A stretch of 64,000 bases of DNA, taken from contig CADAOF010000005.1 of NCBI GenBank assembly GCA_902789555.1, positions 62,001-126,000 of the forward strand, written 5' to 3'. The position numbers and the translations under genes are program-made. This stretch comes from an uncultured Lachnospiraceae bacterium (GTDB lineage Bacteria > Bacillota > Clostridia > Lachnospirales > Lachnospiraceae). Numbering within the stretch: position 1 is the first letter of the stretch; each line of letters opens with the position of its first letter. This document shows positions 1 to 64,000 of this stretch, one piece after another. The notes under the pieces are model-generated. The model was not told the DNA's origin. It searched no databases and saw nothing but the letters and a program-made list of their open reading frames with translations.

Positions 1-714
1 CACGCGGCCTTTCCGCATGATCAGGTCGATGGCCTTGCAGTGGTCTTCCACGTAAAGCCAGTCGCGCACGTTTTCTCCGGTGCCGTAAACCGGCAGCGGC
101 TTGTCCGCGAGAGTGTTCGCGATCATCAGCGGGATGAGCTTTTCAGGGAACTGATAGGGGCCGTAGTTGTTTGAGCAGCGGGAAACGGAGACCGGCAGGC
201 CGAAGGTCCGGTAATAGGCAAGCGCCAACAGGTCCGCTGCAGCCTTGGAGCTCGAATAGGGAGAGCTCGTATGGATGGGCGTTTCCTCGGTAAAGAACAG
301 ATCCGGACGGTCAAGCGGCAGGTCGCCGTAGACCTCGTCGGTCGAGACCTGGTGGAAGCGGCCGACACCGTATTTCCGGCAGGCATCCATGAGGTTCGCG
401 GTCCCGAGGATATTGGTCTCCAGGAAGATGCCCGGGTTCTCTATGGATCGGTCCACATGGGATTCCGCCGCGAAATTGATGACGATGTCGAACTTTTCTT
501 CCTCAAAGAGGCTGAACACGGCCTCGCGGTCGCGGATGTCCATCCTGACGAAGCGGAAGCCGGGCTTATCCAGCACGGAAGCGAGCGTGGACAGGTTGCC
601 GGCATAGGTCAGCGCGTCCAGGCATATGATGCGGTCTTCGGGATGGTGCTCTCTCTCGTAGAAAATGAAGTTGCTTCCGATAAAGCCGGCGCCGCCGGTC
701 ACAAGCAGATTCAT
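1..714 (-). CDS. rfbB: dTDP-glucose 4,6-dehydratase (3' part cut by window edge)
   Basis: Converts dTDP-glucose to dTDP-4-keto-6-deoxyglucose in the dTDP-rhamnose and related deoxysugar pathways (cytoplasm). Reading from the ATG at 714, the protein opens with the Rossmann nucleotide-binding motif GGAGFIG at residues 7-13. It then shows ESHVDRSI, the STDEVYGD active-site segment, and YSSSKAAADLL with the SDR-type YxxxK pair. The last visible residues (near GENVRDWLYVEDHCKAID) are also typical of the family. 238 codons are inside the window; the family is about 330-350 residues, so roughly 100 residues lie beyond position 1. It lies 28 bp after rfbA on the same strand, the usual rfbA-rfbB pairing. 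The identification is firm. Confidence 0.95.
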   Translation of the reverse strand, partial: MNLLVTGGAGFIGSNFIFYEREHHPEDRIICLDALTYAGNLSTLASVLDKPGFRFVRMDIRDREAVFSLFEEEKFDIVINFAAESHVDRSIENPGIFLETNILGTANLMDACRKYGVGRFHQVSTDEVYGDLPLDRPDLFFTEETPIHTSSPYSSSKAAADLLALAYYRTFGLPVSVSRCSNNYGPYQFPEKLIPLMIANTLADKPLPVYGTGENVRDWLYVEDHCKAIDLIMRKGRV

Positions 715-742
715 GGCGTTCTCCTTAGCAATTGGTTTTGTA

Positions 743-1627
743 TCAGTAACGGAACTTGCCGTCGGCCACCTGCTTCAGATGCTGGCCGTAGGGGGATTTG
801 CCGTAGCGTTCGGCCGAACGGAGCAGATCCTCCTTCGTGATCCAGCCGTACATGTAGGCGATCTCCTCCAGGGCGGCGATCTGTGCGCCCTGCCGGACCT
901 CGATGGTCCTCACGAAGTCCGCGGCGTCTACGAGGGAATCCATAGTCCCGGTATCCAGCCAGGCATAGCCGCGGCCGAGCAGCTGCACGTTCAGCGTGCC
1001 GTCTTCGAGATAAAAGCGGTTGAGGTCAGTGATCTCCAGCTCGCCGCGGGCGCTCGGCGTGATGCGCTTTGCCATCTCCACGCAGCGGTTATCGTAGAAG
1101 TACAGGCCGGTGATGCAGTAGTTGCTCTTCGGGTTCTTCGGTTTTTCTTCGACTGAAATGACCTTGCCGTTCTCATCGAATTCCACGATGCCGAAACGCT
1201 GCGGATCGTTCACGTAGTAGCCGAAGATGGTCGCCTTGCCGGCTTCCGCAGCCGCTCTCGCTTCCTTAAGGCGCGTCCGCAGCTCGCCGCCGTAAAAGAT
1301 GTTGTCCCCGAGGACCATGGCACAGCAGTCATCGCCGATGAACTCCTCGCCGAGCAGAAAGGCCTGCGCGAGGCCGTCGGGACTCGGCTGCACCTTATAG
1401 CTGAGGCGGATGCCGAAGGCGCTGCCGTCACCCAGGAGCCGTTCGAAGTTCGGCAGGTCTGTAGGCGTAGAGATGATCAGGATATCACGGATCCCCGCTG
1501 TCATTAGAGTGGACAGGGGGTAGTAGATCATCGGTTTGTCGTAGACCGGAAGCAGCTGCTTCGAGGTCACCATGGTCAGAGGGTAAAGCCGGGTGCCAGC
1601 ACCGCCGGCAAGCACGATTCCTTTCAT
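743..1627 (-). CDS. rfbA: glucose-1-phosphate thymidylyltransferase
   Basis: Makes dTDP-glucose from glucose-1-phosphate and dTTP, the first step of dTDP-sugar synthesis, feeding the adjacent rfbB. The 294-residue protein begins [16 protein letters not shown], the nucleotidyltransferase signature. It continues with [21 protein letters not shown], the GDNIFYG metal/nucleotide segment, and [12 protein letters not shown] chose the ATG at 1627 because an AAGGAGAGG ribosome site lies 4-5 nt upstream. An ATG 36 nt further upstream would add a basic, non-family extension and overlap the preceding gene. Length fits the family (about 290). Probably cotranscribed with the TPR gene that ends 22 bp upstream. 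Confidence 0.96.
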
Positions 1628-1649
1628 TTTTCCTCTCCTTCCGGACCGC

Positions 1650-2744
1650 TCACGGTCCCTCATCCGGCCCGTTCAGGCTGCTCTGCATGAGTGCCAGGCG
1701 CCAGGCGTCGTAAAGTGTTTTATACAGATCCGTATCGGCGCTCGTGATGCTCAGCTGTCCGAACAGTTCCTCGATTTTTTCCCGGTCCTCAGTCACCTCA
1801 ATGTCAAGCTGGCTGAGCTGCAGCAGGATCTCATAGGCTTCGTTCCGGTCTTCACTGGCCGCAAGCCGCAGCCGGAGCGATTCCATCTGCTCCGCATATA
1901 CCGCCACGGCCCTGTCGACCGCTGCCTGCCGGTTCCTGGAAACGGTGGGGACCAGGATGCCCCATACGGCACAGACCAGGAGGAAGATCCCGAGCACGAA
2001 CTTCAGCAGTTTTCCGGATCGGCCCTGCAGGGCTTTGCCCACGCGTTCCGCATCTTCGCGGGCACCGTCGGTCATGCTCTTTAAGCCTGCACCGGATCTC
2101 GCATTGTTCCGGCTGCTTTCCGACTTTGCCGCGCTTTCCAGTTCCTGCCGGAGATGCCTGCAGAAAAGACTCCCGCTGTCGATCTTCAGCGCCGCGTCAA
2201 GTTCCTTCTTCGCCTTGCCGTTCTCTCCCTCCCAGATCAGGAGGAGCGCCATCAGCTCATGTGCCTTGACCATCTTCGGATGCTTGTCCAGCACCCACTG
2301 CAGCTGGATCATGGCAAGGTCGGTATTGCCGGCCCGCGCGTGATCGAGCGCCACGTTGAACTTATGGATAGCCGCACTTGCGGTATCGAGCTCGGTGCGG
2401 TTTTTCTGCAGAGACGCAACATAAGACTCCGCCGGATTGTCGTGGGGCAGGTAGTTGGTACTGACGACCCATTCGGCAAGCGCATCGATCGTCTCTCCCA
2501 TCTCGTAAAGCACGAGCCCCAGCAGATTTCTGGCGGGAATGTTCCGTTTGTCGATACTGAGGCACCTCTGCAGTGCCTCTGCAGCCCCGGACAGGTCGCG
2601 CACTTTCGCTTTGGACAGCCCCTCATTGTAATAGCGGCCCCCCAGGCGGACGATCTTCCGGTACTGCTGTACGTCGGCGCCGCAGCGCAGGCAGAATTTT
2701 CCTGCCCCGAGCTGGCTTCCGCACTGATAGCAGAGCATGCTCAT
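1650..2744 (-). CDS. zinc-ribbon / TPR membrane protein
   Basis: No specific function recognised. The 364-residue protein starts with a four-cysteine zinc ribbon (C5xxC8 ... C18xxC21). A helical TPR-like region follows from about residue 40 to 200, with repeated A/L/G periodicity such as [19 protein letters not shown] and [18 protein letters not shown] short charged linker leads to one membrane segment at about 247-266, and an outward or coiled C-terminal part rich in L/E/R follows. Zinc ribbon plus TPR plus one membrane helix suggests a protein-interaction scaffold; that is inference. The start is supported by AAGGAG seven bases upstream, inside the end of the 46-residue gene before it, so the two are probably translationally coupled. 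It precedes rfbA by 22 bp but no link to sugar synthesis is evident. Confidence 0.8.
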
Positions 2745-2745
2745 G

Positions 2746-2886
2746 CTACGACTCCTTGTCCTTCATGATTTCCAGCATCAGATCCGTCATGTCCTTCATC
2801 TTGTCCAGCTTCAGGATCACGTCCTCGGCCTGCTCGACCTCGGTGCTCGGACTGAACTTTTTGAGTTCTTCATCAAAGTTGATCAT
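2746..2886 (-). CDS. 46-residue acidic/helical small protein
   Basis: A small gene of 46 codons plus TAG, starting MINFDEELKKFSPS and ending MLEIMKDKES. It has a GGGAGAG ribosome site about 9 nt upstream, codon use like its neighbours, and ends one base before the ATG of the zinc-ribbon/TPR gene, whose ribosome site lies in its last codons. The sequence is charged and probably one long amphipathic helix (EVEQAEDVILKLDKMKDMTDLMLEI). A role as partner or leader of the TPR protein is inferred only from coupling. Function unknown. Confidence 0.65.
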   Translation of the reverse strand: MINFDEELKKFSPSTEVEQAEDVILKLDKMKDMTDLMLEIMKDKES

Positions 2887-2949
2887 GCGGGCATTCTCTC
2901 CCAATGTAAGTATCTGTATTATTATAACAACTGCTTACGTAAAAAGCAA

Positions 2950-2975
2950 GAAGGAAGGGTGCTCCCCCTTCCTTC
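2950..2975 (-). terminator. Rho-independent terminator of the reverse transcriptase / 115-residue gene unit
   Basis: Perfect 10-bp inverted repeat (GAAGGAAGGG at 2950-2959, CCCTTCCTTC at 2966-2975) with a 6-nt loop. On the minus strand it is followed by TTGCTTTTTA. It lies just after the stop of the 115-residue gene. Confidence 0.8.
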
Positions 2976-2995
2976 CCTTCCGTTTTGCGGCGGGC

Positions 2996-3343
2996 TCACG
3001 CTTCATATCTTACCCACTCACCGTCCCGAAGCGTTTCATACTCTCCCCACTTCGGTTTTCCGTCCGCACCGCGCTTCACCCGCAGCGGGATGAAGGCGTC
3101 GTGCTGGCAGCCCGGCAGGGGGTCACCGATCTCCGTCCAGCCGCTTTCATCAATCAGGGCGTTCCACTCTTCGCACGCTTCCTCCGCCGACGCATACAGG
3201 AGATCGGCGCAGCACTGCAGGGCATCCGCGGCATCATATTCAAAAAGATACGTTCCCTCTTCTGCCTCGTAAAGCATGATCCTGACGATCGGGTCTCCGT
3301 CTTCCCGCGGCAAAGGTTCCTTAAGATCCGCATATTTCCTCAT
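2996..3343 (-). CDS. conserved-looking 115-residue protein next to the reverse transcriptase
   Basis: Not recognised with certainty. The 115-residue, acidic, soluble protein starts MRKYADLKEPLPREDGDP and has an aromatic/acidic first half (EEGTYLFEYDAADALQ). The centre has paired cysteines (QCCADLL) and the end is compact (DAFIPLRVKR ... WGEYETLRDGEWV). No signal peptide or membrane segment. The start is fixed by a GGAGGAAA ribosome site 6 nt upstream. It follows the reverse transcriptase by about 50 bp (or about 20 bp if that gene's frame is restored, see findings) and precedes a strong terminator, so the two are probably one transcription unit. It could be an accessory protein of the RT or an unrelated housekeeping protein. 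Confidence 0.7.
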   Translation of the reverse strand: MRKYADLKEPLPREDGDPIVRIMLYEAEEGTYLFEYDAADALQCCADLLYASAEEACEEWNALIDESGWTEIGDPLPGCQHDAFIPLRVKRGADGKPKWGEYETLRDGEWVRYEA

Positions 3344-3392
3344 CGGTTTTTCCTCCGCCGGGCTTCACATCAGGAAGCGGGCGATTCCGGCG

Positions 3393-4697
3393 TCAACGAC
3401 ACGGATCTTGTTTCCGTGCACCTCTGCCTCGGTCCAGGCCGTTCTCCTTTTCCTTATCAGCCGGAGCGTCCTTCTTCCCGGCCGTACCGCCGGATAAGGC
3501 CTCCGCCCTGTAGGCATAGTAGGCATGGACCAGGTTCTGCCAGCCCATTTCCTTAATGGTCTCATAGCGCAGATTGAAGCGGGCCTTCGTGCGCTTTCCG
3601 GTCACGAGATAACGGATGCAGTCGAGTGCATAGGCGTCGATCGCTTCCAGGCTCTTCGTCGTATTGATGACGGAAAAGAACCAGGCGCTCCAGGTGAGAT
3701 CGTTATCTCCCGTATTTTCCAGCAGCTTGCTCCTGAAAATGCGGATGAAGGCCTTCGCCGCCTTCTCTCCCTCATGGCCGTTCCGGCGGCGCCAGCGGTC
3801 GAGGGCGCGCGTCTTCCGGCGCATCTTGGCCTTCAGTTTCGCGACAGTCACCGCTGCGATGTCGACCGTTCCCTCCCGGTAGGAAAAGCCGAGAAAGTTC
3901 CAGCCTTCTTCAGGGGCAAAAAGCTGTTCCTTGTCGGGATTGACCGTAAGGCCTGCCTCCGCAAGAAAGTTCCGGATCCTCTCCGCGCGGCGCAGCACTT
4001 CTTCCCGGCTGTCCGCAAAGACGATGATGTCGTCCGAGTAGCGGGCATAGGGGATGCCGTCCTGCGCGAAGGCTTCGTCCAGTTCCCTGAGATAAAGATT
4101 CGCGTAGAAGGAGGCGACGGGCGTTCCGGCCATGATGCCTTTTTCGTCCGTGACCGGCTGTCCGTTTTCCAGGACCTCCGGTTCCTCCAGAAGCCGCCGC
4201 AGGAAACGGAACAGTTCGGGATCGTCCGCAAGGACATTTTCCAGTTTCGGCAGGAACTGTCCGATCGGGACAGAGTTGAAATAGTTGTGGATATCGACCT
4301 TATACGCCCAGGCGGAACCGGCGTTCTTCATCCGGGTCAGGCGCCTTATCGCGTCCTTTGCCGAGCGGCCGGGGCGGAAGGAATACAGCCCGTCCGTAAA
4401 GAGATCGTCGTATTTTCTGAGAAGCAGCCAGGTCAGGAGCTTCATCACCGTATTTTCCGCCGGCGGATAGATATAAACGACGCGTTTTTTCCGGGAATGC
4501 ATCTTGCTGATGACCGCGCGCCTCGGCAGCGGAAAACGCCCTCCTGTCCGGATCAGTTCCGTGACGGGCAGAAAGGCTCGTTCCGCTATGAATCTCCGCA
4601 GTTCTTCCGTATCCGCCTTCGGGCAGGCCAGCGAAGTTCTGTAGGCGTAAAAAGCCTCCCAGACAGCCGGATCGGACAGTTTTTCCAAAAGGGACAT
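3393..4697 (-). CDS. stand-alone reverse transcriptase (group-II-like/unknown-group)
   Basis: RNA-directed DNA polymerase of 434 residues. In order: KKRVVYIYPP at about 71-80 (template/dNTP-binding region), YSFRPGRSAKDAI at 105-117, KVDIHNYFNSV at 133-143 with the first catalytic Asp, and GTPVASFYANLYLRELD at 191-207. The catalytic YSDD is at 220-223, NPDKEQ at 253-258, and NFLGF at 267-271, followed by a basic thumb-like region. There is no maturase X/HNH endonuclease domain and no flanking group II intron signature. Canonical retron RTs have a VTG motif where this one has FLGF; a VTG does occur at 365-367 but out of place. I start at 4697 because AAGGAGG lies just upstream; the frame stays open further upstream through the structured RNA region, which I treat as non-coding. 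The last 15 or so codons have unusual codon use, suggesting a frameshift. Immediately upstream is a structured RNA candidate, and the 115-residue gene follows. A defence or retron-like role is possible but not shown. Confidence 0.9.
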   Translation of the reverse strand: MSLLEKLSDPAVWEAFYAYRTSLACPKADTEELRRFIAERAFLPVTELIRTGGRFPLPRRAVISKMHSRKKRVVYIYPPAENTVMKLLTWLLLRKYDDLFTDGLYSFRPGRSAKDAIRRLTRMKNAGSAWAYKVDIHNYFNSVPIGQFLPKLENVLADDPELFRFLRRLLEEPEVLENGQPVTDEKGIMAGTPVASFYANLYLRELDEAFAQDGIPYARYSDDIIVFADSREEVLRRAERIRNFLAEAGLTVNPDKEQLFAPEEGWNFLGFSYREGTVDIAAVTVAKLKAKMRRKTRALDRWRRRNGHEGEKAAKAFIRIFRSKLLENTGDNDLTWSAWFFSVINTTKSLEAIDAYALDCIRYLVTGKRTKARFNLRYETIKEMGWQNLVHAYYAYRAEALSGGTAGKKDAPADKEKENGLDRGRGARKQDPCR

Positions 4698-4766
4698 GAC
4701 GCCCCTCCTTTTCCGCGCGCGCAGGTCTGAGTCCCGGCGCCCATGCGGTTTTCGGGTACGAAAAAA

Positions 4767-4895
4767 GCAGAAAGAGAAAGCATTAAAGCCCGGAAGATTC
4801 CGGGGTGTACCAGACCGTACACGGCTTAGCTGCCTGCGAAGCTTCATCAAAAGCCGTGCCGGGTCCGCCGCAGGCGCCGGGCATTCTCTTTCTGC
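4767..4895 (-). ncRNA. candidate structured RNA upstream of the reverse transcriptase, bounded by inverted repeats
   Basis: Between the 177-residue gene and the RT lies a 129-nt segment bounded by a perfect 12-bp inverted repeat. On the minus strand the 5' arm is at 4895-4884 and the 3' arm at 4778-4767 (GCAGAAAGAGAA / TTCTCTTTCTGC), followed inward by one mismatch and two more pairs. Inside are a stem at 4859-4880 (CCGG CGCC / GGCG CCGG), an 8-bp stem CACGGCTT/AAGCCGTG (4820-4827 with 4851-4858), GTGTAC/GTACAC (4805-4810 with 4817-4822, overlapping the previous stem by three bases) and CCCGGA/TCCGGG (4789-4804). A long-range inverted repeat enclosing hairpins directly before an RT matches the layout of retron msr-msd (a1/a2) and of other RT-associated template RNAs. 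That it is transcribed and reverse transcribed is inference. Confidence 0.55.
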
Positions 4896-4935
4896 ATGGA
4901 ACAGGGCCGAAGCCCCGGGGTTGCGGGTCATCCGA

Positions 4936-5469
4936 TCAGCGGTTCAGGGCCTCACGGATCTTTCCGATCACGTAGGTGCGGGGATTCCACCAGCCGATCT
5001 CACTGCAGTCCGTATAGAAGCGAAGGTAGGGGATGCCTTCCCGCAGTGTCTCGCGGCGCAGAGCCTGCGCTTCACATCTCTTCTTCATCAGTTCGACAAC
5101 AAGTTTTTTGCTTCCGCCCTGTGAGAAGGTGTAGATGTCAGAGGAATAATACTTCGGATGAGCCAGCAGGAAGCTGTATTCCGGGAATTCCTCCGTGAAG
5201 ATCTTTTCAAAGTATTCCTTGTAAGTCCCGTTGAACGAGAACTGGTTCTCATCCTTCGGCATGATCTCGCCCCACAGCGCGTCGGAGCGTTCCTGTTCCG
5301 GCTCCGCGACATGCGCTGAGGCCTCGGCAGGCTTTGCGGCAGCCGGCTTCGGAGAATCCTCCTTAAAGCCGTCCTTGATGCCGTCCCTGATCTTCTTCTC
5401 CGCATCGTTCAGCAGATCCTTGATCGCCGATTCTGTTTTCTTTCCAAATAATTGAGACAGTAAACCCAT
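4936..5469 (-). CDS. unknown 177-residue protein
   Basis: Function not recognised. The protein starts MGLLSQLFGKKTESAIKDLL, an amphipathic helix. An Ala/Pro/Glu-rich linker (about 45-65) and a folded C-terminal domain from about residue 70 follow, with many aromatic residues (FSFNGTYKEYFEKIF, PEYSFLLAHPKYYSSDIYTF, GWWNPRTYVIGKIREALNR). No signal peptide. The ATG at 5469 is chosen for its AAGGAG site 7 nt upstream; the more distal ATG adds only six residues without a ribosome site. A TTGCAA-16-TATAAT promoter lies upstream. It ends about 40 bp before the structured RNA of the RT region, so readthrough could supply that RNA. Confidence 0.75.
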   Translation of the reverse strand: MGLLSQLFGKKTESAIKDLLNDAEKKIRDGIKDGFKEDSPKPAAAKPAEASAHVAEPEQERSDALWGEIMPKDENQFSFNGTYKEYFEKIFTEEFPEYSFLLAHPKYYSSDIYTFSQGGSKKLVVELMKKRCEAQALRRETLREGIPYLRFYTDCSEIGWWNPRTYVIGKIREALNR

Positions 5470-5508
5470 GGCAGTACTCCTTTTCACCGACGGTTTATTC
5501 CTGACGTC

Positions 5509-5536
5509 ATTATACCGAAAGACTGTACTTTTGCAA
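5509..5536 (-). promoter_or_regulatory. promoter of the 177-residue gene
   Basis: On the minus strand TTGCAA (5531-5536) and TATAAT (5509-5514) are separated by 16 bp, about 40 bp before the ATG at 5469. Confidence 0.5.
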
Positions 5537-5566
5537 ATCTTTTTTTATTTTTTTAAGATAATTTCC

Positions 5567-6841
5567 TTATTCTTCCTCTTCAGCTTTCCGGTCCACATGG
5601 ATCTCGACCTGCTCGACCACGGGTCCCTGCACGGACATGACTTTCACGTGCAGGACGTCAAAATCGAACTCGTCACCGGCTTCGGGGAAGCGGTTCAGCT
5701 GCTCGGTCACCCAGCCGCTGACCGTCGTATACTCGCTTTCGAAATCTTTCGGTTCATACCCGATATACTCAAAAGCGTCTTCAATATTGAGGTCTCCCTC
5801 CACCAGGAAGGTGTCCTGGCTCAATTCTTTATAATCCTGCTCCACTTCGTCGGTCTCGTCGTATATCTCGCCAACGATCTCCTCCAGGATGTCCTCGGTC
5901 GTGAGGATGCCCATGGTGCCGCCGTATTCATCGAGGACCACGGCCATGTTGGTGCGGTTTTCCCGGAAATCGGCCAGGATCTCCTTCGCGGGCTTGGTCA
6001 TGTGCACGAAGACCGGCGGGACCAGCATGCCGGCGACGTCCACCGGCTCATCGAAAGTCAGGACGGCCTTCATTAACTGCTTGGTCGGCAGGATCCCGAT
6101 GATGTGGTCGATGCTTTCCCGGTAGACCGGTATGCGCGAGCAGCTCATGGCGTCCTGATCGGCCAGAAGGTCCTCCAGCGGATCGTCGATGTCATAGGCG
6201 ATCATGTCGACGCGCGGGATCAGGATGTCGCGGGCGGTGATGTCGGAAAAGCCGATGGCCGACTTGATCAGTTCGCCCTCGGATTCGCTGATGACGCCCT
6301 CTTCCTGAATGCTGTCCACGACCAGTTCGAGTTCCTCGTCCGTCATGTCCGGGATCTCTTCCTTCGGCGTCCAGAGCGGGGAAAGGAATTTCACGAAGCC
6401 GCTCACGACGGCGACCACGGGCCCAAACAGCTTCATGAAGAAGCGGAGCAGCCCCGCGCCGGAAAGGGTGAGCGAGTTGGCATGGTCCGCCGCCAGCAGC
6501 TTCGGGAAAATCTCGCCGAAGATCAGCAGCAGGAGCGTCGCGATACCGCTCGCGATCAGTTCCGCGCTCGCGTTATCCTTAAAGAAATAGCCGGTGCAGA
6601 GCAGCGTGACGACGGAAGTCGCCGCGATGTTCACGAGGTCGTTGCCCACCAGGATGGTAGAGATGGCGTGGACGTAGTCGTCGATGATCGACTGCGCCTT
6701 CACCGCTTTTTGATCGCCGTCTTCCGCAAGGGATTTGATGCGCGGCTTGCTCGCCTGCGCAAAAGCGATCTCAGTGGAGGAGAAAAAGGCGGATAGGGCG
6801 ATCAGGAAGACCACCAGAAGGATCAGCATGGGTACGTTCAT
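5567..6841 (-). CDS. CNNM/CorC-HlyC family membrane protein with CBS pair
   Basis: 424-residue hemolysin C/CorC-type protein. The N-terminal DUF21/CNNM membrane domain holds about four hydrophobic segments (MLILLVVFLIALSAFFSSTEIAFAQ first). A CBS-domain pair follows at about 205-330 (TARDILIPRVDMIAYD ... DILEEIVGEIYDE). A C-terminal CorC/HlyC domain ends FDFDVLHVKVMSVQG. Family members act in divalent cation (Mg2+/Co2+) export or homeostasis; haemolysis is a historical label. The start overlaps the stop of the next upstream paralogue by 4 bp (ATGA), so the two are translationally coupled and may form a heterodimer. The substrate cannot be told from sequence. Confidence 0.88.
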   Translation of the reverse strand: MNVPMLILLVVFLIALSAFFSSTEIAFAQASKPRIKSLAEDGDQKAVKAQSIIDDYVHAISTILVGNDLVNIAATSVVTLLCTGYFFKDNASAELIASGIATLLLLIFGEIFPKLLAADHANSLTLSGAGLLRFFMKLFGPVVAVVSGFVKFLSPLWTPKEEIPDMTDEELELVVDSIQEEGVISESEGELIKSAIGFSDITARDILIPRVDMIAYDIDDPLEDLLADQDAMSCSRIPVYRESIDHIIGILPTKQLMKAVLTFDEPVDVAGMLVPPVFVHMTKPAKEILADFRENRTNMAVVLDEYGGTMGILTTEDILEEIVGEIYDETDEVEQDYKELSQDTFLVEGDLNIEDAFEYIGYEPKDFESEYTTVSGWVTEQLNRFPEAGDEFDFDVLHVKVMSVQGPVVEQVEIHVDRKAEEEE

Positions 6842-7881
6842 GACTTGGCCGCCTCCTTCTTTTCGTCTTCATCCCAGATCTCGCCGACCAGCTCTTCCAG
6901 CAGATCTTCCAGGGTGACCATGCCGAGCGTGCCGCCCCAGGCGTCCCTGACGATGGCGATGTGCATCTTGCGGCGCCGCATCTCGTCGACCAGGGCGTAA
7001 AGACCCATGTGTTCGTCGATCGTAAACGGCGGAACCATCATCTTCCGGATGTCGGGAAGGGTGTCCCGGTCCGCAATGCGCTTCTGCAGATAAACTTTGG
7101 TATTCAGGATCCCGACGATGTGGTCGAGGTCGCCCTCATAGACCGGCAGGCGGGAATATTTTTCATCCATGATCTTCTGAATGATGGTCTCTTCGTCGTC
7201 ATCCAGGTCAAGACCGACCATTCTGACGCGCGGTGTCAGGACCTCCAGCACGGTACGGTCGGTGAACTCCACGGCCGACTGGATGAGTTCGCTCTCGTCG
7301 GCTTCCAGGCCGCCCTCGTCCTCGATGGTCTCGATCATGGTCTGCAGGTCATCTTCGGTGATGGCCGGGCCGTCCTCGGTATGGAAGAGTTTTTTAAGCC
7401 CTTTGCCGAGCCCCATGAAAACGATGTCGAGCGGCGTAAAAAGGATCATCAGAAGACGCAGGATCCCGGAGAAGGCGCAGGCGCAGTCGTCGCAGCGCTC
7501 CTTTGCGATGTTCTTGGGTATCGTTTCGCCGAAGATGAAGATGAGCAGGGTCAGGACCACCGTCGCGATGACCGGGCCGAGGGCCTGTCCGCTCTTCTCG
7601 CCCCACGCCTTTACGGCCAGATAGATCGAGAGAACGGTAGCCAAAGAAGTGGCCACGACGTGTGCCACGTTATTGCCGATCAGAAGGGTGATGATCGCCT
7701 TATCAAATTTATCCAAAACGGTGAGTGCTCTGGATGCGCTTTTCTTTCCGTCGTCAGCCCACGCCTTCAGACGGATGCGGCTGCAGTTCGCGTAAGCCGT
7801 TTCCGCGCCGGCAAAGAAGCCGCTGACGAGGATCAGCAGGATGATGATGAGAATAGATCGGGGGATACTGTCTGTGTCCAT
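6838..7881 (-). CDS. CNNM/CBS family membrane protein, short form
   Basis: 347-residue paralogue of the neighbouring protein. It has a DUF21/CNNM domain (SILIIILLILVSGFFAGAETAYANC, then three further hydrophobic segments) and a CBS pair (VLEVLTPRVRMVGLD ... VTLEDLLEELVGEIWDED). It stops right after the second CBS domain, so it lacks the C-terminal CorC/HlyC domain of its partner. The ATG at 7881 has AGGAGG 11 nt upstream; a TTG three codons earlier is only 2 nt from the same site and is unlikely. The 4-bp overlap with the next gene indicates a two-gene operon. Probably a cation-homeostasis partner; inference from family. Confidence 0.85.
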   Translation of the reverse strand: MDTDSIPRSILIIILLILVSGFFAGAETAYANCSRIRLKAWADDGKKSASRALTVLDKFDKAIITLLIGNNVAHVVATSLATVLSIYLAVKAWGEKSGQALGPVIATVVLTLLIFIFGETIPKNIAKERCDDCACAFSGILRLLMILFTPLDIVFMGLGKGLKKLFHTEDGPAITEDDLQTMIETIEDEGGLEADESELIQSAVEFTDRTVLEVLTPRVRMVGLDLDDDEETIIQKIMDEKYSRLPVYEGDLDHIVGILNTKVYLQKRIADRDTLPDIRKMMVPPFTIDEHMGLYALVDEMRRRKMHIAIVRDAWGGTLGMVTLEDLLEELVGEIWDEDEKKEAAKS

Positions 7882-8055
7882 TACGGACAAAACCTCCTAA
7901 CATGCAGGCCTTTCCGGCCGAAAAGATATTACAAATGAAGATTTTATCATAGATCTGACCGGATTGCAAGTATATGTCCGCAGACGACTCAAATGCTTTC
8001 TCCCGGCCCCGTCAGTGTCTTCCGTCGAATAGCCAGGCCGTCCGGAGCGGCACGC

Positions 8056-8199
8056 AATGCGGCAGAAAGGCGCCTCCGTTCCGGCAGCTTCGCGAGTCGC
8101 AAGAATGCCTGATGCATTCTCACTCCGCGCTCGGCGAAAACCGCGGACAGGGATACCGCGGTTTTCGTCCGGCTCCGGCGTCTTTTCCCGCATGTGCCG
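8056..8199. repeat. structured dispersed repeat, copy A
   Basis: About 144 bp that aligns with 34510-34651, with identical blocks such as CGCATGTGCCG (8189-8199) and shared AATGCC.GATGCATT. Two hairpins are kept in both copies. Here AGAATGC/GCATTCT has a CTGAT loop (about 8102-8120), and CGAAAACCGCGG/CCGCGGTTTTCG (8135-8146 with 8156-8167) is a perfect 12-bp stem. The stems differ between the copies by paired changes, so the structure rather than the sequence is kept. Probably a repeat family of this genome. Confidence 0.65.
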
Positions 8200-8290
8200 C
8201 TTACCGGCCGGTCAGATATTCTCCTGAAGACACTGCCGGGCCTGCGCGGCGGCAAGATTCCGGATTCCAATGCTTTCAGCCCTTTCTCCT

Positions 8291-8317
8291 TGTCATCCTG
8301 AGCGAAGCGAAGGATCT
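8291..8317. repeat. short dispersed repeat of the CATCCTGAGCGAAGCGAAGGATC type
   Basis: TGTCATCCTGAGCGAAGCG followed by AAGGATCT matches a short imperfect palindrome scattered through many bacterial genomes. Translated, it gives the well-known spurious VILSEAKDLL peptide. Recognised from general knowledge; it has no established function. Confidence 0.7.
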
Positions 8318-8405
8318 TCTCCTTATAAATCCATAACTCCCCGGAACAGCCTTGTTCGGCTTCTCCGGGGACCGGAACAGACATATGAGGAAAGAGGCGC
8401 AGGCG

Positions 8406-9419
8406 TCACATATTCCTGGCGCAGCGCGGGGCTTCGTGCAGTTTTCCGTGAACGAAGAAATTGTAGGAGCGGCAGCCGCCGGCGCAGAAAGGGCCTGCTT
8501 CGCACGAAGCACAGGCGCCGGTAAGAAGTTCGGGCGTGAACTTCCGGTTGTAGGCGAAGGCATCCGGGTCTTCCCAGATCTCCCGCAGAGTCTTCTCGCG
8601 AAGGTTCCCTTCGTTGAAGCGTTCGTCGTACATCGATTCGCAGCCGCGCACGTTCCCTACGCTGTCGATGCCGACGGCGTCGAGGCCTGCGCTGCAGCCG
8701 CGGTAGACCGCCGTGCCGCTCAGGTTTCCGCGGAGCATGCCTTCCTCGGGCGTGAAATAGCCGATGTTGTCCGCGATGCCGAGGGCAAACGGCGCCGACG
8801 GAGCATTTTCCGCAACGAAGCGGATGACCTCCCGCGGATCGAAGGCATAATCGATGCCCGAGAGCGCAGCATTCCCCATGGGTGAACAGGCCTGGAGCTG
8901 CCAGGCAAAGATGCCGCTGTCCTTCAGCGTTTCATACAGTTCCGGCAGCAGCGGGGCGTTTTCGGCGTTCAGCGTGCTGATGACGCTGACGGGAATGCCG
9001 CCTTCCCGCAGAACTTCTATCGCGCGGACGGCGCGGTCATAGCTTCCCTCCTGACGGTAGCGGTCGTGGACCTCCTTCGGACCGTCCAGCGAGACCGAGA
9101 CCGATTCGATGTTCACGTCCTTAAGGTCCGCGATTACTTTTTCCGCAAAGAGGAAGCCGTTTGTAATGATATTTACCCGGATGCCGAGTTCATTCATTTT
9201 TCCGGCGATCACTTTCCAGTCGCGGCGCATGAAAACTTCGCCGCCGATGAGGGACACCCTCCGGCAGCCAAGTTCCGCGAGCTGCTCCGCGACGCTTAAG
9301 CATTCTTCGGTCGAAAGTTCGCCCTCACGCGCCTTGCCGCCCTTCGAGCCGCAGTATCTGCAGGAAAAGCAGCAGGCCAGGGTGATCTCCCAAACCGCTT
9401 TTTTCAGGGTGAATCTCAT
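8406..9419 (-). CDS. radical SAM/SPASM peptide-modifying enzyme candidate
   Basis: 337-residue radical SAM protein. The cluster motif is C16xxxC20xxC23 (ACCFSCRYCGS), followed by the GGE-type motif LIGGEVFMRRDW and SVSLDGPKEVHDRYR. The C-terminal half has a SPASM pattern: YRGCSAG, GNVRGC, CASCEAGPFCAGGC and a final Cys in APRCAR, enough to bind one or two auxiliary [4Fe-4S] clusters. SPASM enzymes mostly modify ribosomal peptides or proteins. The chosen ATG at 9419 overlaps the stop of the upstream YxGP-repeat gene (ATGA), so the two are made together; that protein is the obvious substrate candidate. A longer frame into that gene lacks a ribosome site. What bond is made cannot be told. Confidence 0.88.
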   Translation of the reverse strand: MRFTLKKAVWEITLACCFSCRYCGSKGGKAREGELSTEECLSVAEQLAELGCRRVSLIGGEVFMRRDWKVIAGKMNELGIRVNIITNGFLFAEKVIADLKDVNIESVSVSLDGPKEVHDRYRQEGSYDRAVRAIEVLREGGIPVSVISTLNAENAPLLPELYETLKDSGIFAWQLQACSPMGNAALSGIDYAFDPREVIRFVAENAPSAPFALGIADNIGYFTPEEGMLRGNLSGTAVYRGCSAGLDAVGIDSVGNVRGCESMYDERFNEGNLREKTLREIWEDPDAFAYNRKFTPELLTGACASCEAGPFCAGGCRSYNFFVHGKLHEAPRCARNM

Positions 9420-10249
9420 GCTTTCGGACTGCTTTCTTCCTGCGGGAAGAACGCGCCGCACTCAATGCAGAATTTGCCCTTCCTGACGATGCTGCCGCAG
9501 CAGGAGCATTTCACCATGAGAGTCCCCGGAAGCATCGCGCCGCACTCGCTGCAGAAGCGGCTCTGCGGGACGGACGCCCCGCAGCCGGGACAGACGGTCG
9601 GCTTGCCGAGATCCTCCGGATCCTGCTCTTCGTTCCTGAAGTCAGGGGCTTCCGTACGATTCTCCGCCTGCTTCCGCGCGGCTTCCATCTGTTCCGCCAT
9701 CGTCGGCATGTTCGGCGGTCCCGCGTAGACCATCATCATCGGCGCCTGCGAATTCTTTTTGTTTGCGAAATAATCCGGTCCCGCATAGACCATCATCATC
9801 TCGCTCGGCTGCGGCCGTCTCGGGGCGGCGTAGAGCGCTTCCATGCGCGGTCCGTCCGGGATCCTTACCCGCGGATCCCACTGCGGATCGTTCATCATTT
9901 CCGGACCGGCGTAGACGGGTGCCATCGGCGGAACGTTCTGCATGTCAGGGCCCGCGTATACGCCTTCCATGGCCCGGGGATCGAAAGGTTCTTTCGTCTC
10001 CGGCGCAGGCTCAGGCAATGTCCCGGGCTCAGGCCCGGGTTCCGGTTCCTCCGTCAGCGGAGGCCCCATGTAGACCTCTTCCAGTTCCGGTTCGTCCGGA
10101 TCCCTGTCATCGGCAAAGCTTCCCGGATAAGACTTTTTCGGCTTATTTCCGGCAAGGCGCTCTTTCAGGGAATCCAGCAGATTCCGCCGCATCGGCGGTC
10201 CCATGTAAACACATTTCATCTGATCGTCAGAGCGATTCCTGCTGCTCAT
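9416..10249 (-). CDS. zinc-ribbon protein with seven (V/L)Y(M/A)(G/A)P repeats
   Basis: 277 residues. The N-terminal 180 residues are Pro/Met/Glu-rich and probably disordered. They carry seven copies of (V/L)Y(M/A)(G/A)P: VYMGPPM at 14-20, VYMGPPL at 59-65, VYAGPDM at 97-103, VYAGPEM at 112-118, LYAAPRR at 139-145, VYAGPDY at 154-160 and VYAGPPN at 174-180. Several are preceded by Met or Glu runs (EMMMVYAGP). The C-terminus holds two zinc ribbons, C220xxC223...C233xxC236 and C248xxC251...C261xxC264. No signal peptide. AAAGGAA lies 7 nt before the ATG. The coupling (ATGA) to the radical SAM/SPASM gene suggests a multi-site modification substrate with the zinc ribbons as recognition or structural domain; this is inference. 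Confidence 0.85.
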   Translation of the reverse strand: MSSRNRSDDQMKCVYMGPPMRRNLLDSLKERLAGNKPKKSYPGSFADDRDPDEPELEEVYMGPPLTEEPEPGPEPGTLPEPAPETKEPFDPRAMEGVYAGPDMQNVPPMAPVYAGPEMMNDPQWDPRVRIPDGPRMEALYAAPRRPQPSEMMMVYAGPDYFANKKNSQAPMMMVYAGPPNMPTMAEQMEAARKQAENRTEAPDFRNEEQDPEDLGKPTVCPGCGASVPQSRFCSECGAMLPGTLMVKCSCCGSIVRKGKFCIECGAFFPQEESSPKA

Positions 10250-10270
10250 GGCATTTCCTTTCTTTTACGG

Positions 10271-10298
10271 GAAAATGCCGCCCGAAGGCGGCATTTTC
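10271..10298 (-). terminator. terminator after the phosphotransacylase gene
   Basis: GAAAATGCCGCC (10271-10282) and GGCGGCATTTTC (10287-10298) form a 12-bp stem with a CGAA loop. It sits between the stop at 10312 and the start of the repeat-protein gene at 10249, with T-rich tail on the minus strand. Confidence 0.8.
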
Positions 10299-10311
10299 AC
10301 AGAGCACGGCC

Positions 10312-11223
10312 TCAGTCGGCCATCGCGATGGAACCGGCGAGCGACAGGAAAGCGTGCGCCGGAGATTCGCTGCGGCCGGAGATCGCGACCGGGATCTTGG
10401 TCCCGGACAGCACGCCGCAGGCGTAGCTGTGCAGGTGGGCATCCCAGAACTTGCAGATCAGGTTGCCGGCCAGCAGGTTCGGCACCACGATGCCGTCGAA
10501 CCTGCCGCTGTATTCGCATTCGAAATGCTTCAGTTCGGCAGCTTCCTTGCTGATGATCAGGTCGTAGGTGATGGGTCCGAACAGGTTGCAGTCCGCAATC
10601 GGTTCCTCGTTATGATGCATCACGATCGTCTGAGCCTCCACGGTGTCCTTCATGTGGAAGCTGGGCTTCTCGACCAGGGACAGCAGCGCGATGTTCGGCT
10701 TTGCGATCCCGAAATTCTTCAGCGCTTCGGTCATGTTGCGGATGACTTCTTCGCGCTGTTCGATGGACGGTTCCACGAGCAGGGTGCAGTCCGAGACAGC
10801 CAGCAGACGGTCATATTCATCGGATTTCATCACGCTGATGTGGGTGACCAGACGGCCTTCCTTGATCAGGTGATTGGACTTGTTCATGATCGGAAGCAGG
10901 AAGTCGCGGGTCTGGATATTGCCGCGGACGAGGACGTCCGCGCCCCCGGCCTGGATCATCTCGATCGCGTACTGGACCGGATTGGCGTTGTTGCCGGTCG
11001 GATAGAAATCATAATGACGGTCCGCAAGCCCCAGCTCATCCAGCATTTCCTTGGTCTTGCGGAAGTTGCCGATGAGGATCGGTTCTACGAAACCTGCTTC
11101 CTGTGCGGCGAAAACGCCCTTCAGGATGTTCGCGCTGTTGGAACCCACGACGGCCGCTTTCTTCGGGCCGCGTTCCATTGCCTTTTCAACAATTTTATCG
11201 AATTCCTTAGGATAATTAAACAT
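10312..11223 (-). CDS. phosphate acetyl/butyryltransferase family protein
   Basis: 303-residue member of the PTA/PTB family, which exchanges CoA for phosphate on acyl groups (acetyl- or butyryl-CoA to acyl phosphate). It has the family's N-terminal helix-rich start ([27 protein letters not shown]). Further conserved segments are [29 protein letters not shown]-like sequence, [24 protein letters not shown] and [19 protein letters not shown]. Length fits phosphate butyryltransferase (about 300). No butyrate kinase lies in the window, so the acyl group is not settled; similar proteins have no proven activity. It starts 10 bp after hppA on the same strand, so acyl-phosphate and pyrophosphate energy conservation may be coexpressed. 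Confidence 0.85.
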
Positions 11224-11233
11224 GTCTTCCTCC

Positions 11234-13222
11234 TTACAGCAGTCCGCCGACCGCCTTGATGAGCGCCGCGAACACGAGCGAGACCACCGTCATCAGTTTG
11301 ATCAGGATGTTGATGGACGGGCCCGAGGTATCCTTGAACGGGTCGCCTACGGTGTCTCCGACGACCGCGGCATGGTGGGCTTCGGAGCCCTTGCCGCCGT
11401 GGTTGCCTTCTTCAATGTACTTCTTCGCATTGTCCCAGGCGCCGCCCGAGTTGGACATGAAGATGGCAAGCAGAACGCCGGTCACAAGCGCGCCGGCCAG
11501 CATGCCGCCGAGAGCGGTCGGGCCGAGCAGGAAGCCGACGATCAGCGGAGAAACGACCGCCATGATGCCGGGGATCAGCATTTCTTTCAGGGCTGCCTGC
11601 GTGGAAATGGCGACGCAGCGCTTGTAGTCCGGTTTGCCGGTGCCTTCCAGGATGCCCGGGATGGTACGGAACTGGTGACGGACTTCCTCGATCATCTTGT
11701 AAGCCGCCTTGGAGACGGAATCCATTGTCATGGAGGAGAACAGGAACGGCAGCATGCCGCCGATGAACAGGCCCACGATGACCTTATAATCCAGAAGGTC
11801 GATGCCCGCTTCAAAGAGGCCGACGGCCTGTGCATAGGAAACGAACAGGGCCAGAGCGGTCAGGGCAGCGGAGCCGATAGCGAAGCCTTTGCCCATGGCA
11901 GCGGTGGTGTTGCCCACGGCGTCCAGTCTGTCCGTGATCTTGCGGACGTCCTTCGGCAGATGGGACATCTCCGCAATGCCGCCGGCGTTGTCGGCGATCG
12001 GGCCGTAAGCGTCAACCGCAACGGTGATGCCGGTCGTGGACAGCATGCCCACGGCTGCAAGCGCGATGCCGTACAGGCCGAAAGCCATGTAAGCGGCAAT
12101 GATGCCGACCGCGATCAGAAGGATCGGAACGGCCGTCGACTGCATGCCTACCGCGATACCGGAAATGACGGTCGTCGCCGGGCCGGTCTCGGACTGCTGC
12201 GCGATCTTCTTCACGAAGCGGTAATCGGAGGAAGTATAGATCTCGGTGACGGTGCCGATGATCAGGCCGACCACCAGGCCGCAGATGATGGCGATCGCTG
12301 CCTTAAAGGAATCAAAGAACACATAGCTCAGGGCAACTGTGCCGACGACCACCAGGGCGGAAGCCACGTAGCTGCCCATCTTCAGGGCCTTGTGCGGGTT
12401 GGACTTCTCATCGCCCTTCACGAAGAAGCAGCCGATGATGCCGGAAAGGATGCCGAGCGCGGCAATGAGCAGCGGGAAGACCGCGCCCTTCGCCTGATAG
12501 GCGATCACGCCGAGCGTGACGGCGGAAACAAGGGAGCCCACGTAGGACTCGAACAGGTCGGCGCCCATGCCGGCCACGTCGCCCACGTTGTCGCCCACGT
12601 TGTCGGCGATCGTCGCAGGGTTTCTGGGGTCATCTTCGGGGATACCGGCTTCGACCTTGCCGACCAGGTCGGCGCCGACGTCAGCAGCCTTGGTATAAAT
12701 GCCGCCGCCCACACGGGCAAACAGCGCGATGGAGGAAGCGCCCAGCGAGAAGCCGGACAGCGCATCCACGTTTCCAGTCACCATGTAGATGATGCAGGCG
12801 CCGAACAGGCCGAAGCCGACCACGCACATGCCCATGACGGCGCCGCCGGAGAACGCCACCGACAGCGCGGCATTCTGGCCCTTGGCCTTGGCCGCGGCAG
12901 CGGTCCTCACGTTGGCCTTCGTGGCCACGTTCATGCCGATGTATCCGGCCGCGGTGGAAAACAGCGCGCCGGCCAGGAAGCAGACAGCGGTCATCCAGCT
13001 GATCCCGAAGCCGATCGCGACGAACAGGATCACGACGAAAATGACCAGGATCCGGTATTCCGCCATCAGGAAAGCTTTGGCTCCCTGGTGGATGTGCCCG
13101 GCAATTTCCTGCATTCTTTCCGTGCCGGGATCCGCTTTGCCTACTTTACGGATCAGGTATGCTGCAAACAGCAGGGCAAGAACGCCGAGTACTGCGGGCA
13201 GCCAGTTCATGAAATCTCCCAT
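11234..13222 (-). CDS. hppA: membrane-bound ion-translocating pyrophosphatase
   Basis: Hydrolyses pyrophosphate and pumps H+ or Na+ across the membrane. The 662-residue protein has about 16 hydrophobic segments. The substrate site is [20 protein letters not shown] followed by [27 protein letters not shown], with the Asp clusters that bind Mg-PPi. [11 protein letters not shown] carries an Ala at the position that in known families marks K+-dependent enzymes. H+ versus Na+ specificity was not resolved. The ATG at 13222 has GGAGGCG just upstream. The promoter (TTTACT-17-TATAAT) and a 14-bp palindrome lie upstream. Followed after 10 bp by the phosphotransacylase gene. Confidence 0.96.
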
Positions 13223-13277
13223 AAGCGCCTCCTTATGACATATATGATGATTTTAATTTTCCTTTTCATAATGAGTG

Positions 13278-13306
13278 ATTATAATTGTTTTTGCAAAAGA
13301 AGTAAA
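13278..13306 (-). promoter_or_regulatory. hppA promoter
   Basis: TATAAT on the minus strand at 13278-13283 and TTTACT at 13301-13306, spacing 17 bp, about 55 bp before the hppA start. Confidence 0.55.
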
Positions 13307-13345
13307 CCCGTTTTTCTCAGAAAAAGCACTCATTTTCCGAAAAAT

Positions 13346-13359
13346 CGTAAACGTTTACG
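13346..13359. promoter_or_regulatory. 14-bp perfect palindrome upstream of hppA
   Basis: CGTAAACGTTTACG is a perfect palindrome with the central CG typical of LacI/CcpA-family operators. It lies about 40 bp upstream of the hppA -35 box and 16 bp past the LysR stop codon. A regulator-binding role is inferred from symmetry only. Confidence 0.4.
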
Positions 13360-13374
13360 AAATTCCTTCTTTTC

Positions 13375-14331
13375 TTAAGTCCCGGAAGTTTCTTCCGCAT
13401 GCTCCGGATAGCGCCTCTTCGGAAAGACCTGTTTTGCCGTTTCCATGAACGCGCGCCGGATGCTCCATTCCTTTTCCTCCTTCAGCCAGCCGAAGCTGAC
13501 GTCGTAGCGCATTTCCTCGCCCGGAACCCGGAATACGACCGTTCCCATCTCCTGCGGATCCTCCAGAAGGCTCCGCGGGCAGAACAGCGCTCCCTCTCCC
13601 AGAACGCACATCCGGATCAGGGCTTCCATGTTTCCGGAGGATGCCCTGACAGACGGGCGGATGCCGCTCTTCCGGATCAGTTCCCGCGTGATGCGGCCGG
13701 ACGCAGTGCCGGCGCCGCTCAAGAGAAGAGGGACATCCGAAAGCAAGAGAAGCTCCTCTTCCCCCCGAAGCGTCACCGTACCGTTTTCCTTCCGGGCCCG
13801 CAAAGATGCCGGCAGCAGCGCTTCTGACACCGCCAGGACGAGTTCTTCCCTGAAAAAGAATTCCGTACGGATCCCCCGCGTCTTCTCCGGGAAATTGGCG
13901 ACGGCAAGATCGATGCGGCCTTCCTCCAGAGCAGTCAGCAGCCTGTCGTTGCTCTCCTCGACGATCTCCGTTTCAACCTTCGGATGATCCCGGTGAAAGG
14001 CATGGACCACCGACGGCATGAGGAGCCTGCCGCGGTTGATGGTGACCCCGATCCGCAGGCGTCCGCGTTCCTCCGCTCTGATCTCGTCAAAGTCCCGGAG
14101 CAGGCGGTCCCGAAGTCTGGTAATATCCTGCGCGTACTGCAGGAACACTTCCCCGCCGTATGTCAGTTCGAGGGGCACGTGCCGCACGAAGAGCGGACAG
14201 CCCAGTTCCTTTTCCAGGGCGGCAATGCTCGCGCTCAGGCTCTGCTGCGTAATGTAAAGCGTTTCCGCCGCCTGAGAAAAGCTGCGTTTTTCCGCAACCT
14301 GAAGAAAATAATGCATGCTCTGAAAGTTCAT
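13375..14331 (-). CDS. LysR-family transcriptional regulator
   Basis: 318-residue DNA-binding regulator. The N-terminal winged helix-turn-helix is typical (MNFQSMHYFLQVAEKRSFSQAAETLYITQQSLSASIAALEKELG over residues 1-44). The C-terminal effector domain contains RLRIGVTINRGRLLMPSVVHAF and DLAVANFP. Effector not identifiable. It has its own promoter and is read divergently from the 53-residue peptide gene, with 230 bp between the two starts, so it may control that peptide; it also lies head-to-tail with hppA. Confidence 0.92.
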   Translation of the reverse strand: MNFQSMHYFLQVAEKRSFSQAAETLYITQQSLSASIAALEKELGCPLFVRHVPLELTYGGEVFLQYAQDITRLRDRLLRDFDEIRAEERGRLRIGVTINRGRLLMPSVVHAFHRDHPKVETEIVEESNDRLLTALEEGRIDLAVANFPEKTRGIRTEFFFREELVLAVSEALLPASLRARKENGTVTLRGEEELLLLSDVPLLLSGAGTASGRITRELIRKSGIRPSVRASSGNMEALIRMCVLGEGALFCPRSLLEDPQEMGTVVFRVPGEEMRYDVSFGWLKEEKEWSIRRAFMETAKQVFPKRRYPEHAEETSGT

Positions 14332-14362
14332 GATTCCCTCCTGCCACTGTCAGGTTCAGCGC

Positions 14363-14399
14363 TGTCATTGCGAGCCTGCGGAGCAGGCGCGGCAATCTC
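14363..14399. repeat. short dispersed repeat of the TGTCATTGCGAG...GCAATCTC type
   Basis: TGTCATTGCGAG, an inner palindrome CCTGCGGAGCAGG, then CGCGGCAATCTC. This is the familiar short imperfect palindrome dispersed in many bacterial genomes. It lies in the leader between the LysR promoter and its ATG. No known function. Confidence 0.65.
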
Positions 14400-14446
14400 A
14401 TCTCATTGATCCTCTGCGTCACGCCATTATACAGTGATTCATTTGT

Positions 14447-14475
14447 ATTATATACAATTTTAAACAGTTGGACAA
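14447..14475 (-). promoter_or_regulatory. LysR gene promoter
   Basis: TTGTCC (14470-14475) and TATAAT (14447-14452) on the minus strand with 17-bp spacing, about 115 bp upstream of the LysR start. Confidence 0.55.
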
Positions 14476-14561
14476 CGATATTTTTATTATCTATGCTTAA
14501 GACGAAAAGAAAGCACCGCGCCATGCGCGCGATGCCGTCCGAAACGGGAAAGGAGAAGACC

Positions 14562-14723
14562 ATGAAAAAGAACAGCACCCCTCAGAGCACTGAAAAAAAC
14601 AATAAAAAACAGAACGTTTCCCTTGCGACCGCGGATTCCGAAGCGATCATCGCCGCCGCAGAGGAATACCTCGAAAACGGCTACAGCTATCCTCTCTTCG
14701 CCCCCGGCTGCGGCTGCGACTGA
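14562..14723 (+). CDS. 53-residue peptide with Cys-containing C-terminus
   Basis: Small gene starting MKKNSTPQSTEKNNKKQN with AAAGGAGAAG 5-6 nt before its ATG. A longer frame begins upstream at 14406 but its first part is AT-rich, overlaps the LysR promoter and lacks a ribosome site. The peptide has a basic, Asn/Lys-rich N-terminus and a helical acidic middle (ADSEAIIAAAEEYLENG, about 24-40). The distinctive tail is SYPLFAPGCGCD (42-53). This leader-helix-core layout with a Gly/Cys tail looks like a ribosomal peptide precursor, but no maturase is adjacent, so the assignment is tentative. A strong bidirectional terminator follows. It is divergent to a LysR regulator. Confidence 0.7.
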   Translation: MKKNSTPQSTEKNNKKQNVSLATADSEAIIAAAEEYLENGYSYPLFAPGCGCD

Positions 14724-14758
14724 CCTGACAACCGAATCTTCCGCTCTTTCATAACAAA

Positions 14759-14793
14759 ACCGCCCTTCCGGCTTCAGGCACCGGGAGGGCGGT
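14759..14793. terminator. bidirectional terminator
   Basis: ACCGCCCT (14759-14766) pairs with AGGGCGGT (14786-14793), and an inner CCGG/CCGG extends the stem. T-rich tracts follow on both strands. It closes the 53-residue peptide gene from the left and the ileS-apeB operon from the right. Confidence 0.8.
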
Positions 14794-14809
14794 CTGTTAT
14801 TGTTACTTT

Positions 14810-16228
14810 TTACGCCTTCAGGAAGGCTTCGTAGCCCTTGACAGCTTCGCCGATGTCCACCTTGCTGGCAACTTCGCAGGGCGAATGCATGCACAGGACC
14901 GCGATGCCGGCGTCCACCACGTTCATGCCGTAGTTGCCGGCAATGTAGGCGATGGTGCCGCCGCCGCCCTGATCGACCTTGCCGAGCTCGGCCGTCTGCC
15001 AGTACACACCGGCCTCGTCCATGATGCGGCGCACCTCGGCGAAGTATTCGGCGGAGCAGTCGTTGGAGCCGCTCTTCCCGCGCGAACCCGTATATTTGTT
15101 GAACACCAGACCGCGGCCGCAGAAGGCCGTATTCTTCTTCTCATTCACGGAAGGATAGTTCGGGTCAAAGCCCGCGCTGACGTCGGAGGAAAGCATCTTC
15201 GCGTTGCGGAGTGCCCGGCGCAGTTCCAGCTCGCTGTACTGGCCGGCGAGGTCCATGACCTCCGCCACCGCGTTCTCAAAGAAGCGGGAATGCATGCCGG
15301 TCGCGCCCACGGAGCCGATCTCTTCCTTATCCACCAGCAGGCAGACGGCGGTCTTTTCCGGCTTCTTCACGTTCAGCATGGCTTCCAGGGAGGTGAAGGC
15401 GCAGATGCGGTCGTCGTGGCCGTAGCCGAGGATCATGCTGCGGTCAAGGCCGAGGTCTCTGGCCGGTCCCGCCGGAACGACTTCCAGCTCGGCGGAGAGG
15501 AAATCCTCTTCTTCGATCCCGTATTTATCCTTCAGGATCTTCAGGATGTTGTCCTTGACGTTCCCCTTCAGTTCCTTCTTTTCACCCTTCTTCGGCTTCT
15601 TTTCCTCTTCGTCCTTCTTCTCGACGACTTCGCTGCCGATGAGGAGATTCAGGTCCTCGCCTTCGATCACGGTGGAGCCGTTTTTCTGCAGCTGGTTCTG
15701 AGAGAGATGAATGAGCAGGTCGGTGATGGTCAGCACCGGATCGGCGGGATCTTCACCGATCACGATCTTGACGACGCTCCCGTCCTTCTTTGCGACGACG
15801 CCGTGGATGGCCAACGGAATGGTGACCCACTGGTATTTCTTGATGCCGCCGTAGTAATGGGTGTCAAGCAGCACGAAATCCGTATCTTCGTAAAGCGGGT
15901 TCTGCTTTAAGTCAAGTCTCGGGCTGTCGATGTGGGCGCCGAGGATGTTCATGCCTTCCGCGATGGGCGTGCTGCCGACCGTGAAGAGGATCATGCTTTT
16001 GCCCATGATGGTGTCGTAGACTCTGTCGCCGGCCTTCAGCTTTTTGCCTTTCTTCCGGGCTTTTTCAAGGGAAACGAAGCCGGCCTTTTCAGCCAGTTTC
16101 ACCGCTTCGTCAACGCATTCCCTCTCGGTCTTGCCGCGGGTGATGAATTCCTTGTAGCGCTCGCACAGTTCGGTCAGTTTCGCCTTCTGCGCGGCGTCAT
16201 AGGACAGCCAGGCATTCTTTCTTTCCAT
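14810..16228 (-). CDS. M18-family aminopeptidase
   Basis: 472-residue metallo-aminopeptidase related to aspartyl aminopeptidase (ApeB), removing N-terminal, often acidic, residues in the cytoplasm. It contains the metal-site segments GAHIDSPRLDLKQNP, YGHDDRICAFTSLEA, DKEEIGSVGATGMHSRF and SSDVSAGFDPNYPS. The C-terminal SRGKSGSNDCSAEYFAEV and MHSPCEVASKVD follow. A Lys/Glu-rich insert sits near 245-260. ATG at 16228 chosen for AAGGAGAAAAG upstream; the extra upstream residues overlap murI's end and are not family-like. Last gene of the T-box operon, followed by a terminator. Confidence 0.93.
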   Translation of the reverse strand: MERKNAWLSYDAAQKAKLTELCERYKEFITRGKTERECVDEAVKLAEKAGFVSLEKARKKGKKLKAGDRVYDTIMGKSMILFTVGSTPIAEGMNILGAHIDSPRLDLKQNPLYEDTDFVLLDTHYYGGIKKYQWVTIPLAIHGVVAKKDGSVVKIVIGEDPADPVLTITDLLIHLSQNQLQKNGSTVIEGEDLNLLIGSEVVEKKDEEEKKPKKGEKKELKGNVKDNILKILKDKYGIEEEDFLSAELEVVPAGPARDLGLDRSMILGYGHDDRICAFTSLEAMLNVKKPEKTAVCLLVDKEEIGSVGATGMHSRFFENAVAEVMDLAGQYSELELRRALRNAKMLSSDVSAGFDPNYPSVNEKKNTAFCGRGLVFNKYTGSRGKSGSNDCSAEYFAEVRRIMDEAGVYWQTAELGKVDQGGGGTIAYIAGNYGMNVVDAGIAVLCMHSPCEVASKVDIGEAVKGYEAFLKA

Positions 16229-16278
16229 GCTTTTCTCCTTTTCTTTCCTGCAGCCCGCGCGGGGCTGCCAGCCGTAAA

Positions 16279-17070
16279 TTACAGACTCTTCTGGCTCAGG
16301 CTGTCGGGCTTCTGGATCTTCAGCCGCCTGCACAGTTCGCCGTAATACGCCGGATCGCCGCTCGTGAAAATGTCCAGATGGTGGGTCTTTTTCCTGCGCA
16401 GCAGATCGTTCTCCTCCAGCCATTTCTTCATGTTCTTTGCCATCTCGAAGGCGGGATCGATGAAGGTCACGCCCGGAGCCTGTTCCTCAAACTGGTCCTT
16501 CACGATCGGATAGTGGGTGCAGCCGAGGATGATGTGGTCCGGCCGTCCCTGCTTCCACAGGTCGGCCAGGTTCTGCTTCAGGTTCTCCGGCACCTCATCG
16601 AAGCGACCGTGGTCCAGGATGGTCGCCAGCATGTGGTTGCCCGCGCCGTATACCTTTACCGACGGATCCTTTTCGTGGATGAGTTTCGCGTACCAGCCGG
16701 TCTTGATGGTGAAATCCGTCGCCACGATCCCGACCTCGGGGAGCTTATCCTCCAGGACCCTGCCGGCGCCGGCCTCTACGATGCTGAAGATCTTCGTCTT
16801 CCGCGCGGGAGCATACACGTCGTAGAGCGTCGAAAGCGTGTTGCAGGCGACCGCGATCGCCTTGACCTCGTTCTCTTCCATGAAATCCAGGATCTTATTC
16901 ATCAGAGCCAGGATCTCGCTTCTGTCCTTGTTGCCGTAAGGCACGTTGGCGCTGTCGCCGAAATAGATCACATCTTCACCGGGCAGCAGCTGCTGCATGG
17001 CGCGGACCACGGTCAGTCCGCCGACACCGGAATCCAGGACGCCGATCTTCTGCGACCTTTTCGCTGTCAT
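16279..17070 (-). CDS. murI: glutamate racemase
   Basis: Makes D-glutamate for peptidoglycan from L-glutamate. 263 residues, with DSGVGGLTVV near the N-terminus, YFGDSANVPYG, the first catalytic Cys in AVACNTLST, and the second in ILGCTHYPI. These are the two-base cysteine pair of cofactor-independent racemases. The ATG at 17070 (MTAKRSQKIGVLDSG) is chosen because it has an AGGAGG-like site, and the upstream extension lies in the end of valS. Part of the ileS-glgP-valS-murI-apeB unit, 25 bp after valS. Confidence 0.95.
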   Translation of the reverse strand: MTAKRSQKIGVLDSGVGGLTVVRAMQQLLPGEDVIYFGDSANVPYGNKDRSEILALMNKILDFMEENEVKAIAVACNTLSTLYDVYAPARKTKIFSIVEAGAGRVLEDKLPEVGIVATDFTIKTGWYAKLIHEKDPSVKVYGAGNHMLATILDHGRFDEVPENLKQNLADLWKQGRPDHIILGCTHYPIVKDQFEEQAPGVTFIDPAFEMAKNMKKWLEENDLLRRKKTHHLDIFTSGDPAYYGELCRRLKIQKPDSLSQKSL

Positions 17071-17095
17071 TTGCCGTTCCTCCTTCTTGCTCCGC

Positions 17096-19807
17096 TTACG
17101 GCTGCAGCCGGGACAGATGCTCCCGGACCTCAGCCAGCATGCGGGCGTATTTTTCACGTTTTGCTTTTTCTTCCTCCACTTTCGCGGCAGGCGCGCGGGA
17201 GATGAAGCGTTCGTTGTTCAGCATGCCGTCGGAGCGGCGGATCTCGCCGAGAAGCCGCTCTTCTTCCTTCTGCAGGCGCTCGCGTTCCTTATCGAGGTCC
17301 ACGAGTTCCGCAAGAGGCAGATAGACGGTCCCGGCCGGAGTCACGGCAGACACGGCGTCTTCGCCGATGCCGCTCTTGTCCGCCTGCACGGCCGTTTCGC
17401 TGCCCGAGGCGAGCGCGGTGATGAAGGGGGCGCTCAGCGTGAGAGCCTTCCGCACCGCCTCACTGTCGGAGACGATGAAGATATGCGGCTTTCTGGCGGC
17501 AGGGACATTCATGTTCACGCGGGCAAGGCGCACTGCGCGCACCACATCCTTCGCCCATTCGATCCGCTGCTCTTCTTCAGGATAATCGCGGGCGGGATCG
17601 TACAGCGGCCAGGCGCTCCGCATGATCGTTTCCTCACCGGTCTCCAGGTAGCCGTAGATCTCCTCCGTCACGAAGGGGATGAACGGATGCAGGAGCTTAA
17701 GGGAGGTGGAAAGAACGGTCTTCAGGGTCCACGCGGCAGCAGCCTTCGAGGCGGTGTCATCGCTCCGGTAGAAGCGCGGCTTCACCATTTCAATGTACCA
17801 GTCGCAGAACTGCTCCCACATGAAATCGTAGACCTTCTGCATGGCGATGCCCAGTTCGAAGCGGTCCATGTTGTCGGTCACGTCCTTCACCACGCGGTTC
17901 AGGAGAGAGAGGATCCACTTATCCTCGGGTGCAAGGCTCTCTTCCGTCACGCCGGAGATGTCCACGCCTTCCATGTTCATCATCATGAAGCGGGAGGCGT
18001 TCCAAACCTTGTTGATGAAGTTGCGGGACGCTTCCACGCGCTCCCAGTAGAAACGCATGTCATTGCCCGGCGAGTTGCCGGTCACCAGCATCAGGCGCAG
18101 GGCGTCCGCGCCGTACTTGTCGATGACGTCAAGCGGATCGATGCCGTTGCCGAGAGACTTGCTCATCTTCCGGCCTTCGGAGTCACGCACGATGCCGTGG
18201 ATGAACACGGTGTCAAACGGCGCTTTCCCCGTATAGGCAAGGCCCGAGAAGATCATGCGGCTCACCCAGAAGCCGATGATGTCGTAGCCCGTCACGAGGG
18301 TATTCGTGGGATAGAACTTTTCCAGGTCCTTCGTCTTTTCCGGCCAGCCCAGGGTGCTGAACGGCCAGAGGGCGCTGGAGAACCAGGTATCAAGGGTATC
18401 GGGATCCTGTGTGAGGGCGCCGCCGCAGTGCGGGCATCTTTCGGGGGCTTCCTTTGCCACCACGGTCTTTCCGCAGTCTTCGCAGTACCAGGCCGGGATC
18501 CGGTGGCCCCACCACAGCTGGCGGGAAATGCACCAGTCACGGGTATTCCTCATCCAGTTCAGATAGATCTTCGTGAAGCGTTCGGGTACGTATTTGATCG
18601 TGCCGTTTTCCACGGCTTCGATGGCCGGGCCGGCAAGCGGAAGCATCTTCACGAACCACTGCTTGCTGACCATCGGTTCGATGGTCGTGTGGCAGCGGTA
18701 GCAGGTGCCGACGTCGTGCTTCAGCGGCTCGACGGACTTCAGATAACCGCCGGCTTCCAGGTCCTCCAGGATCGCTTTCCGGGCCTCCAGGGTCGTCATG
18801 CCGGCATACTTGCCGCAGTCCAGCACTTCGGGTTCGCCGAGGGCAGCCTTGCCGGCAGCCTTTTCCGCGGCAGCTTCAGCCGCATCCTTCGCGCCGGTCA
18901 TGTGCCCGTCATAGGTAAAGACGCGCACGCGCGGAAGACCGCAGCGTTCGCCGACCTCAAAGTCGTTCGGGTCGTGGGCGGGCGTGATCTTCACCACACC
19001 GGTCCCCTTGGTCATGTCCGCGTGTTCGTCGCAGACGATCGGGATCTCCTTGCCGAGAAGCGGCAGGATCACGTGGCAGCCGTGAAGGTGCATGTAGCGC
19101 GGATCTTCCGGGTTCACGGCCACGGCGGTATCTCCCAGCATGGTCTCGGGACGGGTCGTCGCGAGTTCCAGCATCTCGCCGGTCTCCTTCACCGGGTAGA
19201 GCAGATGCCAAAAATGGCCATCCTGCTCCTCGTATTCCACCTCGGCATCCGAGATGGACGTCCTGCAGTGCGGGCACCAGTTGACCATGCGGTTGCCGCG
19301 GTAAATGAGGCCTTCATTATAAAGTCTGACGAAAACCTCCTTCACGGCATTCGAGCAGCCCTCGTCCAGGGTGAAGCGGATCCTCGACCAGTCGCAGGAA
19401 GAGCCAAGTTTTTTCAGCTGTTCCACGATGCGGCTGCCGTATTTCTCCCGCCAGGCCCAGGCACGTTCCAGAAAGCCTTCGCGGCCCAGCATCTCTTTCG
19501 TCAGGCCTTCGGCACGCATGGCTTCCACGACCTTCGCTTCGGTCGCGATGGAGGCGTGGTCGGTGCCGGGCAGCCACAGGGCTTCGTAGCCCTGCATCCG
19601 CCGGAAACGGATCAGGATATCCTGCAGGGTATTGTCAAGCGCGTGTCCCATGTGCAGCTGGCCCGTGATGTTGGGCGGGGGGATCACGATGGTATAGGGC
19701 TTCTTATCGGAGTTTTCGTCCGCGCGGAAGTATCCCTTCTCCTCCCAGCGGCGGTAGAGTTTTTCCTCTATGTCTTTCGGATCGTATGTTTTTTCCATTT
19801 CGATCAT
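17096..19807 (-). CDS. valS: valyl-tRNA synthetase
   Basis: Charges tRNA-Val. The 903-residue class I synthetase shows PPPNITGQLHMGHALDNTLQD (HIGH-type signature, about 43-63) and GTDHASIATEAKV. The editing domain has TTRPETMLGDTAVAVNPED, and GRKMSKSLGNGIDP is the KMSKS loop. The anticodon-binding domain and a C-terminal coiled coil (LVDLDKERERLQKEEERLLGEI...) follow. Start at 19807 with GGTGA 8 nt upstream; an in-frame ATG three codons later is also possible. It lies 8 bp after glgP without a leader of its own, so it depends on the upstream T-box transcript. Confidence 0.97.
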   Translation of the reverse strand: MIEMEKTYDPKDIEEKLYRRWEEKGYFRADENSDKKPYTIVIPPPNITGQLHMGHALDNTLQDILIRFRRMQGYEALWLPGTDHASIATEAKVVEAMRAEGLTKEMLGREGFLERAWAWREKYGSRIVEQLKKLGSSCDWSRIRFTLDEGCSNAVKEVFVRLYNEGLIYRGNRMVNWCPHCRTSISDAEVEYEEQDGHFWHLLYPVKETGEMLELATTRPETMLGDTAVAVNPEDPRYMHLHGCHVILPLLGKEIPIVCDEHADMTKGTGVVKITPAHDPNDFEVGERCGLPRVRVFTYDGHMTGAKDAAEAAAEKAAGKAALGEPEVLDCGKYAGMTTLEARKAILEDLEAGGYLKSVEPLKHDVGTCYRCHTTIEPMVSKQWFVKMLPLAGPAIEAVENGTIKYVPERFTKIYLNWMRNTRDWCISRQLWWGHRIPAWYCEDCGKTVVAKEAPERCPHCGGALTQDPDTLDTWFSSALWPFSTLGWPEKTKDLEKFYPTNTLVTGYDIIGFWVSRMIFSGLAYTGKAPFDTVFIHGIVRDSEGRKMSKSLGNGIDPLDVIDKYGADALRLMLVTGNSPGNDMRFYWERVEASRNFINKVWNASRFMMMNMEGVDISGVTEESLAPEDKWILSLLNRVVKDVTDNMDRFELGIAMQKVYDFMWEQFCDWYIEMVKPRFYRSDDTASKAAAAWTLKTVLSTSLKLLHPFIPFVTEEIYGYLETGEETIMRSAWPLYDPARDYPEEEQRIEWAKDVVRAVRLARVNMNVPAARKPHIFIVSDSEAVRKALTLSAPFITALASGSETAVQADKSGIGEDAVSAVTPAGTVYLPLAELVDLDKERERLQKEEERLLGEIRRSDGMLNNERFISRAPAAKVEEEKAKREKYARMLAEVREHLSRLQP

Positions 19808-19815
19808 ATCGTCAC

Positions 19816-22266
19816 CTATCTGATCTTTTCCAGGTGCCAGATGTCATCGACATATTCCTGGATGGTGCGGTCGGACGAGAACTTGCCCGAGCAGGCGATG
19901 TTGCGGATCGCCATGGCAGCCCAGGCGTTCCTGTCGCGGTATGCCCTGTCGACGCGTTCCTGCGCCTGCGCGTAGGAACGGAAATCCTTCAGCGTGAAGA
20001 ACGGGTCGGCCTTGCCGCTGATGCGGTTCGTGAGCAGGGAATCGTAGATCGGCCGGAACAGGTCCGGATCGTCCGGGCTGTAGAAGCCGTTGACGAGCTG
20101 CATCAGGACGCGGCGGATGTCCGGATCGTTCCGGAAGATCTCGGTCGGATCGTAGTCGCCGTAACGTTCGCGGTCGATGACCTCCTGTGCGCTCATGCCG
20201 AAGATGAAGGCGTTGTCTTCGCCGACTTCCTCGACGATCTCAACGTTCGCACCGTCCATGGTGCCGATCGTGACCGCGCCGTTCAGCATGAACTTCATGT
20301 TGCCGGTGCCGCTGGCTTCCTTGCTGGCCGTGGAGATCTGTTCCGAAAGGTCGGCGGCCGCGAAGATCATTTCGGCGTTCGAGACGCGGTAGTCCTCAAT
20401 GAAGACCATCTTCAGCTTCTTATTGGTGCGCGGGTCGTTGTTGATGACGTCGGCCACGGCGTTGCAGAGCTTGATGGTCAGCTTCGCGATCCGGTAGCCG
20501 GAGGAAGCTTTCGCACCCAGGATGAAGGTGCGCGGGACCATGTCACGGTCCGGGAAATCGGACAGCTGGTTGTACAGATACATCACGTGCAGGATGTTCA
20601 TCAGCTGGCGCTTGTATTCGTGCAGGCGCTTGACCTGTACGTCGAATATCGAATCGGGGTCGACCTCGACGTGGTTGTGTTCCTGAATGTATCTGGCAAG
20701 AATGAGTTTATTGCGGCGCTTAAGGCTCAGGAACTCCTGCTGAGCGACCGGGTCGTCCGCGTAAGGCAGGAGCTTCCGCAGCTGCGGCAGATCCGTGATC
20801 CAGCCGTCGCCGATCCTGGCCGTGACCCAGGCTGCCTCGGCAGGATTGCCGTGCAGCAGGAAACGGCGCTGCGTGATGCCGTTCGTCTTGTTGCTGAACT
20901 TTTCAGGCCAGAGCTGGAAGAAGTCCTTGAACTCACGTTCTTCCAGGATCTTCGTATGCAGCGCAGCGACGCCGTTCACCGAGAAGCTGGAAACGATAGC
21001 CATCTGAGCCATGCGCACGCGTCCGTCGTAGAGGATCGCCATCGCGCGGATCTTGCCCTCGTCGCCGGGGTAGATGCGGCGGATCTCCGCCACGAAGCGG
21101 CGGTTGATCTCGTCGATGATCTGGTAGACGCGCGGCAGCAGGCGCGAGAACAGCTCGATCGGCCACTGTTCGGAAGCCTCCGCCATGATCGTGTGGTTGG
21201 TATAGGCAAAGCAGCGGTTGACGATGCTCCAGGCGTCGTCCCACTCCAGCCTGTAGTCGTCCAGCAGGATGCGCATCAGTTCGGGGATGGCCACCGTCGG
21301 ATGCGTATCGTTCAGCTGGAAGATGACGTTGTCCGGCAGGCCGTGGATGTCGTCATGGCGTTCCATGAAATGCTGCACGGCGCGCTGAATGGTCGCGGAG
21401 ACGAAGAAGTACTGCTGCTTCAGGCGCAGTTCCTTGCCGCGCATGTGGTTGTCGTTCGGATAGAGGACCTTGCAGATGGTCTCGGCGAGGTTTTCCTCTT
21501 CCGCCGCGCGGTCATAGTCGCCGGCATCGAAGGAAGCCATTTCCAGCTGCTCCACCGGTTCGGCATTCCACAGACGCAGGGTGTTGATGACGCCGTTCTT
21601 ATAGCCGATGACCGGGGTATCGTAGGGGACGGCCAGGACCGAGCTGTAGCCTTCATGGATGAAGTGCACGCGCCCGTCGTCGCCGTATTCACCGCGGGTA
21701 TAGCCGCCGAAATGGATCTCCTGCGTGAAATTGTCCTTGCGGACCTCGAAGGGGTTGCCGTTCTTCAGCCAGTTGTCGGGGACCTCCTTCTGGTAGCCGT
21801 CCTGGATGACCTGGCGGAACATGCCGTACTTATAGCGGATGCCGCAGCCGTAGGCCGGGTAGCCGAGGGTCGCGAGCGAATCCAGGAAGCACGCCGCAAG
21901 ACGGCCGAGGCCGCCGTTGCCGAGCGCCCAGTCGCGTTCCTGATCCTCGATGCAGTTGAGGTCGACGCCCAGCTCGTCCAGAATCTCACGGACTTCCTTC
22001 ACGGCGCCGAGGTTGATCAGGTTGTTGCCGAGGGCGCGGCCCATCAGAAACTCCATGGACAGGTAATAGACGCGCTTCAGATCCTGCTCCTGGCATTTTT
22101 CGCGTGTCCCGTTCCAGGCGTCGATGAACTGTTCCTTGAGCGCGGTCGCAAGCGCCTTGTAGATCTGGACCTCGTTTGCGGACTTAAGGTCCGGGATCAG
22201 CTCCAGCTTGATCAGCTCGGTCATCCGGCTTTTCAGTTTGTCCTTGTCAATGTGATATCCTTCCAT
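19816..22266 (-). CDS. glgP: glycogen/starch (alpha-glucan) phosphorylase
   Basis: Releases glucose-1-phosphate from glycogen by phosphorolysis. 816 residues, full length for the family. Landmarks are ERDWALGNGGLGRLAACFLDSLATL, GYGIRYKYGMF-like CGIRYKYGMF, VIFQLNDTHPTVAIPELMRILLD, TNHTIMAEASEQWP and the PLP-lysine region EASGTGNMKFMLNGAVTIGTMDGANVEI. The start codon shares its A with the ileS stop (TGATG), so translation is coupled. It is odd to find a storage-polymer enzyme between two tRNA synthetases; no other glycogen gene is in the window. Confidence 0.96.
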   Translation of the reverse strand: MEGYHIDKDKLKSRMTELIKLELIPDLKSANEVQIYKALATALKEQFIDAWNGTREKCQEQDLKRVYYLSMEFLMGRALGNNLINLGAVKEVREILDELGVDLNCIEDQERDWALGNGGLGRLAACFLDSLATLGYPAYGCGIRYKYGMFRQVIQDGYQKEVPDNWLKNGNPFEVRKDNFTQEIHFGGYTRGEYGDDGRVHFIHEGYSSVLAVPYDTPVIGYKNGVINTLRLWNAEPVEQLEMASFDAGDYDRAAEEENLAETICKVLYPNDNHMRGKELRLKQQYFFVSATIQRAVQHFMERHDDIHGLPDNVIFQLNDTHPTVAIPELMRILLDDYRLEWDDAWSIVNRCFAYTNHTIMAEASEQWPIELFSRLLPRVYQIIDEINRRFVAEIRRIYPGDEGKIRAMAILYDGRVRMAQMAIVSSFSVNGVAALHTKILEEREFKDFFQLWPEKFSNKTNGITQRRFLLHGNPAEAAWVTARIGDGWITDLPQLRKLLPYADDPVAQQEFLSLKRRNKLILARYIQEHNHVEVDPDSIFDVQVKRLHEYKRQLMNILHVMYLYNQLSDFPDRDMVPRTFILGAKASSGYRIAKLTIKLCNAVADVINNDPRTNKKLKMVFIEDYRVSNAEMIFAAADLSEQISTASKEASGTGNMKFMLNGAVTIGTMDGANVEIVEEVGEDNAFIFGMSAQEVIDRERYGDYDPTEIFRNDPDIRRVLMQLVNGFYSPDDPDLFRPIYDSLLTNRISGKADPFFTLKDFRSYAQAQERVDRAYRDRNAWAAMAIRNIACSGKFSSDRTIQEYVDDIWHLEKIR

Positions 22267-25200
22267 CAGTCCTCCCCGCGGGCTTCCGCGTTATCCTTCT
22301 TCACGGTGAGCGTCACGGTCTCTCCGTTGATGTTCCACTCTTTCTCATAGCCGTCCGAGCGGCCGCTTCTGACTTCGTTCGCCAGCACTTCGCGGCGGAT
22401 CTCCGCGCCGTACTTTCCGAAGATCTCCTCGATCTTCGCATTTCCGTCATGGAAAAGCAGGATGCGGTCCATGACTTCGAAACCGGCTTCCTTGCGCATG
22501 GTCTGTACCTTGCTCACGATCTCGCGGACAAAGCCTTCATCGATCAGTTCGGGCGTCAGTTTCGTATCCAGAACGACCGTGATCTCGCCGTCCTGAACGG
22601 CTGCAAAGCCTTCCTTCTGCGCCGTGTCGATCAGGAGGTCGTCGGGAGACAGCTGTGCTTCTCCGGTCGAAAGGGTCAGGGTCAGGAAGCCCGTCTCCTT
22701 CAGCTGTTTCATGGCGGCGCTTCCGTCGATGTTCTGCAGCAGGGTGCGGATCTCATTCAGCTGCCTGCCGAAGCGCGGGCCGAGGGTCCGCATCTGCGGC
22801 TTGAAGCTGTAGGAAATGAATCCCCGAGCGTCATCGGTGAACTCCAGTTCCTTCACGTTCAGCTCTTCCGCAATGATCGCATCGTAGTATCCGCTGAGGG
22901 TGAAAGGCGCCTTGACCAGCATGCGGGAAAGCGGCTGGCGGTTCTTGATCGCCGCGGCGTTTCTGGCCGCGCGGCCCATCTCCACGAGCTTCACGGCATG
23001 ATCCATGTCCGCTTCCAGCGCGGGATCGATCAGGCTTTCGTCAGCCACGGGATAGTCGCACAGGTGGATGCTTTCCGGAACGCCCGGAAGCACGCGGCGG
23101 ACGATGTTCTGGTAGATCGCCTCGGTCATGAAGGGCACCATCGGCGCCGCGAGGAGGCTCACGGTATACAGGGCTTCGAACAGCGTCATGTAGGCATTGA
23201 TCTTGTCCTGTTCCATGCCGCCGCCCCAGTAGCGGTCGCGGCAGCGGCGCACGTACCAGTTGGACATGTCTTCCACGAATGCGGCAAGCGCGCGGGATGC
23301 CTCGGTGATGTGGTAGGTATCGAGGCTGCCGTCCACCGTCTTGATGAGGGTGTTCAGTTTCGAAAGCAGCCAGCGGTCCATGACCGGCAGATCCTTCGGC
23401 TCCCATTTGCCGTCCTTCATGTATTTTGACGGATCGAACTGATCGATCTCCGCATAGAGTACGTAGAAAGCGTAAGTGTTCCAGAGGGTGCTCATGAACT
23501 TCGAGCGGCCCTCGAGCACGGCTTCCTCGTAGAAGCGCTTGGGCAGCCACGGGGCGGAGCTGTTGTAGAAATACCAGCGGATGGCGTCGGCGCCGAACTT
23601 TTCGAGGGCTTCGAAGGGATCCACGGCGTTGCCCTTGGACTTACTCATCTTCTGGCCGTTCTTGTCCTGCACGAGGCCGAGCACGATGACGTTCTCGTAA
23701 GGGGAGCGGTCAAAGAGCAGGGTGCTCTCTGCCATCAGCGAGTGGAACCAGCCTCTTGTCTGGTCGACGGCTTCGGAGATGAAGGCCGCCGGGAACTGCT
23801 GCTCGAAGAGTTCCTTGTTCTCAAAGGGATAATGGTGCTGCGCAAACGGCATGGCGCCGGAGTCGAACCAGCAGTCGATGACCTCGGGAACGCGGTGCAT
23901 GGTGCCGCCGCAGTCCGGGCAGACCATGGTGATCTCATCCACGTACGGGCGGTGCAGTTCCACCGTGAGCGCCTTCTCATTGCCGCTGCGCTCCGTCAGT
24001 TCCTTCCGGCTGCCGATGCATTCGCGGTGGCCGCAGCTGCATTCCCAGATGTTGAGAGGCGTGCCCCAGTAGCGGTTTCTCGAAATGGCCCAGTCCTGGA
24101 TGTTCTCCAGCCAGTTGCCGAAGCGGCCGCTGCCGATGGATTCCGGCAGCCAGTTGACGGTCTTGTTGTTGGCAACGAGGGCGTCCTTGTAGCTGCTCTC
24201 GCGGATGTACCAGGAGTCGCGGGCGTAGTAGATAAGCGGGGTGTCGCAGCGCCAGCAGTGAGGGTACTCATGCTCAAACTTCGGCGCGCTGTAGAGGAGT
24301 CCGGCCTTCTTCAGGTCATCCAGGATCACCGGGTCGGCCTTCTTCACGAAGAGGCCGGCGTAGTCGGTCTCGGCGGTCATCTCACCCTTGCCGTTCACGA
24401 ACTGCACGAAGGGCAGGCCGTACTTCCGGCCCACGTTCGCGTCGTCTTCACCGAAGGCCGGGGCGATATGGACGATGCCGGTACCGTCGGTCATGGTGAC
24501 GTAAGTATCGCAGGTCACGTAAAAGGCCTTTTCGCTGCGGTTCTTCGCCACGAATTCACCGGTAAAGCCGAATAACGGCTCGTACTCCCTGTATTCCAGA
24601 TCTCTGCCGGCAAAGCGTTCAAGCACCACCGGGGCGGCATTTTCACCTTCGGTTTTGATCACGCTTCCCACCAGAGCCTCCGCCAGGATATAATCGCAGT
24701 CATCTGCCTCCACGCGGACCTTCACATAGGTTTCCTCGGGATTCACGCAGAGCGCCACGTTCGAAGGCAGGGTCCAGGGGGTCGTGGTCCAGACCAGGAA
24801 GTAGGTATTCTCCTCCCCCTTCACCCTGAAGCGGGCGATGGCGGAGCGTTCCTTGACGGTCTTGTAGCCCTGAGAGACCTCGGCGGAGGAAAGCGGCGTC
24901 CCGCAACGCGGGCAGTAGGGCACGATCTTGAAGCCCTTGTACAGCAGTCCCTTCTTCCAGAGTTCGGAAAGCGCCCACCATTCTGACTCGATATAGTCGT
25001 CATGGTAGGTCACGTAGGGGTTCTCCATGTCTGCCCAGAAGCCGACGCTGCCGGAGAAATCCTCCCACATCTTTTCATATTTCCAGACCGATTCCTTGCA
25101 CTTTTTGATGAAGGGCTCCACGCCGTATTCTTCGATCTGGTCCTTACCGTTTAAGCCGAGTGCCTTCTCGACCTCCAGCTCCACGGGCAGGCCGTGAGTG

Positions 25201-25457
25201 TCCCAGCCGGCCTTGCGCGGCACATAGTAGCCCTTCATGGTACGGTAGCGCGGGATCAGGTCCTTGATGGCGCGGGTCTCCACGTGACCGATGTGGGGCT
25301 TGCCGTTGGCCGTGGGCGGCCCGTCATAGAAGGTGTAGCAGGGACGCCCCTGGCGCTCCCGCTCCGACTTCTCGAAGATGCGATTGTCCTTCCAGAACTT
25401 CTCGATCACATGCTCGCGTTCGACGAAGTTCATGTCGGTCGAAACCTTTTGATACAT
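22266..25457 (-). CDS. ileS: isoleucyl-tRNA synthetase
   Basis: Charges tRNA-Ile. The 1063-residue class I enzyme begins MYQKVSTDMNFVEREHVIEKFW. It has YDGPPTANGKPHIGH (HIGH-type), AGWDTHGLPVE, the editing-domain TTTPWTLPSN, AISRNRYWGTPLN, EVIDCWFDSGAMPFAQ and QKMSKSKGNAVDP (KMSKS). The N-terminal form resembles the second, eukaryote-like IleS class, many of which resist mupirocin; that property is family knowledge, not shown here. Four-cysteine CPRCG and CxxC motifs occur internally. AGGAGG lies upstream of the ATG. First gene of the operon behind a T-box whose readable specifier is valine (GUC). Confidence 0.97.
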   Translation of the reverse strand: MYQKVSTDMNFVEREHVIEKFWKDNRIFEKSERERQGRPCYTFYDGPPTANGKPHIGHVETRAIKDLIPRYRTMKGYYVPRKAGWDTHGLPVELEVEKALGLNGKDQIEEYGVEPFIKKCKESVWKYEKMWEDFSGSVGFWADMENPYVTYHDDYIESEWWALSELWKKGLLYKGFKIVPYCPRCGTPLSSAEVSQGYKTVKERSAIARFRVKGEENTYFLVWTTTPWTLPSNVALCVNPEETYVKVRVEADDCDYILAEALVGSVIKTEGENAAPVVLERFAGRDLEYREYEPLFGFTGEFVAKNRSEKAFYVTCDTYVTMTDGTGIVHIAPAFGEDDANVGRKYGLPFVQFVNGKGEMTAETDYAGLFVKKADPVILDDLKKAGLLYSAPKFEHEYPHCWRCDTPLIYYARDSWYIRESSYKDALVANNKTVNWLPESIGSGRFGNWLENIQDWAISRNRYWGTPLNIWECSCGHRECIGSRKELTERSGNEKALTVELHRPYVDEITMVCPDCGGTMHRVPEVIDCWFDSGAMPFAQHHYPFENKELFEQQFPAAFISEAVDQTRGWFHSLMAESTLLFDRSPYENVIVLGLVQDKNGQKMSKSKGNAVDPFEALEKFGADAIRWYFYNSSAPWLPKRFYEEAVLEGRSKFMSTLWNTYAFYVLYAEIDQFDPSKYMKDGKWEPKDLPVMDRWLLSKLNTLIKTVDGSLDTYHITEASRALAAFVEDMSNWYVRRCRDRYWGGGMEQDKINAYMTLFEALYTVSLLAAPMVPFMTEAIYQNIVRRVLPGVPESIHLCDYPVADESLIDPALEADMDHAVKLVEMGRAARNAAAIKNRQPLSRMLVKAPFTLSGYYDAIIAEELNVKELEFTDDARGFISYSFKPQMRTLGPRFGRQLNEIRTLLQNIDGSAAMKQLKETGFLTLTLSTGEAQLSPDDLLIDTAQKEGFAAVQDGEITVVLDTKLTPELIDEGFVREIVSKVQTMRKEAGFEVMDRILLFHDGNAKIEEIFGKYGAEIRREVLANEVRSGRSDGYEKEWNINGETVTLTVKKDNAEARGED

Positions 25458-25490
25458 AAAAACCTCCTGCGGTGTGATTTTTCAAAAAAA

Positions 25491-25738
25491 GATGACCTCA
25501 TCCAAACAGGACGAGGTCATCTCGCTGTACCACCCATTTGTCACATACCTCTGATATGCGCTCCCCTGTAACGGAAGGAATCCGTCCGAGCCTACCTTCC
25601 CGCGGCGCGGGTCATCGGTCGGCGGCTCCGGAGTGACTTTCCCCTGTCCGTACTCGCACCGGTCTCTCAGCTTAAGTCCCGGCTCTCTGTGCCTTTCCGC
25701 GAAAGGGTACTCTCTCCTTCATTGCCTTTCCTATTCAA
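25491..25738 (-). promoter_or_regulatory. T-box leader of the ileS-glgP-valS-murI-apeB operon
   Basis: On the minus strand the leader has a stem I with AGUA (plus 25708-25711) and a distal part (AGAGAGCCGGG ... GACCGGUGCGAG) typical of T-boxes. The conserved antiterminator bulge region UGGGUGGUACAGC follows (plus 25524-25536). A terminator comes next with arms GATGACCTC (25513-25521) and GAGGTCATC (25491-25499) plus seven T. The 3' side of the specifier loop reads GGAAA-GUC-ACUCC, so the codon is GUC (valine), plus positions 25635-25637. No isoleucine codon, indeed no AU dinucleotide, occurs in the stem I I can trace. Confidence 0.88.
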
Positions 25739-25748
25739 TTACGGACAG

Positions 25749-25777
25749 ATTATACACGCGCGGGCAGGGAGTGTCAA
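25749..25777 (-). promoter_or_regulatory. consensus promoter of the T-box operon
   Basis: TTGACA (25772-25777) and TATAAT (25749-25754) on the minus strand, exactly 17 bp apart, immediately upstream of the T-box leader. Confidence 0.8.
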
Positions 25778-25852
25778 GGGGAAGAAGGCGAAAGTGTACG
25801 GCATTTTTACCGTAATTAAACAATATGTCTTCCGGCAGCGGACAGCTGTCGT

Positions 25853-27328
25853 TCACGCTTTCTCCTCTTCTTCCGCGGCTTTCTGCAGGTCGGGGAAGAC
25901 GGAATACATCGGCTGCACCTGCTTATTTCTGAACTTACGGTCGGCGTAGTTCTTCGTGATCTTCACGACGAGCGGCGAAAGGGCGACCACGCCGATCAGG
26001 TTGGGCACCATCATGAGGCCGTTGAAGGTGTCGGAGATGTTCCAGGGCAGGTCGACGTTCGTGAGGATGCTCGAAACGAAGATGATGCCGACGAAGACGG
26101 CCTTGTAGGCGACGGCGGTCTTCTCGCCGAAGAGGTAGATCCAGCTGCGCGTACCGTAGAGGCTCCAGCCGAGAATAGTGGAGAAGGCAAAGAGCAGCAC
26201 GGCGACGGCCACGAACATGCCGCCGAAGGCGCCGAAATTGTTGGTGAAAGCCTGAGCAACGAGGGTGTTCTTGTCCATGTCCGCAAATGCCGTGACGACG
26301 CTGCCGGTCGCAAGATCGATCACGCCGGAGGACAGGACCACGACCGCCGTCATCGTACAGATGACGATCGTATCGAAGAAAACTTCAAAGATGCCCCAGA
26401 GGCCCTGGTGAACGGGTTCCTTCACGTTGGACGCCGAGTGGACCATGACGGAGGAACCGAGGCCGGCTTCGTTCGAGAAGATGCCGCGCTTGAAGCCCAT
26501 CTTGATTGCCGTGCCTACGGCGCCGCCGGCTGCCGCACGCGCCGTGAAGGCGAACCGGAAAATGGCGCCGAAGATCTGTCCCAGGAGGTCAAGATGCGTG
26601 AACAGGATGACGAGCGAGCCGAGAATGTAAATGACGGACATGAAGGGAACGAGCTTTTCGGTCACGCTCGCGATGCGCTTGATGCCGCCGATGATGACGA
26701 GCGCCGCAAGGATGAGGAGCACCGCGCCGGTCACCCACCGGGGGATGCTGAAGGCTGCCTGCATGTTGCCGGCGATCGTATTCGCCTGCGCGAGGTTCCC
26801 GATGCCGAAGGAGGCGAGAACCGCAAAGCAGGAAAAGAGGACCGCAAGGACCCGGCCGACGGTCTTCATGCCTTTCTTCGCTCCGAATCCGTCAGCCAGA
26901 TAGTACATGGCGCCGCCGGCCCAGTCGCCGTTCCCATCGCGGCGGCGGTAGAAAATGCCGAGGACGTTTTCGGAATAGTTGGTCATCATGCCGAAGAAGG
27001 CGGAGAGCCACATCCAGAAGACTGCTCCCGGACCGCCGACCGCGATCGCGCCGGCAACGCCTGCGATGTTCCCTGTGCCGACCGTTGCCGCAAGCGCCGT
27101 ACAGAGCGCCTGGAACTGCGAGATCGTTCCTTTCTCATCGGTATGAGAAGTTACCTTTTTAGTAAAAATGCTCCCGATCGTGCTCTTCATCCAGTGTCCG
27201 AAGTGCGTGATCTGGAAAAATTTCGTAAGGACCGTCATCAGGACACCCGTACCGAGCAGGATCGCGATGCCGAACCAGCCCCAGATGAAATCGTTAAGAT
27301 CGCCTGCAATGAAATCCAGAATCTTCAT
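25853..27328 (-). CDS. AGCS-family sodium:alanine/glycine symporter
   Basis: 491-residue amino-acid:cation symporter with about 11 membrane segments. Family motifs are seen at GTGNIAGVAGAIAVGGPGAVFWMWLSAFFGM, NEAGLGSSVMVHSASNVKEPVHQGLWGIFEVFFDT and FAFSTILGWSLYG. AGCS members carry alanine or glycine with Na+ (or H+). The glycine riboswitch directly upstream strongly suggests glycine is among its substrates or signals. Single-gene unit; the end of the gene is AE/K-rich (QKAAEEEEKA), as usual for a cytoplasmic tail. Confidence 0.93.
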   Translation of the reverse strand: MKILDFIAGDLNDFIWGWFGIAILLGTGVLMTVLTKFFQITHFGHWMKSTIGSIFTKKVTSHTDEKGTISQFQALCTALAATVGTGNIAGVAGAIAVGGPGAVFWMWLSAFFGMMTNYSENVLGIFYRRRDGNGDWAGGAMYYLADGFGAKKGMKTVGRVLAVLFSCFAVLASFGIGNLAQANTIAGNMQAAFSIPRWVTGAVLLILAALVIIGGIKRIASVTEKLVPFMSVIYILGSLVILFTHLDLLGQIFGAIFRFAFTARAAAGGAVGTAIKMGFKRGIFSNEAGLGSSVMVHSASNVKEPVHQGLWGIFEVFFDTIVICTMTAVVVLSSGVIDLATGSVVTAFADMDKNTLVAQAFTNNFGAFGGMFVAVAVLLFAFSTILGWSLYGTRSWIYLFGEKTAVAYKAVFVGIIFVSSILTNVDLPWNISDTFNGLMMVPNLIGVVALSPLVVKITKNYADRKFRNKQVQPMYSVFPDLQKAAEEEEKA

Positions 27329-27368
27329 GTTCTCTCCTTCGACCGCCCGAACGGACCGGAAACGTAAA

Positions 27369-27397
27369 GACGGGAGCCGCCCTTAGGCGCTCCCGTC
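27369..27397 (-). terminator. expression-platform terminator of the glycine riboswitch
   Basis: GACGGGAGC (27369-27377) pairs with GCTCCCGTC (27389-27397), followed on the minus strand by TTTACGTTT. It lies between the aptamer and the symporter start at 27328, as expected for transcription control. Confidence 0.65.
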
Positions 27398-27424
27398 TTC
27401 CACAAACAAATATAACATCTGATC

Positions 27425-27540
27425 GGTCCATCCGGACCGTCTTTCTGTCCTTTTGCCTGAGAGATTCGTCTTCCGACTTGCACCTTCGGCACCCCACTTA
27501 AGGAGTTCTCCAGAAATCCGTCCGCTGCCGGTTTCTCACG
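27425..27540 (-). promoter_or_regulatory. glycine riboswitch (single aptamer)
   Basis: The minus strand contains the conserved aptamer pieces in order: TCTGGAGAACTCC, GGGGTGCCGAAGG and CTCTCAGGCAAAAGGACAGA. Only one aptamer core is seen, preceded by an extra stem GCCGG...CCGGC. This class binds glycine. Here it precedes an AGCS symporter rather than the gcv cleavage genes, as in other Bacillota. Confidence 0.92.
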
Positions 27541-27580
27541 ATCCCGGCAGTTTCATACGGTCTGTATTGAATTTTGTGCC

Positions 27581-27609
27581 ATTATAACGCCCGGGGAAGC
27601 GTCCTGCAA
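27581..27609 (-). promoter_or_regulatory. promoter of riboswitch-symporter transcript
   Basis: TTGCAG (27604-27609) and TATAAT (27581-27586) on the minus strand, 17 bp apart, just upstream of the aptamer. Confidence 0.7.
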
Positions 27610-27698
27610 GAGTGATTTTTGCATTTTTAACGTAATTTTTCTCAGTACGCGAAATTTCTGGCCCAAATCGTCAAAATACAGGAAACTCGGATTTTATC

Positions 27699-27727
27699 TT
27701 GCGCAACCGGCGTTTTAATGTTATAAT
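27699..27727 (+). promoter_or_regulatory. promoter of the 169-residue membrane protein gene
   Basis: TTGCGC (27699-27704) and TATAAT (27722-27727), spacing 17 bp, about 60 bp before the ATG. Confidence 0.65.
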
Positions 27728-27785
27728 TCCCCTTACGTTGAGAAGGCAAGCAGCCGCTTCGCCTTCCCGAGAAGGAGTATCATTC

Positions 27786-28295
27786 ATGTCGACAGCATTC
27801 TTGATCGCAGCAAATACATGGACCGTTTTCGGCATCGTCATGGGCGTTGTCGCCGTTGTCCTGGCCGTCCTCTACTTCATGGGCAAGAAGATGCAGAAGA
27901 AGCAGGCCGAAGCCCAGGAACAGATCGATTCCAGCAAACAGGTCGCTTCCATCCTTGTCATTGACAAGAAAAAGCTGAAGCCCAAGGATTCCGGACTGCC
28001 CGAAGTTGCCCTGAGCCAGCTTCCCTGGTATGCAAAAGGTCAGAAGCTCCCCATCGTCAAGGCCAAGATCGGACCGCAGATCATGTCTCTGATGTGCGAT
28101 GCCGAAGTCTTCGAGATCATTCCCGTGAAGAAGGAATGCAAGGTCGCTCTCAGCGGTATCTACATTGCCGAACTGAAGGCCGTCCGCGGCGGAAAGGTCC
28201 CGGAAAAGCCGGCCAAGGTCGGCGCCCTGAAGCGCATCCGGAACAATCTGATGGCGAAGATCAAAAAGGCCGAAGCACCCAAGAAAAAGAAATAA
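27786..28295 (+). CDS. 169-residue single-pass membrane protein of unknown function
   Basis: The ATG at 27786 has GAGAAGGAG upstream; the longer frame upstream runs through the promoter and is rejected. The protein starts MSTAFLIAANTWTVFGIVMGVVAVVLAVLYFMGKKMQ, giving one N-terminal membrane segment (about 13-34). A charged stretch, a compact middle (SILVIDKKKLKPKDSGLPE ... AKIGPQIMSLMCDAEVFEIIPVKK) and a very basic C-terminus follow. Hydrophobic N-terminus with a basic cytoplasmic domain is all that can be said; it is not a protein family I recognise with confidence. Monocistronic between promoter and a strong terminator shared with ddl. Confidence 0.8.
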   Translation: MSTAFLIAANTWTVFGIVMGVVAVVLAVLYFMGKKMQKKQAEAQEQIDSSKQVASILVIDKKKLKPKDSGLPEVALSQLPWYAKGQKLPIVKAKIGPQIMSLMCDAEVFEIIPVKKECKVALSGIYIAELKAVRGGKVPEKPAKVGALKRIRNNLMAKIKKAEAPKKKK

Positions 28296-28312
28296 GCATC
28301 TCAGCGTGCATG

Positions 28313-28344
28313 AAAAACGCCGCCCCTGCCGGGGCGGCGTTTTT
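28313..28344. terminator. bidirectional terminator between convergent genes
   Basis: AAAAACGCCGCCCC (28313-28326) and GGGGCGGCGTTTTT (28331-28344), a 14-bp stem with 4-nt loop. T and A tracts serve both the 169-residue gene and ddl. Confidence 0.9.
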
Positions 28345-28353
28345 CGTATTATC

Positions 28354-29415
28354 TCATCTGCTGAAAGCCGCTTCGATCAGTTTGTCAAGCAGCAGCGGAA
28401 GCGGGAGGCCGGCTTCCTTCCACAGCATCGGATACATGCTGATGGAGGTGAATCCCGGAAGGGTGTTCACTTCATTGAAGACGACCCGGTTCGTACCGTT
28501 TTCCAGGAAGAAATCGACGCGGGCAAGGCCGTAGCCGCCCACCGTTTCGAAGATCTTCACTGCGTCGCGGCGGATCTCCTCTTCCTTGCCTTCGGGGAAG
28601 ACCGGGTGCGTATCGGTCTCGGAATCCGGGTTGGAATACTTGGCATCAAAATCGTAGAATTCGGCAGCCGCGCGGATCTCGCCGACGCCGGAGGCCTTCG
28701 GGCCTTCAATTGTCGACAGCACGGCGCATTCGACTTCGCGGCCGACGATGGCTTCCTCCACCATCACGCGTGTCCCTTCGGATGCCGCTTCCAGCAGGGC
28801 TTCAAAGAGGTCTTCCCGCCTGTCCACGCGGGAAACACCCTGGCTGGAACCACCGTCGGTAGGCTTGACGAAGACCGGATAGTTTAACGCCGCTTCAACC
28901 TTTTCCCGGGCATGCACTTCGCCTTCTTTCAGTTCCTTCAGGGTAAAATCGACATGGCGCGCCTGAGCAATGCCGAGCCCGTCCACCAGCGCTTTCGCAT
29001 AAAGCTTATCCATGCAGACGGCAGATGCCGCAACGCCGCAGCCCACGTACGGGATCTTCGCAAGTTCGAAAAGCCCCTGGATGGTCCCGTCCTCGCCGAA
29101 ACGTCCGTGCAGAACCGGGAAGGCCACATCCACGCGGACTTTCCGCACCGTTCCGTCCGCCGCGGTAATGAGAAGGCTCTTCTCCTCCGCATCAGGCAGG
29201 AGCACGGCCGTCTCAAGGCTCAGTCTCCAGCTGCCGTCCCGCAGGGACGATTCGTCGCGGACCAGCAGCCAGCGGCCGCTCCTGGTGATCCCCACCGGGA
29301 TGACGTCATATTTTCTGCGGTCCAGGCCGCCCATGACGGTCGCCGCGGAAAGACAGGAAATATCGTGTTCGGATGACATGCCGCCGAAGAAGACGGCTAC
29401 AGTCATTTTGGCCAT
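28354..29415 (-). CDS. ddl: D-alanine--D-alanine ligase
   Basis: Joins two D-Ala with ATP for the peptidoglycan precursor. 353 residues, usual length. It shows FFGGMSSEHDISCLSAATV near the N-terminus, HGRFGEDGTIQGLFELAKIPYVG, the ATP-grasp segment YPVFVKPTDGGSSQGVSRV, and ARVDFFLENG with NEVNTLPGFTSISMYP at the metal site. D-Ala versus D-Lac preference was not resolved. Start at 29415 with GAGGTG upstream; ATG at 29406 is an alternative. Monocistronic, with its own TTGCAG-17-TATATT promoter. Confidence 0.96.
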   Translation of the reverse strand: MAKMTVAVFFGGMSSEHDISCLSAATVMGGLDRRKYDVIPVGITRSGRWLLVRDESSLRDGSWRLSLETAVLLPDAEEKSLLITAADGTVRKVRVDVAFPVLHGRFGEDGTIQGLFELAKIPYVGCGVAASAVCMDKLYAKALVDGLGIAQARHVDFTLKELKEGEVHAREKVEAALNYPVFVKPTDGGSSQGVSRVDRREDLFEALLEAASEGTRVMVEEAIVGREVECAVLSTIEGPKASGVGEIRAAAEFYDFDAKYSNPDSETDTHPVFPEGKEEEIRRDAVKIFETVGGYGLARVDFFLENGTNRVVFNEVNTLPGFTSISMYPMLWKEAGLPLPLLLDKLIEAAFSR

Positions 29416-29450
29416 AAAAATGCACCTCTGTAATCTCTGTTATCTGATAG

Positions 29451-29479
29451 AATATAGCACAGTTCAGACAGCACTGCAA
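29451..29479 (-). promoter_or_regulatory. ddl promoter
   Basis: TTGCAG (29474-29479) and TATATT (29451-29456) on the minus strand, spacing 17 bp. Confidence 0.5.
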
Positions 29480-29583
29480 GCCGCAGAGAAGCGCCGGACA
29501 ACGCAAAAACTGCCAAGTTCCGGCAAAAAAGTGCCCTGCGGCGGAGGATGCACGCGTTTCCTGCTCTTTTCCGGAGAGAAAAG

Positions 29584-29612
29584 TTGCAATGCAGCATTAT
29601 TTGCATTATAAT
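29584..29612 (+). promoter_or_regulatory. promoter of the ABC-2 exporter operon
   Basis: TTGCAA (29584-29589) and TATAAT (29607-29612), 17 bp apart, 26 bp before the ATPase gene, whose ribosome site is CAGGAGG. Confidence 0.7.
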
Positions 29613-29638
29613 GAGTAAAAATATGCGCAGGAGGCACC

Positions 29639-30319
29639 ATGCTTACCGTCAGCGGCCTGACCTTTTCCTACAACCGCAAACCGCTCCTCGAAGCCCTGAG
29701 TTTTCAGGCTGCCCCGGGGGAATGCGTGGTGCTGGCGGGACCGAACGGCAGCGGCAAATCGACCGCCTTAAGCCTTCTTGCCGGCGTCCTGAAACCGGAC
29801 GCGGGAAGCATCCGGGCCGAAGGCCGTATCGGCTACGTCCCGCAGGGCACCGCCCTTTTCGAGGACATGACCGTGGCCGACAACCTGGCCTTCTTCGCGG
29901 ACCTTGCCGGCGTCAAGCTGCCGAAGGAATTTGCCTTCGGCGTCGGCCGCTTTCTGAAAAAGAAGGTCGCCTCCCTTTCCGGCGGCACCAAGAAGCGCGT
30001 CAGCATCGTCTGCGCCCTGCTCGGCGATCCGGTGAATCTCCTTTTCGATGAGCCCTGCGCCGGCCTGGACGTCCAGTACCGGGACGAGCTGGCCGCCCTG
30101 ATCCTTCACCTGAAGCAGGAAGGCCGTTCGGTCTGCTACGTCGGACACGAGACCTCCGAATTTGCTTCTTTTTACGACCGCATGGTCTTCCTCGGAAACG
30201 GGAAGCCGCAGGTCTTTGAAAAAGCCGATCTTTCCGGCACGTCCGGAAATATCATAGAAGAAAACACGAAGTTGGACAGCGCCTACCGCGCCCTGTGCGC
30301 CGCCTGTCCGAAGTTATGA
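29639..30319 (+). CDS. ABC transporter ATP-binding protein
   Basis: 226-residue ATPase. Walker A is GPNGSGKST at about 39-47, the Q-loop lies in IGYVPQGTALFEDMTV, the signature LSGGTKKRVSI follows at about 117, Walker B is NLLFDEPCAGLD, and the switch His is in YVGHE. First gene of an operon with a one-pass protein and two ABC-2 type permeases, so it probably powers an exporter. Substrate unknown. Its end overlaps the region carrying the ribosome site of the next gene. Confidence 0.93.
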   Translation: MLTVSGLTFSYNRKPLLEALSFQAAPGECVVLAGPNGSGKSTALSLLAGVLKPDAGSIRAEGRIGYVPQGTALFEDMTVADNLAFFADLAGVKLPKEFAFGVGRFLKKKVASLSGGTKKRVSIVCALLGDPVNLLFDEPCAGLDVQYRDELAALILHLKQEGRSVCYVGHETSEFASFYDRMVFLGNGKPQVFEKADLSGTSGNIIEENTKLDSAYRALCAACPKL

Positions 30320-30333
30320 AGAAGGAGAAAGAC

Positions 30334-31923
30334 ATGAACGAGAACGAAAACCCTAACGTGACCGTGGATCCCGTCACTCCCGATCCCGCTCCTCAGGGAG
30401 CGCCCGCTTATCAGCCGATCCCCGAAGAACCGGCTCCGCAGAAAAAGGGCTTCCCGAAGATCATCCTGATCATTGCCGTTCTGGCCGTTGTCGGGGTTGC
30501 CGCATTTTTCGGCATCAAGGCTCTTGCCGGCGGCAGTCCGCTCACGAAAGCCATGGCCGGTGTCAAAAAATCGGTCGAAGCGCTGGAGAAGAACGAATAC
30601 GCTTCCATCGCGAAGAACGTCAGCGAAGCCGGCAGCATGAGCGTCAGTGTCGACCTGTCCAAACTCGCCGACCTGATCGGCACCGAAGTTCCGGCGAAGA
30701 TCGAATTCACCACTTATTCCAACGTGAAGAATTCCCAGGCCGCGCTTGAGATCGACGCCCAGCTGAAGAGCAAGTCCGTCCTGCACGGCACGTTCACTGC
30801 CTCCGACGAACAGATCGCCGTCGCCTGTGAACAGATCCTGGGCAAGAAGAACTACAGCCTCAGCTTCAAGGATCTCAGCAAGAACCTGCCGAAGTCGATC
30901 TTCGATCCTGATTCCGACACCGACTATGCCCTTCCCGAAGAACTCTACGAATGGCTGGTCGGTCTGAAGAACGGCCCGATCGCTCCGATGAAGGAGATCG
31001 CCAAGGATGCAAAGCCGATCCTCGAAAAGGCCGCAAAGCTGCTGAAGACCAGCACCGAGAAAAACGCTGAGATCACCAAGGGCAGCGAGACCATCTCCAT
31101 CGGCGATGCCGACGTCAAGACGAACACCGTCACCGTGAAGCTGAACGGCGAACAGGCCGCCAAGATCGTGACCGACCTTCTCAAATGGGTAAAGTCCGAC
31201 AAGGATCTGAAGAACCTGATCACCAAGTTCACGACCGTCTACGGCCCGATCCTTGAAATGGAAGAAGAAGACCTTGCCGACTTCCTCGACGAATTCTACG
31301 ATTCCGTCGACGATGCGCTGGAACAGATGGAAGACGTGGAAAAAGATGACGTCAACCTGACCTGCGTGTTCTATACGAACAAGTCCAACGGACAGCTGGT
31401 CAAGGCCGAGATCACCAGCAAGGATGATTACGGCAAGACCACCTACACGCTGGAGGGCGGCCCCGACTGGAAGGATCTTGCGTACTGCTCCGTCAGCATG
31501 AAAGACCCGTACAGCAAGGTAAACATGACCTATACGGTTGAAGAAAACACCAAGAGCCAGTTCACTGCGAAGGTCAAGGTCAAGGAAGACAGTGACACCA
31601 CCATGAGCATGACCTTCTCCTGGGACAAGTCGACCGGCGATCTGCGCATCACCAGCACCGAAGCTGATCTCAAGCTGACCGGTACCATGACCCAGAAGGG
31701 CAAGGTGACCACGATCGAGCTGAAGAAGCTGGAAGTCGGCCGCAATGTTTCCGTCAAGGATCTGGGCACCACCATCACGCTGAACGAAAGCGCGAAGATG
31801 CCGAGCGTCTCCAAGCCCACCGAGATCCTCAAACTGAGCGAGGATGACATCGAGGCGCTGTTCGAAGACGTTCAGGACGCCGTTCAGGATCTGATGGAAA
31901 AGATCCAGGACGAGATGGATTGA
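30334..31923 (+). CDS. 529-residue single-pass surface protein in the exporter operon
   Basis: The start MNENENPNVTVDP at 30334 is chosen because AAGGAGAAAG lies 5-7 nt upstream; two earlier in-frame ATGs lack this. An N-terminal Pro-rich cytoplasmic stretch leads to one membrane segment (GFPKIILIIAVLAVVGVAAFFGIKAL, about 38-62). A large extracellular, charged, Thr/Ser/Lys/Asp-rich domain of about 460 residues follows with beta-strand-like repeats and no catalytic motif I recognise. Such type II-anchored proteins often act in or are substrates of cell-surface systems. Its place between an ATPase and permeases suggests a working partner of the exporter; inference only. Confidence 0.85.
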   Translation: MNENENPNVTVDPVTPDPAPQGAPAYQPIPEEPAPQKKGFPKIILIIAVLAVVGVAAFFGIKALAGGSPLTKAMAGVKKSVEALEKNEYASIAKNVSEAGSMSVSVDLSKLADLIGTEVPAKIEFTTYSNVKNSQAALEIDAQLKSKSVLHGTFTASDEQIAVACEQILGKKNYSLSFKDLSKNLPKSIFDPDSDTDYALPEELYEWLVGLKNGPIAPMKEIAKDAKPILEKAAKLLKTSTEKNAEITKGSETISIGDADVKTNTVTVKLNGEQAAKIVTDLLKWVKSDKDLKNLITKFTTVYGPILEMEEEDLADFLDEFYDSVDDALEQMEDVEKDDVNLTCVFYTNKSNGQLVKAEITSKDDYGKTTYTLEGGPDWKDLAYCSVSMKDPYSKVNMTYTVEENTKSQFTAKVKVKEDSDTTMSMTFSWDKSTGDLRITSTEADLKLTGTMTQKGKVTTIELKKLEVGRNVSVKDLGTTITLNESAKMPSVSKPTEILKLSEDDIEALFEDVQDAVQDLMEKIQDEMD

Positions 31924-31981
31924 TCAAATGACGAACCGGGCTTCCGGTCCGGTTCGGTTCCGCTTTGAAAGGATCATCAGC

Positions 31982-33184
31982 ATGCTCCGTAGAGACGGAA
32001 TCTTATTCAGGCGCGGGGTGATCCCCGCGCTTGTTTTATCCGTATTGCTGGCTGCCGCTGCGGCGGGGGCCGGCTTTTCCGTGCTGAAAAGCGTCGGCGA
32101 AGGCGCACCTCGTGCAGAGCTTGTGGTGGTCGATGAGGAGAATTCGCTCTACAGCCGCATTGCGATCAGCACCGTAGAGGGTCAGAGCTACATTCAGAGC
32201 ATCCTCTCCGTCGATACCGAGCGGAAAGAAGAAAGAGCACTGGAGCGGCTGGAGGCCGGCGAATGCGCCGCCGTGATCGTTCTGCCCAAAGGCTACGTGA
32301 ACGCCATCATGGTGGGGCATGAAGCGAAGGGACGGATCATCCTGTCCGAAGCCGCGGCAGCCTCCGCCGACATCGTGGCCTCGGTCGCGCTTTTCGGCGA
32401 GCGGCTTCTTGCCGCCGGGCAGTACGGCGTCTTTGCCGGACAGGAACTGATCTGGAAATACGGCCTCGGCGCGGAATTCGAACAGGATTACCTGCTGAAG
32501 AGCAACACGGGACTGCTGAACGCCGCACTCTCGCTTTTCGATGAGGCTTTCACCGTGGAGATCATGCCCTACGACGGGACTTCCCTCCCGCTTGCGGGAT
32601 ATTACGCCTCCGCCTGGCTGGTGCTCTTCTTCATGCTCTGCGGACTCTTCTTTATGGGGCTGTATCTGACTGACAACAAGCCGGCCATGCTGACGAGGCT
32701 CTACGCCCTCGGTGTGACGCCTGCCGGCTTTTACCTGGCCAAATGGCTGCTGCCGCTTTGCTTCCGGCTGCTGCTCGGTGCGGGGATCCTCTTCGGGCTC
32801 TCGCGCTTCATGCCGCTCACCCTCAGCCCGCTTTCGCTGCTGCTGTTCCTGCTCGGAACGGCTTTCATCAGCCATTTCGTTTCTGCGGTCTGCGTGATCG
32901 TGGCTGACCGGAGCGCAGGCTTCGGGATCGTCACGGCGCTTGCCGCCGCAGGGCTCTTTCTCATGGGCGGACTCGTCCCGCGCAGCATGCTCGGCCGCAC
33001 GCTGGTCGGGATCGGGCACTTTACGCCTTCAGGCCTCGCTGCCTCCTTCTTCGCACCGCTTTTCGGCGGGAAAGCCGACTGGCTCTGCGCGGGGCTGGCC
33101 GTTCTTCTTGCCGCCGGACTGCAGTTTTGGACGCTGCGTGCGCTTTCCCTGCGGCCGATTCGGGAAGGAGGTGACGAGCAGTGA
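31982..33184 (+). CDS. ABC-2 type permease, first subunit
   Basis: 400 residues from ATG 31982, which has AAAGGA 8 nt upstream; an ATG at 31928 adds 18 basic residues without a ribosome site. One membrane segment near the N-terminus (VIPALVLSVLLAAAAAGAGF) is followed by a large extracellular domain of about 170 residues (to about 200). Five or six clustered C-terminal segments end the protein. This is the ABC-2/YhgE-type topology of exporters. It overlaps the next permease gene by 4 bp (the final codons contain the consensus AAGGAGGTGA for that gene). Confidence 0.85.
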   Translation: MLRRDGILFRRGVIPALVLSVLLAAAAAGAGFSVLKSVGEGAPRAELVVVDEENSLYSRIAISTVEGQSYIQSILSVDTERKEERALERLEAGECAAVIVLPKGYVNAIMVGHEAKGRIILSEAAAASADIVASVALFGERLLAAGQYGVFAGQELIWKYGLGAEFEQDYLLKSNTGLLNAALSLFDEAFTVEIMPYDGTSLPLAGYYASAWLVLFFMLCGLFFMGLYLTDNKPAMLTRLYALGVTPAGFYLAKWLLPLCFRLLLGAGILFGLSRFMPLTLSPLSLLLFLLGTAFISHFVSAVCVIVADRSAGFGIVTALAAAGLFLMGGLVPRSMLGRTLVGIGHFTPSGLAASFFAPLFGGKADWLCAGLAVLLAAGLQFWTLRALSLRPIREGGDEQ

Positions 33185-34167
33185 CCTCTCTCCGCTTCGC
33201 AGCCAAACGGCTTTTCGTGACGCCCTGGTTCACGCTTTTCTGGATCCTGATCCTGCTCGTTCCCGCCATGGCGCAGCGCGCTGCGGCCGACGTGGCCGTG
33301 CCTGCTCCGGGCTATGCCATGGAAGGAAACGCAGATGAAGATGCCGCACGGATGGCTGCCTATCTGGAGGAAGCCGGCTTTTCGCGCTTTGCTTCGCGGG
33401 AGGCACTGCGCGACGCCGTCGGGGAAGGGAAAGCCGATGCAGGCGTGGTGATTCCGGGAAATATTTCCTCGAAGCTGCGGGAAAGCGGTATTAAAACAAG
33501 CATTGTCTTCATAAAATCTCCCAATTCCTTCCTGCCGGACCTGTGGCAGGAGCATGCTTCGGCCGCACTCTTCGGCGTTTACGCACCGTACGTAATGGCA
33601 GATGCATTGAACGGAGCCGAGCTCAGTGAAGAGGAGATCTTTACAGCCTATTACGACCGCTTCGATGCCGGGAAACTGTTCAGTTTCGATATCGAAAGTG
33701 CGAAGGGGCACGTGGAGCCGCTGACCGAACGGCAGGACCGTTTCTTCCTCGGCGCGCTCTCGCTGCTTCTTTTTGCCGCGGCTTTCTATGCAGCCGCCGA
33801 ACCGCTTGCAGATGAGAGCCGCGCACTTTCCGCCCGCAGCGGCAGGAAAGCAGCGCTTACGCATTTCTTCCTGCCCGGCGCTGCGGTGCGTTACGTGCTG
33901 CTGTGGCTTGCCGGTGCCGGTGCCGCACTCCTTTGCGGAAGGTCGTCCCTGCTGCCCGCGCTCGCGCTTTACGTTCTGCTTCTCGCCGCGTTCGGCCTTG
34001 TGCTGAAGGCGATCCCCGGAAGCAGCTGGCAGGGTATGCTCTGTCTCTTCCTCCTGCTTATCTCGCTCGCCCTCTGCCCGGTCTACGCCGACCTCTCCCT
34101 GGCTCTTCCGGCCGTTACCGTGATCCGCTGTTTCCTTCCGCCTTACTGGCTGTGGATGCTGGCATAA
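33181..34167 (+). CDS. ABC-2 type permease, second subunit
   Basis: 328 residues, GTG start, with the full-consensus ribosome site AAGGAGGTGA 6 nt upstream. Like its neighbour it has an N-terminal membrane segment (FVTPWFTLFWILILLVPAMA), an extracellular domain to about residue 175, then five hydrophobic segments. The two permeases look distantly related and probably form a heterodimer with the ATPase encoded at the operon's start. Last gene before a terminator. Confidence 0.83.
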   Translation: MTSLRFAAKRLFVTPWFTLFWILILLVPAMAQRAAADVAVPAPGYAMEGNADEDAARMAAYLEEAGFSRFASREALRDAVGEGKADAGVVIPGNISSKLRESGIKTSIVFIKSPNSFLPDLWQEHASAALFGVYAPYVMADALNGAELSEEEIFTAYYDRFDAGKLFSFDIESAKGHVEPLTERQDRFFLGALSLLLFAAAFYAAAEPLADESRALSARSGRKAALTHFFLPGAAVRYVLLWLAGAGAALLCGRSSLLPALALYVLLLAAFGLVLKAIPGSSWQGMLCLFLLLISLALCPVYADLSLALPAVTVIRCFLPPYWLWMLA

Positions 34168-34180
34168 ACTTTCGCATGCA

Positions 34181-34221
34181 ATGAACGGGCGCCTCCTGAC
34201 CTCAGGGAAGCGCCCGTTCAT
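34181..34221 (+). terminator. terminator of the exporter operon
   Basis: ATGAACGGGCGC (34181-34192) and GCGCCCGTTCAT (34210-34221) form a 12-bp stem followed by ATTTTGTTC. Confidence 0.85.
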
Positions 34222-34362
34222 ATTTTGTTCACATTTTTCGCAAAAAACAATTACATTATCCACACACAACCAACACAGGCATCCTGTATCCTTCTAGGCA
34301 GATAAGAGTTTTTTCATAATCTGAGCTGAGATTCAGCTCCCTCCTTCTTCATTAATACTTTT

Positions 34363-34391
34363 GGGCGGCATGCTGCTGGGACATGCCGCCC
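34363..34391 (+). terminator. isolated terminator hairpin
   Basis: GGGCGGCATG (34363-34372) pairs with CATGCCGCCC (34382-34391), followed by TCCCTTTTTATTTT. No protein gene precedes it within 190 bp. Confidence 0.75.
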
Positions 34392-34509
34392 TCCCTTTTT
34401 ATTTTCACATATTGATTCTCAAACGACTTCCCGTCGGGCAGCTGCTGTTCCGTTCCGTCCCGGCAGCCGTACAGCCCATCCCCGACAGGCGCCCGCCCGG
34501 GACGGCACG

Positions 34510-34651
34510 GATGCGGCGGCTTCACGCAGGCTTTCCGGAAACTTCGTAAACCGCGAAAATGCCGGATGCATTTTCGCTGAACCTCAGTAAAAACCGCGCA
34601 GAGGAATGCGCGGTTTTTATCCGGAGCCTGCACTTTCCGCCGCATGTGCCG
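34510..34651. repeat. structured dispersed repeat, copy B
   Basis: Second copy of the element at 8056-8199, same orientation. CGAAAATGC/GCATTTTCG with a CGGAT loop (34554-34576) and TAAAAACCGCGCA/TGCGCGGTTTTTA (34588-34600 with 34607-34619) replace the corresponding stems of copy A by paired substitutions. The terminal CGCATGTGCCG (34641-34651) is identical. Confidence 0.65.
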
Positions 34652-34707
34652 TCAGCCGGGCGTTCTAATGCCGTGGCTGCGCTGTACGGTTGACGGGACG
34701 GAGCAGA

Positions 34708-35433
34708 TCATATGTTGTTCAATATCGTGATCACACCGGAGATGAAGACCATGAGATAGACCATCTTGCGCAGCAGGTCGGGTTTCATCTTGCCGGCCAG
34801 CAGCAGGCCGACCCGTTCACCGATCAGTATGGCTGCGATTGCCGCTGCCGATGCGGGAAGAAGGTCCGCCGTGATGATGCCGTTTGCCGCCCTGGTCACG
34901 TTATTGACGACTGCTGCGATCAGGAACAGCAGCTGCAGGTTCGTCGAATATTCCTCGCGTGTTTCGTATTTTTCCAGGTACAGAAGCGACATGAGCGGCC
35001 CGCCGATCCCGAAAAGTGCTGAGGAACAGCCGGACACCACCGGACAGACGAACGTCGTCACGGGTGTCACGCGCAGGCGTGCCTTGTGAGACCAGATCAG
35101 GTAATACAGGCCGACGATAACAAGAAAGGCGCCGAACAGGATCGCCATCACGCGCGTATTGATCTTCTGTACGAACTGGAGCGTCACCACGCTGACGATC
35201 AGATAAGGGATCGATGTCAGGATGACGTATTTCGGCCGCAGTTTGTCACGGAATTTCCAGATCAGGAATGCGGACAGGAAACCGCCGGAAATGGAGGTCA
35301 CCGCTGCGGCATGCGGGATCGACATCAGATGCGGCAGCACCACCATCATGACCAGGCCGCTGCCGAAACCGGCGACCGTCTGTACGACGCCGCCCGCAAA
35401 CGTGATCAAAACCAAAGGGATCCAAAACTCCAT
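34708..35433 (-). CDS. TSUP (TauE/SafE) family membrane protein
   Basis: 241 residues with about eight hydrophobic segments. It shows TFAGGVVQTVAGFGSGLVMMVVLPHL at the N-terminus and the related VCPVVSGCSSALFGIGGPLMSLLYL in the second half, the internal repeat typical of TSUP proteins, which export or import sulfite, sulfonates or other organic anions. The ATG at 35433 has CAGGAG 6 nt upstream and is preferred over ATGs at 35439 and 35463. Single gene. Substrate unknown. Confidence 0.88.
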   Translation of the reverse strand: MEFWIPLVLITFAGGVVQTVAGFGSGLVMMVVLPHLMSIPHAAAVTSISGGFLSAFLIWKFRDKLRPKYVILTSIPYLIVSVVTLQFVQKINTRVMAILFGAFLVIVGLYYLIWSHKARLRVTPVTTFVCPVVSGCSSALFGIGGPLMSLLYLEKYETREEYSTNLQLLFLIAAVVNNVTRAANGIITADLLPASAAAIAAILIGERVGLLLAGKMKPDLLRKMVYLMVFISGVITILNNI

Positions 35434-35576
35434 TTCCATCTCCTGAAGAAAAGAGCGAAGCATTGACAGCCGCTCATCATTTGATTATATAATAGTATTC
35501 AGCTGCAGGCAAGGGGGAATCTCTCTGTTCCGCGCCCCCTCCTTGCAGTAAATATTTCTCGATCTACACGCAAGAG

Positions 35577-36863
35577 ATGAACAACAACACAGAAAACAAG
35601 AAATATTCCCTAAAAAACAATCCCCTGGCCCACAGCATCCACTATCTGGTCAAGTGGTCCCTTTTTGCCTGTGCCGCAGGCGCTGCCGGCGGACTGACCG
35701 GCGGGCTGTTCGCGAAAGCGATCGGCTTCGTCACCTCCGTCCGTACGGATAACCCCTGGATCCTGTACCTCCTGCCCCTCATCGGCGCGGTCATTGCCCT
35801 CCTTTACATGGGGCTCCGCGAGGAAAAGAACCGCGGGACCAATATGATCCTGACCGCAGTCTCGGAAGGCAACGACGTCACCGTTCCGACCGGGCCGCTC
35901 ATCTTCGTCACCACGGTCCTCTCCCATCTCGGCGGTGCTTCCGTCGGCCGGGAAGGCGCCGCCCTGCAGCTCGGGGGCTGGCTCGGCCGCCGCTTCGGCG
36001 AACTTCTGCGCTTTAACGATGACGACCGCCGCATTGCCGTCATGAGCGGCATGAGCGCCGTGTTCGCCGCCCTCTTCGGTACGCCTGTTGCCGCCGCCAT
36101 CTTTTCCATCGAAGTCATCCGCATCGGCGTCTTCCACTACGTTGCCCTCATCCCCTGCGTCTTCTCCGCCTTCATTGGCTCCGGCATTGCGAAACGCCTC
36201 GGCGTGGAACCGGAACTGTTTCCGATCGAACAAATCCCGTGGGCAGGTCTTGAAAACCTCCTCAAGGCTGCCGTTCTCGGCCTTCTCTGCGCCCTGCTCT
36301 CGATCCTGCTCGTCTTCACATTCCACAAAGCCTCCGAGCTTTCCCGGAAACTCATCCCGAGTGCGATCCTCCGCGCCGCCGTCTGCGGCGCTCTGATCAC
36401 CGGCCTTACGCTCCTTCTCGGCACTGCGGATTACAGCGGCGCCGGCACGGGCCTTATTGAAAAAGCCATGGCCGGAGAAGCCGGAGCCTTTGCCTTCCTG
36501 CTGAAACTCATCTTCACGGCGCTTGCCCTGGCCGGCGGCTTTAAGGGCGGTGAGATCGTTCCGACGCTCAGCATCGGTGCCTGTTTCGGTGCGCTATTCG
36601 GCAGCATTGCAGGGCTGCCCGTTCCCTTTGCCGCCGCGCTCGGCATGATCGCACTCTTTGCCGGCGCCACGAACTGCCCCATCGCCTCCCTCATGATCGC
36701 CATGGAAATGTTTAACGGCCGCGGCCTCCCGTTCTTCGCGATCACGGTCACCGTTTCCTTCGTCCTTTCTGGCTATTACAGCCTTTACGGCAGCCAGCGC
36801 TTCGCCTTCTCCAAGACCGGGATCAAGGTTGAGGAACTGCAGAAGCAGAAGCAGCAGAACTGA
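35577..36863 (+). CDS. ClC-family chloride channel/antiporter
   Basis: 428 residues, about 10-12 membrane helices. GREGAALQLGG holds the gating glutamate of ClC transporters. GTPVAAAIFSIEV, KGGEIVPTLSIGACFGALFG and FAGATNCPIASLMIAMEMF are further conserved segments. No C-terminal CBS domains. It could move Cl- or F-; the anion-selectivity motif was not clear enough to decide. The ribosome site is weak (AAGAGA). Monocistronic, followed by a terminator. Confidence 0.9.
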   Translation: MNNNTENKKYSLKNNPLAHSIHYLVKWSLFACAAGAAGGLTGGLFAKAIGFVTSVRTDNPWILYLLPLIGAVIALLYMGLREEKNRGTNMILTAVSEGNDVTVPTGPLIFVTTVLSHLGGASVGREGAALQLGGWLGRRFGELLRFNDDDRRIAVMSGMSAVFAALFGTPVAAAIFSIEVIRIGVFHYVALIPCVFSAFIGSGIAKRLGVEPELFPIEQIPWAGLENLLKAAVLGLLCALLSILLVFTFHKASELSRKLIPSAILRAAVCGALITGLTLLLGTADYSGAGTGLIEKAMAGEAGAFAFLLKLIFTALALAGGFKGGEIVPTLSIGACFGALFGSIAGLPVPFAAALGMIALFAGATNCPIASLMIAMEMFNGRGLPFFAITVTVSFVLSGYYSLYGSQRFAFSKTGIKVEELQKQKQQN

Positions 36864-36892
36864 AGTCCATGACCGGCAGAACCGCCGTCATG

Positions 36893-36925
36893 AAAAAAGC
36901 GCAGACCTCACGGCCTGCGCTTTTT
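36893..36925. terminator. bidirectional terminator
   Basis: AAAAAGCGCAG (36894-36904) with CTGCGCTTTTT (36915-36925), between the convergent ClC and AEC genes. Confidence 0.85.
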
Positions 36926-36943
36926 CGCGTCATCAGCGGCGCG

Positions 36944-37849
36944 TCAGAACAAAAGAGTACACAGAACGGTCACAGTGACCATACTGTAGAGCAGGTTGGC
37001 AGATACCCCGAAGGCGACCTCGCTGCCTTCAAATCCCTGCGTCAGCGCCATGGCCGGCGAAGCGCTCGGGATCGGCGAGAACAGGACGAGGATCATCGTG
37101 CTCCGGATCTCCCCGAAAGGAATGACCCGGAACCAGACCAGCAGCGCTGCGCTTATCGTAATGACAAGGCGCACGGCCAGCGCCGTAATATTGGTCTTCG
37201 GCAGCTGTTTCGGAAATTCAAACAGAAGGCCGAGGGCCAGCAGGGACACCGCCGCGTTGGCATTGGCAATGGGTCTGATCGCCGTGATCACGACGTCCGG
37301 GATCGAAATGCGGAGAAGGCACAGCAGCATCATGGCAAGGCTCGTCATGGCAGCGATATTGCTGAGAAAGCCCTTGCCGATCTCCTTTAGGCTGACTTTG
37401 TGTTCTCCGGCAGTCAGGAGCCCGATCATCAGCGGCGTGATGAAGAAGAAGCTGAAGGTAATGGGCAGGTTGAACATGACTAGCGATGCGATCTCATGTT
37501 CCGTCGCAAACATCTGCAGGACCGGCAGCGCAAAGCCCGTCGTATTGAAGCAGGGGATGCAGTACTGCAGGATGAAGACCGTCTCCTTCGGCTTTTTGCG
37601 GCTCAGGATCACCGCCGCCGTGATCAGGACAGCGTTGACGCCCATCCCCCAGAGGAGCGCGCCGACCAGCTCGCCCGACAGGATCTTGCCATTCAGGTTG
37701 CAGATATACACGAAGGGAAGCAGGATGCGTATCGCCACCTTCGACAGCACTTTCGCCGTCGATGCCGGAAAAGTGCCCGTCTTCTTCATCAGATAGCCGA
37801 TCATGATGATCAGCATGATCCCTGCCGTTTTGATCAGTACCGTCAGCAT
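36944..37849 (-). CDS. AEC (auxin efflux carrier) family transporter
   Basis: 301 residues with about ten hydrophobic segments arranged as two halves (KTAGIMLIIMIGYLMKKTGTFP at the N-terminus; NIAAMTSLAMMLLCLLRI in the middle). The C-terminal SAPSPAMALTQGFEGSEVAFGVSANLLYSMVTV-like region includes PSASPAMALTQGFEG. Bacterial AEC members often carry malate or other organic acids. No neighbour points to a substrate. Confidence 0.87.
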   Translation of the reverse strand: MLTVLIKTAGIMLIIMIGYLMKKTGTFPASTAKVLSKVAIRILLPFVYICNLNGKILSGELVGALLWGMGVNAVLITAAVILSRKKPKETVFILQYCIPCFNTTGFALPVLQMFATEHEIASLVMFNLPITFSFFFITPLMIGLLTAGEHKVSLKEIGKGFLSNIAAMTSLAMMLLCLLRISIPDVVITAIRPIANANAAVSLLALGLLFEFPKQLPKTNITALAVRLVITISAALLVWFRVIPFGEIRSTMILVLFSPIPSASPAMALTQGFEGSEVAFGVSANLLYSMVTVTVLCTLLF

Positions 37850-37960
37850 ACATAACCTCAGTTCCCGCGCAGCCTCTCCGGACTGCGGACTTTTACGCTC
37901 CGAGTATAGAACCGCCGGGGCAAAATGTCAAAGAACTTGGCATCATTTCAGCATATTCAT

Positions 37961-37988
37961 TTACTTCCGGTGCTTTCTCGGCTATAAT
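37961..37988 (+). promoter_or_regulatory. promoter of dihydrolipoyl dehydrogenase gene
   Basis: TTACTT (37961-37966) and TATAAT (37983-37988) with 16-bp spacing, 50 bp before the ATG. The ribosome site is AGAGG. Confidence 0.5.
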
Positions 37989-38037
37989 GGATATAGAAAC
38001 AGATCACATGCTGCCTTCGGCATGAAAAGAGGTAAAA

Positions 38038-39402
38038 ATGGAACAGTATGACATCCTGGTCATCGGCGCGGGGCCGGGCGGCTATTCGCTCGCCATCGCC
38101 GCAGCCAAGCGCGGCCTTAAAGTCGCGGTATTCGAAAAAGAACACGTCGGCGGCACCTGCCTGAACGTCGGCTGCATCCCGACCAAGTTCTTCGTGGACA
38201 AGGCAAATGCACTGGAAAAAGCCCGCGCGCTCGCGGTGCAGGGCATCTTTGACGCCGTGCCCGGCTTTGATTTCGCGAAGATCGTGGAAGGCAAGGACGA
38301 AGTCGTCGGCAAGCTTACCGGCGGCGTCAGTTTCCTGCTGAAAAAGACCGGCTGCGAAGTCGTGAGCGGCGAGGCTGTCCTGAAACCCGACCGCGTCGTG
38401 GAATGCGCCGGCAGGGAATTTCAGGGGAAGAACGTCGTCATTGCGACCGGGTCCGATACCCTCGTCATCCCCATCCCGGGGCATGAGTTCTGCATCGATT
38501 CCACCAGCGCCCTCAGCCTGCCGGCCGTCCCGAAAAGCATGGTCGTCATGGGCGGCGGCGTGATCGGCCTTGAGCTCGCCTGCGCTTTTGCCGCGTTCGG
38601 CACGAAAGTTACGATCGTCGAAATGCTGCCCGAGATCATGGGCCGTGAAGAGAAGACTGCCGTCAGGATGGTCACCCGGAACATGGAAGCCATGGGCATC
38701 ACGATCAAAACCGGTGCCAGGATGCTGCGCGTAGAGAAGGACGGAGAACTGCTGAAGGCCGTTTATGAGAAAGACGGTGCCGAAGAAACGGTTCCCTGCG
38801 AGCAGGTCCTGATGGCCGTCGGAAGGAAAGCGGTCCTGCCCGGGATCGATGCGGAAGCGCTGGGACTCGAGCTTGATGCGAAGAAATGCGTCAAAACGGA
38901 CGAACGGCAGCGCACGAACCTGCCCGGTGTCTACGCCGTCGGCGATGCTGCGGGCGGCCTGCAGCTTGCCCACGCCGCCTATGCGGAAGCCGAAGCTGCG
39001 CTTGCCGATATCCTCGGCGAAACGCATGAAAGCGCGCCCATCCCCGCCTGCACCTACACCATCCCCTGCTTTGCCAGGGTCGGCCTGACACTGAAGGAAG
39101 CCCGCGCCGCCGGATACTCTCCTGCCCTCGGGACCTTTGACTACGGTGCCAACGGCATGGCGCTTGCCGAAGGCGCCGCAGGCTGCGTGTTCGTGGTCGC
39201 AGACAAGGCCTCCGGCCGGACCCTCGGCGTCACCGTGGTCGGCGCCGACGCCGCCGAACTCATCGCCCTCGGCGCGAAAGCTGTCGCCGACGGCCTGACC
39301 ACCGCAGACTGGGAGAAAATGGTCGTTGCCCACCCCTCGCTCACGGAATCCCTGCGCGAAGCCGCACTTGACTGCTTCCGGAGATCGGTGCATAAGGGGT
39401 AG
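38038..39402 (+). CDS. lpdA: dihydrolipoyl dehydrogenase
   Basis: FAD-dependent oxidation of dihydrolipoyl groups with NAD+. 454 residues: IGAGPGGYSLAIAAAKRG (FAD), redox-active GGTCLNVGCIPTK, NAD site GGGVIGLELACAFAAFG, second FAD segment GVYAVGDAAGG, and the C-terminal AHPSLTESL with the catalytic His. No E1/E2 genes are adjacent, so it may serve the glycine cleavage system or a 2-oxoacid or acetoin dehydrogenase encoded elsewhere. Monocistronic with a strong terminator. Confidence 0.93.
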   Translation: MEQYDILVIGAGPGGYSLAIAAAKRGLKVAVFEKEHVGGTCLNVGCIPTKFFVDKANALEKARALAVQGIFDAVPGFDFAKIVEGKDEVVGKLTGGVSFLLKKTGCEVVSGEAVLKPDRVVECAGREFQGKNVVIATGSDTLVIPIPGHEFCIDSTSALSLPAVPKSMVVMGGGVIGLELACAFAAFGTKVTIVEMLPEIMGREEKTAVRMVTRNMEAMGITIKTGARMLRVEKDGELLKAVYEKDGAEETVPCEQVLMAVGRKAVLPGIDAEALGLELDAKKCVKTDERQRTNLPGVYAVGDAAGGLQLAHAAYAEAEAALADILGETHESAPIPACTYTIPCFARVGLTLKEARAAGYSPALGTFDYGANGMALAEGAAGCVFVVADKASGRTLGVTVVGADAAELIALGAKAVADGLTTADWEKMVVAHPSLTESLREAALDCFRRSVHKG

Positions 39403-39413
39403 AGAGGTAACCA

Positions 39414-39448
39414 AAGCGCTGCCAACGGTTATCCCGTTGGCAGCGCTT
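39414..39448 (+). terminator. terminator after dihydrolipoyl dehydrogenase
   Basis: AAGCGCTGCCAACGG (39414-39428) pairs with CCGTTGGCAGCGCTT (39434-39448), 15 bp, followed by CTTTTATAG. Confidence 0.9.
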
Positions 39449-39827
39449 CTTTTATAGTTCTTTGTAAAGGTAGTATCCCGAAAAGTTGCTTTCACGGGAA
39501 TCGCACTAGGCGAATATCTATTGAGATAACATCCATCTGCATTATTAAATATTCTTCACTTGTTACTATTCATATCAACAATGCTGTCACCCGATGCCTT
39601 GTTTGATTATTATTACAAATCAAAGGGGTGCTTCCCGTCCTCATATCCCCGTAGTTCCAGGAGAGAAAAGTATAAATCAGACACGACCTCTCTTTCCGTT
39701 TGAAAACGGTTCGGGATTTCGTCTTTTGATTTGCCCGGAAATCTTTCGGCTGTTATATTTCTATTCTTCTTCGAATATGATTCGCATGATTTTTACTGCC
39801 TGCCGGAAAACTCCGTGAATTCTCCGC
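39449..39827. other. AT-rich junction region, no gene seen
   Basis: About 380 bp, clearly richer in A+T than the flanking core sequence, with no ribosome site preceding any open frame. Short frames here have atypical codon use. It marks the left edge of the lower-G+C catabolic island and may be decayed or transferred sequence; I see no integrase, att repeat or insertion sequence. Confidence 0.5.
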
Positions 39828-40427
39828 TTACTCCTTCCATTCCTGTCCATCATCAAACACGATCCTCCCCGGTTTTCTGGGGGCACGCGGAACATCTTGT
39901 TTTTCAGCCGAGTATCCGATCTGAAGACTGCCGAAAACATCTTCGTCTTCCCGCATGCCGTAACGAACCAAAAATGCACGGATCTCAGGCATGTCCTTCA
40001 GCCAACGAAGCTGGTTGCGCCAGCAGGAAGAAAGGCCAAGTGCTTCTGCTGCGATCTGCATATTCATCAATGCACAGGCGCTGTTTGCCATACTGGTCGC
40101 ATAATTACGCATAGAAACAGCGATGATCAACGCCGGAACGCGGTCAAAATAGGGATACCCTTTTCTTTCGCGCGCACGGGCGGCACCGAATCCGATTGGG
40201 GTTCCCGGATCCGCCTCAATTTCTGATAACGCTTCACACACTATTTGATTCAGTTCTTTCAGCACAGTTCTGTCCTGCAGCACGATGAATCTGCTGTACT
40301 GACAGTTCTTACCGCTCGGCGCATACAGTCCGCACTTTAAAATTGTGTGAAGCTCCTCCGCCGGAACCGGCATTTCCTTAAAATTACGAACACTTCTTCT
40401 GTTCAGTATGGCTTCTATGGCATCCAT
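39828..40427 (-). CDS. nitroreductase-family flavoprotein
   Basis: 199 residues, FMN-dependent. MDAIEAILNRRSVRNFKEMPVP is the typical start (RRSxRxF binds FMN), followed by LYAPSGKNCQYSRFIVLQD, ACALMNMQIAAEALGLSSCW and a C-terminal GSLQIGYSAE (GYP-like). Members reduce nitro groups, quinones or enones. Located 126 bp downstream of the aldehyde dehydrogenase gene, beyond a hairpin, with its own AGGAAA ribosome site; it may be the last gene of the island or independent. Confidence 0.88.
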   Translation of the reverse strand: MDAIEAILNRRSVRNFKEMPVPAEELHTILKCGLYAPSGKNCQYSRFIVLQDRTVLKELNQIVCEALSEIEADPGTPIGFGAARARERKGYPYFDRVPALIIAVSMRNYATSMANSACALMNMQIAAEALGLSSCWRNQLRWLKDMPEIRAFLVRYGMREDEDVFGSLQIGYSAEKQDVPRAPRKPGRIVFDDGQEWKE

Positions 40428-40491
40428 TTCCTGTTTCCTCTTATAAGTACTGTCGCATCGATACGGCGCAAAAGGAATGATCTATGCAAAT

Positions 40492-40517
40492 GTTGAGGTG
40501 AGTTTCCTCACCTCAAC
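40492..40517 (-). terminator. hairpin after the catabolic operon
   Basis: GTTGAGGTGA (40492-40501) and TCACCTCAAC (40508-40517), a perfect 10-bp stem with a 6-nt loop, between the dehydrogenase stop and the nitroreductase start. The T tract is poor (ATTTGCAT), so it may only attenuate transcription. Confidence 0.6.
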
Positions 40518-40553
40518 ATCACAGCATTTCCGGTCTTGTCGGAAGACCTTAGT

Positions 40554-42182
40554 TTATTGTTCCTTCATATAAGGGTATGCGATTGCCGGAGAAGGGCAAT
40601 AAGTCTCCTTGACCGAATGAGGGCTCAGCCAGCGAATCATGTTCAGGATGCTGCCTGCCTTATCATTGGTTCCAGATGCCCTTGCTCCGCCGAAAGGCTG
40701 CTGACCGACTACTGCGCCCGTGCACTTGTCGTTGATGTAGAAATTGCCTGACGCGTTCCGGAGCACCCATTCCGCTTTTTCGATGACCTTGCGGTCTTTG
40801 GCGAAAATGGAGCCTGTCAGTGAATATTGCGTAGCCTTGTCGCACAGTTCGAGCATCTTATCAAAATCTTCGTCCGCATACGGGTGGATCGATACAATAG
40901 GCCCGAAGATCTCCTTCACCATGCTCTCATACAGCGGGTCTGCGCATTCAATGATCGTGGGTTCCACGAACCAGCCTTTGGAATCATCCGCATGGCCGCC
41001 CGTAATGATGGTGCAGTCAGGCGAAGCCGCAGCTCTGTCCAGGAATCCTTTGCATTTTCTGAAAGAATCCTGATCAATGACAGCACCCATGAAGGTATCG
41101 AATTCCGTCACGTCACCGACTTTCAGCTTCGCAGTTTCTTCAACCAGCCGTGCCTTAAGCTGCGGCCAGATGCTCTTCGGCACGTAGACACGGGAACATG
41201 CCGAGCATTTCTGGCCTGTCAGCTCGAAGGCACCGCGAATGATAGCAGCCACCAGCGGTTCGATCTCCGCAGAACTGTGAGCGAAGATGAAATCCTTGCC
41301 GCCGGTCTCGCCGACCAGACGGGGGTAGCTGCGGTAATTCTCAATGTTATTGCCGACCAGTTTCCAGACTTCACGGAAGACTTCGGTCGAGCCGGTGAAA
41401 TGGAAGCCCGCTAGATTCGGATCCGTCAGAACATATTTTGACATATCGCTGCCGCTGCAGGGCAGGAAGTTGATGACACCGGCCGGCAGGCCGCAGTCCA
41501 TGAGCAGTTTCATGTAATAGTAATTCGACAGAACAGCTGTCCTTGCCGGCTTCCACAGGGAAACGTTGCCCACGATGGCCGGAGCCGTCGGCAGGTTAGC
41601 CCCGATAGACGTGAAATTGAATGGTGTAATCGCGCAGACAAAGCCGTCCAGCGGACGGTAATCCTGACGATTCAGTGCGCCGCCGCCGCTCTTGGGCTGA
41701 TCCTTAAAGATCTCCTGTGCATTCCATACGTTGAAGCGCAGGAAGTCGGCAGTCTGAGCAACATCAATTTCCGCCTGAAATACCACTTTGCCCTGGCCCA
41801 GCATCGTCGATGCCATAAGGACCTTTCTGTATGAGCCGGAGATATAGTCCGCCGCCTTCAGAAAAATGGCGATCTTTTGTTCCCAGGGGGTCCTTTCCCA
41901 ATCATCTTTCGCAGCAAGCGCTGCCGCGACAGCCTGCTTCAATTCCTTTTCACCGGCAAGGCAGCACTCCGCCAGAACATGATCATGATCGTGCGGCATC
42001 GTGACTTTGAATGTGCGTTCCGTCCAAACTTCCTTTCCGCCAATGATCAGTGGGATCTTCACTATCTGCTCAGACTGTTTTTTCAGTTCCGCCTTCAGCT
42101 CTGCCTTCTCGGGACTGCCGGGGAGATATCCCCTCATAGGATCATTGGCCGGACGGTCGATGGTATAATATGCGTTTGCCAT
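40554..42182 (-). CDS. aldehyde dehydrogenase of the L-glutamate-semialdehyde (P5C) dehydrogenase type
   Basis: 542-residue NAD(P)-dependent dehydrogenase. AITPFNFTSIGANLPTAPAIVGN and the cofactor site FHFTGSTEVFREVW are present. LVGETGGKDFIFAHSSAE contains the general-base Glu, and FELTGQKCSACSRVYVP the catalytic Cys; EIFGPIVSIHPY and QPFGGARASGTNDKAG follow. This is closest in form to 1-pyrroline-5-carboxylate dehydrogenase. In the island it probably oxidises a semialdehyde formed by ring opening or by the aldolase; the true substrate is unknown. It starts 2 bp after the tautomerase gene, whose end holds its AAGGAGA site. Confidence 0.92.
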   Translation of the reverse strand: MANAYYTIDRPANDPMRGYLPGSPEKAELKAELKKQSEQIVKIPLIIGGKEVWTERTFKVTMPHDHDHVLAECCLAGEKELKQAVAAALAAKDDWERTPWEQKIAIFLKAADYISGSYRKVLMASTMLGQGKVVFQAEIDVAQTADFLRFNVWNAQEIFKDQPKSGGGALNRQDYRPLDGFVCAITPFNFTSIGANLPTAPAIVGNVSLWKPARTAVLSNYYYMKLLMDCGLPAGVINFLPCSGSDMSKYVLTDPNLAGFHFTGSTEVFREVWKLVGNNIENYRSYPRLVGETGGKDFIFAHSSAEIEPLVAAIIRGAFELTGQKCSACSRVYVPKSIWPQLKARLVEETAKLKVGDVTEFDTFMGAVIDQDSFRKCKGFLDRAAASPDCTIITGGHADDSKGWFVEPTIIECADPLYESMVKEIFGPIVSIHPYADEDFDKMLELCDKATQYSLTGSIFAKDRKVIEKAEWVLRNASGNFYINDKCTGAVVGQQPFGGARASGTNDKAGSILNMIRWLSPHSVKETYCPSPAIAYPYMKEQ

Positions 42183-42184
42183 GC

Positions 42185-42418
42185 CTATTCTCCTTTTGCC
42201 TCTTCAGTTTCGTCTGTCTCCTTGAAATCAGGCATTTCATAATCCATCACGCCGCCGGCGATATAACGGCCCCGCGGAAGTTCTTCGATCGTCACGCGGA
42301 CCTGATTCGGCTGTGCGTTAAAATTTTCCATCAGAACATTGGAGATATCAACAAGACTCTTTTTGATCTTTTCGGGATCTTTTCCCTTCGGCATCTGCAC
42401 CGTGCACATGATAGGCAT
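42185..42418 (-). CDS. 4-oxalocrotonate tautomerase-family protein
   Basis: 77 residues. After Met removal the N-terminus is Pro-1 (MPIMCTVQMPKGKDPEKI), the catalytic base of this family. RVTIEELPRGRYIAGG supplies the usual arginine region. The C-terminal 15 residues are an acidic extension. The enzyme family interconverts enol and keto forms of 2-oxo dicarboxylates. The gene directly abuts the tandem homologue upstream (no spacer) and the dehydrogenase downstream, so the three are surely cotranscribed; it may pair with the Pro-less homologue as heterooligomers do in CaaD. Confidence 0.85.
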   Translation of the reverse strand: MPIMCTVQMPKGKDPEKIKKSLVDISNVLMENFNAQPNQVRVTIEELPRGRYIAGGVMDYEMPDFKETDETEEAKGE

Positions 42419-42808
42419 TTACTTCACCACCTTCTTCGAAAAATCTTTTACTTTGCCGCCGATCACAAAATGATGGCCTTCAGAATTGTCATGGATGAAT
42501 TCCCGGATATTTGCGATCGGGATATTCAGGTTTTCGCTCAGGATCACGGCGATCTTGTGCATGAAGGAATCCTTCGCCTCATCGCTGCGGCCGGGGCCAA
42601 TGCGGAAGAAAACCACCGGATAAACACCCTTTGCCGTCTCCCCTCCCTCATAGCAGCGAGCAGGATCCGATTCAAAGATCGTCACTCGGACCATGCGGGT
42701 CAAGGTATTTTCCAACGTGTCTTCAGCCGCCTGCGTGATCTGTTTCATAGACTTTTCCAGCGCGGCATCATCTAATCCGCGCGGAACATAAATCGATACG
42801 AATGCCAT
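42419..42808 (-). CDS. tandem tautomerase-fold protein lacking Pro-1
   Basis: 129 residues made of two tautomerase-like units. Residues 1-60 (MAFVSIYVPRGLDD ... VRVTIFESDPARCYEGG) and 62-125 (VYPVVFFRIGPGRSDE ... NIREFIHDNSEGHHFVIGGK) share the beta-alpha-beta pattern and the ending of the adjacent 4-OT-like protein. The residue after Met is Ala, so the catalytic Pro-1 is absent; the second unit is internal and has none. Either it is a structural partner of the 77-residue protein or it has a different chemistry. It has an AGGAGG ribosome site and follows the amidohydrolase by 14 bp. Confidence 0.75.
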   Translation of the reverse strand: MAFVSIYVPRGLDDAALEKSMKQITQAAEDTLENTLTRMVRVTIFESDPARCYEGGETAKGVYPVVFFRIGPGRSDEAKDSFMHKIAVILSENLNIPIANIREFIHDNSEGHHFVIGGKVKDFSKKVVK

Positions 42809-42822
42809 TATTCGCCTCCTGT

Positions 42823-43983
42823 TTAATAATCTGTTTCGATGGTATTGAACATTATCCTGCCATTCAGCACCGTTGCCCGCGGTTTCAGGAAAACAGGGCC
42901 GTCATACTCAATACCAAAACTGTCCTTATAGCGATAGGGTTCTTTATCCTGCATTTCCAGAATCGTGATATTTGCCGTATTTCCTTTGAATACGCCTACT
43001 TTCACCCCCTTCATGTAAGACGCCGGAACGTTAGTTGCCCGGTACAAAACATCTTCCAGACTCATACCGAGCGACATGCACTCACCCATATGAACGTGCA
43101 GGCGGGAAGTGTTCTTGTCATTGGAAAGGCAGGTCAGATCGCTCGTGATCACATCCGGCAAAAAGCCCTGGGCAAAGGCTGTGCTCGCCACTTCGTAGCT
43201 CCAATTCCGCTTCCCTCTGGCGCTGTCAAACAATACGCCCCGCTTCTTCGCGGCAAAAGCTTCCGGGTACACCTCTCCTTTTTCATTCAGGATATTGCCC
43301 TTATTGTAAGTATGTGTAAAGTTGTCCCCTGGATTGAAATAATCAATGATCTCAGGAAAAGGAACGTCGGGATTGGCCACATGGCAGAACAGTCTTGTTC
43401 CTACGAAGTCGCACACCTCACGAGCCTTCTTTAACACTGCATGGGTCAGTTCGGCTCCCGGTGAATCCGCATGGCCGACAAATGCCTTGATCCCAATCAG
43501 AACATCCGGGTGGGATTCAAACAGATCCTTGATCTTGTACTTATCCACTTCCTTATCAAGGATCGTATAGCGGGGGATCTCTCCCTGGACCTCGCTCATA
43601 TTGGAAAGGCCCAGGCAGGCATTGATCACACAGGGAGCTTCGTCGATCAGATGTCTCTGACGGTTGAAGGTAGCACTGCTCTGCCCTCCCATGTCGATTA
43701 CTGCAGTCAGGCCCCTCTTCCACAATTCATCGATCGGATAGCTTGCCCTGAATCCCGGCATAACATGCGTATGGCCGTCTATGAGGCCGGGAACCACCAG
43801 CATTCCTTCGGCATCAATGACCTTCTGCCCCAGAATGTGTCCCTGCTTGCTGTCGGGTTCAAAGACATCCACGATACGGGATCCATAGATACCGATATCC
43901 ATTTTTTTGTGGATGCCTTGAGCAGGATCCACAAGTGTTCCGTTTTTGATCAACAAATCGTAACAATTGATCACAAATGCCAT
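42823..43983 (-). CDS. binuclear amidohydrolase (dihydroorotase/COG3964-like)
   Basis: 386 residues. The N-terminal beta domain has the typical YDLLIKNGTLVDPAQGI and VPGLIDGHTHVMPGF with the first metal pair (HxH). GIKAFVGHADSPG supplies the probable carboxylated Lys, LFCHVANP and FTHTYN the two further His, and DVITSDLTCLS the catalytic Asp. All metal ligands of the binuclear type are therefore present. It should hydrolyse a C-N bond, most likely a cyclic amide or N-acyl compound, and is the best candidate for the ring-opening or first step of the island pathway. Substrate not known; the closest family includes deacetylases and enamidase-like enzymes. Confidence 0.87.
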   Translation of the reverse strand: MAFVINCYDLLIKNGTLVDPAQGIHKKMDIGIYGSRIVDVFEPDSKQGHILGQKVIDAEGMLVVPGLIDGHTHVMPGFRASYPIDELWKRGLTAVIDMGGQSSATFNRQRHLIDEAPCVINACLGLSNMSEVQGEIPRYTILDKEVDKYKIKDLFESHPDVLIGIKAFVGHADSPGAELTHAVLKKAREVCDFVGTRLFCHVANPDVPFPEIIDYFNPGDNFTHTYNKGNILNEKGEVYPEAFAAKKRGVLFDSARGKRNWSYEVASTAFAQGFLPDVITSDLTCLSNDKNTSRLHVHMGECMSLGMSLEDVLYRATNVPASYMKGVKVGVFKGNTANITILEMQDKEPYRYKDSFGIEYDGPVFLKPRATVLNGRIMFNTIETDY

Positions 43984-43994
43984 GGAGGACCTCC

Positions 43995-44762
43995 TCAGCC
44001 TTCTTTCAGCTTAGCCATCGTATTCCGGCAGGCCGCTGCATACATACCGATATCGGTTCCAACGATGATGAACTGGAATCCCTTGTCCCGGTAAAAATGA
44101 GCTTCCGCAGCATCCTTCACGAAAATGCCGGCCGCTTTCCCGTTCTTTTTGCAGACAGCGGCAACGGCGTCCGTTATTTCGTGAATGCTCTCATACGCCA
44201 CTTTGCCCGGCTTGCCCATGGTCGTCGACAGATCGTAGGGTCCCACAAAGATCACATCGATCCCCTCCTGCTTGCCGATCTCATCAAGGTTCGGCAAAGC
44301 GGCAATGTTTTCGCACTGTACGATCGTAAGATTCCGCTTGTTGGCAAGTTCGAAATAATGCGGAAGCGGAGATTCAAATCCGTAATCCGCCGCCCGTGCG
44401 TTAGCCACTCCGCGGATCCCCTCCGGGAAATAATGAGCAGCCTGAGCGACCTGATGTGCCGTATCCCTGTCATTGACCTGAGGGACCATGACACCGTGTG
44501 CGCCGACGTCAAGCGTTCGCAGAATCAGATCACGTGAGGAATTGGAGACCCTTACGATCGGTGCACAGCCCCTGTATTCTGCTGCGAGGATCAATTCGCG
44601 GTTGTCGATAGCATCACTGGGGCCATGCTCAGAATCGATCATGACAAAATCGTAGCCTGCCAACCCGGCTACTTCGCAGGCGATCGTTGAACAGGAATTG
44701 ATAAAAACCCCGTAAACGCACTCACCTGCTTTCAATCTTTCTTTGATGTTGCTCATAAACAT
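43995..44762 (-). CDS. HpcH/HpaI-family class II aldolase
   Basis: 255 residues. FVMIDSEHGPSD, PIVRVSNSSRDLILRTLDVGAHGVMVPQVN, RGVANARAADYGF and IFVGPYDLSTTMGKPG are the conserved segments of 4-hydroxy-2-oxo-heptanedioate aldolases, with metal-binding Glu and Asp (QCENIAALPNLDEI, GPYDLS). The enzyme cleaves 4-hydroxy-2-oxo acids to pyruvate and an aldehyde. It follows the hydratase-like genes with 3 bp spacing. It would be the final C-C cleavage step of the proposed pathway. Confidence 0.92.
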   Translation of the reverse strand: MFMSNIKERLKAGECVYGVFINSCSTIACEVAGLAGYDFVMIDSEHGPSDAIDNRELILAAEYRGCAPIVRVSNSSRDLILRTLDVGAHGVMVPQVNDRDTAHQVAQAAHYFPEGIRGVANARAADYGFESPLPHYFELANKRNLTIVQCENIAALPNLDEIGKQEGIDVIFVGPYDLSTTMGKPGKVAYESIHEITDAVAAVCKKNGKAAGIFVKDAAEAHFYRDKGFQFIIVGTDIGMYAAACRNTMAKLKEG

Positions 44763-44765
44763 GGC

Positions 44766-45590
44766 TTATACCGCCTTTATCTCAACATAGCCGAGACCGG
44801 CAAAATCTGCTCTCATGCTTTCGCCCACGTGGATGGGTGTGGAGGGCGTAATCGCCCCCGAAAGAATAATATCACCTTTTTTAAGTCCATAGCCTCTCTT
44901 TGCAAGCATTCGGACAAGCGTGGCGACCGCACGGGCCGGATGCCCCATAATAGCCGCTCCGGCACCAAATGCGATGAGTTCACCGTTTTTCCTGAGCTGC
45001 ATTCCCATGTTATAGAGATCGATGTCTTCCGGTCTTACTCTGCCGATGCCCAATTTGTACTCAGCAGAAGACGTATCATCGATGAGCGCATCAAAGCGGC
45101 GGCCGATCTTGAAATTATGGAAACGGCTGTCGATGATCTCAAAAGAAGGCGCCAGAAACTCTGTAGCCCGCATAACATCAGCAGGAGTCGTAAACTCGCC
45201 GGAAAGGTCCTCACCCATAATAAAAGCGATCTCCGGCTCTACCTTCGGATGAAGCCGTCTCTCCATCCTCAGATCACCTTCCGGTGAAATAGCCATATAT
45301 TCCATCAGTCGGCCGTAGCTGATCTTCGGTGTATCTGATACAGCCGCAGCATTGCCGGCATAAATATCCTTTTTCATCTGACCTATTTTGGCCAGGCTGG
45401 TTCCTCCCAGCTTCCATCCGGTGACATGATGTCCTTCACTCTCGAGGATCTGAACTCGCATTTCCTGTCCGAGGTAACCTTCATCTTCGGTAATATCCGG
45501 ATAAGTCTGGCAGAACTGATCGATGGAATGAACCTGGAATTCACCATCCAGAGAAAGCTTGACCAGCGATAAGATTTCTTCTCTTGTCAT
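44766..45590 (-). CDS. MhpD-family 2-oxo-4-enoate hydratase / oxalocrotonate decarboxylase (copy 1)
   Basis: 274 residues. GWKLGGTSLAKIGQ, KVEPEIAFIMGEDL (metal-binding Glu pair), APSFEIIDSRF and GAITPSTPIHVGESMRADFAGLGYVEI fit the fumarylacetoacetase-related MhpD/XylJ/XylI family. Members hydrate 2-hydroxypenta-2,4-dienoates or decarboxylate 4-oxalocrotonate. With the neighbouring paralogue it forms a pair like XylI/XylJ (DmpH/DmpE), which work as a complex; which copy does which cannot be told. GAGGAGAA ribosome site at 45590; 15 bp downstream of the paralogue. Confidence 0.9.
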   Translation of the reverse strand: MTREEILSLVKLSLDGEFQVHSIDQFCQTYPDITEDEGYLGQEMRVQILESEGHHVTGWKLGGTSLAKIGQMKKDIYAGNAAAVSDTPKISYGRLMEYMAISPEGDLRMERRLHPKVEPEIAFIMGEDLSGEFTTPADVMRATEFLAPSFEIIDSRFHNFKIGRRFDALIDDTSSAEYKLGIGRVRPEDIDLYNMGMQLRKNGELIAFGAGAAIMGHPARAVATLVRMLAKRGYGLKKGDIILSGAITPSTPIHVGESMRADFAGLGYVEIKAV

Positions 45591-45605
45591 GTTATTCTCC
45601 TCCTC

Positions 45606-46397
45606 TTACACAAAGCGGCAGCTGACTTCGCCAAGCTGTCCCATGCGGCATCTCAGGCTGTCACCGGCACTGACCGGCAGAGAAGCCACCGCACTTCCCG
45701 AAAGGATCAGCTCACCTGCACGAAGCGGATCGCCTACCCGATAGAAAGTCTCAGCCAGCCAGGCCACCGATTTTGCAGGATGATCGTAAACTGCAGCTCC
45801 GCAGGAGACTTCAGCCTGTCTGTTGTTAAATTCGAAGATGAACGGGATCATAGCCAGATCAAGCTTATGCGGATCCACGGGAACATCACCAAGCACATAT
45901 CCGCCGAAAGCTGCATTGTCCGCTATGGAGTCCATGACTGTACGCTGTGTTTTCTCACGGAACATGCGAAAATCACAGATCTCCATCGCCGCGATCACAT
46001 ATTCCGTAGCATCCAGCACCTCTTCCACGGAAACTTTTTCCTTGTTCAGATCCTTGCAAAGCTTGAATGCGATCTCACATTCCACCCGCGGTTCAATGAA
46101 TTTATCGGCAGGGATCGAACTGCCGTTAAAAAATCCAAGTTCATGGAACATATAGCCGTAATCCGGTTCCGAGATATTAGAAAGTTTCTGCATGGCCTTG
46201 CTGGTCAAGCCCACCTTCTTCCCGGAAATATGGTAACCTTGTTTCTCAGTCAATGCCTTCACATAAACACTTTGAATCGCATATGCCTCTTCTTTTGTCA
46301 AATCGGGACAGAAAGTACAAGGAGTATCAATCTGCTGATGGGAAAGATGCGCTTCGTAAAACGCCTCGCCCTGTTTGATAATACTTTCCTGATTCAT
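45606..46397 (-). CDS. MhpD-family 2-oxo-4-enoate hydratase / oxalocrotonate decarboxylase (copy 2)
   Basis: 263 residues, same family as the next gene but clearly divergent. It has ISGKKVGLTSKAMQKL, RVECEIAFKLCKDL (metal-binding Glu pair), AAMEICDFRMF and AGELILSGSAVASLPVSAGDS. Start at 46397 with GGAGGAG upstream. First enzyme gene after the carrier, separated by a stem-loop. Divergence of the two copies argues for different steps rather than simple duplication. Confidence 0.9.
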   Translation of the reverse strand: MNQESIIKQGEAFYEAHLSHQQIDTPCTFCPDLTKEEAYAIQSVYVKALTEKQGYHISGKKVGLTSKAMQKLSNISEPDYGYMFHELGFFNGSSIPADKFIEPRVECEIAFKLCKDLNKEKVSVEEVLDATEYVIAAMEICDFRMFREKTQRTVMDSIADNAAFGGYVLGDVPVDPHKLDLAMIPFIFEFNNRQAEVSCGAAVYDHPAKSVAWLAETFYRVGDPLRAGELILSGSAVASLPVSAGDSLRCRMGQLGEVSCRFV

Positions 46398-46429
46398 AGT
46401 CTCCTCCTGAAAATGTTTCTGTTATCCAA

Positions 46430-46459
46430 CGCCCCCTGCCTGTTGCCGGACAGGGGGCG
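46430..46459 (-). other. intercistronic stem-loop between carrier and enzymes
   Basis: CGCCCCCTG (46430-46438) with CAGGGGGCG (46451-46459), 9 bp, 20 nt after the carrier stop codon on the minus strand. No T tract follows, so it is more likely an RNA-stability element or weak attenuator than a terminator. Confidence 0.55.
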
Positions 46460-46479
46460 CTGTAAGTTCTAATGATCAA

Positions 46480-47760
46480 TCAGCCTTTGATGAACAAACG
46501 GTTGAAGCCGAAGCCGATCAGAATGGAAACCACGATCGTAGTCACGACGGCAATCAGCAGCATCTTGTTGAATGCCTGGCTGGTTTCCTTCTCGTCGCTC
46601 TTCTTAATGGTAGTGTAAGCAGAAAGCACGCTGGCGCCGGCAAGAGACAGAGGGGAAATCGTAGCCAGATAAGCCCCGGCCTGGATGGCGGTAACGGTCT
46701 CGATCTCGCGGACCATGCCAAGACCAAGACCTTCCATGACCGCATGTACAGTAGGCGTCAGAGTCGGGATCGGCACGGACAGTGCATAGGTGAACCAGGA
46801 CAGGAAGCCAGCCACGAAGTGATAAATCGGCGTGACCGTAATCTTGCTGGTCAGCGTCAGGATGACTTTGCTCAGAACGTCAACGCCGCCGAGAGCTACA
46901 CATACGCTCATGTAAATGCCGGCGCCTGCAACCGTCATGATAGTTCCCCACGGAATGCCCTTAAACACTTCTTTTTCAGAGGCGCATCCCAGAACGATCA
47001 GGACTGTCACGAACAAGCAGGCCAGAAGGCCGGCGTGCCAGTTGGTGGTCAGGTAAAGGACGATGAAGACCAGCAGGCCGATAAGGGAAATGATCTGCTG
47101 TTTCGTGAACTTAGGCAGTTCTTCTTTCGGAGCATCTGCTCCGCCCAGCATGACGCTGTTGCCTTTCTTGTGGCAGCCGGTGAAGAAATATACGAATACG
47201 GCGCCAAGGAAGCAGGAAATGAAGATTGCCGTAAACAGAGGCCAGGCAAGTCCCTGATAGCCAGCGCCTTCAAGAATGGCACGGCCCTGAATGCCGGACA
47301 TCGGCATGACAGCACCGAAAGTTGACAGCGTACCGAGGGTTGTGATGATACCTGTCGGAAGCACCGGGCAGCCAACCACAACAGCCATCGACATCGTGAT
47401 GAAAGGAACGACTGTGAAGCTGACACCGCTGCCGGGGGAGAAAGCCATGAAAACGGCAGCAAAGATGAAAGCAACCCAAGGGTAAAGTCTGGCACTCGCT
47501 TTTACCTTAGAAAGGATCTTCTGGCTCAGCAGTTTCAGACTACCGTTGGAAGTCAGCACTGCACCTAGAGCGAAGACGCCGACCAGGTTGAAAAACACGT
47601 TCAGGTTAAGACCTTTGTAGATTTCCGCATCCTTCATGCCGGCGAGGTGTCCTACGACAACTGCAAGCCCAAGGCAAAGGATACCAAGGTTTGTTTTCTT
47701 CCAGAAGCTGAATGCAATCGCAGCAAGGAAGATGATGAGTGAGATAGCGCCCCAATCCAT
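46480..47760 (-). CDS. MatC-type dicarboxylate carrier
   Basis: 426 residues with about 11-12 hydrophobic segments. The N-terminal ISLIIFLAAIAFSFWKKTNLGILCLGLA and FFNLVGVFALGAVLTSNGSLKLLSQKI match the MatC N-terminal domain of dicarboxylate (malonate-type) carriers. SPGSGVSFTVVPFITMSMAV and TISPLSLAGASVLSAYTTI are in the binding regions. The ATG at 47760 has CGGAGG upstream; upstream residues of the longer frame overlap operator and promoter sequence and are rejected. First gene of the island's main operon, so it likely imports the catabolised acid. Confidence 0.88.
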   Translation of the reverse strand: MDWGAISLIIFLAAIAFSFWKKTNLGILCLGLAVVVGHLAGMKDAEIYKGLNLNVFFNLVGVFALGAVLTSNGSLKLLSQKILSKVKASARLYPWVAFIFAAVFMAFSPGSGVSFTVVPFITMSMAVVVGCPVLPTGIITTLGTLSTFGAVMPMSGIQGRAILEGAGYQGLAWPLFTAIFISCFLGAVFVYFFTGCHKKGNSVMLGGADAPKEELPKFTKQQIISLIGLLVFIVLYLTTNWHAGLLACLFVTVLIVLGCASEKEVFKGIPWGTIMTVAGAGIYMSVCVALGGVDVLSKVILTLTSKITVTPIYHFVAGFLSWFTYALSVPIPTLTPTVHAVMEGLGLGMVREIETVTAIQAGAYLATISPLSLAGASVLSAYTTIKKSDEKETSQAFNKMLLIAVVTTIVVSILIGFGFNRLFIKG

Positions 47761-47783
47761 GATTTTTCCTCCGTTTTTCTTGT

Positions 47784-47820
47784 GTTCAATATTATTGAAC
47801 CACGATTCTGTATCGTTGAA
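47784..47820. promoter_or_regulatory. operator-like site A (main catabolic operon)
   Basis: GTTCAATA-T-TATTGAAC (47784-47800) is a perfect palindrome; after 10 bp comes TATCGTTGAA (47811-47820). On the minus strand this lies directly after the -10 box of the carrier promoter, covering the transcription start. The same two-part arrangement recurs at 47917-47952, and a related site lies at 48726-48750. Likely target of the IclR-family regulator. Confidence 0.7.
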
Positions 47821-47823
47821 TTT

Positions 47824-47852
47824 ATTATAAATTGCCATTTTTATCATGTCAA
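47824..47852 (-). promoter_or_regulatory. consensus promoter of the main catabolic operon
   Basis: TTGACA (47847-47852) and TATAAT (47824-47829) on the minus strand, exactly 17 bp apart. Such a perfect promoter would need repression, which operator A just downstream can provide. Confidence 0.8.
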
Positions 47853-47886
47853 GCATTTTTTGCTGAAAAATATTATTTTTTAATGC

Positions 47887-47915
47887 TTGACAGCTCCAAT
47901 GCCCGCCTATATAAT
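47887..47915 (+). promoter_or_regulatory. consensus promoter of the flavin-reductase gene
   Basis: TTGACA (47887-47892) and TATAAT (47910-47915), 17 bp apart, divergent from the carrier promoter, with operator B beginning one base after the -10 box. Confidence 0.8.
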
Positions 47916-47916
47916 A

Positions 47917-47952
47917 GTTCTATATTATTGAACAGTATTCTTTATCGTTGAA
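47917..47952. promoter_or_regulatory. operator-like site B (flavin-reductase gene)
   Basis: GTTCTATATTATTGAAC (47917-47933, one mismatch between arms), 9 bp, then TATCGTTGAA (47943-47952). Same two-part design as site A. Confidence 0.7.
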
Positions 47953-47975
47953 ATCAATCTAAAAAGAGGTGTCTT

Positions 47976-48641
47976 ATGCATTACAAACCTGCAAACAAAG
48001 ACCACAATCTGCCTTTTGACCCTTTTAAAGCCTGCGTAGGTCCGCGCCCGATCGGTTGGATCTCCACAGTCAGCAAAGATGGTGTCTGCAATCTGGCTCC
48101 TTTTTCGCAATTCAACAATCTCTCCTATGATCCTCCTCTTATCATGCTTGCCCTTACTCAGCAAGGTGTTGAAGCCAGTGAGATTCGTCGGAAAGATACC
48201 ACTAAAAACATTGAAGATACCGGATTTTTTGCATACAACATCGTTCCTTACAATCTGAAAGATGCCATGAATCAGACTGCAGCCCCTGTCCCTCCTGAAG
48301 TCGATGAATTCGAACTCGCCGGCCTCACGAAGGAGGACTGCATTGATATCCCCTGCAAAATGGTTGCCGAGTCACCCATCAAAATGGAGTGCAAACTCGT
48401 GCAGACGATCCGTATCCCGGGCAATACACCGAAGACTACTGTCGACATCCTGATCGGCGAAGTCATTCATGTCCATATCGCCGACGAATTCATCACGCCT
48501 GAAGGAAAAGTTGACATCGTGAAGATCCGTCCTCTCGGCCGTCTTGGCTACTTCGATTACACCACTGTCGATTCTGTATTCTCCATGCGCATGCCAGTCA
48601 GCAATCCCAAGCAGCTCGCTGCAATGGAAGGCAGAAGTTGA
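47976..48641 (+). CDS. flavin-reductase-domain (split-barrel FMN) protein
   Basis: 221 residues. FKACVGPRPIGWISTVSKDGVCNLAPFSQFNNLSYDPPLIMLAL is the FMN-binding start of DIM6/NtaB-type flavin reductase proteins (residues about 17-60). DTGFFAYNIVPYNL and LIGEVIHVHI follow. Members bind FMN/FAD and either supply reduced flavin or act as flavoenzymes; in an anaerobe without a monooxygenase nearby the second is more likely. Divergent from the main operon and under the matching operator B, so it is part of the same regulon. AAAGAGGTG ribosome site. Confidence 0.87.
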   Translation: MHYKPANKDHNLPFDPFKACVGPRPIGWISTVSKDGVCNLAPFSQFNNLSYDPPLIMLALTQQGVEASEIRRKDTTKNIEDTGFFAYNIVPYNLKDAMNQTAAPVPPEVDEFELAGLTKEDCIDIPCKMVAESPIKMECKLVQTIRIPGNTPKTTVDILIGEVIHVHIADEFITPEGKVDIVKIRPLGRLGYFDYTTVDSVFSMRMPVSNPKQLAAMEGRS

Positions 48642-48654
48642 TCGTCCTCTCAAA

Positions 48655-48693
48655 AAAGAAGTCTGTCCTTCTTAAAAAGGCAGGCTTCTTTTT
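48655..48693 (+). terminator. terminator after the flavin-reductase gene
   Basis: AAAGAAGTCTGTCCTT pairs with AAGGCAGGCTTCTTT, including some G-U pairs, with T tract TTCTTTTTC. Confidence 0.75.
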
Positions 48694-48694
48694 C

Positions 48695-48750
48695 TTGCTT
48701 TTTCCGACTATTAGCCCTATAATGGATTCAACATTATAGAACAACGATGC
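48695..48750 (+). promoter_or_regulatory. IclR gene promoter with operator-like site C
   Basis: TTGCTT (48695-48700) and TATAAT (48718-48723), 17 bp apart. From 48726 follows ATTCAACATTATAGAAC, a variant of the palindromes A and B, then AACGATGC, the inverted form of the TATCGTT half. The site covers the transcription start, which suggests autoregulation. Confidence 0.6.
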
Positions 48751-48767
48751 AAAAACGAGGAACACTC

Positions 48768-49550
48768 ATGACATCTCCGCAAGGAACCAACATTCAATCG
48801 ATCTCAAGGGCAATGGCCATTCTCAACTATGTTGCCGAGCACGCAAACAGCAGCCTTTCCGAGATCAGTGAAGCTGTCAATCTTGGCCGCAGCACCACCC
48901 ACAATATGCTCAGAACATTGAAAGCCGGAGGCTATATCTATCAGGCCGAGAACGGTGCACCGTATTCGATCGGCTTTCAGATCTTTAATATTGCAAGACT
49001 TGCCGAGCATAATAACTCATTGACCGATATCGCGCTGCCCGATATGACCATGCTGAACAAGAAATATAACGAATCCGTAAATCTTTGCGTTATTCTTGAC
49101 GGAGCGCTGACCTATATAAACACTGTCGAATCGACTCACGATATTCGGATCACCTCATACGTCGGCAAACGCAACCCCATTCACACAACGGCCGCGGGCA
49201 AAATGCTGCTGTCCGCCGAAAGCGATGAGGATATCGACGAGTTTTTGAAAAATACAACACTGACTGCAATGACACCGTTAACCATTACCGACCCGGAGCG
49301 CTTCAAAGCTGTGCTTAAACGCATCCGGGATCAAGGGTATGCTCTGGACGAAGGCGAATTCATTGAAAGCATTTGGTGTGCCTCCGCTCCGATCATCAGC
49401 GGAAGCGGAAAAACCATAGCCGCCGTCAGCATGTCCTTTCCGGCAGGCCGAATCAATTCTTTCAATAAAGATCTCGTCATTCAGGATGTAATGGAGTGTG
49501 CCGCATCCATTTCCGAAAAGCTTCCTTCTGCTGCAGTCGAGAACACTTGA
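48768..49550 (+). CDS. IclR-family transcriptional regulator
   Basis: 260 residues from ATG 48768 (GAGGAA upstream); an in-frame ATG at 48747 lies inside operator C. The winged helix-turn-helix spans about 8-65 (SISRAMAILNYVAEHANSSLSEISEAVNLGRSTTHNMLRTL). The IclR effector domain has SVNLCVILDGALTYINTVES, IHTTAAGKMLLS and GYALDEGEFIESIWCASAPI. IclR proteins control catabolic operons in response to small organic acids; here it is placed beside, and probably binds, the three related sites of the island. Confidence 0.93.
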   Translation: MTSPQGTNIQSISRAMAILNYVAEHANSSLSEISEAVNLGRSTTHNMLRTLKAGGYIYQAENGAPYSIGFQIFNIARLAEHNNSLTDIALPDMTMLNKKYNESVNLCVILDGALTYINTVESTHDIRITSYVGKRNPIHTTAAGKMLLSAESDEDIDEFLKNTTLTAMTPLTITDPERFKAVLKRIRDQGYALDEGEFIESIWCASAPIISGSGKTIAAVSMSFPAGRINSFNKDLVIQDVMECAASISEKLPSAAVENT

Positions 49551-49561
49551 ATCCCGAAGCA

Positions 49562-49587
49562 AAAGACCGGCCGGCGGCCGGTCTTTT
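49562..49587. terminator. bidirectional terminator
   Basis: AAAGACCGGCC (49562-49572) and GGCCGGTCTTT (49576-49586) with a GGC loop and T/A tracts on both sides, between the IclR and hydroxyacid dehydrogenase genes. It is also the right edge of the lower-G+C island. Confidence 0.9.
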
Positions 49588-49600
49588 TTGCTTTAGCAAT

Positions 49601-50506
49601 TTACTCTCCGTACTCCCTCAGATTCTTCAGCACGAGTTCCATCATCCTGCGGTGGTTATTGTTGCCGAAATAACTGTTGTGGGCGGACAGAAGAACGTTC
49701 TCCAATTTCCACAGCGGGCTGTCCGCGGGAAGCGGCTCGGTCTCGAAGACGTCCAGTACCGCCCCGGCAAGAGTGCCGTCCGTGAGCGCTGTGACGAGCG
49801 CCGCTTCGTCAACGACCGGTCCGCGGGAAGCATTGACAAGGAGCGCGCCGCGCTTCATGCGGGCGAAGGCGTCTGTGTCGATCAGATGCCTCGTCTCGGC
49901 AGCCAGGCCGACCGCGAGGGCCAGGATATCCGCTTCGGGCAGACGCTCTTTCAGTTCGGAGAGTGGAAGGAATTCGTCCACGTTCGGGTCTTCCTTCCGG
50001 CTGCGGTTGAATACCGTCAGCGTCACGCCGAAGGGTCTTAGGCGCTTTGCGATTTCCCTCCCGTAAGCGCCGAAGCCGGCCAGGAACACCTTCTTCCCTG
50101 CCAGTTCCTGCCACTTAAAATCTCTTTTGTATTCTCCGGCGAGCTGCATGCGGAAATCCTGCGGCACGCGCCGCAGCAGTTCCAGGATCCGCATCACGGT
50201 CCATTCCGCCATCGGTCCGCTGTATACGCCTTCGGCATTGCAGAGTTTGATACCGCGCTCCCTGACCCAGTCCAGGGGGATGCGGTCGAGCCCCGCCGAC
50301 GTGATCTGCAGGTAGCGGAGAGACGTGAAACCCTCGTGCCCCGTGTAATACAGCAGACTGTTGCCGATCATGCCCTCGTACTGTTCCGGATGATCCGCCG
50401 GCACCCGTTCGTCCGGGTGGAGCGTTACCTCGTGGCCGAGCGCTTCGATCGCACGGATATCATTTTCGTCGGCTCCCAGGGAGCCGGTGACCAGGAATTT
50501 CATCAT
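49601..50506 (-). CDS. D-isomer-specific 2-hydroxyacid dehydrogenase
   Basis: 301 residues, NAD-dependent. The NAD site is GKKVFLAGFGAYGREIAKRLRPFG (GxGxxG-like). Conserved catalytic segments are LVNASRGPVVDEAALVTAL (Arg region) and TRHLIDTDAFARMKRGALL, with AVLDVFETEPLP (Glu) and LSAHNSYFG (His). It reduces 2-oxo acids to D-2-hydroxy acids or the reverse. Its start overlaps the RidA stop by 4 bp (ATGATGA), so the two are coupled; RidA could remove reactive enamines from amino-acid-derived oxo acids that this enzyme uses. Confidence 0.9.
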   Translation of the reverse strand: MMKFLVTGSLGADENDIRAIEALGHEVTLHPDERVPADHPEQYEGMIGNSLLYYTGHEGFTSLRYLQITSAGLDRIPLDWVRERGIKLCNAEGVYSGPMAEWTVMRILELLRRVPQDFRMQLAGEYKRDFKWQELAGKKVFLAGFGAYGREIAKRLRPFGVTLTVFNRSRKEDPNVDEFLPLSELKERLPEADILALAVGLAAETRHLIDTDAFARMKRGALLVNASRGPVVDEAALVTALTDGTLAGAVLDVFETEPLPADSPLWKLENVLLSAHNSYFGNNNHRRMMELVLKNLREYGE

Positions 50507-50931
50507 TCAACCTTTCCCGCTGCCGCGATAAGCTGCACCTCCGCCGGCGCGTCTCCGGGAAGAGACGCCACACCGACGGCCGCTCTTGCGCCGATGCCGG
50601 CGTCACCGAACTGCTCGAACAAATACTGTGACGCAAGGTCCGCGATCTTCGGCTGCTTCGTAAAGTCCGGAGCGGAGTTCACGAAAACGGTCAGCGACAG
50701 AATACGGGCGATCCGCTCGCCTTCCCCCAGGCAGTTTTCCGCCGCGGTCAGTGCGTTTTTCGCTGCCTGGACGACCGCCGGGCGGTAATCCTCCGGATCA
50801 TCCGCCATGCTTATCTTCCCCGCTGCAAGCAGCACGCCGTCCCTTCTCGGCGTCATACCTGCGGTAAAAATGAGGTCGCCGAAACGGACGGCCGGTTTGT
50901 ACATGCCCTGAGGGATCGGATCTTTTGCCAT
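50503..50931 (-). CDS. RidA (YjgF/YER057c) family protein
   Basis: 142 residues. Typical RidA pattern: GDLIFTAGMTPRRDG, then QAAKNALTAAENCLGEGERIARILSLTVFVNS, and GARAAVGVASLPGDAPAEVQLIAAAG with the usual Arg and Glu of the active site. RidA proteins hydrolyse 2-aminoacrylate-type enamines or imines; this longer variant may have another substrate. Cotranscribed with the hydroxyacid dehydrogenase. Confidence 0.92.
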   Translation of the reverse strand: MAKDPIPQGMYKPAVRFGDLIFTAGMTPRRDGVLLAAGKISMADDPEDYRPAVVQAAKNALTAAENCLGEGERIARILSLTVFVNSAPDFTKQPKIADLASQYLFEQFGDAGIGARAAVGVASLPGDAPAEVQLIAAAGKVE

Positions 50932-51131
50932 ATTGAATTACCTCCTGCCGCGGTCCCGGCCCCGCTTTCCCCAGCAACGGCCGGCCTTTTTTCTGTTTTC
51001 ACTTTACCATCCGTCTTTCTTTTTGTAAAGAAAAACGCCCGGGCGTTCCCGCCTCGCTGCATACTGCATAGGAATATCGTGTCATTCCCCGTGTTTTCCG
51101 CTTTTCTCCGGGTTTTTTCTGAATTTTCGGC

Positions 51132-51161
51132 TTGAAATCCGTCCCCGTTATCCTGTATGAT
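51132..51161 (+). promoter_or_regulatory. promoter of the lipoprotein gene
   Basis: TTGAAA (51132-51137) and TATGAT (51156-51161), spacing 18 bp; AGGAGGAG ribosome site follows at about 51185. Confidence 0.5.
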
Positions 51162-51195
51162 AAGGGATGGTTTTTTCTTAACTCAGGAGGAGATC

Positions 51196-52953
51196 ATGAA
51201 CTATTCCCGACATTTCAGACTTGCTGCTCTGTTTCTTGCCCTTTCGCTGATGCTCAGCGCCTGCGGACCCGCGAAGCCTTCTACGACCGAAGCGCCCGAA
51301 ACGACGCTTCCCGAAACGACCGAAGTGCCGACCACTGCGGAGCCGACCACCGAGGAACCCACGACTGAGGAGCCGACTACCGAGGAACCTACTACCGAAG
51401 AGCCGACCACCGAAGAGCACCGTGAACCGCTTACCATCGAGGAACACACGCTCATCGATAAGGATAAGGTCAAGGTCGTGATCCGGGACTTCGTTGAAGA
51501 TGAAGAAGGAGCAGCGATCAATCTTTCCCTTTCGAACGGCACGGAGAAGAACATGGCTCTCTGCTGCACGTCCCTGGTCCTGAACGGCTACACGATGACC
51601 GAACCTGCCGGCATCCAGCTTGAGCCGAACAGCGAGGCCGACGCTGAACTTCGCATTGACCGCACTGCGACGGATGAACTCGGCATTACGGAGATCGGTT
51701 CCGTCATTGTCGACTATAAGGTCATCGATACCGATACCGGTGCGACGATCCTCGATCCCGATGCTTACGAGATCAAGACCTCCGCTTTCGAACGCATGGA
51801 AGACAGCAAAGATTGGGAAGGCCGGGAACTCTACAATGAGAACGACGCGCTGATCCTGCTGACGGACGTGACCGAGACCAGGACCGGCGGCACCTGCTTC
51901 AAGCTGTATGTCGAAAACAAGACGAAAAAGAACTTTGCCCTCGTCGGCGTGCAGGCCGTGGTCAACGGCCGCCGGGCAGACATTTCCTATCTCGGCATCG
52001 TCAATGCCGGCGGGAAGGCGCTGACCGACCTGATCGTGACGAAGACCGTCAAGGACAAGTTCGGGATCGGCGATGAGACAGACTCTCTGGAACTCAGTCT
52101 TGAAGCGCGCGACTGCAGCAGCTGGGATCTGCTGTTCGCGACCGGTGACATGTTCTGCGATCTCAGCGGAAACGCGCCGACCTTATCCGATGAGGCTGAA
52201 GCCGACACCGAATTCGTTCCCGAAAAGCTGCTCCTTGAAGACGATGCGCTTGCACTTACCTGCCTCGGCTGGCTCCCTGCCGACGGGCACGGCCCCGGCC
52301 TGAAGCTGCAGATCAGCAACAAGACCGACAAGGACATCCGCTTCCGTGTGGACGAGGTCATTGCCGACGATTACCTGATGAATAACTGCGGAATGATCGT
52401 CCCGGTCACCGCCGGCGGAACGGCTGACGCCGCGCTGTATCTTGATCAGGAAGTCCTGAACCTTACGGGCAATACTGAGATCGGCACCGTCGTCCTTAAC
52501 TGCTCGCTGCAGGACGGCGAGACGCATAAAGTACTGAAATCCCTTGCGGCAGTCACCGTGGAGACCGCCGCCAAGGAACGCGTCAAAGTTGCCGATTCCG
52601 CGAAAGGAAAGACGATCTGCAACGAAAAGAAACTGCAGATCGTGGCGATCGCCTACACCGGTTACAGCGAAACGATCGGCGAACGCCTCTATCTGTGGGT
52701 GAAGAACAGTTCCGACAAGACGATGGTGCTGGAGCCGATTTATACGAAGGTCAACGGGTCCTACATGCTCGGGATCGGAAAGCTGACAGTTCCGCCCGGA
52801 AAAATGACGATCGGGACGTACACGGTTCCCGCGCGCGAAACCGCGCGGCACGGCCTCGCAGAGTTCCGCAGCATGATCATGAACACGCTGGTCTATGATA
52901 CCGCCGGCAAACTGCAGTTCACGACACTGTTCGGCGGGATCGAAATCAAATAA
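51196..52953 (+). CDS. 585-residue lipoprotein with Thr/Glu/Pro repeat linker
   Basis: Start at 51196 chosen for the CAGGAGGAG site. The lipoprotein signal is MNYSRHFRLAALFLALSLML followed by SAC with Cys23 in the lipobox. A low-complexity linker from about 30 to 75 consists of TTEEP-type repeats (TEEPTTEEPTTEEP and variants), probably spanning the cell wall. The rest contains about four related beta-sandwich-like units. Each has a segment like LYVENKTKKNFALVGVQAVVNGR or LQISNKTDKDIRFRVDEVIAD and a later aggregate such as GGKALTDLIVTKTVKDKFGI, so the protein is an internal tandem repeat. Surface-anchored; function unknown. Confidence 0.85.
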   Translation: MNYSRHFRLAALFLALSLMLSACGPAKPSTTEAPETTLPETTEVPTTAEPTTEEPTTEEPTTEEPTTEEPTTEEHREPLTIEEHTLIDKDKVKVVIRDFVEDEEGAAINLSLSNGTEKNMALCCTSLVLNGYTMTEPAGIQLEPNSEADAELRIDRTATDELGITEIGSVIVDYKVIDTDTGATILDPDAYEIKTSAFERMEDSKDWEGRELYNENDALILLTDVTETRTGGTCFKLYVENKTKKNFALVGVQAVVNGRRADISYLGIVNAGGKALTDLIVTKTVKDKFGIGDETDSLELSLEARDCSSWDLLFATGDMFCDLSGNAPTLSDEAEADTEFVPEKLLLEDDALALTCLGWLPADGHGPGLKLQISNKTDKDIRFRVDEVIADDYLMNNCGMIVPVTAGGTADAALYLDQEVLNLTGNTEIGTVVLNCSLQDGETHKVLKSLAAVTVETAAKERVKVADSAKGKTICNEKKLQIVAIAYTGYSETIGERLYLWVKNSSDKTMVLEPIYTKVNGSYMLGIGKLTVPPGKMTIGTYTVPARETARHGLAEFRSMIMNTLVYDTAGKLQFTTLFGGIEIK

Positions 52954-52986
52954 ACCGCCTGCATTCTGCACGGCGCCTGATAAAAT

Positions 52987-53017
52987 AAAAACTGCCCGGA
53001 GATCCGGGCAGTTTTTT
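52987..53017 (+). terminator. terminator after the lipoprotein gene
   Basis: ACTGCCCGGA (52991-53000) with TCCGGGCAGT (53003-53012), preceded by AAAA and followed by TTTTTT; it can also serve the convergent regulator gene. Confidence 0.9.
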
Positions 53018-53036
53018 TCTGCAGCGATTTGCCGTT

Positions 53037-54002
53037 TTATCTCATGATCTCGCTGCGCACCAGTTCATAAAGCCTGCGCGCCGTCAGGCTGTCGGTAAGC
53101 AGCACGGTATAGTATCCCGCATGGGCTGCAGCCAGTATCGATTCAGCCTTGTTGATACCGCCGGCAAGACAGATTCGCTTTGCCACTTTCCGCATGCCGT
53201 CTAACGGGAAAGCGTTAGTCTCATAGTCTTCATCGTAGGTCAGCAGCGTTCCGTCGGCGTAGTAGTACTGCGAAAGGATCTCCCCCGCCGCCCCGGAATT
53301 CATCAGCCGCTCGCGGCTGGTATCCGAAACTTCCTCGTCAAAGGCCTTGCAGCTGGCATCGATGGTGCCCAGGCCGAAAACCGCGGCGTCCATCTTATCC
53401 CAGTACTCACGAAGCGATTCCAGACGCTTCTGTTCATAGACCGTCAGGGGAACGCTTTTTTCGCGGTAGATCGCAAGGTTGGTGAAATAGCGCTCGGCAC
53501 GCAGATGGTCTGCCATCCTGTCCACGATGGCATTGATCTGCAGATAAGGGCTCGGGCTCGCGCTGACCCCCATGAGCGGCACGATGATCGCACCGGGAAG
53601 CGTCGGACGGCTGCGCAGAAGCGACGCAAAGCGGTAGACGGTCTCACCCCAGCCTACGCCGACGACCGTCGAATCCCGCAGCATGCGGGGCAGATAATAA
53701 GCTGCGGCTTCGGCAATCGAATCATAGATCCGGCTCGATTTCCAGCCGATCTCGGAGCGCGCGATCACGACCCGGTCCAATTTCAGATTCTGGGAAAGGA
53801 AATCCTCAAGCGAATCGTCATCCAGGTCCTGCGGAAGCGTGACATCGACACGGACGATGCCCTGCGTCTTGGCACGGTCAAGCATGCGGGAGACCTGCGA
53901 GCGGGAAATGTTTTCCTCGCGGCTGATCTCTTCCTGCGTCTTGCCCTTTTTGTAATACTGTTCCGCTATGCGGTAAAGCACCCACAGATCGTTTCCGGCC
54001 AT
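53037..54002 (-). CDS. SorC-family sugar-binding transcriptional regulator
   Basis: 321 residues. The N-terminal helix-turn-helix is LYRIAEQYYKKGKTQEEISREENISRSQVSRMLDRAKTQG (about 9-48). The sugar-phosphate-binding domain has STVVGVGWGETVYRFASLL, VPLMGVSASPSPYLQINAIVDRMA and GLGTIDASC. SorC proteins sense phosphorylated sugars or polyols. It lies directly downstream of the sugar operon on the same strand but behind a terminator and with its own promoter; it is the likely regulator of that operon and, given the inverted repeat at 54066-54103, of itself. Confidence 0.92.
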   Translation of the reverse strand: MAGNDLWVLYRIAEQYYKKGKTQEEISREENISRSQVSRMLDRAKTQGIVRVDVTLPQDLDDDSLEDFLSQNLKLDRVVIARSEIGWKSSRIYDSIAEAAAYYLPRMLRDSTVVGVGWGETVYRFASLLRSRPTLPGAIIVPLMGVSASPSPYLQINAIVDRMADHLRAERYFTNLAIYREKSVPLTVYEQKRLESLREYWDKMDAAVFGLGTIDASCKAFDEEVSDTSRERLMNSGAAGEILSQYYYADGTLLTYDEDYETNAFPLDGMRKVAKRICLAGGINKAESILAAAHAGYYTVLLTDSLTARRLYELVRSEIMR

Positions 54003-54065
54003 CTGATTCTCTCCTTTCTTTGCGGGTGGTCATCCGCGGCAGCGCCGCCGTACTGCGGACAATGC

Positions 54066-54115
54066 ACAAATGTTCCAACTATCACAATCATATCATCATT
54101 TGTTCGAAAACGCAA
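54066..54115 (-). promoter_or_regulatory. SorC gene promoter with inverted-repeat operator candidate
   Basis: TTGCGT (54110-54115) and TATGAT (54087-54092) on the minus strand, 17 bp apart. An inverted repeat ACAAATG (54066-54072) / CATTTGT (54097-54103), centres 31 bp apart (about three helical turns), straddles the -10 box. Confidence 0.5.
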
Positions 54116-54129
54116 GTCCGCTGCAATAA

Positions 54130-54164
54130 AAAAGTGCCGTCTCCGGAGAGGAGGCGGCACTTTT
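54130..54164 (-). terminator. terminator of the sugar operon
   Basis: AAAGTGCCGTCTCC pairs with GGAGGCGGCACTTT with one bulge; T tract TTTTTTATTG on the minus strand. It lies 30 bp after the Fe-alcohol dehydrogenase stop. Confidence 0.8.
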
Positions 54165-54194
54165 CGGGATGCAGGTCCAAGGGCTGCGGATCAT

Positions 54195-55358
54195 TTACTT
54201 GAAGCAGTTGTGAAAGACGGTTTCGGCGTCCTTCTGAGAAAACTCCCCTAAACAAGCCGCCTCAGTAGGTCCCCAGGGAAGCGAGTGCAGTGCCATTTCA
54301 CTGATTTCGTCTTCACTCGCCCCGTGCCCGAGGGCTTCGGAAAGATCTACCGGAAGTCCCAGTTCGCGCTGAAACTTTCTGAGGCCTTCGCCGGCCTTCT
54401 CCGCGTCGAGGAGCGCGGCAAGCCGCCCCAGTTTATCCGGGATCTGACCTTTAGCCTCAATGAAATCCAGGTAGGCCGGCATGATCGCTGCCATGCCCGC
54501 GGCATGCGAGAGGTTGTATTTCGCCGAAACGGCATGCTCCAGCATATGGCCGAGCCAGTTTTCCTCGTGACCCACGCCGAGCACCCGGCTCATGGCCAGG
54601 ATGGCGCACCACAGCAGGTTGCTCCTCGCGTCCATGTTCTCCGGCTCCGCTACGGCGACGGGCGCCCACTTATGCACGGTCTTCAGAAGGCCGAAGCACA
54701 TCTCGTCACTCGCGTCCGCATGAGGGTCGTCATGCAGGTACTGTTCCAGCACGTGCGAGAAGACGTCGATCGCACCGAGAGCCGTCTGCTTCGGCGGCAG
54801 GGTCTTCGCCAGTTCCGGATCGCAGATCGAAAGGACCGGTTTTACGAAGGGATGGTTAAAGATCAGCTTGTCCTTGCCTTCCCTGTCCGTAATGACGAAG
54901 CTTTCGTTGCCTTCCGAGCCGGTCGAGGCAATCGTCACCACGAGCATGATCGTGAGCGGCCGGTTCACGGGCTCCTTCGCATAGCTCACGTAATCCCAGA
55001 TGCCGCCTTCCGACGGATTGGTGACCAGGAGCGCCGTGGACTTCGCGGAGTCGATGACGCTGCCGCCGCCGACGCCGAGGACCAGGTCGCAGCCCTCTGC
55101 CATGCACACCTCAGCCGCGGTATCGATCTGCACCGCCGTCGGGTTCGCCGTGCATTTGTCATACAGGACGTAGGGGATCTTCATCTCATCAAGATCCGCC
55201 GTCAGTTTCTTCACGACCGGCAGCAGCACGTCCGCGTAGGTCATCAGAAAGATCTTCTTCGGCTGGAACTGCGCGGCATGCTCCGCCGCTCTTCCGCTTT
55301 CCCCGGGACCGAAAACGATGCGCGTAGGGAAGGTAAATTCAAAGGATTTATAAGACAT
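54195..55358 (-). CDS. iron-containing alcohol dehydrogenase
   Basis: 387 residues, NAD(P)-dependent group III dehydrogenase of the butanol-dehydrogenase form. GGGSVIDSAKSTALL is the nucleotide site. Metal ligands lie in GAIDVFSHVLEQYLHDDP, GHEENWLGHMLEHAVSAKYNLSHAAGMA. It reduces or oxidises aldehydes/alcohols. The start lies 11 bp inside the end of the MFS gene, so it is coupled. In this operon it could reduce the aldehyde made by the aldolase; the substrate is unknown. Confidence 0.92.
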   Translation of the reverse strand: MSYKSFEFTFPTRIVFGPGESGRAAEHAAQFQPKKIFLMTYADVLLPVVKKLTADLDEMKIPYVLYDKCTANPTAVQIDTAAEVCMAEGCDLVLGVGGGSVIDSAKSTALLVTNPSEGGIWDYVSYAKEPVNRPLTIMLVVTIASTGSEGNESFVITDREGKDKLIFNHPFVKPVLSICDPELAKTLPPKQTALGAIDVFSHVLEQYLHDDPHADASDEMCFGLLKTVHKWAPVAVAEPENMDARSNLLWCAILAMSRVLGVGHEENWLGHMLEHAVSAKYNLSHAAGMAAIMPAYLDFIEAKGQIPDKLGRLAALLDAEKAGEGLRKFQRELGLPVDLSEALGHGASEDEISEMALHSLPWGPTEAACLGEFSQKDAETVFHNCFK

Positions 55359-56643
55359 TGTCCGCCTCTTCTTTATTTCCGATCTTTGTCAGATCATGCT
55401 TCCGGGAGACATGGAAGATGGTGATGAGCACCGCGAGGACCATGATCCCGTTGAGAATGTAGAGCCATCTCGCGTCTTTGCCGTACATGACGGAGCAGAT
55501 GGCCGTGACGATGACGCCGAGTCCGGAGGACAGCAGGTTTGCTGCCGAATAGATGCCGCTGCGGTACTCGCTCTCGGAATAGACCGCAAATGCGCCTTCC
55601 AGCGAACTCTTGAGCATCCCGTAGCCGAGCGCAAGCACGGCCGTCGCACCGATCGCGAGCACGTAGACGCCCGACGGTACGAAGATCATCAGGAGAAAGC
55701 CTGCCAGCGTCACGCCGCAGGAAATGAGGATCCCCTTCACCAGGTTCTTCCGGGAAAAGACCGGATTGATGAAGACCATGGCTGCCAGCATGCCGCCGTA
55801 ATAAATGCTCCCGAGAACAGAGATCTGCATCGTGTCCATCCCCATGCGGTCGGAGAAGTAGGGCACGAAATACAGGCTGTAGTTGGTCCCGAGGTTCATG
55901 TAAACGCAGAAGAATACGTTGGCAACGGTAAATGCCCGCGCAACGGGGTTCTTCATTAGGAATTTCAGGGCGTCGCGGTAGGGCGTCCAGAGCTGCTTCA
56001 CGGTCGTGCCGATGCCGGCCGGCTCCGCTTTCACCTTTTCACGGACCGCTTCGCCGACGCGGGTCTCCTTCAGGAGAATGTGCCGTACGATGATCATGGC
56101 CGTGATCACGAAGAAGCTCGCGAGCAGGAAGGTCTCTTCGCCCTTCACGAGGCCCCTCTTTTCCACGTAAACGCCTGCTAACGGCAGCAGCAGGCCTGCC
56201 ACCACCGTAATGATGTTGAACATGTTGAGGGCGACGATCCTGCCGTCATCCTCCGAGTCCTCGATCATGACGAGGAAGTAGCCGACGCTCATCAGGCGGT
56301 TGGCGTTGAAGAGCACCATTGCGACGAGAGCAAGGCCGAAATCCCGGGTGAAGAAGTATAGGAGCGGCGGCAGCGCCGAGCTCAGAAAGTCAAAGAGCGA
56401 GGTCGCGTTCCGCCTGCCCAGCCGGTCGACGATCGGTGCGGCGAGGAAGGAAAAGAAGGTCGCAGAGACCGTGCCCGCTACCATCAGCGTACCCAGCTGG
56501 ATGTCGGTAATGCCGCGTTCCTGCAGGTACAGGCTGATGTAGTAGGTATAGAACATGTACGGGACGGCCCAGAAAGGATGCGCACCGATGCAGACCGCCG
56601 CGTTTCCCTTCAGCTTGCCCAGATATTCCTTCACCTTCTTCAT
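55348..56643 (-). CDS. MFS transporter
   Basis: 431 residues with about 12 membrane segments. It opens with FWAVPYMFYTYYISLYLQERGITDIQLGTLMVAGTVSATFFSFLAAPIVDRLGRRN, which includes the MFS cytoplasmic-loop motif DRLGRRN, and has a long charged central loop (around 195-225). Substrate unknown; in the operon it may export a product, since an ABC importer is already present. Overlaps the ADP-ribosylglycohydrolase stop by 4 bp. Confidence 0.9.
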   Translation of the reverse strand: MKKVKEYLGKLKGNAAVCIGAHPFWAVPYMFYTYYISLYLQERGITDIQLGTLMVAGTVSATFFSFLAAPIVDRLGRRNATSLFDFLSSALPPLLYFFTRDFGLALVAMVLFNANRLMSVGYFLVMIEDSEDDGRIVALNMFNIITVVAGLLLPLAGVYVEKRGLVKGEETFLLASFFVITAMIIVRHILLKETRVGEAVREKVKAEPAGIGTTVKQLWTPYRDALKFLMKNPVARAFTVANVFFCVYMNLGTNYSLYFVPYFSDRMGMDTMQISVLGSIYYGGMLAAMVFINPVFSRKNLVKGILISCGVTLAGFLLMIFVPSGVYVLAIGATAVLALGYGMLKSSLEGAFAVYSESEYRSGIYSAANLLSSGLGVIVTAICSVMYGKDARWLYILNGIMVLAVLITIFHVSRKHDLTKIGNKEEADNVL

Positions 56644-57653
56644 GCGCGAAGCGCCTCCTGATATTTTGACGCAAAGAGTTCCCGGTTCTGTTCCAGGACC
56701 TTATCCAGCACCGGCCGGGGAATGTTCTGTCCTCCTGCATAGGCTGCGGAGAGGGCGCCCGCGAGCGCTGCAATGGTATCGGTATCGCCGCCGATGACGG
56801 CAGCAAGGCGGATGGCTTTCCAGACGTCCTTCTTCGCGCAGGCAAAGAGGACAAACACCGCGCCGCACACGTCCGCGGAAGGAAGACCCGTGCCCCAGAG
56901 GTTATAGACATGGTCGAGAAGCGCGTTCTCATCCAGCCTGCGGGCGAGCTTCCGCGCTTCAAGAAGCCGTCTGACCGAGCCGGGCGCGCAGCCCGTCCAG
57001 GCCGCGTGTGCGATGAGGCGTTTTCCGCCCCGCTCGGCCGCTTCGAAGATCTTATCCAATCCGTCGCCGTTAAACGCCGCCCGGAGGGCAAAGCCGTAGG
57101 CGCCGGCTGCTTCCAGGGCTTCCGAAGTGTTGTGCGTCGGGAGAAGGCTCGTGAGGATGCTCTCCTCCAGTTCCTCTTCGCTCTGCGCCGTGTTCCACAG
57201 GAAGGCCGAAGGCGTCCGCATGATGCCGCCGCAGGTGGTGCCGCCCATGCCGGCTTCGGCCGCGGGCGTCCCCTTCCGGATCGATTCAAGCGCCTTCAGG
57301 CTGCTCGGCCCGATGTAGTGCTTTTCTACTGCGCCGGTCTCGGCGATCCATGCTTCCAGTGCCGCAAGCACGCCCTCAAGCGTGACGCCGCCGCGCTTTT
57401 CCGCTTCCGCAAGCAGATAGAGGTTCTGCTCCGTATCGTCCGTGACCGAACCGGTCTCGAGGATCCCGTGCGTAATGGACTTTTCGGCAGGGAGAAGCCC
57501 CTCGGGAAGCCCGTCCGGCATATCCGCACCGAACACGCGCCGGATATCCTCCGGGCACATGAATTCCGTCGGCATCCCGCAGGCATCACCCGCGGCAAAT
57601 GCCAGCCAGATGTCCCGCACCCTGTCCTTCACTGCTTTGTCGGCACGTTTCAT
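56640..57653 (-). CDS. ADP-ribosylglycohydrolase family protein
   Basis: 337 residues. It carries the family's Mg-binding motifs: AAGDACGMPTEFM near the N-terminus, TGSVTDDTEQNLYL, and VIGGDTDTIAALAGAL at the C-terminus. These enzymes cleave ADP-ribosyl or related N-/O-ribosyl bonds. Members are often found in sugar-catabolic operons of Bacillota, where they may act on nucleoside- or ribosyl-like compounds; the true role here is unknown. Coupled to the MFS gene (ATGA). Confidence 0.9.
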   Translation of the reverse strand: MKRADKAVKDRVRDIWLAFAAGDACGMPTEFMCPEDIRRVFGADMPDGLPEGLLPAEKSITHGILETGSVTDDTEQNLYLLAEAEKRGGVTLEGVLAALEAWIAETGAVEKHYIGPSSLKALESIRKGTPAAEAGMGGTTCGGIMRTPSAFLWNTAQSEEELEESILTSLLPTHNTSEALEAAGAYGFALRAAFNGDGLDKIFEAAERGGKRLIAHAAWTGCAPGSVRRLLEARKLARRLDENALLDHVYNLWGTGLPSADVCGAVFVLFACAKKDVWKAIRLAAVIGGDTDTIAALAGALSAAYAGGQNIPRPVLDKVLEQNRELFASKYQEALRA

Positions 57654-57662
57654 GATATCTCC

Positions 57663-58460
57663 TTAAAAATCCGGAAAATCGCCGAAGTTTTCTTCGAGGA
57701 AGCGGTAGGCGCGCGCCAGTTCCTTCGCCGGCTCGGCGATGTACCAGCGGTAGGCCGGCTCCAGGGTGAAATAGCCCTTGTATTTCTTTTCTTCGAGCGC
57801 TGCGCGGATGTCCTTCCAGTCAAAGATCCCGTCGCCTGCCGGCACGTGCTTGAACGTGCCGAAGTCGCTCATGTGCAGGTGGCAGGGGGTAAGCTGCCGC
57901 AGGAATTCCGCAGGCTCGCCGTCCGCTTCCTTGACCTCGGTGGTATCCACCATCGGTTTTACCCCCGGACGGTCCAGCATCTCGATGTAGTCGAGAAGGG
58001 CTTTCGCCGTCGGGGCGCTGCGGGGATGGTTCTCCATGGCCATCGTATAACCGTAGTCCGCGCAGGTATCCGCGAGCCAGCGGAGGTTGTCGATCATCGG
58101 CTGGTTCAGCAGCTTGTCGTAGCCTTTCAGCGATGGCTCGTCATGCGGATGCACCACGAGAACATGGCAGTCCAGGCGCTTGCCCATGCCGAGGAGTTTC
58201 TTCGCGTAGACGCGGCTGTCCGCGATCATGGACGGCGTGCAGTTGTACTGCATGCCGAAGAACACCAGCGGATAATGGATCGAACCGAGCAGGATGCCGG
58301 TCTTTTCAAAGGCCAGCGTGCTCTCCTCGGAAACGTCGGAGAGGGCCTGCGGCATCAGCTCCGCGCGCGGGAACCCCGCATCGTGGATCAGCTGCAGCGC
58401 AGTCACGCTGTCATAGGGGTAGAGCGCTCCGGTCGAAAATGAAAATCTTTCCTTTCCCAT
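57663..58460 (-). CDS. sugar phosphate isomerase/epimerase (xylose-isomerase-like TIM barrel)
   Basis: 265 residues. Metal and substrate ligands are visible in the usual strand ends: LVVHPHDEPS, AMENHPRSAPT (Glu), KPMVDTTEV (Asp), CHLHMSDFG (His) and YFTLEPAYRW (Glu). The family includes epimerases, isomerases and dehydratases of sugars and inositols. In this operon it would interconvert the imported sugar or polyol or its oxidised form. Confidence 0.88.
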   Translation of the reverse strand: MGKERFSFSTGALYPYDSVTALQLIHDAGFPRAELMPQALSDVSEESTLAFEKTGILLGSIHYPLVFFGMQYNCTPSMIADSRVYAKKLLGMGKRLDCHVLVVHPHDEPSLKGYDKLLNQPMIDNLRWLADTCADYGYTMAMENHPRSAPTAKALLDYIEMLDRPGVKPMVDTTEVKEADGEPAEFLRQLTPCHLHMSDFGTFKHVPAGDGIFDWKDIRAALEEKKYKGYFTLEPAYRWYIAEPAKELARAYRFLEENFGDFPDF

Positions 58461-58478
58461 CGTATCTCCTCTTCCGCC

Positions 58479-58503
58479 GCGGCAGCCCTCATCGGGCTGC
58501 CGC
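58479..58503 (-). other. stem-loop between binding-protein gene and the next gene
   Basis: GCGGCAGCCC (58479-58488) pairs with GGGCTGCCGC (58494-58503), 10 bp, without a T tract, 15 nt after the binding-protein stop. Such hairpins often stabilise the upstream mRNA and allow more binding protein than downstream enzymes. Confidence 0.6.
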
Positions 58504-58517
58504 AGGCGTCTTGTCTC

Positions 58518-59909
58518 TTATTTGTCGTTGATCTCGTCCTGGACTTCCTTCACGGCCTTATCCAGCACTTCCTGGGAAGTGCCGCGGCCTTTTTCCAGTT
58601 TGCCGAGAGCGGACTTGATCTGGGTATCCATCGTCCCCATCTCCTGGAAATGCGTGTAGGCCCAGGTGTAGCTCAGCTGGTTGAAGGCAACCGTATACAT
58701 CTCGTTCGCCGCGATGGCGTCCTTCACTTCCTTGCGTTCCATGGCAGATTTGTGGATCGGCAGATACCCGGTGCCGAGTGCGAACTCGGTATTATTCTCC
58801 GCGTTGGTCAGGTAAGTGACGTACTTCCAGGCTGCCTGGAGCTTCGACTCATCCTTGGTCAGGATGACGAGGACGTTGCCGCCGAGCGCGAGCGACGGCT
58901 GGGTGAAATACGGCATTTCGATGGCGCCGAGTTCAAAGGGGACAGAATCCGCAGTCCAGCGGGAAATACGGTTTGAGGAAGCGGCAATGAAAGCCAGGTT
59001 TCCGCCCAGGAAGGCTTTCTCCGCGTTGCTGTGCTGCGCGGCAGACATGTAGCCGGCGTCCACGAGGGATTTCCAGTAGTCACCGACTTCGACAGCCTTC
59101 TCGTTGTTGAAGATCGGGGTGATCTCACCGTTATCGTTTTCAATGATCTCGCAGCCGTTCTGCATCAGCATCGACTTGAACAGCCAGGCTTCATCGTTGG
59201 TATCAAAGGCCTTGAAGCCCTCGGCGCCGCTGGTGTTGCCCTTCTCCATGACCTTGCCGAGCACGTCATAGAATTCAGCCCAGGTTTTCGGCGGGTTCGT
59301 CATGTCAACGCCGGCCGCTTTCAGGATGTCCTTGTTGTAGTACATGACCTGGGTGGAAATGCCGCAGGGGATGGCGCAGAAGCCTTCGTTCATGTAGTCG
59401 CAGTAGTCCATCATGCCTTCGAAAACGTCGGCCTGATCGAAATCATTCGTCGTTTTCAGCAGGTCGGCGATCCGGAAATCACCTTCGCCGCCGGTATAGA
59501 GCGGGCCGGCATACATCAGGGCCACGTCCGGCTGGGTCTGCGTCAGCAGAGCCGCGCTGACCTTGGTCGCCGTATCGCCGGAGCCGCCGGAATAGGACAG
59601 TTCCAGTTCCACGCCGGTCTCTTTCGCAAACTTCTCCGACAGTTTGTTGAACAGATCGCCGCTGGTGCCGCTGACCGCGTACCAGACCACGAGCTTCGTG
59701 CCGGAGATGTCAGCTTCGGTAGCCGGAGCCGGCGCTTCGGTGGTGCCGGGTTCGGCGCTCGTTCCTTCCGTCGGCTTCGGCGCCTCCGTCGTCTGCGGAG
59801 CCGGCGCTTCGGTCGTCTTGTCCACGTAGGAAGAGACGCAGCCGCCAAGCAGCGACACGACCATCAGGGCTGCCAGGAGTATTGCAGGGATCTTTTTCAG
59901 CTTCATCAT
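58518..59909 (-). CDS. ABC sugar transporter substrate-binding lipoprotein
   Basis: 463 residues; the ATG at 59909 has GAGG 6 nt upstream (a TTG one codon earlier is less likely). The lipoprotein signal ends at LLGGC with Cys24. A Thr/Pro/Ala/Glu linker (APAPQTTEAPKPTEG ...) follows and then an extracellular type I binding-protein domain (KLVVWYAVSGTSGDLFNKLSEKFAKETGVELELSYSGG; YAGPLYTGGEGDF; PCGISTQVMYYNKDILKAAGV). Family: carbohydrate or glycerol-3-phosphate binding proteins. It captures the substrate for the two permeases encoded just upstream. Confidence 0.93.
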   Translation of the reverse strand: MMKLKKIPAILLAALMVVSLLGGCVSSYVDKTTEAPAPQTTEAPKPTEGTSAEPGTTEAPAPATEADISGTKLVVWYAVSGTSGDLFNKLSEKFAKETGVELELSYSGGSGDTATKVSAALLTQTQPDVALMYAGPLYTGGEGDFRIADLLKTTNDFDQADVFEGMMDYCDYMNEGFCAIPCGISTQVMYYNKDILKAAGVDMTNPPKTWAEFYDVLGKVMEKGNTSGAEGFKAFDTNDEAWLFKSMLMQNGCEIIENDNGEITPIFNNEKAVEVGDYWKSLVDAGYMSAAQHSNAEKAFLGGNLAFIAASSNRISRWTADSVPFELGAIEMPYFTQPSLALGGNVLVILTKDESKLQAAWKYVTYLTNAENNTEFALGTGYLPIHKSAMERKEVKDAIAANEMYTVAFNQLSYTWAYTHFQEMGTMDTQIKSALGKLEKGRGTSQEVLDKAVKEVQDEINDK

Positions 59910-59924
59910 CAATACCTCGTTTTC

Positions 59925-60761
59925 TTAAGATTTCATGCCGGTCAGCGTAATGGAACGCACCAGCTGTTTTTCAAAGAAGATAAACACGATCAGGACCGGA
60001 AGGATGGTCATGACCGCAGCGGCCATCATCACCTGATATTCCGAAGAGGATTCCTGCGTCAGATATTTCAGCCCGATCGGCAGGGTCCGGTATTCGGTCT
60101 TGGAAGTGATGATCAGCGGCCAGGTGTAGCTCTTCCAGTTGCCCAGGAAGGAGAACAGCGTTGCCGTGGCGATAGCACCCTTGGTGTTCGGGACCACGAC
60201 CCGCATCATGACGCCGGTCGGGCCGCAGCCGTCAAGCTTTGCGGCGTCGATCATGTCCTGCGGAATGGAGGCGAAATAGCTCATCAGCAGGAAGGTCGTG
60301 AATGCGGTGGTGATCTGCGGCAGGATGATGCCGGCGTAGGTATCGATCAGCCCCAGGGACGCGCAGAGCAGGTACATGGGAATCATCGTGACGACCATCG
60401 GCACGAACATTGAGGAACGCATGAGCGCAGCCACGAAGTTCTGGCCGGGCCATTTCAGGTGGACCAGCGAGTAGGCCGCCAGAACACTGATGATGATCTG
60501 CAGCCCGGTCTCCGCCACGGTGGTCACGATGCTGTTCCAGTAGTAGCGCAGGAACGGGATCATCCGGAAGACCTGTCCGTAGTTCTTCCAGTTCCAGACA
60601 GACGGGATCCAGCGCGGCGGGTACTGATAGACGTCGGCGGCGGTCTTGAAGGAGGACAGGATCATCCACACGAAGGGGAAGATCATGGCAAGCGACAGGA
60701 TAAGCAGCAGGACGAAGGTCGCCGTGTGCCGGTTGTATCTGTATTTCTTAGTCTTACTCAT
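59925..60761 (-). CDS. carbohydrate ABC permease, MalG/UgpE type
   Basis: 278 residues, six membrane segments. The EAA loop is present as DMIDAAKLDGCGPTGVMMRVVVPNTKGAIATATLFSFLGNWKSYTWPL, with the ATPase-contact motif. Subunit of the ABC importer. It begins 10 bp after its partner permease. No ATPase gene is in the operon; a shared MsmX-type ATPase encoded elsewhere is expected, as in other Bacillota (inference). Confidence 0.93.
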   Translation of the reverse strand: MSKTKKYRYNRHTATFVLLLILSLAMIFPFVWMILSSFKTAADVYQYPPRWIPSVWNWKNYGQVFRMIPFLRYYWNSIVTTVAETGLQIIISVLAAYSLVHLKWPGQNFVAALMRSSMFVPMVVTMIPMYLLCASLGLIDTYAGIILPQITTAFTTFLLMSYFASIPQDMIDAAKLDGCGPTGVMMRVVVPNTKGAIATATLFSFLGNWKSYTWPLIITSKTEYRTLPIGLKYLTQESSSEYQVMMAAAVMTILPVLIVFIFFEKQLVRSITLTGMKS

Positions 60762-60771
60762 GGCGCACCTC

Positions 60772-61722
60772 CTAGTCGATATCCACGGTCTTGTGGGCGC
60801 CGACCATGCTCTGGAACTGCGTGAGCACGAAGATCAGGGCGAACAGCATGAGCGCGCAGGCGCAAGCCCGGCCCATGCGGCCGTTCGTGAAGGCCAGCTC
60901 GTAGATGTAGGACACGATCAGCTTCGTGGAGCCGAGAGGGCCGCCGTCCGGGGTCATCACGTTGAATTCCGCGAAGACCTTGAAGCTGTTGATGATGCCC
61001 ATCATGATGACGAAGGAAGTGATCGGCCGCAGCAGCGGGAATTTCACCCGCCAGAACAGCTGCCACTCGCTGGCGCCGTCGAGCTTCGCCGCTTCCGTAT
61101 AGGAATCCGGAATGTTCTGGAGTCCCGACAGGAAGAGGATGATGTTGTAGCCGACGCCCTTCCAGAGAGAGAACAGCAGGATCGACCACAGCGCCGTGCT
61201 TTCATGGTACAGCCACTGGCTTTCCGGCAGGCCGAGCCATCCCAGGATCTGGTTGAAGGGACCGACGGTCGGATCGTAGAACCAGATCCAGATGAGGGAC
61301 GAGGCGACCATCGGGACCACGACCGGTGCGAAGAAGGACGAACGGAAGAACTTTTTCCCCTTGATGTTCTTGTCGAGAAGCACCGCGAGGAAGAGCGCGA
61401 TCGACGTATCGAGCGTCAGTTTCATCACGGAATACTTCACCGTGTTCAGCAGGCTCTTCCAGAAGTCCTCCGCCCCCAGCAGATACTTGAAGTTCTCGAG
61501 CTGGATGTACTTCATGGTCCTGGTCTTTAAGTTGAAGTTCGTAAAGCTCAGGTCCACGACGTCGATGACCGGCAGGATGAAGGTGAACACCATGAAAGCA
61601 AGGGTCGGCACGATGAACAGAATGCCGACGGCGACCTCATTGGTATGGTATTCCCTGCCGAACAGTTTGATCTTGTGCTTTCTTGCTGGCGCAGATCTCT
61701 GCGCCGATGCCTCACTGCTCAT
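60772..61722 (-). CDS. carbohydrate ABC permease, MalF/UgpA type
   Basis: 316 residues with six membrane segments after a basic N-terminus. The EAA loop is SYTEAAKLDGASEWQLFWRVKFPLLRPITSFVIMMGIINSFKVFAEF. Partner of the MalG-type subunit. The start overlaps the upstream kinase-like gene by 4 bp. Confidence 0.93.
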   Translation of the reverse strand: MSSEASAQRSAPARKHKIKLFGREYHTNEVAVGILFIVPTLAFMVFTFILPVIDVVDLSFTNFNLKTRTMKYIQLENFKYLLGAEDFWKSLLNTVKYSVMKLTLDTSIALFLAVLLDKNIKGKKFFRSSFFAPVVVPMVASSLIWIWFYDPTVGPFNQILGWLGLPESQWLYHESTALWSILLFSLWKGVGYNIILFLSGLQNIPDSYTEAAKLDGASEWQLFWRVKFPLLRPITSFVIMMGIINSFKVFAEFNVMTPDGGPLGSTKLIVSYIYELAFTNGRMGRACACALMLFALIFVLTQFQSMVGAHKTVDID

Positions 61723-62681
61723 AACTGTCTCCTCTTCATGACCCGGATGACATCCGGTTCGTATTGCAGGGTGACGCTGCCTCCCGGCAGCAGATAGGGA
61801 TTGCCGTCCGTGACGGCACAGATCTCTTGTCGCAAACCTTCCAGCGTCAGTTTTGCGCCTTCCGCAAGAAGGAGCTGTCCGCCGGTCCGCCAGGAGGCAA
61901 AGCCGGCGTCATCCTCTTCCATGCTGACCACGGGGTGAGGACTGACGTACGCGGCGGCCTTATAAGGCGAATCCGGCGTGTAGCACAGGAGCCCGGTATA
62001 GGCTCTGCCGTAAAAGCGGTCCGGAGCGACCGGGGATACGACCAGCTGGGCTGTCGGATACGGCGGTGCTTCCAGCGGCTTCCCGTCGAGGCTCATGCGG
62101 GCTTCTCCCGCGAAGATGTTCTTTACGGGAGGCACCGGAATAAGTTCGCCGCGGTCGGCGAGCGCGCAGGCTTCATACGTCTTCGTTTCGCCTTCGGGCG
62201 AGGTGCCGAGGAAGGTATTGCCGATCACGGCGTCATTGAAGGCATAGGCGATGTGCCGCCCTTCCGCATCCAGCGCCCTGACGGCGCCGAGCTTTACCGC
62301 TTTCAGGCTTTCCGGATCCGGCAGTTCCGCCGCCGTGAAGCTCACGATGGGGCCGACGTTCGCCGTTCCGGCGCCGATCCCGAGGATCGGGACCGTACTT
62401 CCTTCGCGAATCAGGCATTCGGCCGCATAGGCCGCCGCGCCGTCGCCGCCCACCGTAACGAGCAGCTTCGGCTTCGCCCTGAGGAGCGCCCTGACCGCCG
62501 CATTCAGGCGGGGAACGTAGCCTTCGGCTGCCTCCGGCATGATGCTGCGGGGGAGCTTTTCTCCGCCGAAGCCGGAAACGCCGAACAGCTCGTGACTGCT
62601 CCACTCCTTCGCGATCTTCGTAACGGCTGCGGCCGCTCTGCCGCCGCCTGCGTTCATGTTGGAAAAAACGGCGATCTTCAT
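61719..62681 (-). CDS. NAD-kinase-like (ATP-NAD kinase/AcoX family) protein
   Basis: 320 residues. FSNMNAGGGRAAA at the N-terminus and LVTVGGDGAAAYAAECL give the GGDG signature of the NAD/diacylglycerol kinase fold. LGIGAGTANVGPIVS and AFNDAVIGNTFLG (the NE/D-type motif) follow. The family phosphorylates NAD or small metabolites; in a sugar operon a metabolite kinase role is plausible. It overlaps both neighbours by 4 bp. Substrate unknown. Confidence 0.82.
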   Translation of the reverse strand: MKIAVFSNMNAGGGRAAAAVTKIAKEWSSHELFGVSGFGGEKLPRSIMPEAAEGYVPRLNAAVRALLRAKPKLLVTVGGDGAAAYAAECLIREGSTVPILGIGAGTANVGPIVSFTAAELPDPESLKAVKLGAVRALDAEGRHIAYAFNDAVIGNTFLGTSPEGETKTYEACALADRGELIPVPPVKNIFAGEARMSLDGKPLEAPPYPTAQLVVSPVAPDRFYGRAYTGLLCYTPDSPYKAAAYVSPHPVVSMEEDDAGFASWRTGGQLLLAEGAKLTLEGLRQEICAVTDGNPYLLPGGSVTLQYEPDVIRVMKRRQL

Positions 62682-63649
62682 GGTTCGATCATGATCTTGA
62701 AGGCCTCGCCCTTCGCCAGCGTTTCCATGGCCTCCTGTCCCTTCTCGAGCGGGAAGCGGTGGGTGATCAGCGCCTGATAGCGGGCCGGATTCTTTTTGAT
62801 CATCTCAAAGGCGCGGCGGAAAGCCGGGATGGCGAAGCCGCTGCAGCCCATGATCTGCACGAAACGGTAATGCAGGTCCTTGGCCGGGATCTTCAGTTCG
62901 GTATCGGAAGGAAGGCCCGCGAAGACGTGGACCTTGCCGCCGCTTTTCACCTTGCGGACGGCTTCCTCGATGAGCGCCGGCACGTTGACTGCGACGACGA
63001 TCTTGTCATATTTATCCTGCGCATACCAGTGATCGGTGGTCTCGCAGGGGATGCCCCACTCTCTCAGTTTCTCCTGCCGCTTCGGATTGATCTCGCCGAC
63101 ACGCACGTCCACGCCCTGCTCCAGCAGCGTCATGGCCGCGAGCGTGCCCATGGGGCCGCCGCCCACGATCAGGACCTTGTCGGAAGGACGGATCTCCAGC
63201 TGATCCAGTGCCGTCAGCACGCAGGCAAGCGGTTCGGTCAGCGCATAGACGTAATCGGGTCCTTCGAGTTTGATGACGCCGCGTTCCACGAAGGAAAGCG
63301 GAACTTCGATCATCTCGCAGAAGGCGCCGGTCTCCACGTAATCCTTGTTCTCGCAGAGCTGCGGGACGCCGGAACGGCACATTTCGCACTCGCCGCACTC
63401 CCCGTAGGGCGCGACGACTACGTAGTCGCCGGGCTTATACCCGCTTTCCTCGGGGGCGCGCTCGACCCGGCCGTAAAACTCGTGGCCGAGGATCGTCGGG
63501 GGTTTGAAGTAGGGATGGCCCTGCTTCCAGGTCTTCAGATCGGTGCCGCAGACAGTGCAGCCGAGGACCTTCACGAGGAAGGCTCCGTCAGGTGCGTTGA
63601 TCTCCCGGACCTCCATCTGCTGGTCGCCGATGTACATGAGTGCCTTCAT
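62678..63649 (-). CDS. zinc-dependent alcohol/polyol dehydrogenase (sorbitol dehydrogenase-like)
   Basis: 323-residue medium-chain dehydrogenase. Catalytic zinc ligands are in LGCTVCGTDL and LGHEFYG. The structural zinc loop is YGECGECEMCRSGVPQLCENK. NAD site IVGGGPMGTLAAMTLLEQG. Family oxidises sugar alcohols to ketoses. As the second gene of the visible operon it probably catalyses the first oxidation of the imported polyol or sugar. Confidence 0.92.
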   Translation of the reverse strand: MKALMYIGDQQMEVREINAPDGAFLVKVLGCTVCGTDLKTWKQGHPYFKPPTILGHEFYGRVERAPEESGYKPGDYVVVAPYGECGECEMCRSGVPQLCENKDYVETGAFCEMIEVPLSFVERGVIKLEGPDYVYALTEPLACVLTALDQLEIRPSDKVLIVGGGPMGTLAAMTLLEQGVDVRVGEINPKRQEKLREWGIPCETTDHWYAQDKYDKIVVAVNVPALIEEAVRKVKSGGKVHVFAGLPSDTELKIPAKDLHYRFVQIMGCSGFAIPAFRRAFEMIKKNPARYQALITHRFPLEKGQEAMETLAKGEAFKIMIEP

Positions 63650-63714
63650 GAAATGTTTGCTCCTTTTCCCGGAAATATCGTTTCTAATGGCTGCCCAGGC
63701 CTTCCGGCCGGTTT

Positions 63715-64000
63715 TCAGCCTCTCAGGATCTTATTCAGACGGGCGATGCGTTCCAGGCGGTCTTCGCTCTGGAAGAGGTTCCGGCCGAAGCACAGGCCCT
63801 TCACGCCGGCCTTCACCGCCGCTTCCGCGGTATCGTAAATGTCGCTCCCCTTCGGGCCGCCGGCAAGGATGATCGGGACCGGGCAGTTCTCGACGACGGT
63901 CTCGAACTTATCGGTGTAGAACGCCTTGACGACGTCCGCGCCGAGCTCGGCCGCCACACGCGCGCCGTTCGCCTGGATGTCGAAGGTCTGCGTCTTTTCG
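63715..64000 (-). CDS. class I (DeoC/FbaB/LsrF-like) aldolase, 5' part cut by window edge
   Basis: The last 94 residues are seen; the gene runs off the window end. They read from EKTQTFDIQANGARVAAELG to RIARLNKILRG. Conserved segments are AELGADVVKAFYTD with the expected strand and Schiff-base Lys region, PVPIILAGGPKG (phosphate-binding Gly loop) and AGVKGLCFGRNLFQ. This fits archaeal-type fructose-bisphosphate aldolase FbaB or LsrF. As the first visible gene of the operon it would cleave or condense a phosphorylated sugar. The precise reaction cannot be told. Confidence 0.85.
   Translation of the reverse strand, partial: EKTQTFDIQANGARVAAELGADVVKAFYTDKFETVVENCPVPIILAGGPKGSDIYDTAEAAVKAGVKGLCFGRNLFQSEDRLERIARLNKILRG

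Follow-up and report, generated by a model that had tools for sequence, protein, structure and literature searches.

A UG26 reverse transcriptase, an RT-5 RNA and a partner gene at one locus of a Lachnospiraceae genome

Class 2 DRTs characterised to date repeatedly copy a short segment of an RNA dedicated to them (PMC12039810, PMC12483538, PMC13174585, PMC12632851). The systems for which these reports describe a non-coding RNA (ncRNA) as the template are DRT2 (PMC12039810), DRT9 (PMC12483538), DRT3a (PMC13174585) and DRT10 (PMC12632851). The template of DRT10 has the form A-B-A' and must lie 3' of a stable stem-loop (PMC12632851), and parallels with telomerase were drawn for DRT10 (PMC12632851) and for DRT2 (PMC12039810).

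The window analysed here is a stretch of 64,000 nucleotides from an uncultured Lachnospiraceae bacterium, in which the gene of a UG26 reverse transcriptase (RT) follows an RT-5 RNA and the gene of a partner protein. RT-5 was reportedly first described by Weinberg et al. in 2017, and the UG26 group is said to have been first described by Mestre et al. in 2022. No functional study of UG26 or RT-5 was found in the literature searched, which was judged largely by title; PMC10504277 uses UG26 for the RT group as a classification only. Within that literature the unit was found described only as catalogue entries (RT-5, UG26, RTasCOG2852), and our claim that neither the triad nor its pseudoknot nor its near-core status, all reported below, is in print applies to that search only, supplements excluded.

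The present analysis joins the three catalogue entries into one unit whose parts co-diverge, adds a pseudoknot and an outer helix to the RT-5 RNA model, and provides exact and cheap predictions for the DNA product of the UG26 RT group. By analogy, the unit most likely resembles the class 2 DRTs, the use of a template being part of that analogy. We consider it fairly probable that the three parts form a ribonucleoprotein performing RNA-templated DNA synthesis, class 2 DRT-like in design. As the unit was kept in all 16 sampled genomes of the genus, it also allows a test of whether standing cellular roles are possible for bacterial ncRNA-dependent RTs, a test which relates to the DRT-telomerase link proposed in PMC12632851.

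The locus and its three parts

All parts lie on the minus strand, in the transcription order promoter-like site, partner gene, RNA, six T and RT. The partner gene and the RNA are separated by 40 nt, the six-T run and the RT by 63 nt. The features are the following, in window coordinates.

3393..4697, minus strand: UG26 reverse transcriptase, 434 aa, YSDD (PADLOC RT_UG26, 2e-170; Pfam RVT_1, 2.8e-25; AlphaFold model)
4761..4766, minus strand: six-T run after the 3' arm of P1, terminator-like end (sequence)
4767..4895, minus strand: RT-5 RNA including the outer helix, 129 nt, the full extent of the inverted repeat (Rfam RF03026 and inverted repeat; mature ends assumed)
4775-4879, minus strand: match to Rfam RF03026, full length, 98.9 bits versus a gathering score of 45.7
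4884..4895, minus strand: outer helix P1, 5' arm, perfect complement of 4767-4778 (own-versus-foreign flank pairing)
4767..4778, minus strand: outer helix P1, 3' arm, perfect complement of 4884-4895 (own-versus-foreign flank pairing)
4870..4875, minus strand: pseudoknot helix PA, 5' strand GCCUGC (252 of 252 cells paired with 4832-4837; double changes in six of six pairs)
4832..4837, minus strand: pseudoknot helix PA, 3' strand GCAGGC, within the PD hairpin loop (covariation; unpaired in the Rfam consensus line)
4812..4866, minus strand: long hairpin PB+PC+PD (pairing counts and covariation in 42 RNAs)
Helices of the long hairpin, minus strand: PB, 4862-4866 with 4812-4816; PC, 4851-4858 with 4820-4827; PD, 4840-4843 with 4828-4831
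4789..4805, minus strand: hairpin P5, approximate ends, immediately 5' of the candidate template (Rfam consensus line and fold)
4777..4789, minus strand: candidate A-B-A' template (hypothesis), GCUUUAAU (4789-4782) then GCUUU (4781-4777)
4936..5487, minus strand: partner gene RTasCOG2852, 183 aa with the GTG start, 177 aa with the ATG at 5469 (PADLOC, 4.4e-47 over positions 1-166 of 167)
5509..5537, minus strand: promoter-like site TTTGCA-17-TATAAT upstream of the partner gene (consensus scan, 10/12; not evidence of function)

By match, the triad corresponds to PADLOC RTasCOG2852, Rfam RT-5 and PADLOC RT_UG26. Three promoter-like consensus sites were counted in the region, two of them overlapping at 5509-5537, versus 0.9 ± 0.9 in shuffles. 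Elsewhere in the window, Rfam PrrB_RsmZ scored at 2945-3089 under its gathering score, which was taken as chance.

The RT starts at the ATG at 4697 and matched the RT_UG26 model with 564.8 bits over positions 1-397 of 398, versus 134.4 bits for the next-best model. YSDD occupies residues 220-223, RVT_1 is the sole Pfam match, and the group II intron maturase model TIGR04416 reached 132.1 bits versus a cut-off of 300; the RT is thus not such a maturase, in agreement with the earlier note, which had read it as a YSDD enzyme with no maturase domain. The solved folds nearest to the AlphaFold model (pLDDT 89.3) by E-value were the group II intron RT GsI-IIC, then G2L4, another group II RT and DRT9. 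DRT2 was also among the matches, and the retron structures ranked below these four kinds. In sequence and fold the RT is nearest to the group II intron RTs; it shares with DRT9 (UG28) and DRT2 (UG2), both ncRNA-templated RTs according to PMC12483538 and PMC12039810, a place in the same list of fold matches. Twelve other RT loci were also inspected; their motif is YADD, and by eye they resemble RTs of group II introns.

The earlier note had left a choice between a retron-like system and an unknown-group RT, and the second half of that choice is the one that stands, since the RT is of the UG26 group and has its own RNA. In a retron, the inverted repeat would represent a1/a2 and the RNA the msr-msd, with a branched RNA-DNA product, and a structured RNA that lies upstream of the RT and is closed by a 12-bp inverted repeat at its ends does recall this layout. 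NAxxH and VTG are marks of retron RTs. Among 36 aligned RTs (the alignment leaves out L003, L009, L010, L011, L015 and L042, the last having its match in two pieces), none had NAxxH, and region Y, where VTG is expected, read [FY]LG in 35; VTG strings occurred in five of the 36 at other positions. The window has FLGF at residues 268-271, as already noticed before, with the conclusion, which we share, that this is not a canonical retron. St85, the only matching retron model, scored 39.2 bits versus a cut-off of 235, RT-5 was the sole Rfam match at the RNA, and the fold rank of the retron structures was low. A retron is therefore very improbable here.

A diversity-generating arrangement (DGR) was likewise rejected, there being no long direct repeat near the RT: the longest in 3000-5600 was 29 nt at 76% among 20 of the 36 repeat families, and no repeat of at least 35 nt involving the RT region was found in the window, which covers 3.4 kb on the downstream side of the RT. 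In a tree of the RTs, 12 Bacteroidales sequences form one side of a fully supported branch and are nested among the others when the tree is rooted near L043, a midpoint root on a long branch. C-terminal to the palm a single tyrosine, Y378, is invariant in the aligned RTs, and no invariant tyrosine or serine was found at their extreme C-terminus, where DRT9/10-style priming would place one; this counts against the proposed ribonucleoprotein.

The reading frame of the RT is open through the RNA in the window (512-aa ORF). Among 41 homologous loci (the window's genome, L001, is included and L017 is left out), the frame is closed in 34 and open in five (L001, L013, L014, L018, L067); L020 is borderline, and in L055 the RT is cut. 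The RNA region is thus not a conserved coding region, a possibility that the earlier note had raised against its own reading.

The same note had placed a 115-residue gene as the third member of the unit. No match to it was found in the stretches fetched from 15 relatives in the genus, and the conserved partner is the 183-aa gene upstream of the RNA. Members of the partner family lie 5' of 36 of 41 evaluable RNAs, on the same strand. Other genes take the partner's place in L054, L058, L059, L065 and L067, an absence beside five of 41 RNAs which counts against the proposed ribonucleoprotein; L071 lies at a contig end. A profile trained without the test sequence recovered 35 of 35 partners with E-values of 6.7e-9 or better among 2720 ORFs, the whole near group being removed for L001-L003 and the Bacteroidales loci and the sequence itself elsewhere; the partner of L052 was added by the full profile. 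With the full profile, no ORF outside the known partner places was found among the 2720 ORFs of the loci. A search of 19 genomes, among them the five with no partner beside their RNA, found no partner, and shows little because no genome known to have one was among the 19.

The PADLOC model matched 20 of the 30 aligned partners at E 0.01 (alignment without L003, L009-L012 and L052), and no Pfam family matched more than one of the 30 or did better than E 0.009. The predicted fold (pLDDT 78.5) runs helix, three strands, helix, strand, helix, which we take to be the element order of the PD-(D/E)XK nuclease fold. No solved structure was significantly similar (best STING, E 0.085, and EndoMS, E 0.13) and no column was invariant in the 30 sequences; an active nuclease is thus not supported.

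The RNA and its pseudoknot

The earlier note had described 129 nt with a perfect 12-bp inverted repeat enclosing four hairpins. The repeat is confirmed at 4767-4778 / 4884-4895, spanning 129 nt in all (the repeat listing gives it as 15 nt at 93% complementarity), and the RNA is structured; it turns out to be RT-5 with a pseudoknot and an outer helix, not four plain hairpins. The RNA strand of 4755-4900 folds with -61.4 kcal/mol versus -46.0 ± 4.0 for 200 shuffles (z -3.87, no shuffle as low).

For comparison, 42 RNAs were aligned by sequence only. The model of four helices (PA, PB, PC and PD), which were picked by eye on these same RNAs, so that it is counted on the data that suggested it and against shuffles that leave relatedness in, was paired in 94.3% of 964 cells, versus 72.3% in shuffles and 32-39% with slid partners. 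Its covariation score was 0.707, versus 0.269 in shuffles and 0.08-0.16 with slid partners, and double changes were observed in 21 of the 23 pairs. The pseudoknot PA was paired in each of its 252 cells, that is in 42 of 42 RNAs, with covariation at each of the six pairs. For PB, PC and PD, 90.0%, 93.1% and 93.5% of the cells were paired, respectively, with double changes in 15 of these 17 pairs; the innermost PB pair is the weakest and fails to form in 18 of the 42 RNAs. In the Rfam RT-5 consensus line, which ends inside the outer helix, the long hairpin and P5 are present and the bases of PA are shown as unpaired. The RNA is therefore RT-5 plus two elements absent from the Rfam consensus, a 6-bp pseudoknot and an outer helix; all three parts of the unit match the RF03026 and PADLOC entries, from which PA and P1 set it apart on the RNA side.

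The outer helix P1 was evaluated from the flanks of the 42 RNAs. The best flank duplex had a mean of -25.4 kcal/mol with the own flank, versus -17.7 with foreign and -14.9 with shuffled flanks, and for the median RNA 7% of the foreign flanks paired as well as its own. Homologues with neither conserved structure nor inverted repeat upstream of the RT would have spoken against the earlier note; structure and arms are kept in homologues. As six T (4766-4761, minus strand) directly follow the 3' arm, the pair of arms looks like a terminator. P1 with its T run is missing from the terminator scan because that scan takes loops of 8 at most.

Compared with the described RNAs, the one studied here resembles the DRT2 RNA in being pseudoknotted, and differs from it in size, about 130 nt versus 280 nt (PMC12039810). 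It also differs from the RNA of DRT9 in having no conserved poly-U template loop of the kind described there (PMC12483538).

Distribution, linkage and selection

In the window's genus the RT, RT-5 and the partner were each found in 16 of 16 sampled genomes (the tallies count genomes, and the apparent overlaps L002/G600, L003/G609 and L108/L005 were not double-counted). The RT identity was 59-88% in the 15 other genomes; in six of the 16, the match to the RT extends beyond one stop codon, the open frame being still at least 402 aa. In a second genus RT-5 was present in 18 of 22 genomes. Since the unit is thus near-core in two genera, a cellular role has to be taken seriously as a rival: the same ribonucleoprotein would be a domesticated housekeeping RT that serves the cell in DNA repair, gene regulation or stress and is not a phage defence. 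We see this as possible, on the unlikely side, and set the evidence out below as it bears on it.

Above the genus the distribution is patchy, which weighs against a housekeeping role. Of 200 genomes sampled from the family, 23 had a strong UG26 RT (at least 381 bits, the next match having 139.5). RT-5 was found in 22 of these 23, scoring over the cut-off in 21, and in no genome among the 177 others; the filters of this family-wide search were stricter and miss some weak matches. In the one exception, G193, the RT is a remote one (L043). RT-5 occurred in 10 of 61 genomes of a Bacteroidales genus (nine over the cut-off) and in two of 398 genomes of a phylum-wide sample, both from the window's family. 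Among the relatives in named genomes, it lay upstream of the RT in 18 of 19; L015 has just 65 nt before the RT.

Mobile elements gave distant relatives, in line with a housekeeping role: every match in plasmids (best 5000 records) and phages (42 records) had less than 60% identity. A first scan of viral contigs gave no match, and a profile scan gave four loci, three of which (L136-L138) had 31-32% identity. No RT-5 was found at these four loci, L136 and L137 having less than 250 nt before the RT; the remote L043 and the viral L136-L138 thus provide RTs without RT-5, which counts against the proposed ribonucleoprotein. At L137 PhotoRC-II scored under its gathering score, taken as chance.

The gene order around the unit (rfbA, rfbB and two corC-like genes) is complete in the window, G600, G604 and G609 and partial in G601, on a short contig. 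Inheritance in place is the simplest reading for the four syntenic genomes and would suit a housekeeping RT, against which stands the fact that the fetched stretches of 11 of the 15 other genomes of the genus showed no such synteny. Among the neighbours, 85 of the 112 listed ORFs at 12 genus loci, some of them possibly spurious, were compared with the defence library at E 1e-10. RTasCOG2852 and mad3 were found twice each and E1-E2 models by one member each; with so few matches no defence island appears. The Pfam families of the neighbours (the 25 listed of 55) are mostly metabolic or transport, and both observations favour the cellular role.

In four comparisons the RT had a dN/dS of 0.14-0.23 and the partner one of 0.13-0.20, versus 0.03-0.08 for corC1, corC2 and rfbA and 0.12-0.17 for the TPR neighbour. 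These values, a sequence-based criterion, indicate purifying selection on RT and partner. The dN of RT and partner was 0.07-0.26 versus 0.009-0.06 for corC1, corC2 and rfbA; higher dN is often seen in defence genes, which counts against the housekeeping reading, yet the TPR neighbour evolves fast too (in G604, dN 0.22 versus 0.17 for the RT). The dS of the RT was somewhat above that of the neighbours, and the partner dS was high in G600 (1.13).

The distances between RTs correlated with those between RNAs (Mantel r 0.85, 35 loci) and between partners (r 0.91, 27 loci). When the Bacteroidales rows were removed, r was 0.85 for RT versus partner (16 loci) and 0.74 for RT versus RNA (23 loci), and none of 5000 permutations was as high in any of the four tests; in the G089 pair, the RT and the RNA lie on different contigs of the genome. 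As judged from the compared sequences, RT, RNA and partner co-diverge, and we regard the three parts, their order and the structure of the RNA as established on the same ground. A dedicated, structurally conserved ncRNA travelling with the RT, a trait of class 2 DRTs, is thus present here.

The same linkage could arise if the RNA were a cis-acting leader or attenuator controlling the expression of the RT gene, neither template nor cofactor. Its position upstream of the RT and its terminator-like end would suit such a role. At L017, however, the RNA stays beside the partner, and trkA-like and trkH-like genes (by eye) separate both from the RT, the RNA being 3 kb away and beyond two other genes. 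The conservation of PA in 42 of 42 RNAs and the co-divergence with the RT protein also point away from a leader, though linkage alone would give co-divergence too, and the RNAs beside the studied class 2 DRTs are templates according to PMC12483538, PMC12039810 and PMC12632851. A leader function is improbable on this evidence.

Candidate template and proposed mechanism

The pseudoknotted RNA and the presence of the unit in all sampled species of the genus suggest that it probably makes DNA from its own RNA, and RNA-templated synthesis is likely by analogy with the DRTs. We infer the transcription units, an RT-RNA complex, an RNA template and a role for the partner, and propose the following scheme. 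One transcript from the promoter-like site at 5537-5509 would contain the partner gene and then the RNA, ending at the terminator-like outer helix and its U run, and the RT would be expressed by read-through or from its own start. The RT would bind the RNA through the pseudoknotted core and use as DNA template the short single-stranded stretch between P5 and the 3' arm of P1; the partner may regulate the RT or handle the product. More speculatively, A-B-A' realignment could allow the template to be copied again and again, in the manner of DRT10 and telomerase, leading to (ATTAAAGC)n. That such a unit serves phage defence is speculative.

The window reads GCUUU-AAU-GCUUU just 3' of hairpin P5. 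In the 42 RNAs the AA of this candidate template is invariant and the first U nearly so; its first bases are also the foot of P5 and its last bases belong to the 3' arm of P1. The overlap of A' with a paired arm and the weakness of the A-B-A' signal count against the proposed ribonucleoprotein. The repeat score peaks at the candidate site (3.33 versus a mean of 1.59), and adjacent U/C-rich columns reach 3.0. When left and right sides were exchanged within groups that were made by eye, a permutation that leaves relatedness in and concerns a pattern noticed in the data testing it, p was 0.012 overall for 33 RNAs, 0.0097 for 10 RNAs of type I (the window's type), 0.099 for 15 of type II and 1.0 for eight from Bacteroidales. 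The mean match length gave p 0.00135 with the 42 RNAs and 0.026 with 33 representatives, and the fraction with a match of 4 or more gave 0.056 and 0.37, respectively. An A-B-A' template with a predicted cDNA repeat ATTAAAGC thus has weak, clade-limited support from sequence, and the A-B-A' cycle is a speculative prediction worth one experiment.

The resemblance to DRT10 (UG17) lies in the combination of an RT, a structured ncRNA and one accessory protein, and in a candidate template directly 3' of a stem-loop (PMC12632851). The accessory protein there is SLATT, whereas by model match the partner here is of another family. The RT differs too, the UG17 model giving 95.9 bits versus 564.8 for UG26, and here support for A-B-A' is weak and a conserved C-terminal priming residue was not identified in the aligned RTs.

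Telomerase RNA cores have a closing helix. With them the RNA shares, as a resemblance only, a pseudoknot and, 5' of the candidate template, a stem-loop that could delimit this template. The pseudoknot here, unlike theirs, is 5' of the candidate template, and the closest relatives of the RT in sequence and fold are the RTs of group II introns. A bolder version of the proposal is that the whole genus keeps an RT that works like telomerase. Its RNA would have a closing helix, a pseudoknot and a stem-loop bounding the template, and A-B-A' realignment on this RNA would yield tandem repeats of DNA, (ATTAAAGC)n here and, for the L093 group, (ATTAAATC)n; the activity would be a permanent task in the cell and not a sporadic phage defence. 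We find this version quite doubtful. Within the genus (template regions compared without L100), the A-B-A' match is broken in L087, L088, L091 and L092, and GAUUU is found on both sides in L093, L095, L097, L098 and L099.

Position of the RT-5 RNA relative to its RT

In the homologous locus L017, a trkA-trkH-like gene pair (named by eye; L017:1064-3891) sits between the RT and the partner gene with its RNA, an arrangement which is a natural separation of the RT-5 RNA from its RT. In G609, a genome of the window's genus, orf52 and the zinc-ribbon TPR gene were syntenic apart from other ORFs separating them from the RT; these span several kilobases (L134:9065-13652). Long insertions between helices PC and PD of the long hairpin were visible in two RT-5 RNAs (L073:1501-1642 and L062:1501-1621).

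Viral UG26-like RTs

UG26-like RTs on viral contigs (31-32% identity)
L136:237-1412, UG26-like RT
L137:55-1230, UG26-like RT
L138:2189-3373, UG26-like RT

Within the locus stretches searched, RT-5 was not found beside these three RTs, which may use another RNA or no RNA.

Partner protein and other window features

Among the 30 partners scanned, a single one matched GTP_EFTU_D2 (E 0.016); judging from its sequence, we take it to be L004:3162-3806. The window contains one exact copy of GTCATCCTGAGCGAAGCGAAGGATC (8292-8316), as compared to none expected by chance; this motif occurs across many unrelated bacterial genomes. Overlapping repeat copies spaced by 15 nt occupy window positions 51316-51416; if coding, they would be Thr/Glu/Pro-rich, as judged by eye.
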